64,000 nucleotides of DNA from Pseudodesulfovibrio aespoeensis Aspo-2. Its GTDB lineage: Bacteria; Desulfobacterota; Desulfovibrionia; Desulfovibrionales; Desulfovibrionaceae. The notes under the pieces were generated by a model. That model had not been told where the DNA came from and did not search any database. It saw nothing but the letters and a program-made list of their open reading frames with translations. The stretch spans positions 1,674,001-1,738,000 of the forward strand of contig NC_014844.1 of NCBI RefSeq assembly GCF_000176915.2. Direction: 5' to 3'. This document shows, one piece after another, positions 1-64,000 of this stretch (position 1 is the first letter of the stretch; the number at the start of each line of letters is the position of its first letter). A program made the position numbers and the translations under genes.

Positions 1-511
1 CCTGGGCCGTGGGGAACATGGGGGACGGGAAGCTGAAGAACCCTTCGCCCAGCACGGCCCGCAGCCCGGCGGTCGAGGCCGCGTCGCCGGTCACCTGCTC
101 GTGGAAATAGCCGTTTAAAAATGCGGTGCATCCGGTGCGGATCAGCTCGGCGCAGCCCAGGGCCGCGCCGATGCCGAGCATCTCCTCAGTCAGCTGGAAT
201 TCCACCGGCCAGATGTGTTCCTCAAGCCACTCCATGAGCGGCATGTCGTCGGCAAACCCCCGGAACAAGGTCATGGGCAGGTGGGTGTGCCCGTTGACCA
301 GTCCTGGCATGAGCATGCACCCGCCAAGGTCGAGCCGGTCCGCTGGGGCATACGCCCGTTCCATTTCCGGTCGCGGGCCGATCCGGTCCACCAGCCCGCC
401 CGTGACGGCCACCGCGCCGTTGCTGATGACGGTGCGGGCGTCGTCCTGGGTGATGATCACGTCGGCCAGGACGAGCAGGTCGCAGGGAGAGGGTGGCAAC
501 GAGTTGGTCAA
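1..511 (-). CDS. mtaD: Amidohydrolase, MTA/SAH deaminase-like, 5' part (runs off the left edge)
   Basis: The first 170 residues of a metal-dependent amidohydrolase. After a short beta-sandwich segment the chain reads PGLVNGHTHLPMTLFRG, the HxH metal-binding motif of the S-adenosylhomocysteine / 5'-methylthioadenosine deaminase family. The following DDMPLMEWLEEHIWPVE is also typical of that family, whose members deaminate the adenine ring of MTA or SAH. No ATG or GTG exists in this frame after the last stop at about 544, so the TTG at 509-511 is the likely start, 4 bases after the mtnP stop. The order apt-mtnP-this gene points to methylthioadenosine salvage. The C-terminal catalytic half is outside the window, so the exact substrate is inferred. 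Confidence 0.8.
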   Translation of the reverse strand, partial: MTNSLPPSPCDLLVLADVIITQDDARTVISNGAVAVTGGLVDRIGPRPEMERAYAPADRLDLGGCMLMPGLVNGHTHLPMTLFRGFADDMPLMEWLEEHIWPVEFQLTEEMLGIGAALGCAELIRTGCTAFLNGYFHEQVTGDAASTAGLRAVLGEGFFSFPSPMFPTAQ

Positions 512-515
512 GGAA

Positions 516-1265
516 TCAGTCCAGGTTGGCGATGGTTTCGGTCAGGAGCGAGGTGACCATTTCCACATTGCTCCTGAACACCTCGATGATGTCATCCCAG
601 GAGACAGGGGCCTCGTCGGTCTTCCAGCAGTCGTAGTCCGTGCTCATGGCGACCGAGGCATAGGGGATGCCCGCCTCGTTGGCCAGGATGCATTCGGGCG
701 CGATGCTCATGTTGATGACATCCGCCCCCCACATGCGGAACATGTTCGATTCCGCCCTGGTGGAGAAGCGCGAACCCTCGATGGTGACGACCGTGCCGGT
801 CTTGTGGTGGGCGATGCCCAGCCGCTCGCAGGCGTCAATGAGGTGCCTGCGCAGCGCGGCGTCAAAGGGGTCGGCCATGCCTGTGTGTCTTGGATCGTGC
901 GGGGCAAAGGTTTCGTAAAACGAAACGTGGCGCAGCCGGGTGAAATCGATGAACTGGTCGAGGATGATCAGGTGCCCCCGGTCGATCTCCTGGCGCAGGG
1001 AGCCGCAGGCCGTGGTGGCGATGATGCAGCCGCATCCGGCGTCCTTGAGGGCCTTGATGTTGGCCCGGTAATTGACATGGGTGGGCGGGATGGTGTGTTC
1101 GCGGCCATGCCGGGCAAGGAGGACCACGTCCCGGCCTGCCATGGTGCCATGCCTGAGCGGGGCAGAGGGGACGCCGTAGCTGTTGGAGACCTCCACGTCG
1201 CGGGCGTCGTGCAGGATATCCGGGTTGTCCAGGCCGCTGCCGCCGATGATGCCTATGAGGGTCAT
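516..1265 (-). CDS. mtnP: S-methyl-5'-thioadenosine phosphorylase
   Basis: A 249-residue purine-nucleoside-phosphorylase-fold enzyme (PNP/MTAP family 2). It splits methylthioadenosine, the by-product of polyamine synthesis, with phosphate to give adenine and methylthioribose-1-phosphate. Visible motifs are the N-terminal IGIIGGSGL phosphate-binding loop, the RHGREHTIPPTHVNYRAN segment and the SIAPECILANEAGI region near the C-terminus. The start ATG is at 1263-1265, preceded by AGAAGGAACA, and lies 13 bases after the apt stop. Its product adenine is the substrate of the upstream apt gene, so the two probably act in sequence. The family also holds MTIP and purine phosphorylases; MTA is the most likely substrate but is not proven by motif reading. 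Confidence 0.9.
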   Translation of the reverse strand: MTLIGIIGGSGLDNPDILHDARDVEVSNSYGVPSAPLRHGTMAGRDVVLLARHGREHTIPPTHVNYRANIKALKDAGCGCIIATTACGSLRQEIDRGHLIILDQFIDFTRLRHVSFYETFAPHDPRHTGMADPFDAALRRHLIDACERLGIAHHKTGTVVTIEGSRFSTRAESNMFRMWGADVINMSIAPECILANEAGIPYASVAMSTDYDCWKTDEAPVSWDDIIEVFRSNVEMVTSLLTETIANLD

Positions 1266-1278
1266 GAAAGTGTTCCTT

Positions 1279-1800
1279 CTAGTCGAGTTCAAGCAGGAAG
1301 CAGTGCTCCTGTCCGGCGTCCTGCATCCGCTTGGGGCCGTCCAGGAAGCCGAGCTGGATGACAAAGCCGCAGCCCACGATCTCGCCGCCCGCCTCGGCCA
1401 CCAGTTTGAGCATGCCCTCGACGGTGCCGCCCGTGGCCAGCAGGTCGTCGATGACCAGGACCTTCTCGCCCGGAGCGATGGCGTCCTCGTGCATGCACAG
1501 GGTGTCGGTGCCGTATTCGAGGTCGTAGGTGACGCAGCGGTTCTTGAAGGGCAGCTTGCCCGGCTTGCGCACGGGCACGAAGCCGATGCCCATCTTGTAG
1601 GCCAGCGGCGCGCCGAAGATGAAGCCGCGCGCCTCCGCGGCCACGATTTTGGTGGCCCCGCAATCCTTGAACTTCTCGGCCAGACAGTCGACCGCGTGCC
1701 TGAAGGCGTCAGGGTCGCTGAGGATCGGGGTTATGTCGAAGAAAACGATGCCTTTTTTCGGGTAATCGGGAATGTCCCGAACATAGTCGCGCAGATTCAT
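1279..1800 (-). CDS. apt: Adenine phosphoribosyltransferase
   Basis: A 173-residue cytosolic enzyme that converts adenine and PRPP to AMP. The PRPP-binding motif VLVIDDLLATGGT sits at residues 114-126, and the N-terminal DIPDYPKKGIVFFDITPIL is the type I APRT signature. Length equals the usual bacterial Apt (about 170-180). The start ATG at 1798-1800 has a strong GGAGGGAGCA ribosome site directly upstream. It is the first gene of the apt-mtnP-mtaD-like transcription unit, with a good promoter at 1830-1859, and would recycle the adenine released by MtnP. Confidence 0.95.
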   Translation of the reverse strand: MNLRDYVRDIPDYPKKGIVFFDITPILSDPDAFRHAVDCLAEKFKDCGATKIVAAEARGFIFGAPLAYKMGIGFVPVRKPGKLPFKNRCVTYDLEYGTDTLCMHEDAIAPGEKVLVIDDLLATGGTVEGMLKLVAEAGGEIVGCGFVIQLGFLDGPKRMQDAGQEHCFLLELD

Positions 1801-1829
1801 TGCTCCCTCCAGCGGATAATTACCGCCGA

Positions 1830-1859
1830 TTCATACGTTTGAAAATCCGCAGCTGTCAA
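1830..1859 (-). promoter_or_regulatory. Sigma-70-type promoter of apt
   Basis: On the minus strand TTGACA (1859-1854) is followed after 18 bases by TATGAA (1835-1830), giving a leader of about 25 bases before apt. The same TTGACA/TATGAA pair occurs before dapL and before the Phe leader peptide in this window, which strengthens the call. Confidence 0.65.
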
Positions 1860-1917
1860 TGGTGTTGCCTTGGCCCGGCGCTTGGGCTAGTGAGGTGGCC
1901 ACACGGAGACCAGAAAC

Positions 1918-2703
1918 ATGCACGGCGAAGCGTACCATCACAAGGCCAAGAAGAGCCTGGGCCAGAACTTTCTGACCGACCAGAACATCTGCCGCAGGAT
2001 CGTGGACGCCATCGCGCCCGGCCCGACGGACACTATAATAGAAATAGGTCCGGGGCAGGGGGCGCTGACCGGGTTCATCGCCCAGGCCCATCCGGCCCGG
2101 TTCAGCGTGATCGAGCTGGACGACGGGCTGGCCGACCGGCTTGAGGGCGCATATCCGGACATCGAGGTGATCCGGGCCGACGCGCTGAGATTCCCGTGGG
2201 AATCCCTCAACGCGGGGGAGCGGTGCAAGATCGTCGGCAACCTGCCCTACAACGTGGGCTCCAAACTCATCTGGGATATCGTCTCGCGGGTGCAAACCCT
2301 TGATCGGGCGGTGTTCATGGTCCAGCACGAGGTGGCCCTGCGCCTGACCGCCGAGCCCGGCTGCAAGGCCTACGGCGGCCTGACCGCCTGGGTGCGCAAT
2401 TTCGCGGACACCCGCTATCTCTTCAAGGTGCCGCCCACGGTCTTTCGTCCGCAACCCAAGGTGGATTCCGCCGTGGTCGCCTTTGTCCCCAGGCCGGTCG
2501 GGGAATGGCCCCGGTCGCCCCAAGCGCTGGACAGGCTGATCAAGATGCTCTTCCAGAAACGGCGCAAGCAACTCTCGAACATACTCAAGCCGTTGTGGAG
2601 CCAGGAGATCGAAAATTGGTTCGCAAGCCAGGGGATAAGCCCGATGGCGCGTCCGGAGACCCTGTCGCCGCAGCAATTCCTTGAACTGTCCGCCCTTATC
2701 TGA
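1918..2703 (+). CDS. rsmA: 16S rRNA (A1518/A1519-N6) dimethyltransferase
   Basis: A 261-residue KsgA/Dim1 family enzyme that dimethylates the two adjacent adenines of the 3'-terminal 16S rRNA helix, a late checkpoint of 30S assembly. The N-terminal KKSLGQNFLTDQNI signature is at residues 11-24, the SAM-binding EIGPGQGALT at about 42-51, and the catalytic NLPY at 108-111. The C-terminal rRNA-binding domain is complete. It is divergent from apt and stands alone; no clear terminator follows it before the HU gene. Length is normal for the family. Confidence 0.96.
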   Translation: MHGEAYHHKAKKSLGQNFLTDQNICRRIVDAIAPGPTDTIIEIGPGQGALTGFIAQAHPARFSVIELDDGLADRLEGAYPDIEVIRADALRFPWESLNAGERCKIVGNLPYNVGSKLIWDIVSRVQTLDRAVFMVQHEVALRLTAEPGCKAYGGLTAWVRNFADTRYLFKVPPTVFRPQPKVDSAVVAFVPRPVGEWPRSPQALDRLIKMLFQKRRKQLSNILKPLWSQEIENWFASQGISPMARPETLSPQQFLELSALI

Positions 2704-2973
2704 ACAGATTGCCCGCAAGTCCTTGCCCGGCAAGAGCATTGCGCCAACGGGCGCGACCGTCCCGGACAGTGGAGCGGATCGGAAAAATCCCCCGGAAGCA
2801 CCAACTGGCTTCATTTTTTTCAGATTTATGGCCCGACGGGCTGGACACGGGGTGAAAGTTCATTTAAAGGCCAGTAAGTGAGTTGCTACGGATTCGAAGT
2901 GCGGACGCAAACCCGTGCGTGCCGGGCTTTTACCCAATACGTAGGTTAATTTCTTAGTGAGGAGGAAGGACTG

Positions 2974-3246
2974 ATGACAAAGGCTGAGTTGGTTGTCAAA
3001 ATTGCTGAGAAGGCCAATCTGACCAAAGCGAACGCCGAGCGCGCCCTGAACGCTTTCCTGGAAAGCGTGGAGGGCAACCTCGTGAGCGAAGGCAAGCTGA
3101 CCCTGACAGGTTTCGGCACCTTTGTGGTTGAGCAGCGCAAGGCTCGTGTGGGCCGCAATCCCCGCACCGGTGCCGATATCAAGATTCCGGCCACCAAGGT
3201 GGTCAAATTCCGTCCTGGCAAGCTCCTCAAGGATGCCATTAAGTAA
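2974..3246 (+). CDS. HU family DNA-binding protein
   Basis: A 90-residue histone-like nucleoid protein that bends DNA as a dimer. The sequence shows the HU/IHF beta-arm region GFGTFVVEQRKARVGRNPRTG, with the RNP tip, and the C-terminal PATKVVKFRPGKLLKDAI. The start follows a very strong AGGAGGAAGGA site. About 270 bases of non-coding DNA lie upstream (2704-2973), in which I see no clear promoter. A 57-residue membrane protein follows 17 bases downstream and is probably co-transcribed, up to the terminator at 3458-3490. Confidence 0.95.
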   Translation: MTKAELVVKIAEKANLTKANAERALNAFLESVEGNLVSEGKLTLTGFGTFVVEQRKARVGRNPRTGADIKIPATKVVKFRPGKLLKDAIK

Positions 3247-3263
3247 TCTGGAGGAGATTCCCC

Positions 3264-3437
3264 ATGATGATTCACGGTGAAACCGTTCACAGTCCGCTCC
3301 CGATGGACCTTCCCTGGTGGATGCCCGATCATTTCATCTTCTTCGGCGTCCTGTACGTCGTTCTGGGCGTCATCGGTGTTGGCCTGACCTACACGATCGC
3401 CAAGTCCTGGTGTGACGCCAAAAAGGCGCACCACTAG
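3264..3437 (+). CDS. Small membrane protein of unknown function (57 aa)
   Basis: A short ORF beginning ATGATGATT with GGAGGAGATTCCCC upstream, 17 bases after the HU gene. The product has a polar N-terminus with the cluster DLPWWMPDH, one hydrophobic helix (about residues 24-46, FIFFGVLYVVLGVIGVG) and a basic, His-rich tail ending DAKKAHH. This predicts a single-pass inner-membrane peptide. The strong ribosome site, the position between HU and a clean terminator, and normal codon use argue that it is real. I do not recognise the family; the small size and the WW/H residues would suit a subunit of a membrane complex, but that is only a guess. Confidence 0.75.
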   Translation: MMIHGETVHSPLPMDLPWWMPDHFIFFGVLYVVLGVIGVGLTYTIAKSWCDAKKAHH

Positions 3438-3457
3438 GCCTGTCATGCATCACGCGT

Positions 3458-3490
3458 AGCCTGCCGGAGCAAATCCGGCAGGCTGCTTTT
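3458..3490 (+). terminator. Rho-independent terminator of the HU operon
   Basis: Perfect 11-base inverted repeat AGCCTGCCGGA / TCCGGCAGGCT with a GCAAA loop (3458-3484), followed by GCTTTTATT. Confidence 0.9.
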
Positions 3491-3531
3491 ATTGCCCCGC
3501 CCCAAGGTCGAGGTATGCATCTCTTTTGTGG

Positions 3532-3560
3532 TTGCAATTCGTCGGGCGGGGGTGTATGTA
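3532..3560 (+). promoter_or_regulatory. Promoter of the rpsU-rpoD operon
   Basis: TTGCAA (3532-3537), a 17-base spacer and TATGTA (3555-3560). The resulting leader of about 50 bases contains a perfect GC-rich hairpin, GCCCGCC-TGA-GGCGGGC at 3579-3595, just before the AGGAGGTGA ribosome site of rpsU. The hairpin may be a ribosomal-protein control site or simply protect the mRNA. Confidence 0.55.
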
Positions 3561-3619
3561 GCTTTTCTTATTTCGCCAGCCCGCCTGAGGCGGGCGGTTC
3601 ACCGAGGAGGTGATTTCCA

Positions 3620-3820
3620 TTGCCCGGCGTATATTTAGACGATAGCGACAACTTCGACATCTCCCTGCGTCGTTTCAAGAAGCAGGTTGAAAAGGCCGGA
3701 ATTCTTTCCGAGCTCAAGAAGCGCCAGCACTACGAGAAGCCCAGCGTCCAGAAGAAGAAAAAGAAGGCCGCCGCCAAGAAACGGCTCGCCAAGAAAATGC
3801 GCAAAGTGCGCGGTATGTAG
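3620..3820 (+). CDS. rpsU: Small ribosomal subunit protein bS21
   Basis: A 66-residue, highly basic ribosomal protein with the S21 pattern [21 protein letters not shown] followed by a Lys/Arg-rich tail. Translation starts at TTG (3620-3622): the conserved N-terminus PGVYLDD begins right after it, the AGGAGGTGA site is correctly spaced 6-7 bases upstream, and no ATG is near. It is the first gene of the rpsU-yqeY-mutS2-dnaG-rpoD operon, a variant of the universal macromolecular-synthesis operon linking translation, replication priming and transcription initiation. Confidence 0.95.
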
Positions 3821-3822
3821 AC

Positions 3823-4272
3823 ATGAGTCTGTTGCAGAAGATAGACACTGACTACATAGAGGCCTACAAGGCCAAAGCGACGGTAAAAGTGGCCGTCTTG
3901 AGGCATCTCAAGACGGCCATTCAAACTCGCATGGCCGAGGGCAGGGGCAAAGACGTCACGGATGATGACGTGCTTGATCTCATTGCCAAGCAGGTCAAGC
4001 AACGCAAGGATTCCTTCGAGCAGTACACCAGTGCGGGTCGCGACGATCTTGCCAGGGTCGAGGCCGAGGAACTGGCAGAGCTTGAGCAGTATCTGCCCAG
4101 GCCCCTTGGCGACGAAGCGCTAGCTGCCGCCATCGACAAGGCCGTGGCAGACCTCGGGGCGACCGGTGTGCAGGACATGGGCAAGGTCATGCAGGCCGTC
4201 CTGAGTGCCCACAAAGGGCAGGTCGACGGCAAGAAGGCCAGCGCCCTGGTTCGTTCCAGGCTTTCCGCCTAA
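3823..4272 (+). CDS. yqeY: GatB/YqeY domain protein
   Basis: A 149-residue stand-alone YqeY protein, homologous to the tail domain of the amidotransferase GatB. The sequence matches along its length: N-terminal LLQKIDTDYIEAYKAKATVKVAVLRHLKTAI, central VKQRKDSFEQYTSAGRDDLA and ELEQYLPRPLGDEAL, and C-terminal MGKVMQAV..KGQVDGK. The family role is unclear (tRNA binding or aminoacyl-tRNA quality control has been proposed). It begins 2 bases after the rpsU stop and is translationally linked to it, an arrangement common in bacteria. Confidence 0.92.
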   Translation: MSLLQKIDTDYIEAYKAKATVKVAVLRHLKTAIQTRMAEGRGKDVTDDDVLDLIAKQVKQRKDSFEQYTSAGRDDLARVEAEELAELEQYLPRPLGDEALAAAIDKAVADLGATGVQDMGKVMQAVLSAHKGQVDGKKASALVRSRLSA

Positions 4273-4295
4273 CTCTCCAAACATAGACGGCTCAT

Positions 4296-6614
4296 ATGGA
4301 GTCCAGATCATTTCAGGTATTGGAGTTCCCGAAAATTCTCGGGGCATTGGCCGGTTTCGCCGTTTCCGGAGCCGGGACTTCCGCCTGCCTGAAACTCCAT
4401 CCGTTCAAGGAGCTCGACGAAATCAGGGAGGCCCTTGTCCTCTATGGGCAGGCTGCCGCCTGGGTCGTCGAATCCTCCTTTGTCATGCGCGCCTTCCCGG
4501 AGCTGGGCGGGCTGTTCGCCTACCTTGAGGGGCCGGGCAACGCCCTGGACCAGGACGATCTCTTTGCCCTCAAGCAGGTGCTTGATGTGGCTGGCGAGGC
4601 GCGCCAGTCGCTTGAGAAATTTCAGGATCGCGGCTGGGACATCCTGGGCCGGACCCTCTTTGCCTATGCGTGGCCATCACGGACCGTTTCCGGCATAGGC
4701 CGCTGCCTGGACCCGGAAGGCAGCATCCGCGACGCCAGCTCGCCCGAGCTGCTGGCCGTGCGCCAGGAGATCCGGGCCATCCACCAGCGTTGCACCAAGA
4801 GGGTCAAGGACTTCATCCTGGCCGAGAACCTGGGGCAGGCGCTCCAGGACGAGTTCATGACCATCTCGTCCGACCGCTACGTGCTGCCCTTCAAGGCCAA
4901 CTACAAGAACAAGACCAAGGGCATCATCCACGATTATTCCCAGACCGGCGAGACCTGCTATTTCGAGCCCATGTTCCTGGTGGAGACCAACAACCGGCTC
5001 CAGGAACTCAAGCGCGAAGAGCGGGAAGAAGAGTACAAGATTTTGAAATACCTGACGGAACTTGTCCGTCAGGAGCAAGAGGGCGTGCTGGGTGCGTACA
5101 GCGGTCTGGTCACTCTCGACGTGCTCATGGCCAAGGTGGCCCTGGGACGGGCCATCCAGGGGAGGGCCATCGAGGTGGAGCGGGAAGGCGAGCCCAGGCT
5201 CGTCAGGGCGCGGCATCCGCTGCTGGCCCTGACCGACACCGCCGTGCAGCCCGTGGATATCGAACTGCTGGCCGGGCACAAGGCGCTCATCATCAGCGGC
5301 GGCAACGCGGGCGGCAAGACCGTCTGCCTCAAGACCCTGGGCCTGATCGCCCTGATGACCTTTGCCGGGCTGCCCGTACCGGTTGCCGAGGGAAGCGTGC
5401 TTCCGCTGTGGACGGACATTTTCGTGGTCATGGGCGACGAGCAGAGCCTGGAGGAGAACGTCTCCACCTTCACCGCCCAGATCAAGTACCTGTGCCGGGT
5501 GTGGGACCAGATCGGCAGGCGCACGCTCTTCATCCTCGACGAATTCGGCGCGGGCACGGACCCCACCCAGGGCGCGGCCCTGGCCCAGGCGGTCATCGAC
5601 AATCTGGTGGAGCGCGAGGCCACCTCGATCATCGCCACGCATTTTCCGGCCCTCAAGGCATACGCCATGGCGGCCGATTCAGTCAGGGCGGCCAGCGTGC
5701 TCTTTGATCCGGGCACCAAGAAGCCGCTGTTCCGGCTGGCCTACGATCAGGTGGGAGCGTCCATCGCCCTTGACGTGGCCCGCGAACACGGGCTGCCCCG
5801 GACCATTCTGGAACGCGCCGAGCGCTACCTGCTGCTGGAAGGCTCGGACACCTCCTCGGTGCTCGACCGGCTCAACGAGATGGCGGTCAAGCGCGAGCAG
5901 GAGCTGGACGCCGTGCGGGCCGAGCGCGAGAAGCTGGAGCACAAGCGCGACAAGCTCGAAGCACGCTTCGAGAAGGAACGCGCCAGGGTGCTCAAGGACA
6001 TCCAGGCCCAGGCCCAGGCCATTGTCAGGCAGTGGCAGGCGGACAAGCTGGGCCGCAAGGAAACGCGCAAAAAGCTGGCCGAGGTGCGCGAGCGGGTGCT
6101 GGAGATGGGGCCGAATCCCACAGCCGGCACCGGGAACACGGCGGGAGATGGTGACCTTTCGTTTGCCGACATTGTCCCCGGCCTGAAAGTGTCGTATCCG
6201 GCATGGAACAAGTCCGGCACCGTCATCGAGGTGAATGTCCGCAAGCGGCAGGCCAAGGTGGACATTGGCGGCGTGGCCATGTGGATCAAGGCGGAGAACC
6301 TCGGTCCGGTCGAAAAATCGGGCGAGCCGCTGGCCAGGGCCGAAGTCGTGTCCTCAGGGCCGCCGTCGGAACTGGTGGTCGAGGTGGACATCCGGGGCAA
6401 CCGGGCCGACATGGCCCTGAGCATGCTGGAGCGGGCCATGGACGACGCCCTGCGCAAGGGTGCGGGCAAGATGGAGATCATTCACGGGCGCGGGACCGGA
6501 GCCCTGCGCCGCGAGGTGCATGACTTCCTGGGGCATTATCCGGCAGTGGCGGAGTTTTCCATCGCCAATGAGGAACGCGGCGGCGACGGCATGACCGAAG
6601 TAACTCTCAAGTAG
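4296..6614 (+). CDS. mutS2: Endonuclease MutS2
   Basis: A 772-residue MutS2 protein: MutS-type core and clamp, ABC-type ATPase and a C-terminal Smr nuclease domain. Walker A GGNAGGKT lies at about residues 334-342 and Walker B LFILDEFGAGTDP at about 410-420. A long charged coiled coil (about 510-600) follows, then the Smr domain from about 696, with VDIRGNRADMAL and the IHGRGTGALR active-site motif. It lacks the N-terminal mismatch-recognition domain of MutS, as the family does. MutS2 acts in suppressing recombination and, in Bacillus, in rescuing collided ribosomes; its place between ribosomal and replication genes fits either. A separate true MutS is at 47765-50431. Confidence 0.95.
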   Translation: MESRSFQVLEFPKILGALAGFAVSGAGTSACLKLHPFKELDEIREALVLYGQAAAWVVESSFVMRAFPELGGLFAYLEGPGNALDQDDLFALKQVLDVAGEARQSLEKFQDRGWDILGRTLFAYAWPSRTVSGIGRCLDPEGSIRDASSPELLAVRQEIRAIHQRCTKRVKDFILAENLGQALQDEFMTISSDRYVLPFKANYKNKTKGIIHDYSQTGETCYFEPMFLVETNNRLQELKREEREEEYKILKYLTELVRQEQEGVLGAYSGLVTLDVLMAKVALGRAIQGRAIEVEREGEPRLVRARHPLLALTDTAVQPVDIELLAGHKALIISGGNAGGKTVCLKTLGLIALMTFAGLPVPVAEGSVLPLWTDIFVVMGDEQSLEENVSTFTAQIKYLCRVWDQIGRRTLFILDEFGAGTDPTQGAALAQAVIDNLVEREATSIIATHFPALKAYAMAADSVRAASVLFDPGTKKPLFRLAYDQVGASIALDVAREHGLPRTILERAERYLLLEGSDTSSVLDRLNEMAVKREQELDAVRAEREKLEHKRDKLEARFEKERARVLKDIQAQAQAIVRQWQADKLGRKETRKKLAEVRERVLEMGPNPTAGTGNTAGDGDLSFADIVPGLKVSYPAWNKSGTVIEVNVRKRQAKVDIGGVAMWIKAENLGPVEKSGEPLARAEVVSSGPPSELVVEVDIRGNRADMALSMLERAMDDALRKGAGKMEIIHGRGTGALRREVHDFLGHYPAVAEFSIANEERGGDGMTEVTLK

Positions 6615-6642
6615 CCGGTTTTCGACCGGTGCGGAGGCGCAC

Positions 6643-8401
6643 ATGGACAGGAGTGCTGTCGAGGCCGTCAAGGCCCGCATCAGCATCGCGGACATCGTAC
6701 GCCGCTACGTGGACCTGAAACCCGTTTCAGGCCGCTGGATGGGGGCGTGCCCGTTTCACCAGGAAACCAAGCCGTCCATGTCCGTGAACGACGACGAGGG
6801 TTTTTTCTACTGCTTCGGCTGTCAGGCTTCTGGCGATGTTTTCGATTTCTACGCGCGCATCAACGGGCTCGAATTTCGCGAGGCTCTGGAGCATCTGGCC
6901 GCCGAGGCCGGGGTGGAGCTTGGCAATGTTCCCCACGATCCGCACGCGGCAGAGCGCAAGGCGCGCATTGCCATGCTCTTTGACATGCACGACGAGGCCA
7001 ATGCCTGGTTTCAGCGCAATCTGACCATGGAGGCAGGTGCGGTGGCCAGAGAGTATCTGACAAAACGGGGGATGACCCCGGACGTGATCCGCAAATTCGG
7101 CCTGGGCTACAGCCCGGACGACTGGCGCGGCCTTGAGAGCCACCTCAAGGGAAAAGGGCGCACGCCCGAATTGGGGGTCGAGGCCGGACTTTTGTCTCAG
7201 AACGAAAAAGGCAACATATACGACAGGTTCCGTGGAAGACTCATCTTCCCCATTCAAAATTTGTCGGGTCGGGTCATTGCCTTTGGTGGCAGAATAATTA
7301 CAGATGGGGAACCCAAGTATCTGAACAGCTCGGATACCCCGATTTACAAGAAGGGTGACCATCTGTACGGGTTGAATCTGGCACGGTCCACCATGACCCG
7401 CTCCAAGCGGGCTTTGCTGACCGAGGGGTACATGGATGTCATCTCGCTCCACCAGTTCGGCTACACCGACGCCTGCGGCGTTCTGGGCACGGCCCTGACG
7501 CCCGAGCAGGTGAAACGGCTGGCCGGATTCTGCTCGCGCGTCGATCTGGTCTTTGACGGCGACGGGGCGGGGCGCAAGGCAGCCCTCAAGAGCAGCCGGA
7601 TGATCCTGCTGCAGGGCGTGGCCTGCCGCGTCGTGCTCATGCCCCAGGGCGAGGACGTGGACAGCCTGTTGCAGACCAAGGGGGCCGAGGGGTTCGAGGC
7701 GTGCATGGAGCAGGCCCCGGACGGCCTTGATTTTTGCATGACCACCTTGCGCAACGAATTTGCGCCGCGTGAGATCATGGCCTGGGCCAAGGGGTTCCTG
7801 ACGGATCTGCCCGATGCCTCGTTGCGCGCCTTCTACCTGCCGCGCATCGCGGGCGGTCTTGGGTTGTCCGAGGCCGATTTCAGGCGCGACACGGGCGTTT
7901 CCGGACCGCCGCGCAACACGCCCGGCAGGAGGCCGCCAGAGCGGGGCAGCCATCAGGCGCAGGATGGACAGGGTCGCCAGAATCTTCCGGCAGTGGGCAA
8001 GGAAGACCATGACGACAAGTATTTTTTGCGTTTCGCCATCCAGTACCCGGACTATGTCCAGGCGCTGGCCGAGAGGGGTTTTGCGCATGTCCTCGCCACG
8101 CAATGGGCCGGGGCGCTCTGGGAGAAGCTCGTCAATGCGCAGCATGGCCAGATACTGAGCCAGCTGAACGATCAGGAGAAGAGCTTCTACTTTAAGTGTC
8201 GCGCGGAGGTGCGCCAGACCGCGCTCACGGGACGCGAACTGCTGGACGAATGGGAACATATCTGCAATAAGATCGCGTTTGCACAGCAGAAAGAAGACAG
8301 GCGGCAGCTCAAAGAGGCCCTGAACCAGGCGCAACTCAGCGGTGACAGGCAGCGGATAAACGAGTGTTTTCGGGCCTTGGAAGAATCTCTCAGGAGGGAC
8401 G

Positions 8402-8415
<14 letters not shown>
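6643..8415 (+). CDS. dnaG: DNA primase
   Basis: A 590-residue bacterial primase that makes RNA primers at the fork. The CHC2 zinc finger is seen as Cys36, His39, Cys57, Cys60. The central TOPRIM domain shows the acidic TEGYMDV motif at about residues 259-266 and FDGDGAG at about 302-308, which bind catalytic metal. The C-terminal region (about 450-590) would bind the DnaB helicase; it is preceded by a hydrophilic linker rich in Gly/Arg/Pro. The last 14 bases overlap the start of rpoD, so the two are translationally coupled. Confidence 0.96.
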
Positions 8416-10147
<1,732 letters not shown>

Positions 10148-10157
10148 GCACTGGAAG

Positions 10158-10192
10158 GGCCGGGAGAGACATCCTCTCCCGGCCTTTTTTTA
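10158..10192 (+). terminator. Terminator of the rpsU-rpoD operon
   Basis: Perfect 11-base stem GGCCGGGAGAG / CTCTCCCGGCC with an ACATC loop, followed directly by seven T. Confidence 0.95.
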
Positions 10193-10248
10193 TATCTGCC
10201 GCTCCATGCGGCCCCGCGCCAGAACCCAAGCCCCACGGGATCAGGACC

Positions 10249-11199
10249 ATGGAACAGTTTGTCTTCCTCTTCATCGTCCCGGCAGCCGCTGTCATCCTGG
10301 ACGCCCTGTTCGGCGACCCGAAAAACCTGCCGCACCCGGTCCGCTCTATCGGACAAGCGCTCGACCTCTACGAGGCGTCCGCGCGCAGGGTGGGCATCAA
10401 CCTGCGCGCCGCAGGCTGGGCCGCCGTGATCCTGCTGCCTGCCGCTGCCTGGGGCGTGGCCGAATTCCTCATGGCCATCCCGTATCTCGGCGTGTTCATC
10501 GCCATCTATCTCGCCTATGCCGGGCTGGCCCTGGGCTGTCTGGCGCGCGAGGCGTACAAGGTAGCCTCGTTGCTCGACACCGGCGATCTGCCCGGCGCAC
10601 GCGCGGCCCTGTCCATGCTCGTCAGCCGCGACACCTCGACCCTCGACCCCAATGACGTACGGCGCACCCTGGCCGAGACGGTCAGCGAGAACCTCAACGA
10701 CGGGTTCGTGGCCCCCATGTTCTATCTGGCCCTGCTCGGGCCGGGCGGCATGTGGGCCTACAAGGTGATCAGCACCATGGATTCCATGTGGGGGTATCGC
10801 ACGGACCGGTTCCGCGATCTTGGCCGCGGGGCGGCCAAAACCGACGATATCCTGGCCTGGATTCCGGCCCGGATCACGGCCCGGCTGCTGATCTTCGTGG
10901 GACGTGGGCGCGGCCTGAACCACGACGCGGCCAGGGCCAACTTTGCCCGCGACGCGGCCACAATGGAGAGCCCCAACGCGGGCTGGCCCATGGCCGCCGC
11001 CGCCTGGCTCCTGGGTGGCCAGATGGGGGGCAGGGCGGTCTATTTCGGCGAGGTCAAGGACAAGCCTGTCCTCGGCCCCGTTGACGCCGTCTGGGACAAG
11101 GCCATGGTCCGCTCGCTCATATCCCTGTGCAAGTCCACGGGCCATCTGGCCGCCTGGATCTTCATCGCGGTCCTGGGCTGCCTGCGCTGGGTTTTCTGA
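10249..11199 (+). CDS. cbiB: Adenosylcobinamide-phosphate synthase
   Basis: A 316-residue integral membrane enzyme (CbiB/CobD family) that attaches the aminopropanol arm to adenosylcobyric acid in cobalamin synthesis. The family signature DALFGDPKNLPHPVRSIG is at residues 19-36. Other conserved stretches are LVSRDTSTLDPNDVRRTLAETVSEN, the substrate-site region with MDSMWGYR, and several hydrophobic helices. It follows the rpoD terminator by about 60 bases. No cobalamin riboswitch can be seen in that short gap, so it may be expressed constitutively or by read-through. No other cobalamin gene is in the window. Confidence 0.93.
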   Translation: MEQFVFLFIVPAAAVILDALFGDPKNLPHPVRSIGQALDLYEASARRVGINLRAAGWAAVILLPAAAWGVAEFLMAIPYLGVFIAIYLAYAGLALGCLAREAYKVASLLDTGDLPGARAALSMLVSRDTSTLDPNDVRRTLAETVSENLNDGFVAPMFYLALLGPGGMWAYKVISTMDSMWGYRTDRFRDLGRGAAKTDDILAWIPARITARLLIFVGRGRGLNHDAARANFARDAATMESPNAGWPMAAAAWLLGGQMGGRAVYFGEVKDKPVLGPVDAVWDKAMVRSLISLCKSTGHLAAWIFIAVLGCLRWVF

Positions 11200-11225
11200 C
11201 GCCGGGTGTCGGCGCGAGCCAACGC

Positions 11226-11963
11226 CTAGCGGTTACATGCGGGGCGAAAGACCGTCACGGCAGCTGCAAAGGCCGCCACGCCGATGAGACCGAAAAGCCA
11301 CTGCGGCCCGCTCACATAAAGCATGACGCGGATGCCGCTGCCCCAGAGAAAAATCAGGAATGCGGTCAGGATCAGAATGGCCCATCTGGTTGGCTGATTC
11401 TCCGGGGCAAAGAGGCGTTGGAGCCGAGGCATGGCGCGTCGAAAGAAGAGCCAAAGCGCCCAAGCGAGCAGCGCGGAGCCGAGGATGAAGACCCACCAGG
11501 GCGAGATGCCGGTAGCGCGATCAAAAATTCCGACATCTCCGTGCCCGGAAAATGCGCGCATCCAGACATAGGCGACCAGTTCCATGACATTGGCCACCAC
11601 GAGCCAGTAGACCACATGAAACACCCATCGCCTCCTTGCGAGCCAGCGTCCGCGCATGAGGCCGATGCCGATGCCCACGACCAGTGAATGCATGATCAGC
11701 GGACAGAACCCGATGAGCGCCGCATGAAGGGTGCGCCCCTGGGCGAACAGCCGTTCGTAGTCCACTCCTTCGTCCCATCCCGTCATGGTCAGGGGGTTGC
11801 CCCAGACAATGCCCAATGGGCTCGGCATCTCCCCAAGAACCCAGGCCATGGTGCTATGGGTGAATTCGTGTGTCACCACCACTAGGGATTGCATGACGAG
11901 AAAGGTGACGATGGAAATGACGAGGTAGGGCAGGGCGCCCATGGCGTGTTCTCTTGTATCCAT
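11226..11963 (-). CDS. Membrane protein with HExxH motif, putative zinc metallopeptidase
   Basis: About 245 residues with six or so hydrophobic segments. Immediately after the first helix comes VVVTHEFTHSTMAW: an HExxH zinc motif (HEFTH, residues 32-36 from this start) at the edge of a membrane helix, as in M50 site-2 proteases. The canonical second metal-site motif of M50 enzymes is not obvious to me; FCPLIMHSLV and WMRAFSGHGD are candidates to supply a ligand. Starts are possible at TTG 11999, ATG 11963 or ATG 11942; the first strongly hydrophobic helix follows the last one. The gene is convergent with cbiB and stands alone. The function is unknown; membrane peptidase is an inference from one motif. 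Confidence 0.7.
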   Translation of the reverse strand: MDTREHAMGALPYLVISIVTFLVMQSLVVVTHEFTHSTMAWVLGEMPSPLGIVWGNPLTMTGWDEGVDYERLFAQGRTLHAALIGFCPLIMHSLVVGIGIGLMRGRWLARRRWVFHVVYWLVVANVMELVAYVWMRAFSGHGDVGIFDRATGISPWWVFILGSALLAWALWLFFRRAMPRLQRLFAPENQPTRWAILILTAFLIFLWGSGIRVMLYVSGPQWLFGLIGVAAFAAAVTVFRPACNR

Positions 11964-12090
11964 CCTCACCCGGTATCCCCTTGCTTCGCATGCCGTCAAG
12001 TCTGCTCAACCGGATTGGCGGCTCTGGCATGCATCCGTTTCAGCGCGGGAACGAGCCCTTGCCTGCTATGCATGACGCAATAGCTGCATG

Positions 12091-12121
12091 AGAAAGGGCT
12101 CCTCGCGGAGCCCTTTCTTTT
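12091..12121. terminator. Terminator after proC, possibly bidirectional
   Basis: Perfect 12-base stem AGAAAGGGCTCC / GGAGCCCTTTCT with a TCGC loop, lying 19 bases past the proC stop. The T-rich end (CTTTCTTTT) is better on the plus strand; on the minus strand the stem alone is strong. Confidence 0.7.
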
Positions 12122-12139
12122 AACTCTGATAGAAACAGC

Positions 12140-12937
12140 CTATTCGCCAAGCTCGATGCTGCGCAGGTAGGACTCGAACACGCCGTCGATGATGTCGCCG
12201 CGCACGCCCTGGCGGTCGAAGTGCATGAGAGCCCGGATGGTGGTGCCGCCGGGCGAGGTGACCATCTCACGCAGCTGCGGGATGGACAGGTCGCTCTGGG
12301 CGGCCAGCTTGGCCGAGCCGGAGAACAGCCCCTTGACCATCTCCGTGGACTGGGTCCGGGACAGCCCCAGGGCCACGCCGGATTCGATCAGCGCCTCCAT
12401 GAAGTAGAAGACGTAGGCCGGGCCGGAGCCGATGACGCCGGTAAAGGCGTCGAACAGCTTCTCGGGCAGGATGTGGACCTGCCCGATGCCCTGGAAGAGA
12501 CCGGGGATGAAGGTTTTCATCTCTGTGCTCAGGTCCCTGTCGTCCAGGCAGACGGCAAAGACCCCCTCGGAGACCAGGGCCGGGGTGTTGGGCATGACCC
12601 GGACCACCGGGCACACTCCCTCGGACCAGTCCTTGAACCTGGAGAGGGTGATGCCCGCGCAGATGGAGACCAGACACTTGGCGGCGCCAAGTTCTGCGGC
12701 GATCTCCTTGACCACGGGTTCGGCGTGCTGGGGCTTGACGGCCACGACGATCACATCGCACTCGTTGGCCAGCGCAAGGGGCGAGTCGTGGCTGATCACC
12801 CCGAATTCCTTGTCCAGGGCCGCGAGCTTGTCCGCGTCGTGATCCACGCCATGCAGCTCGACATCGCGGGAGGCCAGCCCCCGGATGATGGCTGAGCCCA
12901 TGTTGCCAACGCCTATGAACCCGATTTTCTTGCTCAT
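12140..12937 (-). CDS. proC: Pyrroline-5-carboxylate reductase
   Basis: A 265-residue NAD(P)H-dependent enzyme for the last step of proline synthesis. It has the N-terminal Rossmann loop IGFIGVGNMGSAI (residues 5-17), VVAVKPQ in the cofactor domain, the family signature VRVMPNTPALVSEG, and the C-terminal GSGPAYVFYFMEAL and MVTSPGGTT substrate loop. Length is standard. Its ATG shares one base with the ndk stop (TAATG), so it is translationally coupled to ndk and read from the same promoter. Confidence 0.95.
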   Translation of the reverse strand: MSKKIGFIGVGNMGSAIIRGLASRDVELHGVDHDADKLAALDKEFGVISHDSPLALANECDVIVVAVKPQHAEPVVKEIAAELGAAKCLVSICAGITLSRFKDWSEGVCPVVRVMPNTPALVSEGVFAVCLDDRDLSTEMKTFIPGLFQGIGQVHILPEKLFDAFTGVIGSGPAYVFYFMEALIESGVALGLSRTQSTEMVKGLFSGSAKLAAQSDLSIPQLREMVTSPGGTTIRALMHFDRQGVRGDIIDGVFESYLRSIELGE

Positions 12938-13359
12938 TACCCCACCAACTCGTTTTTATTGAAGAAGTAGGCCACCTCGGTCCTGGCGGTCTCGGAACCA
13001 TCGGAACCGTGGCAGGAGTTGTTCTGGATGTCCAGGCCGAAGGCGGCGCGGATGGTGCCCTTTTCGGCATTGGCCGGGTTGGTCGCGCCCATCAGCTTGC
13101 GGTAGTTCTCGATGGCGTTCTCGCCTTCGAGACAGGAGACCACGACCGGGCCGGAGATCATGTAGTCCACCAGCTCGCCGAAGAAGGGGCGCTCCTTGTG
13201 CACCGCGTAGAAGCCCTCGGCCTTGGCGCGGTCCATGTGGATCATTTTCATGCCCTTGATGCGCAGGCCGGAGTCGGTGATCATCTTGAGGATGTCACCG
13301 ATGAGGTTGCGTTCGACAGCGTCGGGTTTGATGATGGAAAAGGTCTGTTCGATAGCCAT
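12937..13359 (-). CDS. ndk: Nucleoside diphosphate kinase
   Basis: A 140-residue kinase that balances NTP pools through a phospho-histidine. The catalytic His117 is in [13 protein letters not shown], and the N-terminal [18 protein letters not shown] is invariant for the family. An AGGCTCCC region with GGGAGG upstream serves as ribosome site. A promoter lies at 13382-13409, and proC follows with a one-base overlap. Confidence 0.96.
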
Positions 13360-13381
13360 GGGAGCCTCCCGGTGTTTTCAA

Positions 13382-13409
13382 TGTATACGTGTCGGACGAT
13401 CTTTGCCAA
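13382..13409 (-). promoter_or_regulatory. Promoter of ndk-proC
   Basis: Minus strand TTGGCA (13409-13404), 16-base spacer, TATACA (13387-13382), about 15-20 bases before the expected message start and upstream of the GGGAGG ribosome site of ndk. Confidence 0.5.
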
Positions 13410-13450
13410 GAGCTTTGCCAGAGTAACTGTGCCGGGGCTGCCGGCGCAGC

Positions 13451-14245
13451 CTAGCAGAGCAGCATGCGGTCTGAGACCCCGGCCTCTCCGCGCAACTCGG
13501 AGAAGCGTCGAAGCAGGTCCTCGACCTTGAGATTTCGTTTTTCCTCGCCAGCGATGTCCAGGACGATTTCGCCGCGATGGAACATGATCAGCCGGTTGCC
13601 CAGGCTGATGGCCTGGGCCATGTTGTGGGTGACCATCAGGGCCGAGAGATGCTGCGACTGCACGATCTCTGCGGTCAGGTCGAGCACCATGCCTCCGGTC
13701 TTGGGGTCCAGGGCCGCGGTGTGCTCGTCGAGCAGCAGGAGCCGGGGACGCACCAATGTGGCCATGAGCATGGTCAGGGCCTGGCGCTGGCCGCCGGAGA
13801 GCAGCCCGGTGGAGGTCTTGAGCCTGTCCTCGAGGCCCAGGCCGAGCATGGCCAGTTTCTCGCGGAAAAAGGCGCGGTCCGCAGCCTTGACCCCAAGGCC
13901 CAAGCCCCGCCGCTGGCCGCGCTTGAGGGCCATGGCCAGATTCTGCTCGATGGTCGCCCCGGAACAGGTGCCCAGGAGCGGGTCCTGGAAAACCCTGCCA
14001 ATGAGCGAGGCGCGGCGGTACTCGGGCCAGCCCGTCACATCGTCGTCGCCCAGCCTTATGCTCCCGGCGTCCAGGGGGAACGACCCGGCCACGGCGTTGA
14101 GAAAGGTCGATTTGCCCGCGCCGTTGGAGCCGATGATGGTGATGAAGTCGCCATCCTTGATGTGCAGGGTGACATCCCTGAGGGCCAGGACCTCGTTCAC
14201 ATCGCCCTTGTGAAATGCCTTGGTGATGCCGGTCATGGAGATCAT
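13451..14245 (-). CDS. ABC transporter ATP-binding protein
   Basis: 264 residues with all ATPase motifs: Walker A GSNGAGKST (39-47), Q-loop in VFQDP (about 85-89), signature LSGGQ (149-153), Walker B LLLLDEH (169-175) and the switch His in VTHNM. A short tail of about 40 residues may be regulatory. It overlaps the permease gene by 4 bases (ATGA) and has a good GGGAGGACGAA ribosome site. It is the energising subunit of the importer encoded by this and the next two genes. The start inside the large open frame was fixed by this overlap and by the domain beginning ISMTGITKAFHKG. Confidence 0.92.
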   Translation of the reverse strand: MISMTGITKAFHKGDVNEVLALRDVTLHIKDGDFITIIGSNGAGKSTFLNAVAGSFPLDAGSIRLGDDDVTGWPEYRRASLIGRVFQDPLLGTCSGATIEQNLAMALKRGQRRGLGLGVKAADRAFFREKLAMLGLGLEDRLKTSTGLLSGGQRQALTMLMATLVRPRLLLLDEHTAALDPKTGGMVLDLTAEIVQSQHLSALMVTHNMAQAISLGNRLIMFHRGEIVLDIAGEEKRNLKVEDLLRRFSELRGEAGVSDRMLLC

Positions 14246-15153
14246 TTCGTCCTCCCGGCGGCCAATCCGCGTTTCATCCTGCCCTTGATCTGCGGCATGA
14301 CCAGGGCGACCACCACCAGCAGGGCGGTGATCAGGTTCAGGTCGCTCGGCGTGATGGAGAAGCTGCCGAGCTTGAGGCCCAGGGCCAGGGCAATGGCTAT
14401 GCGGTAGAGGATCGAGCCGAGCAGGGCGGCGATGATAGCGCGGGTGATGGTCCTGTTGCCGAACACGGTCTCGCCGATGATGACCGAGGCCAGCCCGGCG
14501 ATGATGGTGCCAACGCCCATGTTGACATCCGCCGCGCCCTGGTTCTGGGCCACCAGCGCGCCCGAGGCGGCCACCAGCGCGTTGGACAGGCCCACGCCGA
14601 AGATGACGATGGTGTCCGTGTTCACGCCCTGGCTGGTGATCATCTGCTTGTTGTTGCCCGTGGCCAGAAAGGCCAGGCCGAGTTCGGTGTGCAAAAACCA
14701 GATGAGCGCGGCTACCACCATCACGCAGATGATGCCGAAAAGCACGGGCGTGGATATGTGGGGCGCGAGGACACTGACCTCGGCAAACCAGTCCACCACG
14801 GTGTCCTGGCCGAGCAGGGTCATGTTGGGCCGCCCCATGATGCGCAGGTTGATGGAATAGAGCGCGATCATGGTCAGGATCGAGGCCAGGAGGTGGAGAA
14901 TCCTGAATTTCGTGTTGAGGATTCCGGTTGCGGCGCCGGCCAGGAATCCCGCGCCGGTGGCCATGAAAACAGCCATGACCGGGGAGTGGCCCGCGGTGAT
15001 GGCCACTGCCGACACCGACGCCCCCAGAGGCAGGCTGCCGTCCACGGTCAGGTCCGGAAAGTCGAGTATCCGGAAGGTCAGGTAGACTCCGACGACCATG
15101 AGGCCGTAGGCGAATCCCTGTTCTATGGCTCCGAAGAACGCGTAACTGGTCAT
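14242..15153 (-). CDS. ABC transporter permease
   Basis: A 303-residue membrane protein with about 8-10 hydrophobic segments, resembling the permeases of the branched-chain amino acid/ribose-type (BPD_transp_2) family; the N-terminus runs FGAIEQGFAYGLMVVGVYLTFRILDFPDLTVDGSLPLGA with a break after the first helix. The motif FRILDFPDLTVDGS and the C-terminal TPSDLNLITALLVV are those of permeases paired with ABC_sub_bind (PF04392) binding proteins. AGGAA lies 6 bases before the ATG. It is separated from the binding-protein gene by 117 bases that contain a perfect hairpin, and overlaps the ATPase gene by 4 bases. Confidence 0.9.
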   Translation of the reverse strand: MTSYAFFGAIEQGFAYGLMVVGVYLTFRILDFPDLTVDGSLPLGASVSAVAITAGHSPVMAVFMATGAGFLAGAATGILNTKFRILHLLASILTMIALYSINLRIMGRPNMTLLGQDTVVDWFAEVSVLAPHISTPVLFGIICVMVVAALIWFLHTELGLAFLATGNNKQMITSQGVNTDTIVIFGVGLSNALVAASGALVAQNQGAADVNMGVGTIIAGLASVIIGETVFGNRTITRAIIAALLGSILYRIAIALALGLKLGSFSITPSDLNLITALLVVVALVMPQIKGRMKRGLAAGRTK

Positions 15154-15210
15154 GTGTATTCCTGGATTGCTGCGGCCTGCCGAGTCTGGCCCAGCCGGGC
15201 CGGGCAACGA

Positions 15211-15240
15211 ACAAGGCGCGTTGCGAACAACGCGCCTTGT
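15211..15240 (-). promoter_or_regulatory. Intra-operon hairpin between binding protein and permease
   Basis: Perfect 13-base inverted repeat ACAAGGCGCGTTG / CAACGCGCCTTGT with a CGAA loop, in the 117-base gap after the binding-protein gene. No T-run follows on the minus strand, so it is more likely a 3'-end stabiliser or partial terminator that makes binding protein exceed membrane subunits, as known for many importers. Confidence 0.6.
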
Positions 15241-15270
15241 ATACTGTTGGCGTCAAATACGCAAATGGGG

Positions 15271-16221
15271 CTACTCGACAACCTTCGCAGCCCGGGCGAT
15301 GGTGGCCTCGGGCAGGGTCACGCCCATGGCCGCGGCAGCCTTCATGTTCACATGCAGGTTGAGGTCATCGAGAAATTCTACCGGGATATCCCCAGGAGCC
15401 ACGCCTTCGACCAGAATCCGATAGGCCATGTCGCCGGTCTGAAGGCCCATCTTGTAGTAGTCCACGGCCACGGCAGCGATGGCACCGCGATCCACGGAAT
15501 CGACATCGGCCACGATGAGGGGCAGCCGGTTCTGGGTGCAGACCTTGATGGCCGATTCCAGGGCGGAGACCACGGTGTTGTCCGTGGGCACATAGACCAC
15601 GTCGGCCCGGCCCACGAGGCTCTTGGCCGCCTGATACACGCCGCTGGAGTTGGCGACGGATGCGCCCTCCACCGTCATGCCAGCCTTGGACGCCTCTGCC
15701 TTGAGGGCGTCCACTAGGACAACGGAGTTGGGCTCGCCCGCATTGTAGATCACGCCGATGATTTTGGCCGCCGGGACGATCTCGCGGATCAGGGCGACAT
15801 GCTTGTCCATGGGGCTGAAGTCGGACATTCCGGTGACGTTTCCGGTGCCGGAGTTCTGCAGATCCTTGACCAGACCGGCGGATACGGGATCGGTCACGCC
15901 GGTGAAGACGATGGGGATATCCTGGATCTTCTGGGCTGCGGCCTGGGCGCCGGGGGTGGCGATGGCCAGGACCAGGTCGGGCTTTTCGCCCTTGATCTGG
16001 CTGATGATCTGGACGTTGGTGGCCATGTTGCCCTGGGCTATATGGACGTTGTAGGAAACGTCCGCCCCCCGTTCCTTGAGCCTGTCCATGACGCCGTTGC
16101 GCATGGCGTCCAGGGCGGGGTGTTCGACGATCTGAGTGACCGAGACAGTGTACGGTCCTGCCGCGAACGCGTTCAGGGCCAGCAGGCACAAGGCGATGAG
16201 GGTCAAGAGAATTCGTTGCAT
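15271..16221 (-). CDS. ABC transporter substrate-binding protein (PF04392-like)
   Basis: 316 residues with a clear signal peptide (MQRILLTLIALCLLALNAFA, cleavage likely before AGPYTV), so periplasmic. The mature part shows the ABC_sub_bind family pattern: VTQIVEHPALDAMRNGVMDRLKERG, PIVFTGVTDPVSAGLV, GMSDFSPMDKHV and a late VDYYKMGLQTGDMAYRIL. Some PF04392 proteins in Firmicutes belong to tryptophan transporters, but the family is broad and the substrate here cannot be read. The start ATG has GGAGGAAC upstream; the frame is open further upstream, but the signal peptide fixes the start. It is the first gene of the three-gene importer. Confidence 0.9.
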   Translation of the reverse strand: MQRILLTLIALCLLALNAFAAGPYTVSVTQIVEHPALDAMRNGVMDRLKERGADVSYNVHIAQGNMATNVQIISQIKGEKPDLVLAIATPGAQAAAQKIQDIPIVFTGVTDPVSAGLVKDLQNSGTGNVTGMSDFSPMDKHVALIREIVPAAKIIGVIYNAGEPNSVVLVDALKAEASKAGMTVEGASVANSSGVYQAAKSLVGRADVVYVPTDNTVVSALESAIKVCTQNRLPLIVADVDSVDRGAIAAVAVDYYKMGLQTGDMAYRILVEGVAPGDIPVEFLDDLNLHVNMKAAAAMGVTLPEATIARAAKVVE

Positions 16222-16300
16222 GGGCAGGTTCCTCCGCAAGGGAATTTTGACGGATAGTGGACTCGAAAATCGCGCCAAGTCAAGGTGTATCCAACGCGCG

Positions 16301-16328
16301 GACAAACAAAAGGGCCGCTTGAGCGGCC
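16301..16328 (-). terminator. Terminator downstream of fliM
   Basis: Minus strand stem GGCCGCT / AGCGGCC with a two-base turn (plus strand 16313-16328), followed by CTTTTGTTTGTC. It separates fliM from the ABC importer. Confidence 0.75.
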
Positions 16329-16562
16329 TCAGACTGCTGACAAAGGCCCGATTGCGTCGTTGCTTCAAAAAAGGCACAAATCCGCAGGACAGCGGATTTG
16401 GACGTTGGCTTTGCCGATGCCCCGAAGGGGTGAGCCCCAGGACGGGGCGAATCAAACCCCCGCGTATTGTCTATACGCGTCGGTCTTGGCTTTATTTAGC
16501 GCCGAGCACTCGAACCTTTCTCAGCAGCCTGCCAGAGTGGGCTTTGTCAATACTCTGAGGCC
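16324..16562. repeat. MITE-like repeat element with terminal inverted repeats
   Basis: The left end CGGCCTCAGACTGCTGACA (from 16324) and the reverse complement of the right end CGGCCTCAGAGTATTGACA (from 16562) match at 16 of 19 positions, and the match runs on through AAG and CCC with a one-base gap. A third related motif, CTGCTGAGAAAGG, is found on the minus strand at about 16513-16525. Inside are nested hairpins: AAATCCGC/GCGGATTT (16378-16399), CCCC/GGGG pairs at 16421-16446, and CGCGTAT/ATACGCG (16461-16479). There is no ORF of note. The structure fits a non-autonomous mobile element or a structured repetitive extragenic sequence; no target-site duplication could be identified. Confidence 0.65.
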
Positions 16563-16600
16563 GTGTGTATGGCCTTCTGTTTACGAATTTGGCGTTCGGG

Positions 16601-17578
16601 TCAGAAGCGGATTTCCTCTTCCTTGATCACCTGGAAGGATTTGTTGCCCTTGACGCGGCCTGGCAGCCCCTGGAATTTACGCACGCCCTCGACCTCGGCT
16701 TCGAGCAGTTCGTCCTCGTCGGTGTCGAGCAGGATGATGTCGCCCTCCTGAAGGTAGAGCAGCTGGCGGCCACTGATGGTCGTGCGGCCCATGCGGATCA
16801 CCATTTCCACCGGGGTCTCCATGAGCCGCTCCTTGAAGCGGTTGATCCAGACATGGTCCACCTCCAGCCGCTCGGACTGGAAGGAGGCGTGCAGCTTGGA
16901 GCGGATGGGCTCCATGGTGGCGTAGGGCAGGCAGACGATGAGCGAGCCGATGGCGTTTTCGAGCTCCACCTCGAAGGTGACCACGATGACCACGTCAGAA
17001 GGTGGCACGATGGCCGCGAACTGGGGGTTGACCTCGGTGCGGACCAGCTCCACGTGGACTTCGTGGACCGGCTTCCAGGATTCCTCCATGTTGGCCAGGG
17101 CGATCTTGACCACGCGCTCGACAATGGCCTGCTCAATGGGCGTGAAGTCGCGTCCCTCGACCTTGGGCTGACTGCCCGCGCCGCCGAAGAAATTTTCCAC
17201 CAGGGCAAAGACGAGGCGCGAATCGACCACCAGCAGGGCGTTGCCGCGCAGCGGGTCCATCTTGAAGATGGAAATGGAGGTGGGCACCGGCAGCGAGCGC
17301 ATGAAGTCGCCGAACTTGGACATGTCGATGGAAATGGGGTTGATGTCCACCCGCTTGCGCATGGTGTTGGCCAGGGCGTTGGTGCACAGCCGGGCAAAGC
17401 GGTCGTTGACGATTTCGAGAACGGGCATGCGGCCCCGGATGATCCTGTCCTGGTTGGCCAGGTCAAAGGACACCACGCCGGAGTCGTCCTCCGGTATCTC
17501 GGTCTCTGTCTCGACATCCCCCCCCGAAAGACCTCGGAGCAGGGCGTCGACTTCATCTTGTTCGAGGATTTTGCTCAT
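16601..17578 (-). CDS. fliM: Flagellar motor switch protein FliM
   Basis: A 325-residue C-ring protein that binds CheY-P and reverses the motor. The N-terminal CheY-binding peptide is SKILEQDEVDALLRGL (residues 2-17). The central CheC-like domain shows RIIRGRMPVLEIVNDRFARL and FGGAGSQPKVEGRDFTPIE. The C-terminal SpoA domain (about 245-325) has VEMVIRMGRTTISGRQLLYLQEGDIILLD. It is alone here, with no other flagellar gene nearby. A long leader of about 240 bases separates it from the best candidate promoter. Confidence 0.96.
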   Translation of the reverse strand: MSKILEQDEVDALLRGLSGGDVETETEIPEDDSGVVSFDLANQDRIIRGRMPVLEIVNDRFARLCTNALANTMRKRVDINPISIDMSKFGDFMRSLPVPTSISIFKMDPLRGNALLVVDSRLVFALVENFFGGAGSQPKVEGRDFTPIEQAIVERVVKIALANMEESWKPVHEVHVELVRTEVNPQFAAIVPPSDVVIVVTFEVELENAIGSLIVCLPYATMEPIRSKLHASFQSERLEVDHVWINRFKERLMETPVEMVIRMGRTTISGRQLLYLQEGDIILLDTDEDELLEAEVEGVRKFQGLPGRVKGNKSFQVIKEEEIRF

Positions 17579-17940
17579 CTGGGAAAAGCCTCATGAGTTG
17601 GCCGCGCATCCGGCCCGCTTGTTGCCGGCCATGCCGGGATTTTGAACATCGTGAAACGATTAGCAAAAAGCGGGCCTAACCCGTCACATTCCTTTCGACC
17701 GGATGCCTGTTTCTCTTTAGTCACCTGTTACACTCGGCCCGCTGCGAAGGCAATAGAAAGAGACGAGGCGGGCCGTATTGGCCATGAAAAAGTCTATACA
17801 TTCTCCAGATGAGGCTGAGCCGGCGCACACTGTAGTGGATAGTATCAATTGATTCAACGTATTGACGATTGATGAAAAAAGAAAGGACAGGCGTTGGGCA
17901 GGGAGTGTCCATGGACGGGCCGGGACAAGGGAAGGTCCGT
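17579..17940. other. Non-coding gap upstream of fliM
   Basis: 362 bases that are less GC-rich than the genes. They hold the possible fliM promoter (17829-17857) and, near 17873-17910 on the minus strand, GGACA...TGTCC followed by TTTCTTTTTTC, a weak candidate terminator for the polysaccharide deacetylase gene. Two very short reading frames lie in the fliM leader (around 17725-17810); neither has well-spaced ribosome signals, and I do not call them. Confidence 0.5.
17829..17857 (-). promoter_or_regulatory. Possible fliM promoter
   Basis: Minus strand TTGAAT (17857-17852), 17-base spacer, TACAGT (17834-17829). Each box matches the consensus at four of six positions. No sigma-28 or sigma-54 flagellar box was found in the gap. 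Confidence 0.35.
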
Positions 17941-19182
17941 CTATTGCGGCTTCAGGAGCGAGAGGGGGAGTACGCGAATGTTTGGATTCTTGCGCGCGTG
18001 CCATGATTTGAGGGCGGCCAGGGTTTCCGGGTAGGGGTGGCCGATGGCGATGGCGACCCCGTTCTTGAGGGCCACGTTTTCCGCCTTGCGCAATTGGAGG
18101 GTGATGGCCGACACGTCCTTGACGTTGTCGAGAAAGATGTCGCGCTGATAGAAAGGAGTGCCGGTCTGGCGGGCTACGCTGCGGGCCACGCTGCGGGCCG
18201 AGGTCAGACTGTCGAGGAAGAAGAGCCCGCGCTGCCTGAATTCCGACAGGGCGGTGGTCATGCCCGGCGTATGGGCGGTAAATTTCGACCCCATGTGGTT
18301 GTTGACGCCGATGGCCTCGGGTATGCGGGCGACGCTGTCGGCCACCCGTTTTCGTATGGCCTCCTCGGACATGGTGGTGAACAGGGCGTCGCTGCCCGGA
18401 TTGTAGGCTGGATAGCCCATGGGCTCCATGGGAAAGTGGATGATCAGGTCGCGCCCGGAGGCCTGGATGAGCCTGACGGATTCGCGGGACTGGCTGGCAT
18501 TGGGCCAGACCGCCAGGGTGACGGGAAAATTCAGGTTGATCAGCCCTTTCAGAACGTGCAGATCCTCACCAATGTCGTCGATGACAATGGCGAGCATGGG
18601 GCCTTTGCCCGTTGGTCTGGGCAGTGTCATGGGCACTGTTTCGAGCATCAGCCGGTGGGTGGGCAGGCTGGCTATGGTGATGACCGCCTCGGCGTTGCCT
18701 TTGTCGGTCAGGACGGCATCGGGCACCCGCACGGCCAGACGGTTCTTCAGCCCGGTCAGGAACGCGCTCCTGTCCTTGAGGGGAGGGATGTCCAGCACCT
18801 GATAGTGATAGGGGCGACCATCAAGGGTGCGCAGCTCCACGTCGAGGAGGCCGAGCCGGGCCAGATCCATGCCCGCACCGCGCATGGCCTCGATGACCGC
18901 GAGATCGGCCTGCCGGACCAAATCCTCCATGTCGCCTGTGGTGTCCTCCTCGTAGACCTTGGGGACCACGGTGACGGGCTCGGCCTTGATGACCATGCCC
19001 GCTGCGGCTGCGACCTCGTCGGGCGGGGTGGTGTCGGTGAGGATGAAATACCCAAGGGTGATCAACCCGGCAAAGGCCAGGGTGAAAAGCGCCACAAGAG
19101 GACCGGGCCGGTACAGCTTTGCGAAAAAGCTGACCGGTCCGGTCTCTTCATTCCTGGTTTCGTCCCTGGATTGATCGTCCAT
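17941..19182 (-). CDS. Divergent polysaccharide deacetylase family protein
   Basis: 413 residues: a cytoplasmic N-terminus, one membrane helix (about 30-50), then a periplasmic part ending in a YibQ-type (PF04748) NodB-like domain. Domain landmarks are LAIVIDDIGEDLHVL, IHFPMEPMGYP, GVNNHMGSKFTAH (with the family's His/Asp-like metal-site residues), FFLDSLTSARSVA and IAIGHPYPETLAAL. It is the last gene of the envC-ctp-yibQ run, a cluster repeated in many proteobacteria and tied to peptidoglycan remodelling at division. The substrate of this family is not firmly known. Confidence 0.9.
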   Translation of the reverse strand: MDDQSRDETRNEETGPVSFFAKLYRPGPLVALFTLAFAGLITLGYFILTDTTPPDEVAAAAGMVIKAEPVTVVPKVYEEDTTGDMEDLVRQADLAVIEAMRGAGMDLARLGLLDVELRTLDGRPYHYQVLDIPPLKDRSAFLTGLKNRLAVRVPDAVLTDKGNAEAVITIASLPTHRLMLETVPMTLPRPTGKGPMLAIVIDDIGEDLHVLKGLINLNFPVTLAVWPNASQSRESVRLIQASGRDLIIHFPMEPMGYPAYNPGSDALFTTMSEEAIRKRVADSVARIPEAIGVNNHMGSKFTAHTPGMTTALSEFRQRGLFFLDSLTSARSVARSVARQTGTPFYQRDIFLDNVKDVSAITLQLRKAENVALKNGVAIAIGHPYPETLAALKSWHARKNPNIRVLPLSLLKPQ

Positions 19183-19200
19183 GGGGAGACGCGGCTTCCT

Positions 19201-20484
<1,284 letters not shown>

Positions 20485-20530
20485 GCAAGCCTCCAGCCGG
20501 ACGAACGCGCCATGTGCCGTCAGGCATGAT

Positions 20531-21634
20531 TCATTGTGTCGATGTTAACCAAAGTTTCGGGTTAATTGGTTTTTGATGAAAACGCAATTCAAAATACAGG
20601 CCCGGTCCATCGACCAGGGGATAATACCCGGCGAGTCCCAGGGGCTCGTCCTTTTCAACCTCCTGCCCGTTGGTCACGTGCGTCTCGGACAGAAATGCAT
20701 ATAAACTGTAGTAATCATTGCCGTGGTAGACAATGATCACATGCCCGAATCCGCGCAGGGTGTCATTGTGCACCACCTTGCCCCAGAAGACCGAACTCAC
20801 GGAGGCCGCATCCTGGGTGCTTATGGCCAGCCCCCGCACCGGCGGGTTGGCGTTGGGGTTGAAACCGGCCACGAGCCGCCCTTGGACAGGCCAGGGCAAG
20901 GTCCGCTTGTGGTGCGAGAATCGCTTGGTCTTCTGTGACTGCAACTGATACTTGAGGCTCTGAATGGCGGACAGGATGCTGCTCAGTTCGGCCTCGGCAT
21001 CGTCGCGCTTCCTGGTCACGGAGCGCAGGTTCTTGCGCAGGGCGTATTTGCGGTCCAGGAGCCTGTCCTTGGTGGTGTTGACCTGATCCAGCTGCGCTTC
21101 GGCCTCCTTTTCCAGGGTCCGCTGCCGCTCCAGGTTGCTGGCGATGCGCTCGGAGTTGACCCTGGCCTCCTCGAATTTGGCCCTGGTGGCGTTGTAGATG
21201 TCCGCCAGCCAGTTGAAACGGCGGTCAAAGGTGTCCCAGCTATCCACGCCCTCAAACCGTGAATGGGCGCTCTGCAGATGCACCGGCCACAGGGTGCGCA
21301 CCAGTCCAGAAAGCTCCTTGGCGATGCGCTGTTTCTCCTGCTCAAGGGCAAAATGCTCCTGGCGGGTGGCGCGTTCGTTCTTCCTGATCTCCTGGAGGAC
21401 GGTTTCCTGTTTCCTGATTCTTTCCAGCAGACTGGCGATATCGTTTTCAATGCCAGAAAGGGACGTGGACAGCTCTCCCGCCTTTTCCGTGAGTTTTCGG
21501 ACCTCCATCTCGCGCTGGTCGGCGCGGCGATGCTCCTGTTGCAGGCTCTCCTGCAACGAGCCGCTGTCCTCGGCACGGGCCGGGACGCAGACAAGGCAGA
21601 GGCACAGCAGAAACGGCAAAACCCACGTCTTCAT
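20531..21634 (-). CDS. EnvC-like murein hydrolase activator, degenerate LytM domain
   Basis: 367 residues: signal peptide (MKTWVLPFLLCLCLVCVPARA), a long coiled coil (about 30-250) and a C-terminal LytM/M23 fold (about 265-367). The M23 zinc ligands are missing: the HxGxDi motif is replaced by VRGLAIST, and the final HxH region by GLYFELRF after YSLYAFLS. Like E. coli EnvC it should therefore be catalytically inactive and activate cell-wall amidases at the division site. The start is set by a 4-base overlap with the upstream gene; frame-open sequence further upstream is not coding. The downstream ctp and deacetylase genes complete a division/cell-wall cluster. Confidence 0.9.
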   Translation of the reverse strand: MKTWVLPFLLCLCLVCVPARAEDSGSLQESLQQEHRRADQREMEVRKLTEKAGELSTSLSGIENDIASLLERIRKQETVLQEIRKNERATRQEHFALEQEKQRIAKELSGLVRTLWPVHLQSAHSRFEGVDSWDTFDRRFNWLADIYNATRAKFEEARVNSERIASNLERQRTLEKEAEAQLDQVNTTKDRLLDRKYALRKNLRSVTRKRDDAEAELSSILSAIQSLKYQLQSQKTKRFSHHKRTLPWPVQGRLVAGFNPNANPPVRGLAISTQDAASVSSVFWGKVVHNDTLRGFGHVIIVYHGNDYYSLYAFLSETHVTNGQEVEKDEPLGLAGYYPLVDGPGLYFELRFHQKPINPKLWLTSTQ

Positions 21635-22290
21635 GGCGACTCGTCGAGAAACGGTTGCAGCGGGCATGTGGCGCACAGCCCGGCCTTTTTCCGGCACCAG
21701 TCCTTGCCTACACGGACAATGAGCGCATGGAATTCATTGTAGAGTGACACATCCTCGGGCAGGGCGTCCATGAAAATGGAGCGCAGCCCGTGATAGTCGA
21801 TGCCTTCATGGGCCAGTCCGTGGCGGTCCATCATCCTATAGGTGTAGGCATCCACCACAAATGTCGGCATCTCCAGGGCATAGAGCAGGATCGAATCAGC
21901 GGTTTCAGGGCCGACCCCATTGATGGAGAGCACTTTGCTTCGAAGTTCATCCATTCCTTGAGTCTTGAGCGATTCGATTTCGAACCCAGCTTCATCATTG
22001 AGAAAATTCAGGAAGTTGCGCAGCCGCGCTGCCTTGATGTTGTAGTAACCGGCGGGGCGGATGAGTTCCGCCAGCTCGCCCGTGTCCAGGGCGTGCATGG
22101 CCCTGGCCGAGAGCAGATCGCGGGCCTTGAGGTTGGCGATGGCCTTTTCCACGTTCCGCCAGTTGGTGTTCTGGGTCAGAATGGCCCCCACGGCGATCTC
22201 GAAGGGCGTGTCGCCAGGCCACCATCGGCTGGGGCCGAGCGTGGCGAGCATGGCGTGGTACATGCCTGTTATGGTGGCGGCGCGGCTCAT
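21631..22290 (-). CDS. Endonuclease III-family DNA glycosylase (MagIII/COG2231-like)
   Basis: A 219-residue HhH-GPD base-excision repair protein. Visible are AVGAILTQNTNWRNVEKAI (residues 33-51), the helix-hairpin-helix INGVGPETAD (123-132) and the catalytic Asp147 in FVVDAYTYR. The position of the lyase Lys of endonuclease III is Glu129 here, so it is likely a monofunctional glycosylase. The C-terminal cysteine cluster has only Cys199, Cys206 and Cys209; the fourth Cys of the 4Fe-4S loop is absent. These features suit the MagIII-like 3-methyladenine glycosylase subgroup. It overlaps prmA and the envC-like gene by 4 bases at each end. Confidence 0.88.
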   Translation of the reverse strand: MSRAATITGMYHAMLATLGPSRWWPGDTPFEIAVGAILTQNTNWRNVEKAIANLKARDLLSARAMHALDTGELAELIRPAGYYNIKAARLRNFLNFLNDEAGFEIESLKTQGMDELRSKVLSINGVGPETADSILLYALEMPTFVVDAYTYRMMDRHGLAHEGIDYHGLRSIFMDALPEDVSLYNEFHALIVRVGKDWCRKKAGLCATCPLQPFLDESP

Positions 22291-23162
22291 GCCCGGTCCC
22301 AGCCCTCCACGCGTTCCCAGACGAGACAGGCCCATTCGCCCTCGATGTTGATGACTGGCGCGCCGATGCCGAGCCGCTCGTAGGCCTCGGTCACGGCCTC
22401 CTTCTGTTTGTCGGCCAGGATGCCGGAGAGGATCAGGCTGCCGCCGGGGCGCACATGGAGCAGGATGTCGCGGGCCATCTCGATGAGCGGGCCGGACAGG
22501 ATGTTGGCGACCACTATGTTGAAGACGGCCTCCGGTTCAAGGAAATCGATGCTGCCCACGGCGCAGCGCATGGACTGGGCCACGGCGTTGGCCTCGGCGT
22601 TTTCCCTGGCGCATTCGATGGCCTGGGGGTCGATGTCCAGGCCAATGCCCGTGAGCCCCAGCTTGCAAAGCCCGATGCCGAGGATGCCGGAGCCGGTGCC
22701 GAGATCGAGAAAGGACTGGCCCGGTTCGATGACGCCGTCCTTGGCCATGGTGCCGATGGTGGCGAGGCACAGGGATGTGGTGGAGTGATGCCCGGTGCCA
22801 AAGGCCATCTTGGGCTCGATGACGATGTGGGTGGTGCCGTTCTCGCTGCCGTCCTCAAGCCAGGGCGGAAGGATGGTGAAGGTCTCGCCGCAGTTGACCG
22901 GGTTGAAGAAATCCTTCCAGGCCATGGCCCAGTTCTCGGACTCGCGCTCGGACCAGGTCACTTCGGAATCGGGAAACTGCGTTTCCATGGCGCGGATCAG
23001 CTCCATGCCCAGCGGGTGGTCTTCGAGGTAGAGGGTGAACCTGCGTCCCGGACCGCAGGGAGTCTCCTCCCAGCCGTGGGGAACCTTGGTGGCGATGAAG
23101 ATGCCGGCCTCGTCGGCATGGTCTTCGGCAGTGACGAATTCGATCTTGAGAAGAGTGGACAT
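22287..23162 (-). CDS. prmA: Ribosomal protein L11 methyltransferase
   Basis: A 291-residue SAM-dependent enzyme that trimethylates ribosomal protein L11. The linker-region WKDFFNPVNCGETFTILPPW precedes IVIEPKMAFGTGHHSTTSLCL, the PrmA signature. SAM-binding motif I is FLDLGTGSGILGIGL, and NIVVANILSGPLIEMA is the catalytic NxLxxP-like region. The start ATG has GGAGAC upstream and no earlier in-frame M fits the family N-terminus. It is the first gene of a tightly overlapping run that ends with the deacetylase. Confidence 0.94.
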   Translation of the reverse strand: MSTLLKIEFVTAEDHADEAGIFIATKVPHGWEETPCGPGRRFTLYLEDHPLGMELIRAMETQFPDSEVTWSERESENWAMAWKDFFNPVNCGETFTILPPWLEDGSENGTTHIVIEPKMAFGTGHHSTTSLCLATIGTMAKDGVIEPGQSFLDLGTGSGILGIGLCKLGLTGIGLDIDPQAIECARENAEANAVAQSMRCAVGSIDFLEPEAVFNIVVANILSGPLIEMARDILLHVRPGGSLILSGILADKQKEAVTEAYERLGIGAPVINIEGEWACLVWERVEGWDRA

Positions 23163-23244
23163 GTTTTTGTCTCCGGCAAGGAAATATGACAAGGCCGGGG
23201 AGACTGGTCCCCGGCCACATGGTTGATGCGGTTGAAGCGTTCCT

Positions 23245-23469
23245 CTAGAAAACCCTGTCGATGAATGCGCCTTTTCCCGTGTCCTGAAAGCCCTGGACCG
23301 TGGCTTTGTTGTCCCGGTTTCCCGAGGCCTGCACCGACAGGACAAAGGCCTGCTCATGGGGCGCGGTGTCGGCTGGTTCCGGCCTGATGCCCCCGGCCTG
23401 TTCGCGCCTGTCGTCCCGGAGGGCGGGCGCATGTTCGTCCGCAGCGTTGATGGGTGCAATGGTGCTCAT
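23245..23469 (-). CDS. Small hypothetical protein (74 aa)
   Basis: A short frame starting ATGAGCACC with GAGGACAACGGC upstream, ending 82 bases before prmA. The product is hydrophilic, without Cys, signal peptide or membrane helix. Its first half is rich in Ala, Asp, Glu, Arg and Pro, and the end reads VQGFQDTGKGAFIDRVF. I do not recognise it. The good ribosome site and the space left for it between argD and prmA support a real gene; lack of a known family keeps confidence moderate. Confidence 0.5.
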   Translation of the reverse strand: MSTIAPINAADEHAPALRDDRREQAGGIRPEPADTAPHEQAFVLSVQASGNRDNKATVQGFQDTGKGAFIDRVF

Positions 23470-23540
23470 GCCGTTGTCCTCGGCTCCAGCATTACGCCCT
23501 CAACCCTGCATGGTCAAGGCGGGCCATGCCGGGCCGCGGC

Positions 23541-24755
23541 CTAGGCAGGCTCCGGGAGCGTCTCCAGCACACTGTCCAGGGCGGCCATGAAGGCGGTGAT
23601 GTCCGCTTTCTCGATGGTCAGGGGCGGCACCAGACGCAGAATCCTGCCCTGGGCGAGGTTGCAGACCATCCTCTTTGCCAGCAGCCCCTTCCACACGGCA
23701 GGGCCGTCGCAGGAAAGCTCGATGCCGAACAGCAGGCCAAGGCCCCGCGTGCCCGCAATCTTGCCGGGGTGTTTGGTCATGAGCCGCTGCGCCTCGACGC
23801 GGGCAAAGGCACCCAGGTCGAGCGCCCGCTCGGCCATCTTCTCCTCCAGCATGATGTCCACGACCTTGGCAGCCACGGCAGAGACGACCCCGCCGCCGCC
23901 AAAGGTGGTGGCATGGGAGCCGGGCGTGAATCCCCTGGCCACCTCGTCCGAGCAGAGCACTGCGCCCATGGGCAGGCCGTTGGCCAGGGCCTTGGCCGAG
24001 GTGAAGATGTCCGGGACCATGCCGTAGTGCTGGTGGGCCCAGAACCTGCCGGTGCGGCACATGCCGGTTTGGACCTCGTCCACGATGAGCAGGATGCTGT
24101 TCTCGCGGCACAGGGCCACGATATCCGCCGCGTAGTCCGAGGGCAGGGGGCGTACGCCGCCCTCGCCCTGAACCATCTCGATCATGATGGCCGCCGTGTG
24201 CGCGTTGACGGCTCCCCTGAGGGCGTTGACGTTGCCGAACGGCACGGTGATGAACCCTTCGGGCAGCGGATCATAGCCGTCCTTGATGGGACCGGTCTGC
24301 CCGGTGGCGGTCAGGGTCGAGAGCGTCCTGCCGTGAAAGGATTTCTCCAGGGTGATGATCTCGTGGCGGTCCTCGTTCCTGACCCGGTGCATGTAGCGGC
24401 GGGCGAGCTTGATGGCCCCCTCGTTGGCCTCGGCCCCGGAGTTGCAGAAGAAGACCTTGCCCGCCGCGCAGGTGGCGAGCAGCTTTTCGGCCAGATCGAG
24501 CTGCGGTTCCTGGTAGAAGAGATTGCTGACATGGACCAGCTTTTTCGCCTGCTCGGCCATGACTTCGGCCAGATCGACCCGGCTGTGGCCCAGGCTGCAC
24601 ACGGCGATCCCGGCGAGGAAATCGAGATATTCCTCGCCGTCGAGGTCATACAGCCTGCATCCCTGGGCCTTGGACACGGCCAGCGGATACCGGCCATAGG
24701 TGTTGCACAGAAGCGATTGCTCTCTTTTGACTATGGCGTCGAATTTATTGCTCAT
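23541..24755 (-). CDS. argD: Acetylornithine aminotransferase
   Basis: A 404-residue class-III PLP aminotransferase. Landmarks are YDLDGEEYLDFLAGIAVCSLGH, FFCNSGAEANEGAIKLAR (PLP phosphate site), KSFHGRTLSTL, LLIVDEVQTGMCRTG (Asp holding the pyridine nitrogen) and the Schiff-base Lys in TSAKALANGLPMG. The sequence pattern is of ArgD rather than GABA or ornithine transaminases; it may also serve as succinyl-DAP aminotransferase in some bacteria, but this organism seems to use DapL for lysine. It lies downstream of dut with an 18-base gap, so the two are co-transcribed. Confidence 0.93.
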   Translation of the reverse strand: MSNKFDAIVKREQSLLCNTYGRYPLAVSKAQGCRLYDLDGEEYLDFLAGIAVCSLGHSRVDLAEVMAEQAKKLVHVSNLFYQEPQLDLAEKLLATCAAGKVFFCNSGAEANEGAIKLARRYMHRVRNEDRHEIITLEKSFHGRTLSTLTATGQTGPIKDGYDPLPEGFITVPFGNVNALRGAVNAHTAAIMIEMVQGEGGVRPLPSDYAADIVALCRENSILLIVDEVQTGMCRTGRFWAHQHYGMVPDIFTSAKALANGLPMGAVLCSDEVARGFTPGSHATTFGGGGVVSAVAAKVVDIMLEEKMAERALDLGAFARVEAQRLMTKHPGKIAGTRGLGLLFGIELSCDGPAVWKGLLAKRMVCNLAQGRILRLVPPLTIEKADITAFMAALDSVLETLPEPA

Positions 24756-24773
24756 TACACTGCTCTTTGGCGA

Positions 24774-25232
24774 TTAGAGTTTTCCTGTGGACCCGAAGCC
24801 TCCAGCCCCGCGGTCCGTTGCGCCCAGTTCCTCGACCTGGTTGATGGCGGCCTGGAACACGGGCATGAACACCAGTTGGGCGATGCGCTGTCCGCGCCTG
24901 ATTCGTCGGACCTCGCCCGAGGTGTTGAGCAGGGAGACCTTGATCTCGCCGCGATAGTCGGGATCAATGACGCCGACCCCCTGGCTGACGGTCAGGCCGT
25001 CCTTGGTGCCAAGGCCGCTGCGCGAGAAGACATACCCGGCCACGCTCGGCTCGCGGATTTCGATGGTCACTCCCGCGGGGATGGATTTCTTCTCGCCGGG
25101 GCCGATCTCAAGCTCCTCGACGTCGATGCAGGCCCGAAGGTCCAGCCCGGCAGAGAACTCGGTGGCGTAGGCGAGATCGTTCTCGTCCCAGACCGGGTGC
25201 ATGAATTTGACGTTCACATCGATTTTTCTCAT
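24774..25232 (-). CDS. dut: dUTP diphosphatase
   Basis: A 152-residue trimeric dUTPase that hydrolyses dUTP to dUMP and keeps uracil out of DNA. All five family motifs are present in order: AGLDLRA, RSGLGTKDGLT, GVIDPDYRGEI (catalytic Asp), RRGQRIAQLVF, and the glycine-rich C-terminal RGAGGFGSTG. Length is standard. It is the first gene of dut-argD. Confidence 0.96.
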   Translation of the reverse strand: MRKIDVNVKFMHPVWDENDLAYATEFSAGLDLRACIDVEELEIGPGEKKSIPAGVTIEIREPSVAGYVFSRSGLGTKDGLTVSQGVGVIDPDYRGEIKVSLLNTSGEVRRIRRGQRIAQLVFMPVFQAAINQVEELGATDRGAGGFGSTGKL

Positions 25233-25315
25233 AGCGTCTGGTCCCTGGTTATTCCTTGATTTTGATGCGTTGTTTATTGGGCCGAAACCGCCCGGCTGTC
25301 AATTGCGCAAATACA

Positions 25316-25348
25316 AGGAGCGCCGGGGCTGTCTGCTCCGGCGCTCCT
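25316..25348 (-). terminator. Hairpin after the symporter gene
   Basis: Inverted repeat AGGAGCGCCGG / CCGGCGCTCCT around an 11-base loop, 24 bases past the symporter stop. The T-run is poor (TTGTATTTG on the minus strand), so it may terminate weakly or cap the message. Confidence 0.6.
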
Positions 25349-25371
25349 GTTGAGTCATGCATGTCAACGAG

Positions 25372-26979
25372 TTAGCAGAGACCGTCCCAGCAGAGGTCAA
25401 GGTGCGTGCTCTCCATGCGTCGGGTGGCGAGGCTGACGCCCACGGCCAGGGCCAGGGACACGGGCAGGGCGACCACGTTGGGGTCCACCCACTGCATCAG
25501 CCACATCCACGAACCCGGCTCTCCGCCCGCGGCCAGCGAGGGCTGGCCGGTGATGGCGGCGCACAGGCCGATGGACGCGGATTCCTGAAGGTGGACGAAG
25601 AGCAGCCAGAACATGGACACCCCGAACCCGCCCACCATGGATATTTTTGCACCGATCTTGGTCATGCCCTTCCAGTACAGGCCGAGCACGTAGATGGGCA
25701 GGAACGACGCCGCGCACAGGCCGAAAAAGAAGGCCGTGGCCCTGGCGATGATGTTGCCCGGCAGCACCCAGGCCCAGACCAGGGTGGCGAAGACCGCGAT
25801 GATCACGCCGAGCCGGTTGAGCTTCATGGATGATCCGCCGTTGCCGATGGTCACATGCTGCTCCAGGAAGTCGCGGGCCAGGGAGGTGCCGCTCACATGA
25901 TACTGGGAGCTCATGGTGGACATGGCCGCCGCAAACATGGCCACCAGGAAAAGGCCGGAGAACCAGCCGGGCATGATCTTGTCGATGTACAGGGGGATGA
26001 TCCTGTCGAAGTTGCCCTCGGCCATGGCAATGGATATCTTGCCGAATTCATTCTGGAAGACGACATTAGACAAGGCGCCGACCACAAAGGCCACGCCGGT
26101 CATCAGCAGGATGAAGATGCCGCCGATAGCCACGGCCCGGTTGAGTTCGCGGTCAGACGGCACGGTCATGTAGCGCACGGCCAGTTGCGGCTGGGCCAGC
26201 ACGCCGATGCCAACGCCGTAGACCAATGTGGTGTAGATGGTCAGGCCGATGGGCGAGTTGATGTCCGGTCCTGTTGTCCAGCCGGTCATGCCGCCCGCCT
26301 TGAGTTTTTCGGGCACCAGGGCGACCATGTCGGTCAGGGCCTGATGGGCGTCGGTCACGCCGCCGAGCAGGACGTAGGTGGTGATGATCAGGATGAGCAT
26401 CATCACGGCCATGATGCTGCCCTGAAAGGCGTCGGTGTACATGACGGCGCGCAGCCCGCCGGTGACCACGTACATGGCCACCAGGGCGGTGACGATGAGC
26501 AGCCACGCCCCGTAGCTGACCATGGGAAAGGCCACTTCGAGCATCCGGCAGATGCCGATGAGCACCGCGGCAGCGTAGATGGGCATGAACAGAAAAATGA
26601 GCACGCCTGAGAACTGCTGGACAAACTTGGAGTGATACCGTCTGCCCAGGAGTTCTGGAAAGGTATGGGAGTTGAGGGCCAGCCCCATGCGCCGGGTCCG
26701 CTTGCCGAAGACGACCATGGCGATGAAGACGCCCACGAAGATGGTCAGGAAGGTCAGCCACAGCATGGACATGCCGAACATGCCCGACACGCCGCCGAAC
26801 CCGACGATGGCCGAGGTGGAGACAAAGGTTGCGCCATAGGACATGGCCAGGATGAACGGGTTCATCTGCCGCCCGGCGAGCATGTAGTCCGTGGACCGGC
26901 TGGTCTGCTTCCACGCCTTGTAGCCAAGGTAGAAGATGCCGACGAGGTAGACGAGGATGCCAAGTATCTTGCCTTCCAT
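25372..26979 (-). CDS. Sodium:solute symporter (SSS family), proposed Phe/aromatic amino acid uptake
   Basis: 535 residues with about 13 membrane helices and the SSS hallmarks: an N-terminal helix followed by YMLAGRQMNPFILAMSYGATFVSTSAIVGFGG, the GGLRAVMYTDAFQGSIM motif of the PutP/PanF group, and AMFAAAMSTMSSQYHVSGTSLARDF with Ser/Thr residues of the Na2 site. It follows a 48-residue membrane peptide with stop and start touching (TAA ATG), so they are coupled. The family carries proline, pantothenate, acetate and others; sequence alone does not give the substrate. The Phe-rich attenuator upstream argues for phenylalanine or a related amino acid; this is inference. Confidence 0.92.
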   Translation of the reverse strand: MEGKILGILVYLVGIFYLGYKAWKQTSRSTDYMLAGRQMNPFILAMSYGATFVSTSAIVGFGGVSGMFGMSMLWLTFLTIFVGVFIAMVVFGKRTRRMGLALNSHTFPELLGRRYHSKFVQQFSGVLIFLFMPIYAAAVLIGICRMLEVAFPMVSYGAWLLIVTALVAMYVVTGGLRAVMYTDAFQGSIMAVMMLILIITTYVLLGGVTDAHQALTDMVALVPEKLKAGGMTGWTTGPDINSPIGLTIYTTLVYGVGIGVLAQPQLAVRYMTVPSDRELNRAVAIGGIFILLMTGVAFVVGALSNVVFQNEFGKISIAMAEGNFDRIIPLYIDKIMPGWFSGLFLVAMFAAAMSTMSSQYHVSGTSLARDFLEQHVTIGNGGSSMKLNRLGVIIAVFATLVWAWVLPGNIIARATAFFFGLCAASFLPIYVLGLYWKGMTKIGAKISMVGGFGVSMFWLLFVHLQESASIGLCAAITGQPSLAAGGEPGSWMWLMQWVDPNVVALPVSLALAVGVSLATRRMESTHLDLCWDGLC

Positions 26980-27126
26980 TTACAGATCCTCCTCGTGCAC
27001 GGTCTTGCCCGCCTGTGCGCCGGTGTTGTTCCAGTTCACAATTCCGTAAACGATGCACAGGGCCGCAGACCCGATGCTCAACCAGAAAGCCACTGCGATT
27101 TCAATGCTGCCAAAGCCCATCATCAT
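26980..27126 (-). CDS. Small membrane accessory peptide of the symporter (48 aa)
   Basis: A 48-residue peptide missed by length cut-offs. It starts at a run of three ATG codons (27126-27118), with AGAGGAG 9 bases upstream, and ends TAA directly before the symporter ATG. One hydrophobic helix (about residues 9-30, EIAVAFWLSIGSAALCIVYGIV) is followed by NWNN and a charged tail ending VHEEDL. Short single-helix partners directly upstream of SSS symporters recur in sulfate reducers and are annotated as symporter small accessory proteins; I base the call on position and shape. It would be the first structural gene after the attenuator. Confidence 0.8.
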   Translation of the reverse strand: MMMGFGSIEIAVAFWLSIGSAALCIVYGIVNWNNTGAQAGKTVHEEDL

Positions 27127-27169
27127 GCCCGTTTACTCCTCTGATTTTCGGCCCCAGGTCCAACCGGCG

Positions 27170-27213
27170 GAAGACAAAAGAAAAGGGCCGCCGGCTGGTT
27201 GCCTGCGGCCCTT
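27170..27213 (-). terminator. Attenuator terminator upstream of the symporter pair
   Basis: Minus strand stem AAGGGCCGC (27213-27205) with GCGGCCCTT (27191-27183), extended inside by GCC/GGC, then TTCTTTTGTCTT. It lies between a Phe-rich leader peptide and the accessory-peptide gene, 57 bases before that gene, so it is positioned to stop transcription before the structural genes. Confidence 0.85.
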
Positions 27214-27265
27214 GTTGTGTCTGTACTTCCGTTAAAGATTACTCGCACACCCCAAGACCGCAGGC
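27201..27265 (-). promoter_or_regulatory. Predicted antiterminator pairing
   Basis: Minus strand GCCTGCGG (27265-27258), located just after the Phe codons inside the leader gene, is exactly complementary to CCGCAGGC (27208-27201) in the first arm and loop of the terminator. If formed it would destroy the terminator. A competing pairing, ACCGC (27312-27308) with GCGGT (27261-27257), brackets the Phe run and could act as the protector. A ribosome stalled on Phe codons would cover the first strand and favour antitermination. Confidence 0.65.
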
Positions 27266-27376
27266 GCTTCTAAAAAAGCGGAAGCCAAAAAAGAAAAAGA
27301 AGCCGAAGCGGTTCTGGTGCGAGTTCATGGGCATTTCATAATTCAAAAGTTCGCGGGCTGTCAAGCGGATACCCAT
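27239..27376 (-). CDS. Phenylalanine-rich leader peptide (attenuation control)
   Basis: A short frame of 45 codons from ATG 27376 (with GAGGATGATACC upstream), or 29 codons from ATG 27328, ending TAA at 27239. Its core reads FGFFFFFGFRFF: nine Phe in twelve codons (27307-27272), all TTC or TTT. The rest shows no membrane or enzyme motif. The Phe run is followed by an antiterminator sequence and an intrinsic terminator, the arrangement of pheL and pheM leaders in enterics. Low charged Phe-tRNA should stall ribosomes here and allow read-through into the symporter genes. Which ATG is used is open: a TTGACA/TATGAA promoter inside the longer frame would start the message near 27328. Confidence 0.75.
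   Translation of the reverse strand: MGIRLTARELLNYEMPMNSHQNRFGFFFFFGFRFFRSACGLGVCE
27335..27364 (-). promoter_or_regulatory. Candidate promoter of the leader/symporter operon
   Basis: Minus strand TTGACA (27364-27359), 18-base spacer, TATGAA (27340-27335), identical in both boxes and spacing to the apt promoter. Transcription would begin near 27328, at or next to the ATG of the short form of the leader peptide, implying leaderless translation. If the longer leader ORF is used, the true promoter lies further upstream. Confidence 0.5.
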
Positions 27377-27750
27377 GGTATCATCCTCTATAATGGTCGA
27401 TTGGAATCAGGCCATTGTCCTGCGAACACGGTTCTACAATTATGTAGCTTTCCAACTCCTATTTTGTGGGTTCATTGGTGTATCTCCGGTCATGAGCAGT
27501 TCGGCTGTGAATGGGGCAAAGTCATGGCAGGGGTGTCGCCCCCAGGCCGGGAGCCTGAATTGACACGTAATAAATTCAAGCATTCAAGGCGATTAAAAGT
27601 TTTCTTGACAGCTTTATGCTTCCTGTGCTTTTGTGACTCCCCTTCACAAGAAGAGCATTTGCCTGAATTGTGAAAAGCCGAAAACGGTGCCGCTGTCATC
27701 TCGTGCAAACGATGACTTTTTTGGCAACCAAACGAAAGAGGGTACCCGCC
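27377..27750. other. Divergent intergenic region between the symporter leader and glutamate synthase
   Basis: 374 bases, AT-richer than the genes. It holds two exact TTGACA boxes on the plus strand (27560-27565 and 27605-27610) that could serve the glutamate synthase operon, though neither has a convincing -10 at 16-19 bases. On the plus strand there are also a CAGGC/GCCTG hairpin near 27542-27556 and a CTACAATTATGTAG near-palindrome near 27433-27446. No gene is supported. Confidence 0.5.
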
Positions 27751-29277
27751 TTGCTGTTTCAACCCGTCAATAAAAACTACCATGAGTTTTGCATTGACCG
27801 CGATCCCGACCTGTGCATCAACTGCAAGGTCTGCGTGCGTCAGTGTTCCTATCAGGCCCATTACTTTGACGAGGCCCGGCAAAAGGTCATGCACGACAAC
27901 ACCAAGTGTATCGGCTGCCATCGCTGCGAGGCGCTCTGTCCCACGGCTGCCCTGAACATCCGCAACAAGCCCTCGGATTTCAGGGCCAACAAACTGTGGC
28001 GGCCCGTGTTCCTCCAGAACATCTACAAGCAGGCGGACACCGGAGGCGTGTTGCTGGCGGGGATGGGCTCGCCGGTTGACATCCCAGTCTACTGGGACCG
28101 CATGCTGCTCGACGCCAGCCAGGTGACAAACCCGTCCATTGACCCGTTGCGTGAGCCCATGGAGCTCAAGACCTTTCTCGGAGCCAAGCCGAGGCAGCTC
28201 AAGATCGAAACCGACAAAAACGGCAAATCCACCCTCAAGACCAAACTCTCCCCGCAGATCGAGCTCGATGTACCCATCATGTTTGCGGCCATGAGCTTCG
28301 GGGCAATCAATTTCAATCTGCATCAGGCCATGGCCCGCGCGGCCACCGAGATGGGCACGGTCTACAACACCGGCGAGGGCGGCCTGCACAAGTCCCTCTA
28401 CAAGTACGGCAAGAACACCATTGTCCAGGTGGCCTCGGGCCGTTTCGGCGTGCATCTCGACTATCTCAAGGCGGGCGTGGGCATCGAAATCAAGGTGGGG
28501 CAGGGCGCCAAGCCCGGCATCGGGGGCCATCTGCCCGGTGAAAAGATCAACAACATGGTCTCCGAGACGCGCATGGTGCCCATCGGGTCCGACGCCATCT
28601 CCCCGGCCCCGCACCACGACATCTATTCCATCGAGGACCTGCTCCAGCTCATCTTTGCCCTCAAGGAGGCCTCGGAGTACAAGGTGCCGGTGGCCGTCAA
28701 GATCGCGGCGGTGCACAACGTGGCCGCCATCGCCTCGGGCATTGTCCGGGCGGGCGCGGACATCGTCACCATCGACGGCATGCGCGGCGGCACGGGCGCG
28801 GCCCCGGCCATGATCCGCGACAACGTGGGCATTCCCATCGAGCTGGCCCTGGCCCAGGTGGACCAGCGGCTGCGCGACGAGGGCATCCGCAACCAGGCGT
28901 CCATCGTGGCCGCGGGCGGCATCCGCTGCTCGGCGGACGTGGTCAAGGCCATCGCGCTGGGCGCGGACGCCGTGTACATCGGCACGGCCACCCTCATCGC
29001 CGTGGGCTGCACCATCTGTGGCCGCTGCTACACCGGCAAGTGCCCCTGGGGCATCGCCACCAACGACCCCAAGCTCTCCAAGCGGCAGAATCCGGACATC
29101 GCGGCCAAGAAGCTCTCGAATCTGCTCCGCGCCTGGGGCCACGAGATCGAGGAGATGCTCGGCGGCATGGGGCTCAATTCCATTGAGAGCCTGCGCGGCA
29201 ACCGCGACAAGCTGCGCGGGGTCGGCCTTTCCGACACGGAACTCGACATCCTCGGCATCAAGCACGCCGGGCGCTAG
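27751..29277 (+). CDS. Glutamate synthase, FMN/Fe-S synthase subunit (archaeal-type, with ferredoxin domain)
   Basis: About 508 residues. An N-terminal two-cluster ferredoxin domain has Cys22/25/28/32 and Cys53/56/59/63. The FMN-binding glutamate synthase domain follows, with IMFAAMSFGAINFNLHQAMARAA, GEGGLHKSLYKYG, KVGQGAKPGIGGHLPG and IDGMRGGTGAAPAM. The cluster motif VGCTICGRCYTGKCPWGIA, typical of the synthase 3Fe-4S site, is at about residue 419. It combines ammonia and 2-oxoglutarate to glutamate. The TTG at 27751 is chosen because GAGGG is well placed and the family N-terminus (LFQPVNKNYHEF) starts there; an ATG at 27712 lacks a ribosome site. It is the first gene of a five-gene split glutamate synthase operon. 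Confidence 0.9.
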   Translation: MLFQPVNKNYHEFCIDRDPDLCINCKVCVRQCSYQAHYFDEARQKVMHDNTKCIGCHRCEALCPTAALNIRNKPSDFRANKLWRPVFLQNIYKQADTGGVLLAGMGSPVDIPVYWDRMLLDASQVTNPSIDPLREPMELKTFLGAKPRQLKIETDKNGKSTLKTKLSPQIELDVPIMFAAMSFGAINFNLHQAMARAATEMGTVYNTGEGGLHKSLYKYGKNTIVQVASGRFGVHLDYLKAGVGIEIKVGQGAKPGIGGHLPGEKINNMVSETRMVPIGSDAISPAPHHDIYSIEDLLQLIFALKEASEYKVPVAVKIAAVHNVAAIASGIVRAGADIVTIDGMRGGTGAAPAMIRDNVGIPIELALAQVDQRLRDEGIRNQASIVAAGGIRCSADVVKAIALGADAVYIGTATLIAVGCTICGRCYTGKCPWGIATNDPKLSKRQNPDIAAKKLSNLLRAWGHEIEEMLGGMGLNSIESLRGNRDKLRGVGLSDTELDILGIKHAGR

Positions 29278-29289
29278 ACGGAGAACGCC

Positions 29290-29736
29290 ATGAAAAGAGT
29301 CTACCCCGACAAATCCTACTGTATCGGCTGCCATCTCTGCGAGCTGGCCTGCATCACCGCCCATTCCGCGAGCAAGGATATCATCATCGCCTACCGCGAC
29401 GAGCGCGCGGCAACCGGCCTCTCGCCCTGCAAGCGCGTGTTCGAGAAGGGCGACACCTGCGTGGCCATCAGCTGCCGCCACTGCGACGAGCCGTCCTGCG
29501 TGGCGGCCTGCATCTCGGGCGGACTTTACAAGGACCCCGAAACCGGGCGCACCGTGTACGACCGCGACAAGTGCGTGGGCTGCTGGTCCTGCCTCATGGC
29601 CTGTCCCTACGGGGCCATCCGCAGGCACCCCATCGAGAACAAGATCGTCAAGTGCGACCTGTGCGAGGGCAGGGCGGAAGGCCCGGCCTGTGTCCAGGCA
29701 TGCCCCAACGCGGCCCTGAAGTACGAGGAGCGGTAG
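29290..29736 (+). CDS. 4Fe-4S ferredoxin-type electron transfer subunit
   Basis: A 148-residue HycB/DmsB-like iron-sulfur protein with four cysteine groups: CIGCHLCELAC at the start, CRHCDEPSCVAAC, CVGCWSCLMACP, and CDLCEGRAEGPACVQACP, enough for up to four clusters. It sits between the synthase and the flavoprotein subunits and probably passes electrons from the latter to the former. The start ATG is 12 bases after the synthase stop, with GGAGAACGCC upstream. Confidence 0.92.
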   Translation: MKRVYPDKSYCIGCHLCELACITAHSASKDIIIAYRDERAATGLSPCKRVFEKGDTCVAISCRHCDEPSCVAACISGGLYKDPETGRTVYDRDKCVGCWSCLMACPYGAIRRHPIENKIVKCDLCEGRAEGPACVQACPNAALKYEER

Positions 29737-29768
29737 CCGCCGCGCGACCATAATCCACGAGGTCAATC

Positions 29769-31070
29769 ATGAAATATGTCATCATAGGCAACGGCATCGC
29801 CTCCATCGGGGCCATCGAGGGCATCCGCAAGGTCGATGCCGCAAGCGAGATACTGGTCATCGGAGCCGAGGATTCCCCGGCCTACGGGCGTCCGCTCATC
29901 TCCTACCTGCTGGCGGGCAAGATCGGCCCGGACAGGCTCTCCCTGCGGCCCAGGGAATTCTACGAGAAGAGCAACGTCACCCTGAAGCTCGGCACCACGG
30001 TCACGGCCATCGACATCGCTGCCCAGACCGTGACCACGGACAGGGGCGAGACCATCGGCTACGAGAACCTGCTCATCGCCACGGGCGGCATCCCCTTCAC
30101 CCCGCCCATCCCCGGCGCGGACGGATCCGACGTGTACAACTTCACCAATCTGGCCCACGCCCAGACCCTCATCGCCAAGGCCCGCGAGATCAAGCGGGCC
30201 GTGGTCATCGGCGGCGGGCTCATCGGCCTCAAGGCGGGCGAGTCGCTCTTTGACCGGGGCGTGGAGGTGACCATCCTCGAACTCTCGCCGCGCATCTTAA
30301 GCCTCGCCTTTGACGAAAACGCCGCGTCGCTCGCGGGCGGCAGGCTGGCCGAGGTGGGGCTGGCCGTGCGCTGCGGCGTGTCGGCCAAGGAGATTCAGCG
30401 CGACAGCGCGGGCAATCTCAAGGGGGTGCACCTGACCGACGGCGACTTCCTCCAGACCGACGTGGTGGTCATCGCCATCGGCGTGGTGCCCAACTACGGG
30501 CTGGCCAAGGCGTCCGGCATCGAGGTGGACCGGGGCATCAAGGTGGACGACCACATGCGCGCCAGCGCGCAAGGCGTGTTCGCGGCGGGCGACGTGGCCC
30601 AAGCCAGGGATCTGCTTTTTGGCGACGACCGGGTCATCCCCATCTGGACCAACGCCTACAACCAGGGCTTTTGTGCGGGCAAGAACATGGCCGGGGCGGA
30701 CATCCGGTTCATCGGCAGCCTGGCCATGAACTCCATCAGCTTCTACGGCCTGCCGACCATCTCGGTGGGCACGGTCAACCCGCCCGAGGGCGATCCCGCC
30801 TACGAGGTGTCCATCACCTTGGACGAAAAGAAGAAAAGCTACCGCAAGCTCGTGTTCCAGAACGACCATCTGGTGGGCTATGTCCTGGTGGGCGACATCG
30901 ACATGGCAGGCATGTACACGGCCTTTGTCAAGTTCCAGATGCCCATCCCCGAGGAGGCGCGCAAGCAGCTCGTGGCCGGCGCGCCGGACGTGCTCATGTG
31001 GCCCGACGACTTCTTCCGGGAGACCTGGAATCCTGGGCGCGAGGCCTGGAATCCGGGGACTCACGAATAA
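29769..31070 (+). CDS. NAD(P)/FAD-dependent oxidoreductase (glutamate synthase reductase subunit)
   Basis: A 433-residue flavoprotein of the pyridine nucleotide-disulfide/NirB-like group. FAD-binding motif at the N-terminus IIGNGIASIGAIEGI; NAD(P)-binding VVIGGGLIGLKAGESLFDRG at about residues 145-164; second FAD motif GVFAAGDVAQA at about 272-282. The C-terminal 90 residues resemble the NirB/rubredoxin reductase tail. It ends with a repeated WNPG (WNPGREAWNPGTHE), apparently a small recent duplication. In context it should oxidise NAD(P)H and feed the ferredoxin and synthase subunits. Confidence 0.9.
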   Translation: MKYVIIGNGIASIGAIEGIRKVDAASEILVIGAEDSPAYGRPLISYLLAGKIGPDRLSLRPREFYEKSNVTLKLGTTVTAIDIAAQTVTTDRGETIGYENLLIATGGIPFTPPIPGADGSDVYNFTNLAHAQTLIAKAREIKRAVVIGGGLIGLKAGESLFDRGVEVTILELSPRILSLAFDENAASLAGGRLAEVGLAVRCGVSAKEIQRDSAGNLKGVHLTDGDFLQTDVVVIAIGVVPNYGLAKASGIEVDRGIKVDDHMRASAQGVFAAGDVAQARDLLFGDDRVIPIWTNAYNQGFCAGKNMAGADIRFIGSLAMNSISFYGLPTISVGTVNPPEGDPAYEVSITLDEKKKSYRKLVFQNDHLVGYVLVGDIDMAGMYTAFVKFQMPIPEEARKQLVAGAPDVLMWPDDFFRETWNPGREAWNPGTHE

Positions 31071-31108
31071 GACATCCGAGTCCCGCACGGGACGCATGGA
31101 GAGAGAGA

Positions 31109-32206
31109 ATGAAAGCGCCTGAACGGTATCATGATTTTCAAAAGGATATTTCCGGTTGCGGGATATTCGGCGTCATCCACAAGAAGCGCGGCCTGATCCC
31201 GGGCCAGATGCCCATCGCGGCCATGACCTGCATGCATGACCGTGGCAACGGCCTGGGTGGGGGGTTCGCGGCCTACGGCATCTACCCGGAACACGACGAC
31301 AAGTACTGCTTCCACATGATGTGCGACGGCGAGGCGGCCATCGAGGGGTCGGAGAAGCTGTTGCGCGCCTATTTCGACCTGCACCACTTCGAGCCGATCC
31401 CCACGCGCCGGGTGCTTTCCATCCCCAGGCCGCCGAGATTCAATCGCTATTTCGTGACCGTGCCCGAAAAGCCGGTCAACGAGTTCTCCGAACTGGCCGA
31501 GGAGGACTATGTGGTGGCCGTGGTCATGAAGATCAACACCTCTGTTGGGGGCGCGTTCGTCGTCTCCAGCGGCAAGAACATGGGCGCGTTCAAGGGTGTT
31601 GGCTTTCCCGAGGACATCGCCGACTTCTTCCGCCTGGAGGAATACAGCGCCTACATCTGGACCGGCCACAACCGTTTCCCCACCAACACTCCGGGCTGGT
31701 GGGGCGGGGCGCATCCCTTCACCATCCTCAACTGGTCCATCGTCCACAACGGCGAGATATCGTCCTACGGCATCAACCGCCGCTACCTGTGCGAGCACGA
31801 CTACCTGTGCACCATGATGACCGACACCGAGGTGGTGGCCTACGAACTGGACATGCTCATCCGCAAGCACGGGCTCTCCTGGGAGATGGCCGCCAAGTGC
31901 TTTGCCCCGCCTTTCTGGGACGAGATGGAGCGCATGGACGCGGACGACAGGGAGTTGTACACCGCGCTGCGCGCCACCTACGGCCCGGCCATGCTCAACG
32001 GTCCCTTTGCCATCCTCGTGGCCGACAACACCCGGCTCATGGGTCTCAACGACCGCATCAAGCTGCGGCCCCTGCTGGTGGCCGAAAAAGATGACATGGT
32101 CTTCATGTCCAGCGAGGAATCCGCCGTGCGCGAAGTGTGTCCCGAGCTGGACAGGGTCTGGATGCCCAAGGCGGGCGAACCGGTTATCGTGGATCTGGAG
32201 GGCTAG
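31109..32206 (+). CDS. Glutamate synthase, class II glutamine amidotransferase subunit
   Basis: 365 residues forming the glutaminase part of split glutamate synthase. The nucleophile is Cys17 in DISGCGIFGVIH, so a 16-residue propeptide is expected to be removed. Other Ntn-hydrolase landmarks are MHDRGNGLGGGFAAYG, TGHNRFPTNTPGWWGGAHPF and the oxyanion region in VHNGEISSYG. The start ATG follows GGAGAGAGA; the frame is open upstream into the previous gene, but that part is not conserved-looking. It supplies ammonia from glutamine to the synthase subunit. Confidence 0.92.
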   Translation: MKAPERYHDFQKDISGCGIFGVIHKKRGLIPGQMPIAAMTCMHDRGNGLGGGFAAYGIYPEHDDKYCFHMMCDGEAAIEGSEKLLRAYFDLHHFEPIPTRRVLSIPRPPRFNRYFVTVPEKPVNEFSELAEEDYVVAVVMKINTSVGGAFVVSSGKNMGAFKGVGFPEDIADFFRLEEYSAYIWTGHNRFPTNTPGWWGGAHPFTILNWSIVHNGEISSYGINRRYLCEHDYLCTMMTDTEVVAYELDMLIRKHGLSWEMAAKCFAPPFWDEMERMDADDRELYTALRATYGPAMLNGPFAILVADNTRLMGLNDRIKLRPLLVAEKDDMVFMSSEESAVREVCPELDRVWMPKAGEPVIVDLEG

Positions 32207-32207
32207 C

Positions 32208-32966
32208 ATGACCAAGAGAAAGCAGAAGACCCTGGTGGCGGGCCGCACCTACTACAAGCAGTTCAACGAGGAGATACGCGCCCTGGTTCGCGAGGGCGTC
32301 ACGGATTTCGTCATCAAGGAGTGCAACGGCCAGCGCTATCTGGCCACGGCCCTTGAAGGCGACCTCACCTTCGACATATACGGCGTGCCGGGTCAGGATC
32401 TGGCCGCCTTCATGCGCGGTCCCAAGATCCGCATCCGCAACAACGCCCAGGACGGTGTGGGCAACACCATGGACGGCGGGCGCATCATCATCGAGGGCCT
32501 CGCGGGCGATGTCATCGGCTACGCCATGCGCGGAGGCGAGATATTCATCAAGGGCGATGTCGGCTACCGGGTGGGCATCCACATGAAGGCCTACCTCGAC
32601 CACCAGCCGAAAATCGTGGTGGGCGGCAAGGCCGGCGACTTTCTCGGAGAATATATGGCTGGCGGAATTATTTTGCTCTTGGGCATGTTTTCTGATAAGC
32701 CTGATGCGCCTGTTGCCGGACGGAGTCTGGGAACGGGCATGCACGGCGGCGTGATCTATGTCCGCGGCGAGGTGCCCGAACATCAGCTCGGACCCGGCCT
32801 GCACGCGCAGCCCGTGGACTCCGAAGACCTGAAGGTCATCGGGGCCTTGGTCGAGGATTACGCCAGGGAATTGAAGCTGGACAGCAAGGAAATAATGAGC
32901 GAGAACTTCGTCAAAATTCGTCCGTTTTCGCATCGGCCTTACGGGAACCTCTACGTTCCCTGCTAA
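32208..32966 (+). CDS. Glutamate synthase, GXGXG-domain subunit
   Basis: 252 residues corresponding to the beta-helical C-terminal domain of large glutamate synthase alpha subunits (also found in formylmethanofuran dehydrogenase C). The repeated Gly pattern runs through NNAQDGVGNTMDGGRIIIEG, GDVIGYAMRGGEIFIKGDVG and VVGGKAGDFLGEYMAGG. It starts 1 base after the preceding stop. The domain is structural and holds the others together. The stretch at 32640-32710 is less GC-rich than its neighbours. Confidence 0.92.
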   Translation: MTKRKQKTLVAGRTYYKQFNEEIRALVREGVTDFVIKECNGQRYLATALEGDLTFDIYGVPGQDLAAFMRGPKIRIRNNAQDGVGNTMDGGRIIIEGLAGDVIGYAMRGGEIFIKGDVGYRVGIHMKAYLDHQPKIVVGGKAGDFLGEYMAGGIILLLGMFSDKPDAPVAGRSLGTGMHGGVIYVRGEVPEHQLGPGLHAQPVDSEDLKVIGALVEDYARELKLDSKEIMSENFVKIRPFSHRPYGNLYVPC

Positions 32967-33011
32967 ACGCTTCGAGACTGTAAAAACCCTTATCCCTGTC
33001 TGGGAGGAACC

Positions 33012-33362
33012 ATGTTCTTCGATTCCATAGCCTACGCGATGGCGCCGCCCTCTGGCGGCGGAGAGTCCGGCGGTCTCGGCGGCATCCTCGGCGGCCCGCT
33101 GCCGATGCTCGTCCTGATGTTCGCCATTTTCTACTTCCTGCTCATCCGCCCGCAGCAGAAAAAGCAAAAGCTGCACAAGGCCATGCTCGACGCCCTCAGA
33201 AAGGGCGACAAGGTGTGGACCAATGGTGGCATTCTCGGCGTCATCGTCGATATCGACGGCGACAATCTCACCATTGAGATCGCCGCTGGTGTCAATGTCG
33301 TGATCAAGCGCGGTTTCGTCGCCGACAAAGACGGCGCTTCCGCAGCAGACAACAAGAAGTAG
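33012..33362 (+). CDS. yajC: Preprotein translocase subunit YajC
   Basis: A 116-residue single-pass membrane protein. The helix MLVLMFAIFYFLLIRPQQKKQKLHKAMLDALRKGDKVWTNGGILG is the YajC signature, followed by a small cytoplasmic beta domain. The N-terminus has an extra Gly-rich stretch. It precedes secD and secF, the usual yajC-secD-secF order; the products form the accessory complex that pulls secreted proteins using the proton motive force. A strong hairpin at 33392-33426 lies between it and secD. Confidence 0.96.
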   Translation: MFFDSIAYAMAPPSGGGESGGLGGILGGPLPMLVLMFAIFYFLLIRPQQKKQKLHKAMLDALRKGDKVWTNGGILGVIVDIDGDNLTIEIAAGVNVVIKRGFVADKDGASAADNKK

Positions 33363-33391
33363 GCTTGACAGCCGGTAGTCTGGACTTCCGT

Positions 33392-33426
33392 GCGGACCGG
33401 ACCACGAGACAAGTGGCCCGGTCCGC
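33392..33426 (+). promoter_or_regulatory. Strong hairpin between yajC and secD
   Basis: Inverted repeat GCGGACCGG / CCGGTCCGC, continued past one mismatch by CCAC/GTGG, around a GAGACAA loop. It is followed by GCTTGTGTTTG, a poor T-run. It could reduce read-through from yajC to secD or mark an mRNA processing site. Confidence 0.55.
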
Positions 33427-33486
33427 GCTTGTGTTTGACCGTGCGTCCCGCACCGGCTGCAACGTGTTCGCATCAAGGGAGTTTTC

Positions 33487-35082
33487 ATGCAGAGTCTGCG
33501 CCTTAGAATCCTCGCAACCCTGGTCGTCCTGATCCTTGGACTGGCCTACATGCTGCCGTCCATCCCCGGCGTGAAAGAGTCGCCGCTGGGCGCGCTGCTG
33601 CCCGGCAACTCGGTCAGCCTCGGCCTCGACCTCAAGGGCGGTATCCACCTGACGCTTGGCGTCGACATGGACACCGCCATGCACAACAATCTTTCCCGCC
33701 TGGGTGACGATCTCAAGGCCGCAGCCGCCGAGGAGGGCATTTTCATCCTCCGGCCCACGGTGATCTCCTCATCCCGCCTGGAACTGGTGCTGCTCAAAGG
33801 CGACCAAAAGGCCGGTTTCGACACGGTGATCGACAGGTTCAGCCCGTTCAGCGTCGAGGACACCCAGGTCCTTGGCGACGGCAAGATCAAGTATGTCCTT
33901 TCGATACCGGCGCAGTATCGCGACGAGTTGACCAAGCTGACCATGGATCAGGCCATCAAGACCATCCGCAACCGCATCGACCAGTTCGGCGTGGCCGAGC
34001 CGGACATCCGCAAGCAGCAGGGCGACCGCATCCAGATCCAGTTGCCCGGCCTGCAGGACCCGGAGCGCGCCATCAACATCATCGGCCAGACCGCCCACCT
34101 CGAATTCAAGATGGTGGACGACACGGCTGACCTGGACAAGGCCAAGAGCGGCATCCTCGCCCCTGGCCGCGAGCTTTCGACCCTGGTCACCACCCATGCG
34201 GGAGGCGGGCAGACCGAGGCTCCCATCGTGCTCAAGAAGGATGCCGTGCTTACCGGCGAATACATCACCGACGCCAAGGTGCAGCTCGACACCTGGAACC
34301 AGCCCTACGTTTCGATCACCTTCAACGCGCGCGGCGGCACCATCTTCGCCAACCTGACCGGCGAAAACGTCAACAAGCGCATGGCCATCGTCCTGGACGG
34401 CAAGGTCTATTCGGCTCCCGTCATCCAGGAGAAGATCAGCGGCGGCAAGGCGTCCATCACCGGCAATTTCACCCGGGAAGAGGCGCGTGACCTGGCTGTG
34501 GTCCTGCGCGCCGGTTCGCTGCCCGCGCCGGTCGTCATCCTGGAACAACGCACGGTCGGACCCTCCCTGGGGCAGGAATCCATCGACAAGGGCATCATGT
34601 CCGCCCTGGTGGGCATGGGCCTGATACTCGTCTTCATGGTCGTCTACTACGGCTTTGCCGGAGTCGTGGCCGATCTGGTCCTGTGCCTGAACATCATGCT
34701 GATCATGAGCGGCCTGGCCCTGTTCGGTGCGACTCTGACCCTGCCGGGCATCGCGGGCATCATCCTGACCATCGGCATGGCCGTGGACGCCAACGTCATC
34801 ATCTACGAGCGCATCCGCGAGGAACTGCGGCGCGGGCTGACCGTCCGGGCGGCCATCGAGGAAGGGTACAGCCGCGCCACCCTGACCATCATGGACGCCA
34901 ACGTGACCACCATCATCGCGGCGGTCATCCTCTACCAGTTCGGCACCGGACCGGTACGGGGCTTTGCCGTCACCCTGACGCTTGGCATCATCTCCTCGAT
35001 GTTCACCGCCATCTTCGTGTCGCGCATCCTGTTCGACCTGTACACAAAAAGCGGCTCCCAAAGCGCCAAGCTGAACATTTAA
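33487..35082 (+). CDS. secD: Protein translocase subunit SecD
   Basis: A 531-residue RND-like membrane protein with six helices and a large periplasmic domain. Landmarks are NSVSLGLDLKGGIHLTLGVD near the N-terminus, the RIDQFGVAEPDI and GDRIQIQLPGLQDPERA periplasmic motifs, and the C-terminal TLPGIAGIILTIGMAVDANVIIYERIREELR with the proton-relay Asp. It lies 9 bases before secF. Confidence 0.96.
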   Translation: MQSLRLRILATLVVLILGLAYMLPSIPGVKESPLGALLPGNSVSLGLDLKGGIHLTLGVDMDTAMHNNLSRLGDDLKAAAAEEGIFILRPTVISSSRLELVLLKGDQKAGFDTVIDRFSPFSVEDTQVLGDGKIKYVLSIPAQYRDELTKLTMDQAIKTIRNRIDQFGVAEPDIRKQQGDRIQIQLPGLQDPERAINIIGQTAHLEFKMVDDTADLDKAKSGILAPGRELSTLVTTHAGGGQTEAPIVLKKDAVLTGEYITDAKVQLDTWNQPYVSITFNARGGTIFANLTGENVNKRMAIVLDGKVYSAPVIQEKISGGKASITGNFTREEARDLAVVLRAGSLPAPVVILEQRTVGPSLGQESIDKGIMSALVGMGLILVFMVVYYGFAGVVADLVLCLNIMLIMSGLALFGATLTLPGIAGIILTIGMAVDANVIIYERIREELRRGLTVRAAIEEGYSRATLTIMDANVTTIIAAVILYQFGTGPVRGFAVTLTLGIISSMFTAIFVSRILFDLYTKSGSQSAKLNI

Positions 35083-35091
35083 GGGGACGAT

Positions 35092-36159
35092 ATGGGACTT
35101 CAATTAATCAAACCCGATACCCGGATCGACTTCATCGGTTTCAGGAAGATCGCCTTCATCCTTTCCGCCGTGGTCCTGCTTGCCGGCCTGGGCTCGCTGC
35201 TCATCAAGGGCGGCCCCCAATACGGCATCGACTTCGCAGGCGGCATGATCGTCCAGGTCAAGGTGGACAAGACCATCGAGGTGAGCGCCCTCAAGGCCGC
35301 CCTTGAAGAGACGGGCCTGCCGGGACTGGTCGTCCAGTCCTTGGGCATGGAGGACGACCACGAATACCTCATCAGGACTTCCAGCTCGGAAGTGTCCTCC
35401 AAGGAGGTGCGCACACTGGTCTCAAGCGCTCTGACCAGCCATCTCAGCGGCGTGGCCTTCGACATCCAGCGCCTGGAGATGGTCGGCCCCAAGGTGGGCG
35501 CAGACCTGCGCTCCAAGGCCCTTGAGGCGCTGTTCTTCGCCGTCCTGGTCATCGCGGTCTACATCTCGGGCCGCTTCGAGCAGCGGTGGACCGTGGCCGC
35601 CATCATGGCTGCGGCGCTGGGCGGCGGCATCTACGCCATCGGCCTGTTGGGGCTGAACATGGGCTGGCTGATCATCGCGGCCATGGTCATGACCATCGGC
35701 CTGTGCTGGTACCTCAAGCTCAACTACGCCCTGGGGGCCGTGGTCGCGCTCATCCACGATGTGGCCATCACCATCGGCATCTTCTCCATCCTGGACAAGG
35801 AGTTCGACCTGACCATCATCGCCGCGCTCCTGACCATCATCGGCTACTCGCTCAACGACACCATCATCGTCTTTGACCGCATCCGTGAAAACACCAATGC
35901 GCAAAAAGACACCAGACGGTTCAAGTCGATCATCAACCAGAGCATCAACCAGACCCTCTCGCGGACCATCATGACCTCGCTGACCACACTTCTGGTGGTG
36001 GCCTGCCTGTTCGTGCTGGGCGGCAGCGTCATCCACGACTTCGCCCTGGCCCTGCTCATCGGCATCGGGGTCGGCACCTATTCCTCCATCTTCGTGGCCA
36101 GCCCCATCCTTCTGGGCTTTGGCCCCTCGGTGGTAGGCGATACGGAAACCGACGCCTAA
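35092..36159 (+). CDS. secF: Protein translocase subunit SecF
   Basis: 355 residues with six helices: GIDFAGGMIVQVKV near the N-terminus, YISGRFEQRWTVAAIMA, and LTIIGYSLNDTIIVFDRIRENTN with the conserved Asp, all standard SecF. It works with SecD and YajC at SecYEG, and a clean terminator follows at 36188-36216. Confidence 0.96.
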   Translation: MGLQLIKPDTRIDFIGFRKIAFILSAVVLLAGLGSLLIKGGPQYGIDFAGGMIVQVKVDKTIEVSALKAALEETGLPGLVVQSLGMEDDHEYLIRTSSSEVSSKEVRTLVSSALTSHLSGVAFDIQRLEMVGPKVGADLRSKALEALFFAVLVIAVYISGRFEQRWTVAAIMAAALGGGIYAIGLLGLNMGWLIIAAMVMTIGLCWYLKLNYALGAVVALIHDVAITIGIFSILDKEFDLTIIAALLTIIGYSLNDTIIVFDRIRENTNAQKDTRRFKSIINQSINQTLSRTIMTSLTTLLVVACLFVLGGSVIHDFALALLIGIGVGTYSSIFVASPILLGFGPSVVGDTETDA

Positions 36160-36187
36160 GCAAGGTAATCAGACTCGCAAGACAGCA

Positions 36188-36216
36188 GGGGAAGGGCCAC
36201 GGCCCTTCCCCTTTTC
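36188..36216 (+). terminator. Terminator of yajC-secDF
   Basis: Perfect 11-base stem GGGGAAGGGCC / GGCCCTTCCCC, followed by TTTTCATT. Confidence 0.92.
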
Positions 36217-36267
36217 ATTGGGCATCCGGGGATTGACTGCGGCCAGTGCAGCCTGGAAATCGCGCAT

Positions 36268-36301
36268 GAAAAAGCCCCTGCGGCACATGACCGCAGGGGC
36301 T
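36268..36301 (-). terminator. Terminator of the adk transcript
   Basis: Minus strand stem AGCCCCTGCGG / CCGCAGGGGCT with a TCATGTG loop, then TTTTCATG; 25 bases past the adk stop. Confidence 0.92.
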
Positions 36302-36325
36302 GATAACGTCAGTATTGCCGGAAGA

Positions 36326-36994
36326 CTAGACGAGCTGGCTCATCAGGTAGTCCTTGATGGCGGTGATGGAATCCTCGCCATTGAGCTCGATGTACTTGAA
36401 GCCGCCGTTCTTCATGTTCTTGTAGAAGTTGCAGGCGGCCATGGTGCCGGTCTTCTCATCGTAGTAGATGTCGTGGCGCTGATCGATGGCGGCTGCATCC
36501 TGATCGTCCTGGCGGGCGGAGAGGGCGCCGCCGCAGACACGGCACTTGTCGCCGTCAGGGGCGATGACCGGGATGCCGACGTTGTTGGGGTGGTTGGGAT
36601 TGTTTTCACACAGACGGCGGCCCATGATCCGGGCCTTGGCGATGTCGCGGGGCAGCTTGATCTCGATGACGTAGTCCAGCTTCTCTCCGCTTTTCTGCAG
36701 GGATTCCCACAGTTTTTCACCCTGGACCAGAGAACGGGGGAAACCGTCGAGCAACCAGCCGTTCTTGTCGGAGTTGGCCAGGACATCGAGAACCATGGGA
36801 ATGGTGATGTCATCAGGAACCAGTTCACCCTTGTTGATGAATGCCTTGGCCTTCAGGCCCAGCTCGGTTCCGCCGCCGATATGCTTGCGGAAGATGGCAC
36901 CGGACTCGATGTGATCCAGACCGTACTTGTCCCTGGCCAGGGTGCCCTGGGTGCCTTTGCCGGAGCCGTTGGGGCCGAAAATCAGAATATTCAT
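36326..36994 (-). CDS. adk: Adenylate kinase, metal-binding (Desulfovibrio type)
   Basis: 222 residues. The P-loop GPNGSGKGTQ is at 7-16, the NMP-binding region at 31-60, DGFPRS at 83-88, and the LID holds a Cys129-X5-His135-X15-Cys151-X2-Cys154 site. The same residues at the same numbers form the Zn/Co/Fe site of Desulfovibrio gigas adenylate kinase. It interconverts ATP, ADP and AMP. The start ATG has AGGAGGAG upstream; the frame is open further upstream, but the P-loop sets the start. It is followed by its own terminator. Confidence 0.95.
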   Translation of the reverse strand: MNILIFGPNGSGKGTQGTLARDKYGLDHIESGAIFRKHIGGGTELGLKAKAFINKGELVPDDITIPMVLDVLANSDKNGWLLDGFPRSLVQGEKLWESLQKSGEKLDYVIEIKLPRDIAKARIMGRRLCENNPNHPNNVGIPVIAPDGDKCRVCGGALSARQDDQDAAAIDQRHDIYYDEKTGTMAACNFYKNMKNGGFKYIELNGEDSITAIKDYLMSQLV

Positions 36995-37090
36995 GCAAAC
37001 TCCTCCTGGTGATAAAAAAAGCAATGCCGCACTGGCAGCAAACACATTGTGCAAAAGATCACATGCTCTTATACCGCACATCCGAGGAAG

Positions 37091-38110
37091 TCAATGCCTG
37101 GGGGAGAAAACCACCCCGGAACCGGTGACTGTGGCTGTCTTTTCACCGGGAAACTGGAAGGTCGCTCCGATGCGCCGGTCCTGCCACGCCCTGTCGAGCC
37201 CAAAAAGGGTGTCGGCCAGGGCCTGCCCCGGACCGAGGCTGTCCAGGGCCGCCTTGTAGAGGCGCAAGCGCAGGGCGCGGTGCGCTCCGGCCAGGGTGGC
37301 GTCTAAGAGCGTGGTTCCCGCGGTTGCGGTCTGGGCGTCCCAGTAGTCGCGGTCAGCGCTGCCGACCCGCCACAGACGGGCCACGGCATCGAGAAAGTTC
37401 GGATTCTCCTGCAACAGCAGGGGCATGACCGTGGACCGGATGCGGTTCCTGGCCCAGCGCGGATCGCTGTTGGTCGCGTCCTCGCGCCAGGACACGCCAA
37501 GGGCGGTCAGGAGCCCGGTCAGGGTCGATTTCGGGGTCAGGAGCAGGGGGCGCAGCAGTCGACGGCCATCGTCCCGACCGACCATGCCGGAGAGTCCGGG
37601 CCAGGCCGTGCCCCTGGACAGACGCAGGAGCAGGTCCTCGCCCAGATCGTCCAGATGATGCCCCAGAGCGATAAAGTGGGCCTCGTGCTGCGCCAGAACA
37701 TCGGCAAACAGGGTATAGCGGGCCTCACGCCCAGCCTCCTCCAAGCCCATGCCACGGGATGCGGCCAGGGCGGCCACATCCGCCTCGCGGGCCACGCAGG
37801 GCACGCCCAGCGACTCGCACAGGGACGCGGCCCAGCGGGCGTCGTCGTCGGCCTCAGGCCGCAATCGGTGGTTCAGATGGGCGGCCACGACGCGCCCGCC
37901 GTTCTTGACGGCCAGCCAGTGCAGGCACAGGAGCAGGGCAGTGGAGTCCGCGCCGCCGGACAGGCCCACGGCCAGCGTTTTGCCGGTCATGTCAAGGGCG
38001 AGGTCGTCGCTGATGAATCGCTCGATGCCAAGGCAGAAGTGTGCCCATTTGGGAGGCAGATTCTGCAGGGAACGCGGCATGGCGGGGAACGCACCGGTCA
38101 TGTCGGCCAT
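37091..38110 (-). CDS. tilS: tRNA(Ile)-lysidine synthase
   Basis: 339 residues of the PP-loop ATP pyrophosphatase family; it converts the wobble C of tRNA-Ile(CAU) to lysidine. The PP-loop LAVGLSGGADSTALLL is at about residues 46-61; AHLNHRLRPEADDDA and ALGHHLDDLGEDLLLRLSRG are the other catalytic motifs. It is shorter than E. coli TilS and has only a small C-terminal domain, as in many bacteria. The start ATG at 38110 follows the upstream stop by one base. Confidence 0.93.
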   Translation of the reverse strand: MADMTGAFPAMPRSLQNLPPKWAHFCLGIERFISDDLALDMTGKTLAVGLSGGADSTALLLCLHWLAVKNGGRVVAAHLNHRLRPEADDDARWAASLCESLGVPCVAREADVAALAASRGMGLEEAGREARYTLFADVLAQHEAHFIALGHHLDDLGEDLLLRLSRGTAWPGLSGMVGRDDGRRLLRPLLLTPKSTLTGLLTALGVSWREDATNSDPRWARNRIRSTVMPLLLQENPNFLDAVARLWRVGSADRDYWDAQTATAGTTLLDATLAGAHRALRLRLYKAALDSLGPGQALADTLFGLDRAWQDRRIGATFQFPGEKTATVTGSGVVFSPRH

Positions 38111-38111
38111 C

Positions 38112-38462
38112 TCAGACGGAGATCTCAAGCTCCTCGATGAACTGGTCGAGGTATTCGATCATGTGTTTGCGCTGGGACGCTGTGGCGTAGCAGACGCAGG
38201 AGCAGCGGATCTTCTTCCTGCCGCGCACCAGCAGCTCGAGCTTGAGCTGGTTGCCAGCCGCATGGCGCAGGGTCTCAAGGGCCATGAAATAGGGGCCGCA
38301 TTCCTCCAGGTGGTCGCGCTGTTCGGGCTGGAGCAGTTCCGCGGGCAGGGGGAGGTAGTAGATGTCGTCGAGCAGGCTCTTGAAGTCCAGCTCGTTGAAG
38401 GCGGCAACGATCTTGTCGTAATCGTCGTCGTAGAGGTCTTGGATGAGATAGGTGCGCATCAT
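38112..38462 (-). CDS. Conserved-looking hypothetical protein (116 aa)
   Basis: Starts with two ATG codons, the first overlapping the hemA stop by 4 bases, and ends one base before tilS, so it is surely translated in this operon. The product begins MMRTYLIQDLYDDDYDKIV, is acidic in the first half, and has a central LLVRGRKKIRCSCVCYATASQRKHMIEYL with a CSCVC cluster. No membrane helix or signal is seen. The two close Cys could bind metal or be redox active, but no family is recognised. Confidence 0.85.
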   Translation of the reverse strand: MMRTYLIQDLYDDDYDKIVAAFNELDFKSLLDDIYYLPLPAELLQPEQRDHLEECGPYFMALETLRHAAGNQLKLELLVRGRKKIRCSCVCYATASQRKHMIEYLDQFIEELEISV

Positions 38463-39832
38463 TGTTCCTTGGTCTTTGAGGCGTCGATGAGCCGGTCGAT
38501 GTCTTCAGGGGCGCAGCCACAGTTCTTGCGGTCCAGGTGGGCGTCGGGCGGCACGGTCTCGTCGTCGAGATTGAACATGCGCCGGGCCATGTCAATGAAC
38601 TGATCCGCCGACCCCTCTTCCTGGGTGCGCCGCTTGAGAAAACAGATGGGCTCGTGCAGCGCCTTGCGGCCCACGGAAAGAACAAGCGTTTCCAGTGAGT
38701 TCCGGGTGGTCTCGTCCACCGGGCCGATCTTCTTGAGGGTCTTGGCCAGCTCGCGCAGGGCGATGTCCTCGCTGCGGTCCACGAGATCGACGATGGTCGG
38801 CTGGAGCGCCAGGGAATTGAGCCAGTTGCCGAACACTTTGGTCTCGGCCTCGACCACGGCCCTGGCCTTGACCGCCTCGCCCTGGCGCTGGGCCATGTTT
38901 TCCTCGACCACTTCCTTGAGGTCGTCAATGTCGTAGAGGTAGACGTTGTCCAGGTTGTTGACATCCGGGTCGATGTCGCGCGGCACGGCGATGTCGATGA
39001 AGAACATCGGCTTGTTCTTGCGCTTCTTGAGAATCGCCTTGACTTCCCTGGCCTTGATCACAGCCACGGGCGAGCCGGTGGAGCTGATGACGATGTCCAC
39101 CTCGTGCAAATGGTCGTACATCTGCTCGATCTGGATGGGCTGGCCGCCCATGGTCGAGGCCAGCTCCCTGGCCCGGCCCAGGGTGCGGTTGGCGATGATG
39201 ATGTCGCGCACGCCGTTCTGGAGCAGGTGGGTGGCGGCCAGCTCGGCCATTTCGCCCGCGCCCACGAGCATGGCGCGGGTGCCGTCCAGGGCGCCAAAAA
39301 TCTTCTTGGCAAGCTCCACCGCCGCATAGCTGATGGAGACCGCGCTCGAGGCGATGGCCGTCTCGGTGCGCACCCGTTTGGCCACGGAAAAAGACTTGTG
39401 CAACAGCCGGTTGATGATGGTCCGGGCCGCCCCCTTGTCCACGGCGTTGCGGTAGGAGTCCTTGAGCTGGCCCAGTATCTGCGGCTCGCCCATGACCATG
39501 GAATCCAGGCTGCTGGCCACGGTGAACAGATGCTCCACGGCCTCGAGATCGACATACTGGTAGGTGTTTTCCACCAGCAGGTCCGGCGATCCCTTGCAGA
39601 TGCCCGCCCAGTAATTGATCACGGCGTCCAGGGCCTCGCGCTCGGACACGCGTTTGACCACGGCCACGATCTCCACCCGGTTGCAGGTGGAGAGCGCCAT
39701 GCATTCGGCGAGCGGACAGTGGGCCATGAGCCCGGCCTCGAAGTTTTCCACATTGGTGAGGGCGAATTTCTCGCGCACATCGACCCCGGCGGTCCGGTGG
39801 TTCAGGCCGACAAGGATGATCTTTCCGTTCAT
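38459..39832 (-). CDS. hemA: Glutamyl-tRNA reductase
   Basis: 457 residues; it reduces Glu-tRNA to glutamate-1-semialdehyde, the first step of tetrapyrrole synthesis. The nucleophile Cys50 is in LSTCNRVE, the motif MVMGEPQILGQLK is family-specific, and the NADPH site is MLVGAGEMAELAA. The C-terminal dimerisation region is long, with an extra 30-40 residues ending CGCAPEDIDRLID. It overlaps the upstream membrane protein by 4 bases, which sets the start at 39832 although the frame is open far beyond. In sulfate reducers its product feeds siroheme, heme and cobalamin. Confidence 0.95.
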   Translation of the reverse strand: MNGKIILVGLNHRTAGVDVREKFALTNVENFEAGLMAHCPLAECMALSTCNRVEIVAVVKRVSEREALDAVINYWAGICKGSPDLLVENTYQYVDLEAVEHLFTVASSLDSMVMGEPQILGQLKDSYRNAVDKGAARTIINRLLHKSFSVAKRVRTETAIASSAVSISYAAVELAKKIFGALDGTRAMLVGAGEMAELAATHLLQNGVRDIIIANRTLGRARELASTMGGQPIQIEQMYDHLHEVDIVISSTGSPVAVIKAREVKAILKKRKNKPMFFIDIAVPRDIDPDVNNLDNVYLYDIDDLKEVVEENMAQRQGEAVKARAVVEAETKVFGNWLNSLALQPTIVDLVDRSEDIALRELAKTLKKIGPVDETTRNSLETLVLSVGRKALHEPICFLKRRTQEEGSADQFIDMARRMFNLDDETVPPDAHLDRKNCGCAPEDIDRLIDASKTKEQ

Positions 39833-40641
39833 GGCACGGCCCTGAAGGTGATGGTGTGATGAATGAGGGAGACGCACATGCCCGCAAACACCCATATGGC
39901 GAGGATGGCGGGCTTGCGCCCCCGCCAGCCGAGAACCACTCGTTGGTGGAAGAGGAAGGCGAACAGAAACCAGACTGCAAATGAGCCGATCTTCATGATA
40001 TCCCAGGCGAATGGGCGTTTGGCGTCGATCAGGTACCAGAAATAGGTGGAGAACAGCCCCAGGGTGAAGAGGGGGAACCCGATGGTCACAGCCAGCCGGT
40101 TGACTGCGTCGAACTTGTCCAGCGACGGGATGCCCTGGCCCATGCTCGACAATCCGGCCTTGGTCTTGAGCTTGCGGTTGTAGTAGATGAAGGCGACAGC
40201 CGCGCCAAAGGCCATGATCAACACGCCCAGGGTCAGGATCAGGGTGCCGATGTGCAGGCCGAAGAAGAGCATGGTCAGCTCCGGCGGCATGACCACCCGG
40301 ATGCCGCCCAGGGCCAGGGAGGCCACATACAGGAGCAGGGCCAGGGGCAGGGCGGTGATGGCCAGGAATTCGAGCCGCAGCCGCCACCAGAGGAAGAAAT
40401 AAACGGCCAGCACGCACCACGCCAGGATGTTGAAATAGAACGTGCCCGAGCTCAGGGCCAAGGGATCGCCGGTCAGGGCCAGGGAGAGGTCCGCCGTGTT
40501 CAGGGTGAACCCGGCCACGGCCAGCCACACGGCAAGGGTCTTGAGCCTGTCGTTGCCCGCGCACACGCCGGTCAGGAAAAGAACCGTGCCCAGCGCATAG
40601 AAGGCAATTATGAGGATGTGCAGAATGTCAAACAAGCCCAT
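39829..40641 (-). CDS. ccsA: Cytochrome c assembly (CcsA/HemX-type) membrane protein
   Basis: 270 residues with about eight membrane helices and the cytochrome c assembly pattern of the CcsA/CcmC/HemX superfamily, including LHIGTLILTLGVLIMAFGAAVAFIYYNRKLKTK and IGFPLFTLGLFSTYFWYLIDA. Positioned before hemA and after siroheme synthase, as HemX is in several bacteria. It may help handle heme, or modulate HemA; the exact role is not shown by the sequence. It overlaps the upstream gene by 14 bases. Gene symbol by family only. Confidence 0.82.
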   Translation of the reverse strand: MGLFDILHILIIAFYALGTVLFLTGVCAGNDRLKTLAVWLAVAGFTLNTADLSLALTGDPLALSSGTFYFNILAWCVLAVYFFLWWRLRLEFLAITALPLALLLYVASLALGGIRVVMPPELTMLFFGLHIGTLILTLGVLIMAFGAAVAFIYYNRKLKTKAGLSSMGQGIPSLDKFDAVNRLAVTIGFPLFTLGLFSTYFWYLIDAKRPFAWDIMKIGSFAVWFLFAFLFHQRVVLGWRGRKPAILAIWVFAGMCVSLIHHTITFRAVP

Positions 40642-41305
40642 CAAGCAGCTCCGGGATGTTGGCGTGCAATGGTTGGGGCAATGATTCTTTAAGTATTTCC
40701 GAGGCAGCGTCAAGGTCTCTGGCCTTGATCCGGGCCAGAAGATCGGAGTTGACCAGCGAGCGCAGCACCGCGGTGTTTTCCGGCGTGGTCATGCCAAGCC
40801 CGAGCACCAGCGGTCTGATGCGGCCCATGAGCGTGAGCAGGCCCGCGTATTCGTCGCCAAAGCTCTCCTGCAATTCCTTGCGGATGCGCTTGGCCATGGC
40901 TGGGCTGCGGCCCGCCGTGGAGATGGCTACCGTCAAATCGCCGCGCTTGACCGTGGCCGGGACGATGAAGCTGCACTTCTCTGGCTGGTCCACGATGTTG
41001 CACAGGATGGCGCGCTCGGCGCAGAGGGTGCTGATGCGCCAGTTGACCTCCTCGCTGGAGGTGCAGGCGATGACCAGGAACTTGCCGTCCAGGTCGGTGT
41101 CGCGAAACTCCCGGCACTGGAAGGAGACGTGGTCCTGGGCCAGCAGCGAGGCCATCTCCGGGTCGGCGGGGCGGGTGTCGATGATGGTCACCGTGCCCGC
41201 GCCAGAGTCGATCAGGGACTGGATCTTGCGCTTGCCGACCTCGCCCGCGCCCACCACGAGGCACCCCTTGTTCTCCAGGTTCACGAAAATGGGATAGTAT
41301 CGCAT
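40628..41305 (-). CDS. Precorrin-2 dehydrogenase / siroheme synthase N-terminal-type protein
   Basis: 225 residues equivalent to the N-terminal half of CysG or Met8p. The NAD-binding GCLVVGAGEVGKRKIQSLIDSG is at about residues 13-34. NWRISTLCAERAILCNIVDQPEKCSFIVPATVKRGDLTVAISTAGRSPAMAKRIRKELQ is the full siroheme synthase signature. It oxidises precorrin-2 to sirohydrochlorin and may insert iron. Siroheme is needed for dissimilatory sulfite reductase and is a heme precursor in sulfate reducers, so it fits with hemA downstream. Confidence 0.93.
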   Translation of the reverse strand: MRYYPIFVNLENKGCLVVGAGEVGKRKIQSLIDSGAGTVTIIDTRPADPEMASLLAQDHVSFQCREFRDTDLDGKFLVIACTSSEEVNWRISTLCAERAILCNIVDQPEKCSFIVPATVKRGDLTVAISTAGRSPAMAKRIRKELQESFGDEYAGLLTLMGRIRPLVLGLGMTTPENTAVLRSLVNSDLLARIKARDLDAASEILKESLPQPLHANIPELLDGLV

Positions 41306-41409
41306 GCGCCTTGATACCCAAAGCAGGGCCACATGTAAAATGCCAATTGCCCGGTTCTTGCAATATCCTCCGGGAATAGGCTAGGGAATTGACACCAACA
41401 CGACAGCCA

Positions 41410-42675
41410 ATGAAACACCATCTCGTCATACAACTGGCCCGGTTCGGGGACCTCATCCAGACCAAGCGGCTCCTGGCGACCCTGTGCGCCCGGCCCGACA
41501 GCCGCGTCCACCTCTGCCTCGACCGCTCCCTTGAGCCGCTGGCCCGGCTGGTCTTCCCGGATGTGGTTCTGCATCCGGTCACGGCCCACGGCACCGGGCT
41601 AAACGGCCACGAGGCCGTGCGCGCCATGCTGACGGACAACCGGCGCGCCTTTGCCGGTCTGCGCGCCGTCAGCTTCGAGCGGGTCTACAATCTCAATTTT
41701 TCCGGGCTCAATTTTCGGCTGGCTGCGCTGTTCGATCCCGACACGGTGGAGGGCTACGCCTGGCAGGATGGTCAGGAGCTGATTTCCCTGTGGCCGTCCA
41801 TGGCCATGCGCTGGTCGGATCAGAGAAGATTCTCCATCAATCTCGTCGATTTCTGGGCCGGGTACTGCCCGGACATGCTCGCGCCGGAGCGGGTCAATCC
41901 GTCTGCCCAGTCCAAAGGCAACGGCCTGGGCGTGGTCCTGGCGGGCCGTGAGTCGCGCCGCTCGCTGCCGGTGGAGATCCTGGCGCGCATGGTCGCCACC
42001 ACGGCCCAGGCCCGCAAGGCGCCCCATGTCCACCTGCTGGGCGGTGCGGGCGAGCACGGGGCAGGGCAGGCAGTCATGAAGCTGCTGCCCCCCGCAGTGC
42101 AGGCGCGCACGCGAAATCTGGCGGGCGCGACCAACTGGGCCGACCTCGTGGAGATCGTCGGCTCCCTCGATCTGCTTCTGACGCCGGATACCGGCACCAT
42201 GCATCTGGCGGCCCATTTGGGCACGCCGGTCCACGCCTTTTTCCTGTCCTCGGCCTGGTGCTTCGAGACCGGGCCGTACGGCGCGGGGCACACGGTCCAT
42301 CAGGCCGTGGCTCCCTGCCTGCCGTGCCTTGAGACCCGGCCCTGCGACAACGGCGTCGCCTGCCTGGGCGCATTTGCAGACCCCGGCTACCAGCGGTTCA
42401 TGACCACGCGCAAGGCCGAGCACATGCCCAGTGGCATGATCGCCTACGAATCCCGCTTCGACGCCCTGGGCCAAACCTTTCACCCCGTGGCGGGCATGGA
42501 CCCGGACTCGGAGCAGCGGGCCAGATTCCGCCAGTTCATCCTGGCGCATCTGAGCGGTGATCCTGACAGTATCGTTGAAAAAATGACCGACATGGACGCG
42601 CTCCTGGCCCAGCGCATCTACCGTGAACGCGATTGGATCACCCGCGACCCCAGCGGATCAATCACAGGACCATAG
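41410..42675 (+). CDS. Glycosyltransferase family 9 (heptosyltransferase-like)
   Basis: 421 residues. The N-terminus HLVIQLARFGDLIQTKRLLATL is the GT9 start, and the C-terminal half has VDLLLTPDTGTMHLAAHLGTPVHAFFLSSAWCFETGPYG, the nucleotide-sugar binding region of ADP-heptose:LPS heptosyltransferases. CLPCLETRPCDNGVACLG is a conserved-looking Cys-rich loop near the end. It is the first of two glycosyltransferase genes; a TTG in frame 21 bases upstream is less likely than the ATG. The acceptor is unknown. Confidence 0.88.
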   Translation: MKHHLVIQLARFGDLIQTKRLLATLCARPDSRVHLCLDRSLEPLARLVFPDVVLHPVTAHGTGLNGHEAVRAMLTDNRRAFAGLRAVSFERVYNLNFSGLNFRLAALFDPDTVEGYAWQDGQELISLWPSMAMRWSDQRRFSINLVDFWAGYCPDMLAPERVNPSAQSKGNGLGVVLAGRESRRSLPVEILARMVATTAQARKAPHVHLLGGAGEHGAGQAVMKLLPPAVQARTRNLAGATNWADLVEIVGSLDLLLTPDTGTMHLAAHLGTPVHAFFLSSAWCFETGPYGAGHTVHQAVAPCLPCLETRPCDNGVACLGAFADPGYQRFMTTRKAEHMPSGMIAYESRFDALGQTFHPVAGMDPDSEQRARFRQFILAHLSGDPDSIVEKMTDMDALLAQRIYRERDWITRDPSGSITGP

Positions 42676-42676
42676 C

Positions 42677-43945
42677 ATGAAGAACCTGCGCATTCTCGTT
42701 GTCCTGCCCCTGTACGGCGGCTCCCTGCCCATAGGCCGATACGTGGCCACGGCCCTGAAAGACCTGGGCCACCTCGTTGAGGTCTTCGAGGCCCCGGAGT
42801 TCAACGCGGCCTACGACGCGCTCAAGAAGCTGCGGGTGACCACGGACCGGCTCGACTACCTCCAGAACTCCTTTCTCAACGTCATCAGCCAGTCGATCCT
42901 GGCCAAGGTGGAGACCTTTGAGCCGGATCTGGTTCTGGCCATGGCCCAGGCGCCGCTCAACCATCAGGCCCTCAAGCGGCTGCGGCGCGACGGCGTGACC
43001 ACGGCCATGTGGTTTGTGGAGGATCACCGCCTCTTCACCTACTGGAAATCCTTTGCCCCGTTCTACGATATCTTCGCCGTCATCCAGAAGGAGCCTTTCC
43101 TGAGCGATCTAAAGGGCATAGGCCAGCCAAACGGGTTGTATCTGCCCCTGGCCGCGCTGCCCGGCTTCCACCACCCCATGGAGCTGACGCCCATGGAACG
43201 GCGAAAGTTCGGCTCGGACATCTCCTTCATGGGCGCGGGCTACCCCAACCGGCGCGTTGCCTTCCGCGAGCTGGTCAGCCGCGATTTCAAGCTCTGGGGC
43301 ACGGACTGGGACGGCGACCATGTCCTTGAACCCCTGGTCCAGATGCAGGGCGCGCGCGTCTCGCCGGAAGAGTGCGTCAAGATATTCAATGCCACGCGCA
43401 TCAACCTGAACCTGCATTCAAGCATCCAGGCCGAGGAGCTGGTCACCCTGGGCGATTTCGTCAACCCGCGCACCTTCGAGCTGGCGGCCTGCGGCGCGTT
43501 CCAACTGGTGGACCAACGCACCCTTCTTGAAGAAGCCTTTGCCGACGACGAGCTGGCGACCTTCACGTCAATGGCTGAACTGCTTGAAAAGATAGACTAT
43601 TACCTGGAGAGACCCGAGGAGTGCCAAGCCATTGCCGGGCGCGCCAGGGCGCGGGCGCTCAAGGACCACACCTACCATGCGCGTCTGGAGACGCTCCTCG
43701 ACTTCACTGCCAGGCGCATTCCGGGCTGGCCCAGGGGCAGGGAGGCCAGCGTGCTCGACGCCGATTTCCCGCCTGAATTGCGGGACGAGCTGCGCGGCCT
43801 GCTGGCCCGGCTCGGCCTGTCCGAGAGCGTGCCCTTCAAGGATCTGGTCTGGAGCCTGCGCCAACAGCAGGGTGCGCTGTCCGACCTGGACACGGCCATC
43901 CTCTTCCTGGACGAATGGCAAAAACTCTACGCCAAACGCACCTGA
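42677..43945 (+). CDS. CgeB-like glycosyltransferase
   Basis: 422 residues, beginning 1 base after the GT9 gene. It shows a GT-B fold pattern: N-terminal LRILVVLPLYGGSLPIGRYVATALKDLGHLVEVFE, middle TAMWFVEDHRLFTYWKSFAPFYDIFAVIQKEP, and the C-terminal NATRINLNLHSS with GDFVNPRTFELAACGAFQLVDQR, the signature of CgeB/Glyco_trans_1_2 proteins. The target (surface polysaccharide or protein) is unknown; the pair is probably an envelope or protein glycosylation unit. A terminator follows. Confidence 0.85.
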   Translation: MKNLRILVVLPLYGGSLPIGRYVATALKDLGHLVEVFEAPEFNAAYDALKKLRVTTDRLDYLQNSFLNVISQSILAKVETFEPDLVLAMAQAPLNHQALKRLRRDGVTTAMWFVEDHRLFTYWKSFAPFYDIFAVIQKEPFLSDLKGIGQPNGLYLPLAALPGFHHPMELTPMERRKFGSDISFMGAGYPNRRVAFRELVSRDFKLWGTDWDGDHVLEPLVQMQGARVSPEECVKIFNATRINLNLHSSIQAEELVTLGDFVNPRTFELAACGAFQLVDQRTLLEEAFADDELATFTSMAELLEKIDYYLERPEECQAIAGRARARALKDHTYHARLETLLDFTARRIPGWPRGREASVLDADFPPELRDELRGLLARLGLSESVPFKDLVWSLRQQQGALSDLDTAILFLDEWQKLYAKRT

Positions 43946-43972
43946 CCGATTCCTCAAGTGACACATGAACAA

Positions 43973-44003
43973 AAGGGTTCGCACCATATGGGTGCGAACC
44001 CTT
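43973..44003. terminator. Bidirectional terminator between the glycosyltransferase and rarA
   Basis: Perfect 13-base stem AAGGGTTCGCACC / GGTGCGAACCCTT with an ATATG loop. T-rich tails follow on both strands: TCTTCTTG on plus and TTGTTC on minus. Confidence 0.9.
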
Positions 44004-44023
44004 TCTTCTTGTCATTCAACGGA

Positions 44024-45247
44024 TTAGGATTTGCGTTTGAACTGCTTGAGCCAGGCGAGCAGCCGGGGTTCCTCGCCCTGATCCTTGGGATGGTAGAATT
44101 TGCGCCCGCGCAGTTCGTTGGGCAGGTAGTCCTGGTCAGCCCAGGCCTTGGGGAAATTGTGCGGGTAGAGGTAACCCCGGCCATAGCCCCATTCGCGTTG
44201 CAGCGAGGTGGTGGCGTTGCGCAGGTGGAGCGGAACAGGCTTGGGTCCGTTCTCGCGGACCTCTTTCTGGGCCGTGCGGTAGGCGGCGTAGGTGGCGTTG
44301 CTCTTGGGAGCCAGGGCCAGATACACGGTGGTCTCGGCCATGGGGATGAATCCTTCGGGCATGCCGATGGCCTCCACGGCCTGATGACAGGCCAGGGCCA
44401 GGGGCAGGGCCTGCGGGTCGCCCAGGCCGACATCCTCCGAGGCCGAGATGATCAGGCGGCGGGTGACAAAGCGCGGGTCCTCACCGCTCTCCAGCAGGCA
44501 GGCCAGATAGTACAGGGCCGCATCCGGATCGCTGCCCCGGATGGACTTGATCAGGGCCGAGGCCAGCTCGTAGTGGGAATCGCTGTCGCGGTCGCCCCGG
44601 ACCACGATCTCGGGCAGGGATTCGCGCAGCACCTCAACCGAACGTTTGTCCTTGGGCAGTTCGGCGGTGTATTCGATGAGATTGAGCAATGTCCTGGCGT
44701 CGCCACCGGCCATGGAAGCGAGCAGGGCGTAACTCTCCTCTTCCAGCTCCAGGCTGAGCGCCTCGGTTCCGCGATGGGCCACGCTGATCAGCTCCTCGCG
44801 GTTCAGGGTGCGCAACCGGAGCACATGGAGCCGGGAGAGCAACTGCCGGGTGACGCTGAAGGACGGGTTTTCGGTGGTGGTGGCGAGCAGGGTGATCTCG
44901 CCGGACTCCAGGATGGGCAGAAAGAAATCCTGCTGCGCCTTGGAAAAACGGTGCAACTCGTCGAGGATGAGGATGTCGTGGCCGGGCAGCTGCTTTCTGA
45001 GGGCGGTCAGTCCGGCCTCGGGCGCGCTGAGACGCAGGCTCTTCTTGCCCGTCAGCCGGGCCAGGAGCATGGCCAGGGTGGATTTTCCGCAGCCGGGCGG
45101 ACCGAAGAGGAGCAGGCTCGGCAGCCGCTTGGACTTGGTAAAGGCCTCGATGCGGTTGCGGATGTGCCCCTGCCCCACAAACTCATCAAGGGATTTCGGC
45201 CTGATCCTGTCGGCAAGAGGTTGTGATTCTTCGATTTCAAGTTTCAT
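44024..45247 (-). CDS. rarA: Replication-associated recombination protein A (MgsA/RarA)
   Basis: 407 residues. Walker A GPPGCGKST lies at about residues 48-56 and the Walker B DELH (ILILDELHRFSKAQQDFFLPILE) at about 95-98. ATTTENPSF is sensor 1, and GGDARTLLNLIEYTAEL leads to the tetramerisation domain ending YGRGYLYPHNFPKAW. RarA works at stalled replication forks. Its ATG overlaps the rsmE stop by 4 bases. It is the last gene of the long minus-strand run. Confidence 0.94.
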   Translation of the reverse strand: MKLEIEESQPLADRIRPKSLDEFVGQGHIRNRIEAFTKSKRLPSLLLFGPPGCGKSTLAMLLARLTGKKSLRLSAPEAGLTALRKQLPGHDILILDELHRFSKAQQDFFLPILESGEITLLATTTENPSFSVTRQLLSRLHVLRLRTLNREELISVAHRGTEALSLELEEESYALLASMAGGDARTLLNLIEYTAELPKDKRSVEVLRESLPEIVVRGDRDSDSHYELASALIKSIRGSDPDAALYYLACLLESGEDPRFVTRRLIISASEDVGLGDPQALPLALACHQAVEAIGMPEGFIPMAETTVYLALAPKSNATYAAYRTAQKEVRENGPKPVPLHLRNATTSLQREWGYGRGYLYPHNFPKAWADQDYLPNELRGRKFYHPKDQGEEPRLLAWLKQFKRKS

Positions 45248-45984
45248 TTGTCGCCTTGTCTCGCGAACCAGCCGAGGCTGAGACAATAGGTTGCAGCGGT
45301 CTCCCAGCGCAGGATGCTCTGGCCAAGGGTCACCGGGACGAATCCGCCCTCAAGCAACGCCAGGGCCTCGTCATGCTCAAGCCCGCCTTCGGGACCAATG
45401 ACGATGAGGCTTGTGCCACAGGAAAGATCAGCCGGGGTGAGCGGCCTGTCGGCCTCGTCCGATTCCCAGGCAACATAGCATCTGTCAAAGCCGCGCGCAA
45501 AGTCGAGCAGACCCCCCAGCCCGGCGGGCAGGACCGTGATGGTCGGAAGGAGCGGATTGCCGCATTGCTTGGCAGCCTGGACGCACTTGTCGCGCCAGCT
45601 CTCCTTGGGCGTGTCGGGCATCTGCCCCTGGCTGCGGGCGGCAGACCAGAAGGCCACGCCAAGACCTTGAAGCTCCACCAGTTTTTCAAAGAGGTAGTCA
45701 CGCCGCTTGGACTTTCCCCAGCCGATGGCCAGGGTCACGCCCGTGTCCTGCGCCGGGTGGCTCTCAAGGCTCACGGCTTCGAGCAGGGCGGTGTTCCTGT
45801 CGGTCTTTTGGACCTTGAACAGGCCGACGCGGCCCAGGCCGTCAAAGAGGCGGACTATCTGGTCGGGCGCGGTCCGCAGCACGGCCAGCATGTGGTGCGC
45901 CTCAGCCCCGGAGAAACGCACGGTTTCGCCCACTGCCGAAGGCCAGCCCTGTGCCGGATGATGGAATGAATTGAGCCGTGCCAT
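45244..45984 (-). CDS. rsmE: 16S rRNA (U1498-N3)-methyltransferase
   Basis: 246 residues, SPOUT superfamily. The N-terminal PUA-like domain contains GAEAHHMLAVLRTAPDQIVRLFDGLG, and the trefoil-knot SAM site is LIVIGPEGGLEHDEA with LGQSILRWETAATYCLSLG. Its ATG is followed without other genes by a 4-base overlap into rarA. It is placed after lysA, from which the terminator at 45997-46023 separates it, so rsmE may have its own promoter. Confidence 0.94.
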   Translation of the reverse strand: MARLNSFHHPAQGWPSAVGETVRFSGAEAHHMLAVLRTAPDQIVRLFDGLGRVGLFKVQKTDRNTALLEAVSLESHPAQDTGVTLAIGWGKSKRRDYLFEKLVELQGLGVAFWSAARSQGQMPDTPKESWRDKCVQAAKQCGNPLLPTITVLPAGLGGLLDFARGFDRCYVAWESDEADRPLTPADLSCGTSLIVIGPEGGLEHDEALALLEGGFVPVTLGQSILRWETAATYCLSLGWFARQGDK

Positions 45985-45996
45985 GGGTGATCCCCA

Positions 45997-46023
45997 AATG
46001 AAAAGGCCGGGGCGAACCCCGGC
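45997..46023 (-). terminator. Terminator after lysA
   Basis: Minus strand GGCCGGGGTTCGCCCCGGCC (8-base stem, tight loop) followed by TTTTCATTTG, 7 bases past the lysA stop. Confidence 0.9.
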
Positions 46024-46029
46024 CCCTGG

Positions 46030-47268
46030 CTAGAGTTCCTTGTCGATCAGGTCTTCGTAGGTCTCGCGCTTTCGGGCCACGGTCACCGTGTCACCATCCA
46101 CCAGCAGCTCGCAGGCCCTGGGGCGCGAGTTGTAGTTGGACGACATGGTGAAGCCGTAGGCTCCGGCAGAGAAGACCGCCAGCAGTTCCCCCTGGTTCAC
46201 GGCGGGCAGGGCGCGCTCGCGGGCCAGGAAGTCGCCGGATTCGCAGATGGGGCCGACCACGTCATAGGTCAGGGAGTCGCGCTCCTTGGGCGTGACCTCG
46301 GCGATGCGGTGGTAGGAGCCGTAGAGGCTGGGGCGCACCAGATCGTTCATGGCCGCATCCACGATGAGGAAATTCCGGGACGGGTTGGACTTGGTGTAGA
46401 CCACCTCGGTGACCAGGATGCCCGCGTTGCCAGCGATGACCCGGCCCGGTTCGAGGATGACCTTGAGGGGAACGCCCGTGAGCTTCTCCTTGAGGGCCTG
46501 CCCGAACTCGGTGGGGTGGGGCGGCTCCTCCTCGTCATAGGTGATGCCGAGCCCGCCGCCCAGGTCGAGGTACTTGATGCCGATGCCCATGTCCTTGAGC
46601 CTGCCGTAAAAATCGAGCAGCTTGTCCAGCGCCTCCATGAACGGGGCGATGCTGGTGAGCTGCGAGCCGATGTGGCAGTCCATGCCGATGGGCTCGATGT
46701 TGGCAAGGTCCGCGCACATCCGGTAGGCCTCAAGGGAGTTCTCGATATCCAGGCCGAATTTGTTCTTCTTCATGCCGGTGGAAATGTAGGGATGGGTCTG
46801 CGGGTCCACATCGGGATTGATGCGGAAGCTGACCTTCGCCACCTTGCCCGCTTCGCCCGCCACTTCGTTGATCTTGAGCAGCTCGGCCACGGACTCGATG
46901 TTGAACATGAGAATCCCGGCATCGAGCGCCTCGCGGATCTCGGAGGGCCGCTTGCCCACGCCGGAGTAGACGATTTTGTCCGGCGACACGCCCGCCTTGA
47001 GCGCGCGATAGAGCTCGCCGCCCGAGACGATGTCCATGCCCGCACCCAACCCGGCCAGGAGCTTGAGCACCGAGAGGTTGGAGTTGGCCTTGACCGAGTA
47101 GCATGTCAGATGGTCCAGCCCGTCAAAGGCGGAGTCGAAGGCCTGGAAATGCCGGGTGAGGGTGGCGGCGGAGTAGACGTAAAGCGGGGTGCCGTATTGC
47201 CCGGCCAGGGCCGTGACCGGAACCTCTTCGGCAAAGAGGGCGCCGTCACGATACTCGAAATGATGCAT
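46030..47268 (-). CDS. lysA: Diaminopimelate decarboxylase
   Basis: 412 residues; PLP-dependent last step of lysine synthesis. The Schiff-base Lys is in CYSVKANSNLSVLK. HIGSQL, LGGGLGITYDEEEPPHP and EPGRVIAGNAGILVTEV follow, and the C-terminal GPICESGDFLA provides Cys/Glu of the active site. AAGGAG sits before the ATG. DapL at 56884-58050 makes its substrate precursor, so the window holds two steps of the aminotransferase variant of the lysine pathway. Confidence 0.95.
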   Translation of the reverse strand: MHHFEYRDGALFAEEVPVTALAGQYGTPLYVYSAATLTRHFQAFDSAFDGLDHLTCYSVKANSNLSVLKLLAGLGAGMDIVSGGELYRALKAGVSPDKIVYSGVGKRPSEIREALDAGILMFNIESVAELLKINEVAGEAGKVAKVSFRINPDVDPQTHPYISTGMKKNKFGLDIENSLEAYRMCADLANIEPIGMDCHIGSQLTSIAPFMEALDKLLDFYGRLKDMGIGIKYLDLGGGLGITYDEEEPPHPTEFGQALKEKLTGVPLKVILEPGRVIAGNAGILVTEVVYTKSNPSRNFLIVDAAMNDLVRPSLYGSYHRIAEVTPKERDSLTYDVVGPICESGDFLARERALPAVNQGELLAVFSAGAYGFTMSSNYNSRPRACELLVDGDTVTVARKRETYEDLIDKEL

Positions 47269-47297
47269 GCACTATCTCTCCTTGGAAAATCTATGGA

Positions 47298-47768
47298 TTA
47301 CTGCGTGGTGACAAAGACATCGGTATAGGTCAGGGGGAGCGCGGGCAGGTCGTTCTTGCCAGCCACGCGAAAACGGTACTGCTTGTCCGGCTCAAGGGTA
47401 CACAGGCTCAGCTTCAAGGTGTTGCCGACCAGATCGAAGGCGCCCTGGTTGCGCGTGAAATGGACGGCGTCCCTCGGCACGAACGGACAACCCACGCACC
47501 CCTCGCCGTCGCCGCCGCCCACGATCTCGTACTGGATGCTGGCCCGGTACAACCGCCGGGCCGCGCCGCCTACCGCGATGGTCAGCAGCAGGCAGGTGTC
47601 GGTGCGTTCCGCGGCCATGATCTCCAGGGTGAAGGTGTCCTCGCTTTGCTGGGGCTGCGGCCATTCCTTCTTGCCCAGGGCACACCCGGAGAGAGCGGCC
47701 TGGACGAGCAGGAGCAGGGCGGCCAGGGCGGCCAGGGAACGTTTCATCTGCGGAGTCGATCTGCTCAT
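47298..47768 (-). CDS. Putative lipoprotein of unknown function
   Basis: 156 residues. The N-terminal signal MKRSLAALAALLLLVQAALSGC ends in a lipobox (LSGC), so the mature protein begins at that Cys and is lipid-anchored. The mature part is mostly beta-like, contains GCVGCPF and ends KNDLPALPLTYTDVFVTTQ; FRVAGKN before it resembles the end of a fibronectin-like domain. The ATG at 47768 overlaps the mutS stop by 4 bases. The usual job of this lipoprotein, placed between mutS and lysA, is unknown. Confidence 0.8.
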   Translation of the reverse strand: MSRSTPQMKRSLAALAALLLLVQAALSGCALGKKEWPQPQQSEDTFTLEIMAAERTDTCLLLTIAVGGAARRLYRASIQYEIVGGGDGEGCVGCPFVPRDAVHFTRNQGAFDLVGNTLKLSLCTLEPDKQYRFRVAGKNDLPALPLTYTDVFVTTQ

Positions 47769-50431
47769 TGCTTGATCATGCCTTTCCACTGGTTGAGGAG
47801 CATCAATGCCTCTATGGGCGTCATGCCGTCCACGTCAAGGGCCGTCAACCGGGTGATGACGGGATGCTCCGGCACCGGTGCGCCGGGGGCCGGACACGCC
47901 GCATCCCCACACGTTTCCTGCGGGCACGGGGGAACCAGGGCGAATCCGGGCAGCAGCTTCTGCGAGGCGCGTTCAACCGCACCCCTGGAACGGGTATCCT
48001 GCGATTTTTCTTCGAGGTTCGCAAGGATTTCCCGCGCACGATCCACGACCGGTTTGGGCACCCCGGCCAGCTTGGCCACCTCGATGCCGTAGCTGCGGTC
48101 TGCCGGGCCGGGCACGAGCCTGCGCAGAAAGACAATGTCCCCCTTCCATTCCTTGACCGCGATATTGAGGTTTCTCAACCCCTCGATCTTTCCCTCTAGG
48201 CCGGTCAGCTCGTGGTAGTGGGTGGCGAACAGGGTGCGGATGCCGCCCCTGGCGCGGGTGGCAAGCTCCTCGACCACGGCCCAGGCCAGGGAAAGGCCGT
48301 CATAGGTGCTGGTGCCCCGGCCTATCTCGTCGAGGATGACCAGACTGCGCTGGGTGGCCTGACGCAGGATGCGGGCGGTCTCGGTCATCTCGACCATGAA
48401 GGTGGAGTGGCCCTGGGCCAGATTGTCCGAGGCTCCCACCCGCGAAAAGACGCGGTCCGCCAGCCCGAGGCGCGCCCGGCGGGCCGGGACAAAGGAGCCG
48501 ATCTGGGCCATGATCACGAAGATGGCTACCTGTCTGAGCACCGTGGACTTGCCCGCCATGTTCGGGCCGGTGATGAGCAGGATGCGCTTGTCCCTGTCCA
48601 TCCGCAGGTCGTTCGGGATGTAAGTGGCCCGGCCCATGGCATCCTCGACCACCGGGTGCCGGCCCGCCTCGATGTCGATGTCCAGGCCGTCGTGCAGCTC
48701 TGGCCGGTGCCACTCGTTGATCCGGGCGGCCTCGGCCAGCCCCTGCCAGTAGTCCAGGGCGGCCACGGCGTCGGCCATGAACAGGAACCGGCTCCGGGCG
48801 CTGGCCACCTGTTCGCGCAGGGTCAGAAAAAGGCTGTGTTCCAGGGCCTTGCGCTCGTCAGAGGCAGAGATGATCCGCTCTTCCATTTCCTTGAGGGCCG
48901 GGGTGATGTAGCGCTCGCTGCCCACCAGGGTCTGGCGGCGGATGAAATGGTCGGGCACCTGTCCCTTGTACGCCTTGGAAACCTCGAAATAATAGCCAAA
49001 GACCTTGTTGTAGCCGAGTTTCAGCTTGGGGATGCTGCTTGCGTCCAACTCCTGCTGGTGCAGGGTCCGCAGCTTGTCCTCGCCGTGCTCGTTGAGCTCG
49101 ATCAGTTCGTCTAGCCGAGGGTCGAACCCCTTGCGGAACAGGCCGCCGTCCGTGATCAGGGGAGGCGGGGAGTCCACGAAGGAGGATTCGAGCAGTCCGG
49201 CCAAGTCCTCCATGTCGTCCCATTTCAGGAGCAGCCGTTTCACGTCGGGCGCGGTGTCAAGGTCAAGCCCGGCGAGCAGGGCGCGGACCTTGGGCAGCAT
49301 GGGCAGGCTCTGGCGCAGGGCCACGAAATCCCTGGGCGTGGCCCGGCCCAGGACCACGCGGGTGGAGAGCCGCTCAAGGTCGTGCACCCCGTCGAGCGCC
49401 TGGCGCAGGTCGGCCCTGAGCTGGTCGCGGTCGTGGAGAAAGACCACGCAATCCTGGGTCTTTTCGATGGGAACAATGTCGCGCCAGGGCTGGCGCAGGC
49501 GGGCCTCCAGCAGGCGTCCCCCCATGGGGGTCATGGTCCGGTCCAGGACGCGCCACAGGGTGCCCTTGCCCGGCCTGCCGTCAAGGCGGCGGAAAATTTC
49601 GAGATTGCGCTCTGTCACCTCGTCCAGGAGCAGGTGTTTGCCCAGGTTGAGCGGCCTGAATTCGCCCAGGTGGGTGAGGGGGCATTTCTGGGTGTGCTCA
49701 AGGTAGGTCAGCAGCGCGCCGCAGGCGCGCACCAGCTCCGGCTTGTCACCCAGGTCAAGGCTGTCGAGACTGGCCGTCCCCTGCACCTCGGCAATGCGCC
49801 GGGCCGCCATGGCCGGATCGAAATAGGAGGCGGGCGGCACGCCCGTGACCTGCGCCTCCAGCTCGGCATACTGGGGCGGCACCTTGCGCCCTTGGGGCAG
49901 GAGCAGCTCGCGCGGGCCGATCTTGACGATCCATTGCCACAGCTCCGGCTCGCGGCGGCTGTGCAGGCCGGACCACTGCCCGGTGGAGAAATCGACCCAG
50001 GCGACGCCGCCCGCGTTCCTGTCCGAGTCCCAGAACATCACACCAAGGTAATTGTTTTCCTTGGATTTGAGGTTTGAATCTTCGACCACGGTGCCGGGAG
50101 TGAGCACGCGGGTGACGGCCCGCTTGACCAGCCCCTTGGCCTCCTTGGGGTCTTCGATCTGGTCGCAGATGGCGATGCGGTATCCCTTGTCGAGCAACTG
50201 GGTCAGGTAGGGCTCGACAGCGTGGTGCGGCACCCCGCACATGGGGATGGGGTTGTCATCCTTGGGATTGCGGCTGGTCAGCGTGATCTGCACGGCCCTG
50301 GCCACGGTCTGGGCATCCTCGAAGAACAGCTCGAAGAAGTCGCCCATGCGGAAGAACAGCAGGCAACCGGGATTCTCCTCCTTGAAGCGGAGGTATTGTT
50401 CCAGCATGGGGGTCAGTTTCTGCTTTTCCAC
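47765..50431 (-). CDS. mutS: DNA mismatch repair protein MutS
   Basis: 888 residues, full-length MutS. The mismatch-reading FxE motif is in FRMGDFFELFFEDA (residues about 24-37). The lever/clamp region is in the middle, the P-loop ITGPNMAGKSTVLRQ at about 615-630, and the dimer-ATPase motif VILDEIGRGTSTYDGLSLAWAV at about 700-720. The C-terminal region includes a cysteine-bearing stretch PPCPQETCGDAACPAPG, likely a variable linker, before the final helix bundle. MutS finds base mismatches; MutL is not in the window. Confidence 0.96.
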   Translation of the reverse strand: MEKQKLTPMLEQYLRFKEENPGCLLFFRMGDFFELFFEDAQTVARAVQITLTSRNPKDDNPIPMCGVPHHAVEPYLTQLLDKGYRIAICDQIEDPKEAKGLVKRAVTRVLTPGTVVEDSNLKSKENNYLGVMFWDSDRNAGGVAWVDFSTGQWSGLHSRREPELWQWIVKIGPRELLLPQGRKVPPQYAELEAQVTGVPPASYFDPAMAARRIAEVQGTASLDSLDLGDKPELVRACGALLTYLEHTQKCPLTHLGEFRPLNLGKHLLLDEVTERNLEIFRRLDGRPGKGTLWRVLDRTMTPMGGRLLEARLRQPWRDIVPIEKTQDCVVFLHDRDQLRADLRQALDGVHDLERLSTRVVLGRATPRDFVALRQSLPMLPKVRALLAGLDLDTAPDVKRLLLKWDDMEDLAGLLESSFVDSPPPLITDGGLFRKGFDPRLDELIELNEHGEDKLRTLHQQELDASSIPKLKLGYNKVFGYYFEVSKAYKGQVPDHFIRRQTLVGSERYITPALKEMEERIISASDERKALEHSLFLTLREQVASARSRFLFMADAVAALDYWQGLAEAARINEWHRPELHDGLDIDIEAGRHPVVEDAMGRATYIPNDLRMDRDKRILLITGPNMAGKSTVLRQVAIFVIMAQIGSFVPARRARLGLADRVFSRVGASDNLAQGHSTFMVEMTETARILRQATQRSLVILDEIGRGTSTYDGLSLAWAVVEELATRARGGIRTLFATHYHELTGLEGKIEGLRNLNIAVKEWKGDIVFLRRLVPGPADRSYGIEVAKLAGVPKPVVDRAREILANLEEKSQDTRSRGAVERASQKLLPGFALVPPCPQETCGDAACPAPGAPVPEHPVITRLTALDVDGMTPIEALMLLNQWKGMIKQ

Positions 50432-50448
50432 GACACCGGCAGGGTTGG

Positions 50449-51600
50449 TTATTGCGAGAAATCTTTGCGAAAACCGATGGAATGCCAGCTGCGGCAGCGG
50501 GGGCAGTTGTAGAAGAGATGGTCGCGCTTGAGGCCGCAGCGGCGGCAGAAGAAGCGACGCACCATGCGCGCCCGGTCGATGAAGAAGTTCAACTGTTCCA
50601 TGAAGAACGGAGTCAGGGTCTGATCCATGCGCGACTGCTCGAAAAGCTCAAGGCGGGCCAGCCAGAAATCGGACTGCATGACCAGGGTCTTCTCAAACCA
50701 GCTCTTGGCGTTCTCGATGTCGCCGATGCGCAGCAGGTACACGCCCCCGTAGTAGAGCAGCAGCACGTCCGGCTCCTGCGACTCGATGACCGGCACCACG
50801 GCAGTGACCACGGCCCGGTCCGAGCAGACCCCGGCCCACTCGGCGTTCTCGTCGGGCGGCGTGTCCATGGGCCGCTCCGCCTTGATCAGGGCCTGGAGCA
50901 ACCCTTCGAGCAGGACAAAGCGCAGGTCCGAAGCCACGTTGTCCAGGGCCTCGCGCAGGATGTCGGCCACGCGCCGCTCGCTGCCGGACTTGTAGGCCTG
51001 GACCATCTGCTCAAGCCACGCCTCGACCGCGCCGGGATAGGCGCGGATGGCGTGCCGGAGTGATCGATTGGCCTGGGATTCCTTGCCTTCCTTGAAATAA
51101 TCCATGGCAAGGCGGACAAGATAGTGCGCCTGCGGCAGGGGCAGATTGAGCTGCCCAAAAGCCTCGGCGGCTTTTTCGAACGCCCCGCGTTCCGCTGCCA
51201 GACGGGCCATCTCGTGCTGGATGGCGACCGCATCCTGCCCCTGGGCACGGGCATCCTCGAACGCCTGTGCGGCCCGGTCCAGAAAACCGCCGCGCCGGAA
51301 ATCGCGGCCAAGCTCGAACAGGGCGCGGGCCTTGAACTCGCGGGCAAGGCCGGGCCTGACGATGAGGCTGTTGCGGATATGGATGGCGCGCTCGATCTCG
51401 CCCTGGGAGCGGTAGAGGCTGCCCAGCGCGAGATAGATTTCAACCGCCTCCGGGTCGTTCTTGACGACCTGACTCAACTCCTCGATGGCCGCACGGGTGT
51501 CCTGGACGAGGAAGGCTTCCCCGCCAGTCACTTCACGCGCAGCCTTGAGCTTCTGGTTGAAGTCAGAGGGCTTCTTGCGGTTGAACGGATTCCAGGCCAT
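50449..51600 (-). CDS. lapB: Lipopolysaccharide assembly protein LapB-like (TPR plus rubredoxin-type domain)
   Basis: 383 residues. TPR-like helical repeats cover about 35-330 (for example AAIEELSQVVKNDPEAVEIYLALGSLYRSQGEIERAI). The C-terminal domain is a zinc ribbon: FFCRRCGLKRDHLFYNCPRCRSWHS, two CXXC pairs, the mark of LapB/YciM. LapB controls LpxC degradation by FtsH in enterics. The N-terminus lacks a membrane helix, which E. coli LapB has; the neighbouring lapA-like gene encodes membrane segments. Last gene before mutS. Confidence 0.85.
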   Translation of the reverse strand: MAWNPFNRKKPSDFNQKLKAAREVTGGEAFLVQDTRAAIEELSQVVKNDPEAVEIYLALGSLYRSQGEIERAIHIRNSLIVRPGLAREFKARALFELGRDFRRGGFLDRAAQAFEDARAQGQDAVAIQHEMARLAAERGAFEKAAEAFGQLNLPLPQAHYLVRLAMDYFKEGKESQANRSLRHAIRAYPGAVEAWLEQMVQAYKSGSERRVADILREALDNVASDLRFVLLEGLLQALIKAERPMDTPPDENAEWAGVCSDRAVVTAVVPVIESQEPDVLLLYYGGVYLLRIGDIENAKSWFEKTLVMQSDFWLARLELFEQSRMDQTLTPFFMEQLNFFIDRARMVRRFFCRRCGLKRDHLFYNCPRCRSWHSIGFRKDFSQ

Positions 51601-51610
51601 GGGCTTCCCG

Positions 51611-51967
51611 TCAGTTGGACTGTTCGGACTTTTCTTCGGTGTTGTAGGAGCGCGTCTCGTTGATGGGCATGTTGCGCAGGGAGTTCAGTTCCTGTTCCAG
51701 GCTGGCCATGCGGGTCTTGCATTCCCTGAGCTTGACGCCGGAGCGGAACTTGTCCAGCGCGAAATAGATCATGGTCAGGATGGCCCCTGCCACAAAGGCG
51801 GCCATGATCAACACGGCAAAGGGCAGGGGAACCGAGTGCAGCGTCATGGTGTAGGGGATTTCCAGCTTCAGGACTAGCCCTTGGAGCAACACATCGTTGT
51901 TCTGGCTGAAGAAAAGGATGGAAAAGACAAAAAGAGCCAGGAGAAACAGAACTTTGATGAAACGCAT
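51611..51967 (-). CDS. lapA: LapA domain-containing membrane protein
   Basis: 118 residues: helix 1 (VLFLLALFVFSILFFSQN, about 5-22), a short periplasmic loop, helix 2 (LPFAVLIMAAFVAGAILTMIYFAL, about 48-71) and a cytoplasmic coiled-coil tail with RMASLEQELNSLRNM. This is the LapA/YciS layout, and lapB follows 10 bases later, so the lapAB pair of the LPS assembly control system is present. Confidence 0.85.
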   Translation of the reverse strand: MRFIKVLFLLALFVFSILFFSQNNDVLLQGLVLKLEIPYTMTLHSVPLPFAVLIMAAFVAGAILTMIYFALDKFRSGVKLRECKTRMASLEQELNSLRNMPINETRSYNTEEKSEQSN

Positions 51968-51978
51968 GAGCCTACTCC

Positions 51979-52467
51979 TTACGATGTAATTGCGTCAAAC
52001 AGAGGCCGAAGCCGGGCATAGGTTGAACTCAGATGCTCCGGAATGACCGTGGTTTCGCCGAACACGGCCATGAACGAGGCGTCGCCGTTCCATCGGGGAA
52101 CGATCTGGAAATGCATGTGTTGGGCGATCCCGGCCCCGGCGGCCTCGCCCAGGTTCAGCCCCATGTTGATGCCATGGGGGTGGAACGCCTGCTCCAGCAC
52201 CGAGGTGCTGTGGCGAAGCCAGAGCATGCAGTCGTTGGACTCTTCCAGGCTGAGGTCGAGCAGACTGCTCACATGGCGGTAGGGTGTGACCATCAAATGT
52301 CCGTTGTTGTAGGGGAATTTGTTCATGATCACGAAACAGTACCGCCCCCGGGCCAGAATGCACCGCTCCTCGTCCTGCGCCTGGTCCTCAGGGATGCAGA
52401 ACACGCATTCGTCCGGCTTTGGCCCCAGGATGTAGTTCAGCCTCCACGGCGCCCACAATACTTCCAT
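51979..52467 (-). CDS. HIT family protein, Ap4A phosphorylase-like, HxHxQ variant
   Basis: 162 residues. The N-terminus LWAPWRLNYILGPKPDECVFC has a CXXC metal pair (Cys21, Cys24), NKFPYNNGHLMVTPYRH is typical, and the active site reads QHMHFQIVPRW: His117, His119 and Gln121 where classic HIT hydrolases have a third His. The HxHxQ pattern is found in GalT and Ap4A phosphorylases, which transfer nucleotides rather than only hydrolyse them. An earlier in-frame ATG (52482) lies inside the upstream gene. The ATG at 52467 follows GGAAG. Confidence 0.85.
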   Translation of the reverse strand: MEVLWAPWRLNYILGPKPDECVFCIPEDQAQDEERCILARGRYCFVIMNKFPYNNGHLMVTPYRHVSSLLDLSLEESNDCMLWLRHSTSVLEQAFHPHGINMGLNLGEAAGAGIAQHMHFQIVPRWNGDASFMAVFGETTVIPEHLSSTYARLRPLFDAITS

Positions 52468-52468
52468 A

Positions 52469-52945
52469 TCACTTCCGCTCAAGAATTGATTTGATAATCG
52501 ACAGGGCGTGTTCCGGATCCCGTGCCCGCTGCACGCCGTCTATCGCGCCCATGTCGCCGATGGCCACCACCGGCTTGCCTGTCTTGCGGGCCAGGGCCAC
52601 CTCCGAGAGGGTGCCGAACCCGCCGCCCACGGCCACGATCACGTCGCCGTTGGTCACCACCAGCATGTTGCGCATGGGGCCAAGCCCGGTGGCGATGGGG
52701 ATTTCCACCCAGGCGTTGGCCGTGGTCCGGTCGCTCGACGGCAGTATGCCAATGGTCCTGCCGCCCGCCTCGCGCGCGCCCTTGCACGCGCCTTCCATGA
52801 CCCCGCCCAGGCCGCCGCAGACCACGACATATCCGTTCCTGGCCAGCAGGCCTCCCAGCTCGACAGCGGCTGCGTAGAGCGCCCGGCCCTCACTATTCGG
52901 CCCGCACTGGCCTGATCCTATCACGGATACATGGCTTTTTGCCAT
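52469..52945 (-). CDS. LOG-like Rossmann protein (TIGR00725 family)
   Basis: 158 residues. The nucleotide-binding fold has HVSVIGSGQCGPNSEGRALYAAAVELG at the start, VVVCGGLGGVMEGACKGAREAGG and the late VAVGGGFGTLSEVALARKTGKPVV, the pattern of the LOG/lysine decarboxylase-like family. Members cleave nucleotide 5'-phosphates or have unknown roles. Start at ATG 52945, which has AGGAGTGGGCC upstream; the ATG at 52969 does not. Confidence 0.85.
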   Translation of the reverse strand: MAKSHVSVIGSGQCGPNSEGRALYAAAVELGGLLARNGYVVVCGGLGGVMEGACKGAREAGGRTIGILPSSDRTTANAWVEIPIATGLGPMRNMLVVTNGDVIVAVGGGFGTLSEVALARKTGKPVVAIGDMGAIDGVQRARDPEHALSIIKSILERK

Positions 52946-53046
52946 GGCCCACTCCTGTTCGACCGCCATGACGGCAGCACTCTCAGTATCACCAATGGCC
53001 TGATTTTTCTACACGCCTTGGCGTCTTTGGGCAAGCATGAAACCGC

Positions 53047-55728
53047 TCACGAACCGTCGCCTTCCTTACACGTGCGCGACAAAGCACGCCCGAGCCGCTT
53101 GGCCAGCCGGAGCTGGTCCTCGCGCGTTTGCGCCCTGCCGTCGATCTTTGCCTCAAGCACCCTGACGAGGATGGCCGAGTAGGCCGGGCCAGGCGCAAGC
53201 CCCATCTCCTGAAGATCGGTTCCAGACACGTCGATGGTCACATCGCGCAGCCGGGTCAGGTATTGCGAGATGCCCCGGCGGATGTGCTCCTTCCTGCTGC
53301 GGGCCATGAGGAACAGGACGCCCTCAAGGGGGATGGGCCGAAGAATGGCGGAGAGCCGGCTCAAGCGCGACTTGTCCTCGCGCCAGCTCATGAGCCGCAT
53401 GAGGGCGTCGCCGATCATGTCGCGCAACTGGAGGAATTCGCGCTCCTCCTTGGTGGTGAAGCGCAGCCTCGACGTCACCTGACCGATCTGGTCGCGCTTG
53501 ATGCCCATGGTCAGACCCAGCAGATAGAGCTTCCATGGCACGACCCTGGGCTCCAGGTAGAGCAGCTTGTACCAGTTGTTGACCTTGCCAAGCTCCATGA
53601 GCACCTGCACCCGGTCCGCCGAGAGCTTGAGCAGGGGATGGATCGCCTCCATGATGCCCAGCTCCTGCATCCGGTTGAGGCAGGCCAGCGGATTCTCCTC
53701 GGCCATGATCAGCTGCAATTCGTGCATGATGCGGGTGCCGGAGAGTTTGCTGAACAGGTCGAGGCTCAGGGCGTTCTTGATCAGGCGCAGGGTCTGGCCG
53801 CCGATCTGGAATTCGAAACGCCGCTCAAAGCGGATGGCGCGCAGGATGCGGGTCGGGTCTTCCACAAAGCTCAAGGAGTGGAGCACCCGGATGGCCTTGT
53901 TCTTCATGTCCTGCTCCGCGCCGAAAAAGTCCACCAACTGGCCGAACCGGCCCGGATTGATGCGCAGGGCCAGGGCATTGATGGTGAAATCGCGCCGGTA
54001 CAGATCCATCTTGATGGACGAAAGCTCCACCGTGGGCAGGGCCGCCGGGTATTCATAGTATTCGAGCCGGGCCGTGGCCACGTCCACGCGCTGGTCGTCG
54101 AGGATGACCACCGCTGTCTTGAACTTGACATGGGCCTTGACCCTGCCGCCCAGCTGTCGGGCCAGCCGCCGGGCATAGGCGATGGCGTCGCCTTCCACCA
54201 CCAGGTCGAGATCGAAATTGGGCCGGGCCAGCAGGATGTCGCGCACGAAACCGCCCACCGCGTAGACCTCCCAGCCCATATCCTGGCCCAGTTCGCCCGC
54301 GACCTTCAGGAAATCGATCATCTTCTGGGGCAGTCGGCTGTTGACCAGGGAGGCGATGTTGCGCTCCCTGCGCCGCTCGGGCAGCAGCGAGTCCGGAATC
54401 CGCGCCGGTTCGTCGATGAGCATGTTCATCAGGTCGGTCCGGGTGATCACCCCGACCAGGGTTTCGCCGTCCATGACCGGAAGCATGCGCTGCCGTTTGC
54501 CCAGGATGATCTCCATGACCCGGTACAGATCGGTCCCGGACTCCACGGTCTCGAACTTGCGGCTCATGTATTCGCTCAGGCCGAGCTTGCCCAGGCCGTG
54601 CGACAGGGCCTTGTCCGCGGTCTGGTGTCCCATGATGCCGACGCAGCGCATGGTGCCGCTGGCGACCACGGGCACATCCTTCAGGCCGTAGCGGGTCATC
54701 AGTTCCACAGCCTCGTTCATGGCCCTGTCGTCCTCGATGACCACCGGCGGGCGCGACATCAGGCTCTCGATCACGATCTGGGGGTTGATGTGGGAGTAGA
54801 GCAGGGCAAAGAGATCGTCGCGCACCTCGGCCAGGGTCCGGTCCTTGACCGTGGCCGAGGCCGCAGCCGCGTGTCCGCCGCCGCCTAGGGAGGTGCAGAT
54901 CTGGCCGACGCTGACATCCGGGTGCTTGGAGCGCGCCACCACGTGGATGCGGTCGCCCATGCGCCCCAGGGCAATGACGACCCGGATGTTCTCCATGTCC
55001 ATGAGTTTGTGGACCAGCAGGGCGAAGTCGGGCACGAAGCGGTCCGTGGACAATTCGGTGATGACCACGTCCACGCCGTGGATGTCGTAGGTGGCCGCGT
55101 TCTGGAGCAGCTCGCCCAGGTGGGTGATCTGCTCGGCGGACAATTCATGGGAGAGAAGGTCTGAAATGACCTCGATGTCCATGCCCTGACCCTTGAGCCA
55201 GCCTGCGGCCTCGAAATCGTGCGGGGTGGTGGAGTTGAAGCCAAAGGAACCGGTGTCCTCGTAGATGCCGAGCCCGAGCAGGGTGGCTTCCTCGGCGTTC
55301 AGGGTGATGCCGCGTGTACGCATCTCGGCCACGATGATGGCCGTGGTCGAGCCCCAGTCCTTGACCACGCTCATTTCCGCCTTCAGATCGTCGTCCGTGT
55401 CCGGATGATGGTCATAGAGGTGGATGCGCAACCCCGGCTTGTCCAGCAGGGGACGCACCTGGGGGATGCGCGAGCGCTGACGGGTGTCCACCACCACCAG
55501 CAGTTCCACATCGTCGGGGTCGATGTCCTTGAAAGCCTTGAAGTTGAAGAGATATGTCGTGCTCTGGATGAAGAAGTTGCGCAGGCTCTTCTCCTGGCTG
55601 CCGGGAAAGACGAGGGTTGCGCCCGGATAGAGCTTGCTGGCCGCGACCATGGCGGCCAGGGCGTCGAAATCCGCGTTGGCGTGGGCCGTGATCACGGTCT
55701 TGGCATGTATCTTTTCGTTTGCGTTCAT
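53047..55728 (-). CDS. DHH phosphoesterase / CBS / tRNA nucleotidyltransferase fusion protein
   Basis: 893 residues in three parts. (1) About 1-300: DHH/DHHA1 phosphoesterase with HANADFDALAAM, the DHH in LYDHHPDTDDD and the DHHA1 GGGGHAAAASA. (2) About 310-440: two CBS domains (MSRPPVVIEDD..., MSRKFETVESGTDL...), which often bind adenine nucleotides. (3) About 470-893: class II nucleotidyltransferase with VGGFVRDILLARPNFDLDLVVEGDAIAYA, RRDFTINALALRI and EDPTRILRAIRFERRFEF. Similar large proteins in Aquifex and other deep branches add CC or A to tRNA 3' ends. Start uncertain: ATG 55728 has no clear ribosome site; a GTG at 55752, overlapping the xerD stop as GTGA, is possible. No other CCA enzyme is in the window. 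Confidence 0.88.
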   Translation of the reverse strand: MNANEKIHAKTVITAHANADFDALAAMVAASKLYPGATLVFPGSQEKSLRNFFIQSTTYLFNFKAFKDIDPDDVELLVVVDTRQRSRIPQVRPLLDKPGLRIHLYDHHPDTDDDLKAEMSVVKDWGSTTAIIVAEMRTRGITLNAEEATLLGLGIYEDTGSFGFNSTTPHDFEAAGWLKGQGMDIEVISDLLSHELSAEQITHLGELLQNAATYDIHGVDVVITELSTDRFVPDFALLVHKLMDMENIRVVIALGRMGDRIHVVARSKHPDVSVGQICTSLGGGGHAAAASATVKDRTLAEVRDDLFALLYSHINPQIVIESLMSRPPVVIEDDRAMNEAVELMTRYGLKDVPVVASGTMRCVGIMGHQTADKALSHGLGKLGLSEYMSRKFETVESGTDLYRVMEIILGKRQRMLPVMDGETLVGVITRTDLMNMLIDEPARIPDSLLPERRRERNIASLVNSRLPQKMIDFLKVAGELGQDMGWEVYAVGGFVRDILLARPNFDLDLVVEGDAIAYARRLARQLGGRVKAHVKFKTAVVILDDQRVDVATARLEYYEYPAALPTVELSSIKMDLYRRDFTINALALRINPGRFGQLVDFFGAEQDMKNKAIRVLHSLSFVEDPTRILRAIRFERRFEFQIGGQTLRLIKNALSLDLFSKLSGTRIMHELQLIMAEENPLACLNRMQELGIMEAIHPLLKLSADRVQVLMELGKVNNWYKLLYLEPRVVPWKLYLLGLTMGIKRDQIGQVTSRLRFTTKEEREFLQLRDMIGDALMRLMSWREDKSRLSRLSAILRPIPLEGVLFLMARSRKEHIRRGISQYLTRLRDVTIDVSGTDLQEMGLAPGPAYSAILVRVLEAKIDGRAQTREDQLRLAKRLGRALSRTCKEGDGS

Positions 55729-55748
55729 GGGGGTGTCAGCCGTGGCGA

Positions 55749-56672
55749 TCACATGGAGGACCGCGGGTGGTATTGCTGGTGGATCGACCTGAGCCTGCCC
55801 GCCTGGATGTGGGTGTAGATTTCCGTTGCCGAGATGTCGGAATGGCCGAGCAGCATCTGCACGGTGCGCAGGTCCGCGCCGCCTTCGAGCAGATGGGTGG
55901 CAAAGGAGTGGCGAAAGGTGTGGGGCGAAATGCTCCGTTTGATTCCGGCCTTGTCCGCGTAAGTCTTGATCAGCTTCCACACCCCCTGACGGGTCAGCCC
56001 CTTGCCCGAGCGGTTGAGGAACATGAAGTCCACGGCAGGGCGGAAGGCGGGACGGGTGTTCAGCAGATAGCGACTCAGCACATCCTGCGCCACATAGTGG
56101 ATGGGCACCAGCCGTTCCTTGGCCCCCTTGCCGAACACCCGGAGCAGCCCGGTCTGGGCGTCGTAGTCCAGCACCTTCATCTCGATCAGCTCCGAGACGC
56201 GCAGCCCGGCGGCGTAGAGCAGCTCCAGCATGGCTTGATCGCGCATGCCCAGCTTTGTGGCAGTTTCGGGCAGGGCGAGCACACGGGACATTTCCTCGCG
56301 GGTCAGGAATTCCGGGAGCTTTTTGGGCAGCTTGGGATTCTCCAGCAGATGGCCGGGGTCTTCCTTGTACCAGCGCTGGTCCAGGGCAAAGGCGAAGAAG
56401 CCGCGCAGGGACGAAAGGTGTCGGGCCAGGGAGCGGCTCTGGAGTCCCCTGGCGCGCAGATATGTCAGATATAAAAAGAGCGTGCGCTCGGTCAGGTCTT
56501 CAAGGCGGAAGGATTTTTCCTCAAGAAAGGCAAGCAGGGAGGCGAGGTCGGCGGAATAGCCGGACAGGCTGTTTTCGGAGAGTCCCTTTTCGATGAGGAC
56601 ATGCTCAAGGTAGCCGTCCACCCAATGGTGGGCAGGGGGGGTGTCTCTGCCTGATTTCTGTTCCCTGGCCAT
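55749..56672 (-). CDS. xerD: Site-specific tyrosine recombinase XerD
   Basis: 307 residues. Catalytic residues are all present: Arg158 (AAGLRVSEL), Lys182 (GKGAKERLVP), His251 and Arg254 (HTFRHSF), His277 (LLGHSDI) and nucleophile Tyr286 (TEIYTHI). The N-terminal core-binding SAM-like domain is at 20-105. This is the housekeeping recombinase that resolves chromosome dimers at dif, not a phage integrase: the context is a standard housekeeping operon, and no att-like repeats or cargo are nearby. XerC is not in the window. Start at ATG 56672; the frame is open 96 bases upstream. Confidence 0.93.
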   Translation of the reverse strand: MAREQKSGRDTPPAHHWVDGYLEHVLIEKGLSENSLSGYSADLASLLAFLEEKSFRLEDLTERTLFLYLTYLRARGLQSRSLARHLSSLRGFFAFALDQRWYKEDPGHLLENPKLPKKLPEFLTREEMSRVLALPETATKLGMRDQAMLELLYAAGLRVSELIEMKVLDYDAQTGLLRVFGKGAKERLVPIHYVAQDVLSRYLLNTRPAFRPAVDFMFLNRSGKGLTRQGVWKLIKTYADKAGIKRSISPHTFRHSFATHLLEGGADLRTVQMLLGHSDISATEIYTHIQAGRLRSIHQQYHPRSSM

Positions 56673-56818
56673 GATCACGCCACAATCACTCTGAGTGTTT
56701 GAAATGGTGCAATAAAATTGTCCCGTCCCCAACCATCGCTCACGGTCCGGCAGGGGTGGTCCGGCCACGCCTTCATCCGATAGCTATCAAGTGGGCGCAC
56801 AAAGAGCAATGGTTCACA

Positions 56819-56847
56819 TTGACAGTGGGACACCGCCCAATTATGAA
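56819..56847 (+). promoter_or_regulatory. Promoter of dapL-folK
   Basis: TTGACA (56819-56824), 17-base spacer, TATGAA (56842-56847), giving a leader of about 30 bases with the GCAAGGAGAG ribosome site of dapL. Confidence 0.75.
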
Positions 56848-56883
56848 AGACACTTCGTAGTTTACTGCAAGGAGAGTTCATAC

Positions 56884-58050
56884 ATGACAGTTTTCAGTCT
56901 CGCGGATCGCCTTTCGACTTTGCCCCCGTACCTGTTCGCGGCCATCGACAAGGCCAAGGCCCAGGTGGCGGCCAAGGGCATGGACATCATCAGCCTCGGC
57001 ATAGGCGACCCCGACCTTCCCACTCCCGAATTCATCATCGAGGCCCTGTATAACGGCGCCAAGAACCCCAGGAACCATCAGTATCCTTCCTATATAGGCA
57101 TGAAAACATACCGGCAGGCCGTGGCCGACTGGTACAAGCAGCGTTTCGACGTGGATCTCGACCCTGACACCGAGGTGGTCAGCCTCATCGGCTCCAAGGA
57201 AGGCATCGCCCATTTCCCGCTGGCGTTCATCAATCCGGGCGACGTGGCCCTGGTGGCCACGCCCAACTATCCGGTCTACGGCATCGCCACCAACTTCGCG
57301 GGCGGCGAGGTGCAGTATCTGCCGCTGCTTGAGGAGAACGACTTCCTGGTCGATCTCGACGCCGTGAGCAACGACACCTGGGCCAAGGCCAAGATGATCT
57401 TCGTGTGCTATCCGAACAACCCGACTGCGGCCACGGCCACCCGGGAGTTCTACGAGCGCCTCATCGAAAAAGCCAGGGAGTTCAACGTCATCGTCGTCTC
57501 CGACGCGGCTTACACCGAAATCTACTACAACCCCGACGACCGGCCCATGTCCATCCTTGAATGCAAAGGGGCCAAGGACGTGTGCATCGAATTTCATTCC
57601 CTGTCCAAGACCTACAACATGACCGGATGGCGCATCGGCATGGCTGTCGGCAACCCGAGCCTGGTTGCCGGGCTGGGCAAGATCAAGGAGAACTGCGATT
57701 CCGGCATCTTCCAGGCCGTGCAGGAAGCGGGCATCGCCGCCCTCAGGGATGGCGAGCCCTACGCCGAGCAGTTCCGCGCCATTTACAAGGAGCGGCGCGA
57801 CGTGGTCAGCGCGGCCCTGACCAAGGCGGGTATCAGGCACCGCGTCCCCGACGCCTCCTTCTACATGTGGTGCAACACCCCCGAAGGCTACAAGTCGTCG
57901 GAATTCGTTACCAACGTGTTGATGCAGACGGGCGTGGTGCTGACGCCAGGCAATGGCTTCGGCACTCCCGGCGAAGGGTATTTCCGCATCTCTCTCACCG
58001 TAAACAACGACAAGCTCGAGGAGGCGGTATCCAGAATATCGAAACTGTAA
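56884..58050 (+). CDS. dapL: LL-diaminopimelate aminotransferase
   Basis: 388 residues, class I/II PLP aminotransferase. Features: IISLGIGDPDLPTP near the N-terminus, YPSYIGMKTYRQAVADWYKQRFDVDLDPDTEVVSLIGSKEGI, PNYPVYGIAT, FVCYPNNPTAATAT, the catalytic Lys in HSLSKTYNMTGWRIGMAVG, and the C-terminal Arg in GYFRISLT. This is the DapL pattern, making LL-diaminopimelate in one step from tetrahydrodipicolinate. Alanine/aspartate aminotransferase activity cannot be excluded by motif alone. It has an excellent promoter and ribosome site; folK overlaps its end. Confidence 0.92.
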   Translation: MTVFSLADRLSTLPPYLFAAIDKAKAQVAAKGMDIISLGIGDPDLPTPEFIIEALYNGAKNPRNHQYPSYIGMKTYRQAVADWYKQRFDVDLDPDTEVVSLIGSKEGIAHFPLAFINPGDVALVATPNYPVYGIATNFAGGEVQYLPLLEENDFLVDLDAVSNDTWAKAKMIFVCYPNNPTAATATREFYERLIEKAREFNVIVVSDAAYTEIYYNPDDRPMSILECKGAKDVCIEFHSLSKTYNMTGWRIGMAVGNPSLVAGLGKIKENCDSGIFQAVQEAGIAALRDGEPYAEQFRAIYKERRDVVSAALTKAGIRHRVPDASFYMWCNTPEGYKSSEFVTNVLMQTGVVLTPGNGFGTPGEGYFRISLTVNNDKLEEAVSRISKL

Positions 58051-58550
58051 TCTGCTACGTCAGCCTCGGTTCCAACGAGGGAAACCCCGAAGAGAACCTG
58101 AACGAAGCGCTGACGCGGCTTGAGACCTATGGCGACGAGATTTCGCTCAAGGCCATTTCGAGCATCTACCTGACCGAGCCGCAGGGGGAGATCAGGGATC
58201 AGCCCTGGTTCGCCAACCAGATGATCAAACTCGAAATCGATGCTGAGATATGGGCGGCTGCCGGGTTTCTCTCCACCTGCACGGCCATCGAGGCCCAGCT
58301 GGGCCGGAACCGGCAGGTGCCGGGCGGTCCGCGTCCACTGGACATGGACATCATCGCCTGGGGGGATGTGGTCATGCACACCGACTTCCTGACCCTGCCG
58401 CATCCGCGGGCCAGGGAAAGGGCGTTCGTGCTCATTCCGCTCAAGGAGATCGCGCCTGATTTCGTCTTTCCCGACGGGACCACGGTGGACGAGGCCCTTG
58501 CCGCCATCCGGTACCGGCTGGACGGCAACAAAATCTGGCAGGATTCCTAA
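58029..58550 (+). CDS. folK: 2-amino-4-hydroxy-6-hydroxymethyldihydropteridine pyrophosphokinase, start codon unclear
   Basis: About 170 residues; HPPK of folate synthesis. Landmarks are CYVSLGSNEGNPEENLNEAL near the N-terminus, SIYLTEPQGEIRDQPWFANQMIKLE, IEAQLGRNRQVPGGPRPLDMDIIAWGD with the metal-binding DxD, and LPHPRARERAFVLIPLKEIAP. The reading frame has no ATG, GTG or TTG in the region before CYVSLGSN; the nearest codons are ATC, CAG, AAT, ATC, GAA, ACT, GTA, ATC. A strong ribosome site GAGGAGG (58018-58024) lies inside the end of dapL, 4 bases before ATC 58029, which I use as provisional start. Coupling to dapL termination (TAA at 58048-58050) is likely. Confidence 0.8.
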   Translation: MQNIETVICYVSLGSNEGNPEENLNEALTRLETYGDEISLKAISSIYLTEPQGEIRDQPWFANQMIKLEIDAEIWAAAGFLSTCTAIEAQLGRNRQVPGGPRPLDMDIIAWGDVVMHTDFLTLPHPRARERAFVLIPLKEIAPDFVFPDGTTVDEALAAIRYRLDGNKIWQDS

Positions 58551-58568
58551 ACCACCACGGAGCGCTCC

Positions 58569-58862
58569 ATGCTGAAGTTCATCGTCATCGGCCTCGCCTT
58601 GTTTCTCGTCTACAAGCTCTTTTCCGGAGACAAGAAGAAAAAGGAAATGGGCCAGAAGGAAACCATGAAGCAGAAGGTCGCCTCCGGGGAGATGATCAAG
58701 GACCCGGTATGCGGCACCTTTGTGGAAAAGGACGGAGACATCCGCGTCAGGGAAGGGGAGAAGTTGCACGTCTTCTGCTCCTATGAATGCCGCGACATCT
58801 ACCTCAAGCAGATCGACGCCATCACCGTTGATCCCGTGGAAAAGCCCAAAGACGAAGCATAG
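58569..58862 (+). CDS. Membrane-anchored YHS/TRASH-like metal-binding protein
   Basis: 97 residues: an N-terminal membrane helix (LKFIVIGLALFLVYKLF), a Lys-rich linker, then a small domain MIKDPVCGTFVEKDGDIRV...HVFCSYECRDIYLKQ with Cys48, Cys70 and Cys74, the YHS/TRASH pattern found in metal-binding or metal-chaperone proteins. It faces the cytoplasm if the positive-inside rule holds for the KKKKE stretch. It follows folK by 18 bases and is closed by a terminator. Confidence 0.75.
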   Translation: MLKFIVIGLALFLVYKLFSGDKKKKEMGQKETMKQKVASGEMIKDPVCGTFVEKDGDIRVREGEKLHVFCSYECRDIYLKQIDAITVDPVEKPKDEA

Positions 58863-58886
58863 CCCAGACCTCATCCAACACTTCAC

Positions 58887-58911
58887 AAAAGCCCGGCAAC
58901 GGGCTTTTTTT
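58887..58911 (+). terminator. Terminator of dapL-folK-YHS operon
   Basis: AGCCCG-GCAA-CGGGCT stem-loop followed by six to seven T. Confidence 0.9.
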
Positions 58912-58930
58912 GCGTCCTGTGTGCGGGGAC

Positions 58931-58962
58931 ACGTGAGCACCTTTGTATGAAGGTGCTCACGT
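58931..58962. repeat. Perfect 13-base inverted repeat
   Basis: ACGTGAGCACCTT and AAGGTGCTCACGT around a TGTATG loop. No T-run follows on either strand, so it is not a standard terminator; operator, small-RNA stem or transcript-end structure are options. Confidence 0.7.
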
Positions 58963-59430
58963 TCATGGACATGCCAGGGCCAGTGATCTGACCAACGGCT
59001 CCACGAAGTGCGCGCCGCCTGTCCAAGGGCAACCATGCCAGAGGTCCGACGAGTCAGGACGGGCAGGCACGGCCTTGGAAGCGTTTTTCCTGATTTGATG
59101 ACCGGGATCATGCCGGGTGAACATGAAAATGCCTCCACAAGGATTTTCAGGACACAACGAGAGAGGTCGAGGGACGAACAACGCGATGCCAAGAGTTAAA
59201 GCATTGGCTTGTTCTGCTATTTCAACATTATACACAGTTGTCTCATAATGTAAATTATGTAAACTTTTAAAAAATAAGGGTGAAAGCTGGTTGGCCGGGC
59301 CTTGATCCGCCCTCTCTTGGGAGCCATTTTCCGGGAACCGCGAAATTGGCCCATTGAGAGTTTTTGTCGAGCCTGTTAAGGGAATGGCCTTCGGAAACCA
59401 ACAAAATGCCGCTAGCGGTGTGTGAGAGCC

Positions 59431-61524
59431 ATGAAACGAATTTTGATCATTTTGGCAGCCGGTGTCCTTGTCCTTCATGGGTTCGCCTTTGACTGCGCCG
59501 CCCAGTCTGCATCCGCCGACTCCTTTGAGGGCTGGCTCGAAAAGTATGGTGCCTGGGACCGACTCGAACAGGAATACGCGTCCGAATCCTCAAGCGACGC
59601 GCCCGATGTCATCCTCAAACGGGCCGAGGTCTACCTGAACCTCAACTCTCCGGGCAAGGCCCTGGAGATCATCGAGATGACTCCCGCCTTTGCGGACAAT
59701 GCCTATGAGATCGAGCGACTCTGGCTGGGCGGCAAGGCCCAGCGCGCCATGGGCGACCTGAACAAGGCCGTGCTCTGGTTCAGCCAGTCGGCCTCGCTGA
59801 CCCCGGACGCGAACACCATGATCCGTCGCTTCAAGGATGAAGCCGGCCTGGAGCACGTCTGGATGGATGTCTGGCTCAAGCGTTTCTGGTCTTTCCGTGC
59901 CAACACGACCCTTTCACGGGACGTGCAATACGAGGCCCTCAAGCGGATTCAGTCCGTCGGAGCCACTGTCTGGGGCGGGAGCTACTGGACCACCGCTGGT
60001 ACGGCCCTGGCCTCGCAGGTCCATGGCCAGTCGCCCTCCCCGGCCACTGGCGGGGTTGCCTCAATGGTCTCCCAGGCCGACAGCGACGCAATCGTCAAGG
60101 CCCTTGCCCTGGTTTCCCTCGAAAATTTCGAAGAAGCCAAGGTTTCTGTCGAGACCCTGAGCAGGGACGAGGTCCGGGCCTTCTGGCGCATGGTCATCGA
60201 CTTTCTCGAAACCGGCAGCCTGCCGTCTGACCTCACTGTCTTTGATGGCGGTAACTATCTGAAAGCCAACGCTTTCTGGGAAGGGAACCTGCTTGCGCCC
60301 TATTCCGTGTCCCGTTCCCAGTGGCTGCTTGGCAACCCGGAGTCCGGACCGTGGACCTCGTTCCGCAACAACATCCTTTCCATGCCCTTGGACGACGCCA
60401 ACCGGGCCATCGACAACGAACTCGGCTCCATGCTCATCTCCGAGCAGACCGGGGCCCTGCTCGGCAGCTTCAAGTTTGCCCTCGCCCTTGCCAACGGGGA
60501 TTTCATTACCTCGGCAAACGCCTGGAATAAAACAGATAAACGCATGCTTCCATTGGCCCTGCAATTGGCTGGCGCCATGCGCTTCAAGGATAACTTGAAC
60601 AATCTCCTGCCCGAGAATCAGGCCGAGGCCATCAAGGTCCACCCGATTCTGACCGCCTTGTGCAGCGCTGGCGGGTATGAAGTGAACGCGGACGAGGCCC
60701 CTTTCTGGATTTCCGCGCCGGCAGACAAGATCACCCCCCTCTCGCAGCGCGACTGGCCCATGGACAAGCTGCTCCTGCTTGCCAGCTGGCAGCAGGAATT
60801 CTTGAAATCCCCCACCGAGGATCTGGCCAAGCGCTCGGCCTACCTGTTCGACGACACGGCGTTCGGCATCGAGAGCACCCTCTACCTGGCGGATCAGGCC
60901 GTGCGCTTGAACCAGTTGCAGCTCGGAGCCTTCTACCTCAACAGCATCAAGGCCGACACTCTGGGACCGGCCCAAAAGATGAAGTGGTATGATGTCAAAC
61001 TCCGCCTTGAGCTCGAAACAGGGCGGGAGGACGCCGCCCTTGAGACATACCGGCAGATGGCCGCCTCTTCCGAGGCCATCCCGGTCATGACCCGCCTGCG
61101 CATGGCCCTGCTCTTTCAGCAAAAACGCGACTTCGTGACCGCGCGCGACCAGCTCCTGGCCATCTGGGCCAGCCGCGACACCATCACCACCACCCTCCAG
61201 GCCGAGACCCTGTTCTGGCTCGGCGAGGGCGAACAGGGCATGCAAAACACGGAAAAGGCGCTGGACTACTACCTGCAACTGGCCTGGAAGTACCCCCAGG
61301 AGAACATCTGGGCTTTGACCGCCATGTACCGCGCCTCCCTGATCTACGAAAAACAGGGCAAATACGACACGGCCAAACGGCTGCTCAACACCGTGGTCAG
61401 CCGGGCCGACCGCAAGGAACAGCGCGAGGCCGCCAAGGCGCGCATCGACGCCATCGACAAGAAGATGGGCAAAGGCGGACAGACCCCGACCACCGGCGGC
61501 TCCACCCTGGTCTACCCCTTCTAG
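59431..61524 (+). CDS. Secreted tetratricopeptide-repeat-like protein, function unknown
   Basis: 697 residues. Signal peptide MKRILIILAAGVLVLHGFAFDCAAQ, cleavage likely after DCAAQ or CAA; if Cys17-type lipidation were used, no proper lipobox supports it. The mature chain is all-helical in appearance, with TPR-like segments at about 60-125 (PDVILKRAEVYLNLNSPGKALEIIE...GKAQRAMGDLNKAVLWFSQSA), and clearer repeats at the C-terminus (about 590-680: AETLFWLGEGEQGMQNTEKALDYYLQLAW, MYRASLIYEKQGKYDTAKRLLNTVV). A Gly/Thr tail ends in VYPF. It may be a periplasmic scaffold or outer-membrane partner. GTG 59422 is an alternative start. It is not in an operon. Confidence 0.8.
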   Translation: MKRILIILAAGVLVLHGFAFDCAAQSASADSFEGWLEKYGAWDRLEQEYASESSSDAPDVILKRAEVYLNLNSPGKALEIIEMTPAFADNAYEIERLWLGGKAQRAMGDLNKAVLWFSQSASLTPDANTMIRRFKDEAGLEHVWMDVWLKRFWSFRANTTLSRDVQYEALKRIQSVGATVWGGSYWTTAGTALASQVHGQSPSPATGGVASMVSQADSDAIVKALALVSLENFEEAKVSVETLSRDEVRAFWRMVIDFLETGSLPSDLTVFDGGNYLKANAFWEGNLLAPYSVSRSQWLLGNPESGPWTSFRNNILSMPLDDANRAIDNELGSMLISEQTGALLGSFKFALALANGDFITSANAWNKTDKRMLPLALQLAGAMRFKDNLNNLLPENQAEAIKVHPILTALCSAGGYEVNADEAPFWISAPADKITPLSQRDWPMDKLLLLASWQQEFLKSPTEDLAKRSAYLFDDTAFGIESTLYLADQAVRLNQLQLGAFYLNSIKADTLGPAQKMKWYDVKLRLELETGREDAALETYRQMAASSEAIPVMTRLRMALLFQQKRDFVTARDQLLAIWASRDTITTTLQAETLFWLGEGEQGMQNTEKALDYYLQLAWKYPQENIWALTAMYRASLIYEKQGKYDTAKRLLNTVVSRADRKEQREAAKARIDAIDKKMGKGGQTPTTGGSTLVYPF

Positions 61525-61547
61525 ACCGCCCTCCCCCTCAACGCACA

Positions 61548-61579
61548 AGGCCCGCACGGCGAATACGCCGTGCGGGCCT
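61548..61579. terminator. Bidirectional terminator
   Basis: Perfect 14-base stem AGGCCCGCACGGCG / CGCCGTGCGGGCCT with an AATA loop, between the convergent repeat-protein and carbonic anhydrase genes. T-runs are short on both sides. Confidence 0.75.
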
Positions 61580-61627
61580 CGTTCATTGGAGCGAGTGTCT
61601 TCGCCAGGAACTGGCGACCGCTCTGCC

Positions 61628-62413
61628 CTACTCGGCCATGGCGTTCATGGCACGGCCAGGGTCGCGCTCCACCGCGTCCAGCAGTTCGAGAACCCTGGAC
61701 TCGGGCAGCCAACTGACGCGGCCAGTCCCGACGTCGTAAATCGCCCCGACCACCTTGACCTTGCCGGACCTGACGATCATGCGGGTGGCCGGGCTCTGCA
61801 TGAACAGGTCCGTGATGCCCTGCCAGACGTTCTCCTCGATGGCAAAGGGCAACACGGCCCTGCCCGAAGCATCGGGATGGGCGGCGATGGCCCGCTGCAC
61901 AGCCGGGATGATGGGAGCGACCAGCGGCGGAATATTGCGTTCAAACGTCAGCTTGCGCCCCTGCACCACGTCGGTCACGGCTGCGACAGCGCCGCATTGG
62001 GTGTGCCCCATGACCACCAGCACCGGCGTGTGCACATGGGCCAGCCCGTACTCGATGGACCCGGCCTCGTCGGTTTTCACCACATTGCCCGCCACCCGGA
62101 CCACGAACAGGTCTATGAATCCGGCGTCGAAAATCCGCTCCACCGGCACGCGGGAATCCGCGCAGGAAAGCACGGTGGCAAAGGCATGATCGGCCTGGCT
62201 CTCGTTCCCGGCCTGGGCCAGCCGCTCCGCGTCGGTGTTTTCATGGAGCGCCTTCCCGGCGACGAACCGCTCGTTGCCTTCCTTGAGCATGGCCATGACC
62301 TCGTCGGGTGAGGCTTTGCCCACCACCAGCTCGGCCTGGGCCAAGGCCACCAGGACAGTGGCAAACACAACGTTCGCGCAGATGATGGCCAGGGAATGGA
62401 ATTTACGGTCCAT
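61628..62413 (-). CDS. Periplasmic beta-class carbonic anhydrase
   Basis: 261 residues. An N-terminal hydrophobic signal (SLAIICANVVFATVLVALAQA) suggests export. The beta-CA zinc site is complete: Cys84, Asp86 (with Arg88) in CADSRVPVE, and His137, Cys140 in GHTQCGAV. Ahead of it is MLKEGNERFVAGK, common to the family. It interconverts CO2 and bicarbonate, which in a sulfate reducer could supply bicarbonate or buffer the periplasm. GGGAGGAG precedes the ATG; the frame is open upstream but without a fitting start. Confidence 0.9.
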   Translation of the reverse strand: MDRKFHSLAIICANVVFATVLVALAQAELVVGKASPDEVMAMLKEGNERFVAGKALHENTDAERLAQAGNESQADHAFATVLSCADSRVPVERIFDAGFIDLFVVRVAGNVVKTDEAGSIEYGLAHVHTPVLVVMGHTQCGAVAAVTDVVQGRKLTFERNIPPLVAPIIPAVQRAIAAHPDASGRAVLPFAIEENVWQGITDLFMQSPATRMIVRSGKVKVVGAIYDVGTGRVSWLPESRVLELLDAVERDPGRAMNAMAE

Positions 62414-62664
62414 GCTCTCCTCCCGATTTAGGTGCATGAGTGACACGATGAAAGACAAGATCATAGGACATTATAATGACATGCTGGCATATAAGTATCA
62501 TTCACACAACCCGAATTGAGGAAATACGTGCTGCTGTCCTTCGGAGGACGACTGAACATAGGCATGAGCATACGGCGTATGGGATGCACCCGTGAGTAAA
62601 AGGATACTGGACGCACCAAAAGAGGAAGGGTTGCAGCTTGTTAGCCGCAACCCTTTTTCATTCG
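62414..62664. other. Intergenic region between carbonic anhydrase and tRNA-Leu
   Basis: 251 bases. An exact TATAAT on the minus strand (62475-62470) may be the -10 box of the carbonic anhydrase gene, about 55 bases upstream of its ATG, though no good -35 box precedes it. The terminator at 62626-62655 closes the tRNA/secG transcript. Nothing else is recognised. Confidence 0.45.
62626..62655 (-). terminator. Terminator downstream of tRNA-Leu
   Basis: Stem AAGGGTTGC / GCAACCCTT with a 12-base loop, 9 bases past the tRNA 3' end. The minus strand continues CCTCTTTTGG; the plus strand has TTTTC, so it may work both ways. Confidence 0.75.
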
Positions 62665-62751
62665 TGGTGCCGAGGGGGGGATTCGAACCCCCACGGAATT
62701 TCTTCCACTGCCCCCTCAAGACAGCGTGTCTACCAATTCCACCACCTCGGC
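62665..62751 (-). tRNA. tRNA-Leu (anticodon GAG)
   Basis: 87 bases with encoded CCA. The acceptor stem GCCGAGG pairs with CCTCGGC, the anticodon arm is CTGTC-TTGAGGG-GGCAG, the T arm has GGTTCGAATCC, and a long variable arm (GTGGAAGAAATTCCGT) is typical for tRNA-Leu. It decodes CUC and CUU and lies 13 bases downstream of secG on the same strand. Confidence 0.97.
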
Positions 62752-62764
62752 TTTATGCTTTGAG

Positions 62765-63112
62765 CTATTCGCTCTTGGCTTTGTCGCCGGTGTCCATGAA
62801 CTTCACGCCGGGCTTCTGCTGATCAGCCGGGACGATCGGTTGGACGATGCCGTCACCCTTGAGCATGAGGGAATCCTGCGTAGATACCTTGTTGCCGGTG
62901 ATGACGTTGTAGGTCAGAGAGGTGATCAGGAAAACCGTTGCCAAGCCTGCCGTGATCTTCACCAGGATGCCGCCCGCGCCGGTGCTGCCGAACATGGTGC
63001 TGCTCCCGCCGCCGAAGATGACGCCCATCCCCTCGTGACCGGATTGAAGCATTACTGCGCCGATCAAAAAGATGCAAGCCAAAACATGGATGACAATGAC
63101 TAAATTATCCAC
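62765..63112 (-). CDS. secG: Preprotein translocase subunit SecG
   Basis: 115 residues with two membrane helices. It shows the SecG pattern LVIVIHVLACIFLIGAVMLQSGHEGMGVIFGGGSSTMFGSTGAGGILVKITAGLATVFLITSL, and a longer charged C-terminal tail than E. coli. It is part of SecYEG. It starts with GTG (63112-63110) after AAGGTAAGATT. The gene lies between tpiA and tRNA-Leu, an order common in bacteria. Confidence 0.94.
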   Translation of the reverse strand: MDNLVIVIHVLACIFLIGAVMLQSGHEGMGVIFGGGSSTMFGSTGAGGILVKITAGLATVFLITSLTYNVITGNKVSTQDSLMLKGDGIVQPIVPADQQKPGVKFMDTGDKAKSE

Positions 63113-63152
63113 AATCTTACCTTATACTCCCTCGTTACAATCCGCTTGCTCA

Positions 63153-63908
63153 TCAGGCCAGAACGATCTGAGAAAAGCTTTCGCTCTGCAAGCTCGCGCC
63201 TCCTACCAAGACACCGTCGACATTGTCAAGCGCAATAATCTCGGCGCAGTTGGAAGGCTTGACGCTGCCTCCGTACAATATGCGCATTTCATTGGCTTTT
63301 TTGCCAAGGATGGCGGCCATGGTTTTTCGGGTAAAGGCGTGGGCCGCAAGAATCTCCTCAGGCCCGGCCACCTCGCCGGTGCCGATGGCCCAGACAGGCT
63401 CGTAGGCCACGCTGATTCTTTCGGGCGAGACATCCAGGGGCACGTCCTTCAGGCCCAGGCGCAGCTGGCGCTCCAGGACCTCTTCCACGCGGCCCGCCCT
63501 GCGTTCATCGATGAGTTCGCCGATGCACAGGATGACGCGCAACCCGGCGGACAGGCCAAACGCGGTCTTCTGGCCAATATAGGCGTCATCCTCACCCAGG
63601 ACATGGCGACGCTCCGAGTGGCCTGTCAGGCCGTATGCCGCCCCAACATCGCGGAGCATGGCGGGCGATATCTCGCCGGTGAACGCGCCCTCTTCCCTGA
63701 AATAGAAATCCTGGCCGCCCGTGGCAAAACCAGGCACTCCCGAAAACGCGTCCGAGACCGCCTTGAGACAGGTGAACGGCGGGCAGACAAGCACTTCGCG
63801 ATCCTGGGGGAGTTTTGCCGCAGCAAGCTCGACCAGTCCGCGGGCCGTGGCCTGCGCCTCGTCCCAAGTCTTGAACATCTTCCAGTTGGCGGCCATCAAT
63901 TTCTTCAT
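63153..63908 (-). CDS. tpiA: Triose-phosphate isomerase
   Basis: 251 residues of glycolysis and gluconeogenesis. Catalytic residues are in AANWKM (Asn, Lys), GLTGHSERR (His) and [12 protein letters not shown] (Glu); the phosphate-binding loop is YGGSVKPSN and [10 protein letters not shown]. The ATG at 63908 overlaps the pgk stop by 4 bases (ATGA), with AGGAG 11 bases upstream. The order is pgk-tpiA-secG-tRNA. Confidence 0.95.
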
Positions 63909-64000
63909 TTCTTCATGCACTCCTTTAAGGCTTGAATCGCGGGCAGGTCCTTGCCCTCCAGGAACTGGAGGAAGGAGCCGCCGCCCGTGGATATGAAGCT
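63905..64000 (-). CDS. pgk: Phosphoglycerate kinase, C-terminal end (runs off the right edge)
   Basis: The last 31 residues are seen: [20 protein letters not shown] is the conserved C-terminus of phosphoglycerate kinase, whose GGGSxLE-like loop binds nucleotide. The stop TGA overlaps the tpiA start. Phosphoglycerate kinase makes ATP from 1,3-bisphosphoglycerate. Confidence 0.88.

Follow-up and report, generated by a model that had tools for sequence, protein, structure and literature searches.

A predicted leaderless phenylalanine-codon attenuator upstream of an SSS-family sodium symporter in Pseudodesulfovibrio aespoeensis Aspo-2

The window, the 64,000-nucleotide stretch of DNA analysed here, is part of the single 3,629,109-bp contig of the P. 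aespoeensis Aspo-2 genome. On its minus strand, a gene for a 535-aa SSS-family sodium:solute symporter (25372-26979; Pfam PF00474, 171.4 bits) follows directly on one for a 48-aa protein (26980-27126) that matches the symporter small accessory protein family NF045580 (51.9 bits, cut-off 35). These are the membrane peptide and SSS symporter of the preliminary description, with the peptide now assigned to a family. Nine NCBIfam models matched the symporter itself, each with a score under its cut-off, the best being that of the proline carrier PutP (TIGR02121; 189 bits against a cut-off of 515.5). On the plus strand, a divergent set of glutamate synthase-like, ferredoxin-like and NAD(P)/FAD oxidoreductase genes occupies 27742-31067; the last of these is closest to NF045765 (PadH), under the cut-off of that model.

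Upstream of the accessory gene, FGFFFFFGFRFF places nine Phe residues in 12 codons inside a minus-strand ORF running from 27376 to 27239, as previously described. The ATG at 27376 did not hold up as the start of this ORF, however, being unconserved in orthologs, where conservation begins at the ATG at 27328. A conserved -35 box (27364-27359) sits between the two ATGs, such that the longer ORF would begin upstream of the predicted promoter; an SD-like GAGG is found upstream of the unconserved ATG. From sequence and ortholog comparison, translation probably starts at 27328 rather than at 27376. The predicted leader peptide ORF is then 29 codons long (MNSHQNRFGFFFFFGFRFFRSACGLGVCE; 27239-27328, minus strand) with Phe codons at 27307-27272 and the stop codon at 27241-27239, and qualifies, by sequence, as a short reading frame enriched in codons for the presumed regulatory amino acid. 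Among close orthologs, defined by a symporter identity of at least 77% and a visible upstream region, the Phe run is present in all 28 distinct upstream regions, and the 27 tabulated leaders each have 6-10 Phe codons. Both Phe codons are used (143 TTT and 59 TTC at the Phe positions of 23 leaders of equal length). The sets compared below comprise these leaders, other symporter leaders, and leaders found with a covariance model before two biosynthetic loci, a second ADH (2-amino-3,7-dideoxy-D-threo-hept-6-ulosonate) synthase gene, here ADH-synthase-2, and an aro-trp supraoperon.

A promoter is predicted at 27336-27364 on the minus strand, consisting of a -35 TTGACA (27364-27359), a 17-nt spacer and a weak -10 TTATGA (27341-27336). 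A consensus scan of the window detected neither this promoter, because the -10 is poor in this species, nor the leader terminator, because of one A.G mismatch in the stem; the promoter therefore rests on ortholog comparison. In all 28 distinct close orthologs, the closest in-frame leader ATG follows TTGAC at a distance of 35-37 nt. When the start was taken as the in-frame ATG closest upstream of the aromatic run, irrespective of TTGAC, the box was found 35-39 nt upstream in 28/28 close-ortholog, 29/37 other symporter, 20/21 ADH-synthase-2 and 19/19 supraoperon leaders (96/105 in total). The remaining nine include the six Tyr leaders described below and L164, all of which carry TTGAC 36-37 nt ahead of an earlier in-frame ATG, L064_4137, where the box is at 36 nt once the correct frame is taken, and L049, which has TTGAG instead. 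With alternative ATGs and frames counted, the spacing thus holds in 104/105 leaders. The distance from the best -10 hexamer to the ATG was 6-11 nt in the commonest classes, with up to eight classes listed per set. The leaders do not show an E. coli-like Shine-Dalgarno start: SD-like 4-mers at -16 to -5 occur in only 3/28, 4/37, 2/21 and 0/19 leaders (9/105; one of the 37, L064_4137, was scored without an ATG in frame). Because TTGAC is conserved 35-39 nt before the leader ATG, we predict that the leader mRNA is leaderless, with a transcript start at about the A of the ATG at 27328. At g13 loci (for example L044, L045 and L046), we also noted an inverted repeat, AGTAAG..CTTACT, between the leader -35 and -10, a possible repressor operator. 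Motifs resembling CGTATCGAT are present upstream of the -35 in L024, L027, L030 and L031 and could bind a regulator.

Three helices can be drawn in the minus-strand RNA. The protector (1:2) hairpin (27257-27312) pairs ACCGC (27312-27308) with GCGGT (27261-27257) and, inside this, CGCTT (27280-27276) with AAGCG (27269-27265). Region 2, the 5´ arm of the antiterminator (GCCTGCGGTCTT; 27254-27265), pairs with 27212-27201 in region 3 (AAGGGCCGCAGGC; 27201-27213), which helix comparison and folding show to be common to the antiterminator and the terminator. The 8-base pairing reported earlier is exact, GCCTGCGG at 27265-27258 matching CCGCAGGC at 27208-27201, and reaches 12 pairs when G-U pairs are counted. 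The intrinsic terminator (3:4; 27171-27213) was likewise recovered by folding and alignment, with a hairpin at 27213-27183 and a T-rich tail to 27171 (-24.2 kcal/mol, z -5.58). A terminator, an antiterminator that excludes it and a protector are therefore all present.

Helix statistics were taken from an alignment of 27 close-ortholog leaders. For the terminator, 94.3% of the cells were paired, with three pairs changed on both sides. The protector was paired in 97.7% of cells and also had three doubly changed pairs, a covariation reached by one of 500 shuffles; an outer extension of it, 71.4% paired with 22 doubly changed cells, is present in some species and absent in others. The antiterminator was paired in 96.3% of cells versus 36.6-48.1% when the arms were slid, while its covariation in these leaders was no better than that of shuffles (238/500). 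In L023 all three arms are altered together (CCGT/ACGG/CCGT). Thus, when Phe codon conservation and compensatory stem changes were sought, as had been proposed, the Phe run was kept and the terminator and protector covaried, but antiterminator covariation did not exceed that of shuffles. An automated test found a terminator between the leader and the first gene in 28/28 close orthologs and 33/36 other symporter leaders; the three it missed, as well as L049, gave on folding a hairpin whose tail is interrupted or T-rich. The 2:3 helix was significant relative to shuffles (p <= 0.05) in 24/28 close-ortholog, 33/33 other symporter, 21/21 ADH-synthase-2 and 17/18 supraoperon leaders, the last miss being the supraoperon leader of this genome (L174). 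In the count of 24/28, L036 was scored on the wrong ORF and region 2 was cut off in L024, L026, L029, L030 and L032 by a late Phe codon; these five pair at 11 of the 12 antiterminator positions in the alignment. Folding of the window RNA gave the ACCGC:GCGGT helix but a different inner protector helix. Without regions 1 and 4, the RNA folds as the antiterminator (-35.6 kcal/mol), and with region 4 fully transcribed the lowest-energy fold is the terminator even without region 1. The switch must therefore be kinetic, depending on the sequence in which the regions are transcribed, as classical attenuation does.

We surveyed 297 genomes of the order and found the symporter, at E 1e-80 or better, in 70 of them at 81 listed places, of which 78 were examined (both G047 places and one of G289 were left out). 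An aromatic-codon leader precedes the symporter at 65 of the 78 loci, with 58 leaders carrying Phe codons, six Tyr codons and one both (L059, from another family). Of the other 13, L011 has only 156 nt of contig upstream, L057_4430 lies second in a tandem pair, and the remaining 11 showed no aromatic leader. In a symporter tree, the rows with a leader fall into a single group of 67, which also includes L011 and L057_4430; its support is weak (88/50), becoming firm (99/88) once the leader-free L062 joins. Symporter homologs without the leader had been named as evidence against the proposal. Such loci exist (11/78), but all of them fall outside the weakly supported leader-bearing group. Named close matches to the symporter are mostly from Pseudodesulfovibrio. 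Beyond the order, no Phe leader was seen at 27 NF045580 loci outside the window, drawn from 37 listed places, one of them in the window, in 395 genomes of the phylum (29 non-window loci were taken, and L091 and L108 were excluded for contig ends).

Tandem symporters provide a comparison of leader codons within single genomes. In six g6 genomes (L064-L069), the leader of copy 2 has Tyr codons opposite the Phe codons of copy 1, at 4, 5, 4, 5, 5 and 3 positions, respectively; in L065, for example, copy 1 reads NFFFAFFGFR and copy 2 SYFYAYYGYR. The copy 1 runs are not always pure Phe, with single Thr, Ile or Leu residues in places and one Tyr in L069. Past the run, the stretch CTGCGGATCGGTTGAGTG is nearly identical between the copies. 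In the tree, the Tyr-led symporters form one group (99/97) that adjoins the Phe-led copies and is nested among Phe-led symporters. The swap is not general, as both tandem copies in G170 are Phe-led and the second copy in G076 lacks a leader. Residue 298 (window protein numbering) was Phe in 58/58 Phe-led and Tyr in 6/6 Tyr-led proteins; it belongs to a set of 32 sites at which the two g6 copies are fixed for different residues, and is a lead only. Residues that distinguish Phe-led from Tyr-led symporters were also aligned to SGLT1.

The covariance model, built from the leader and run on this genome and its relatives, detected the same element before aromatic biosynthesis genes. One match in this genome is a leader with six Phe codons before the second ADH synthase gene (64.7 bits, E 1.4e-11). 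Another, L174, is a Phe/Tyr/Trp leader (45.8 bits, E 3.4e-7) before the supraoperon, in which genes for ADH synthase, DHQ synthase II, chorismate mutase-prephenate dehydratase (pheA) and EPSP synthase are followed by an ORF without a Pfam match and by trp genes (those scanned encode anthranilate synthase and a PLP enzyme). Eight weaker matches scored at most 27.3 bits, and the three that were read showed no leader. Among the matches listed, all 36 genomes of the genus had hits at E 1 or better. The 21 ADH-synthase-2 and 19 supraoperon leaders that were read are all rich in aromatic codons (40/40), and Trp codons are found in 19/19 supraoperon leaders, 0/21 ADH-synthase-2 leaders and 1/28 close-ortholog symporter leaders (L036, in the tail). 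Two genomes of the genus without the symporter, G109 and G163, keep both biosynthetic leaders. In a wider survey of ten genomes from six other genera, 27 of 33 listed matches were read. An F/Y/W leader was read before ADH-synthase-like genes in nine of the ten genomes (G027 being the exception), and both g18 genomes also have a Phe leader ahead of another ADH-synthase-like gene; at the settings used, no aromatic leader was found at five of the 27 matches (L189, L205, L211, L212 and L213; similarly L215). A Tyr-rich leader, MNNTHEILAASYSYYYSAGRAWGGWCVAR, was noted before an ADH-synthase-like gene in L206 (G217:C1:1355259-1355414; 32.9 bits), possibly another change of codon specificity.

The preliminary description had likened the logic of this locus to pheL/pheM attenuation. 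The conserved TTT/TTC run, the three mutually exclusive helices, the Phe/Tyr paralogs and the same element before aromatic biosynthesis genes bear this out, and we consider the leader and terminator to be a ribosome-mediated transcription attenuator of the pheL/trpL type with a probability of roughly 90%, judged from sequence comparison. Transcription would probably begin at the AUG of the leader itself. As long as charged Phe-tRNA suffices, the ribosome would reach the stop codon, which lies 12 nt beyond region 2, and cover part of region 2, allowing the 3:4 terminator to end transcription. When charged Phe-tRNA is scarce, the ribosome would stall in the Phe run and mask region 1; region 2 would then pair with region 3, and RNA polymerase would continue into the accessory peptide and symporter genes. 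If the leader is not translated, the 1:2 hairpin would allow the terminator to form. Phe shortage thus very probably switches the symporter on, and we infer, on good grounds, that it would activate import of Phe or of a different aromatic amino acid. If the element is an attenuator, the symporter would therefore be co-regulated with aromatic amino acid synthesis.

The data suggest, with somewhat better than even confidence in the scheme as a whole, that the Desulfovibrionales have an aromatic regulon of leaderless attenuators whose codons name the amino acid sensed: F/Y/W for aro-trp, Phe for the second ADH synthase gene, either Phe or Tyr for the SSS symporters and, in one genome, Phe for PaaK. 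In the same scheme, the symporter was duplicated in one genus, a Phe-to-Tyr swap followed, and the leader reads out the substrate of a transporter branch that has no other assignment. Since the element is common to aromatic synthesis and the codons are swapped between Phe and Tyr, we favour Phe and Tyr as substrates, the symporter most likely importing Phe and the Tyr-led paralogs Tyr; this assignment seems reasonably, although not strongly, probable.

Aryl acids can be converted to Phe. The same attenuator could govern import of phenylacetate, phenylpyruvate or a similar acid, converted to Phe in the cell, rather than of Phe itself, an alternative we regard as possible but rather doubtful. 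It draws on solved relatives, which include a monocarboxylate carrier, and on two genomes with PaaK-like phenylacetate-CoA ligase genes. In one g13 genome (G127; L218:1344-1520), a Phe leader, MLNHDLFSFFFFFFFRTEI, precedes such a gene, at L218:1566, whose product scores 621 bits, just below the 646 cut-off; this leader, predicted to be leaderless, has an ATG at 1380 with TTGAC 36 nt ahead, its own arms (CCGTGG/CCACGG) and a terminator. In G227 (L127/L219), a leader-free symporter gene lies downstream of a PaaK-like gene and a cluster for a branched-chain-type ABC transporter. This was the only case bearing on substrate among the 20 neighbours scanned from ORFs around 24 loci. Against import of aryl acids, the PaaK link is confined to these two genomes, the closest PaaK homolog in this genome (76% identity; L220, gene at G000:C1:1982669) has no Phe-rich leader, and the best NCBIfam model for the symporter is PutP, a proline carrier, though far below its cut-off. 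The region upstream of the L220 gene contains a TTGACT box 199 nt upstream, a short ORF and a hairpin resembling a terminator, and may be what is left of a decayed attenuator; with two Phe codons, the short ORF was rejected as a Phe leader.

Explanations that dispense with attenuation by the leader peptide fare worse. The peptide is hydrophobic and conserved and a second small membrane protein is encoded downstream, as might be expected if the Phe run were a functional membrane peptide and the terminator unrelated to it. This is very improbable given that Phe is replaced by Tyr in the paralogs and by F/Y/W before the aro-trp operon, that the C-terminal half tracks RNA pairing and that length and flanks vary. 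A pyrimidine-rich tract adjoining an ordinary terminator by chance has in its favour that the TTYx5 pattern is not telling by itself: it is listed at ten places (six distinct) in the 3.63-Mb genome, the other five distinct ones lying opposite open frames of 739, 505, 441, 68 and 67 aa. Conservation refutes this explanation, leaving it next to no probability, as the leader is kept in every close ortholog and in other genera. Nor is a T-box, a riboswitch or control of translation initiation at all likely. Six Rfam matches at E 10 or less were obtained in 27100-27420, none of which is a leader family or of such a kind, and the hairpin and T-tract end ~45 nt before the accessory gene start, leaving the ribosome-binding site free.

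If the attenuator reading is correct, regulation by itself indicates what an SSS branch named by no NCBIfam model transports (Phe, Tyr), the tandem symporters constitute a natural codon-swap experiment for attenuation, and leaderless attenuators extend to sulfate reducers with a transporter as the target. Among the matches listed in the open-access literature, no title or abstract described attenuation by a leader peptide upstream of an SSS symporter, or a leader-peptide attenuator in Pseudodesulfovibrio, which is weak evidence of absence, as subscription journals lie mostly outside that scope.

The E. coli pheL and pheM attenuators combine a Phe-codon leader, alternative 1:2, 2:3 and 3:4 hairpins and an intrinsic terminator. 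The element described here is alike in all three respects and differs in that its target is a sodium symporter, its leader is predicted to be leaderless and no Rfam leader family matches it. An attenuator upstream of the D. vulgaris aroA'-aroB'-pheA-aroF-tyrA-trp supraoperon was predicted from a prediction site (PMC1173090); the operon is of the same kind as that following L174, and its attenuator and L174 are plausibly the same element, although the excerpted text of that report describes no leader peptide, leaderless start or symporter. According to excerpts on S. meliloti trpL, the leader transcript begins with the ATG of the leader peptide (PMC7298713), in this case for a trp attenuator with a biosynthetic target in an alphaproteobacterium. 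Leaderless poly-Cys sORFs in mycobacteria (Canestrari 2020, as described in part of PMC9031893) similarly use a run of one codon as an attenuator, but with Cys and other targets. For Firmicutes, predicted His leader-peptide attenuators are mentioned in extracts of PMC9413887, differing in the amino acid and in concerning an ABC transporter. Phe and Tyr T-boxes precede amino acid transporters in Firmicutes, where adaptation to Phe after duplication of a Tyr element has been proposed (PMC2494555, in excerpt). This is codon-specified control of aromatic transporters as here, although by tRNA-dependent antitermination without a leader peptide and for NSS and NhaC rather than SSS carriers. Collectively, the mechanism is known, the target is unusual and the natural evidence is good.
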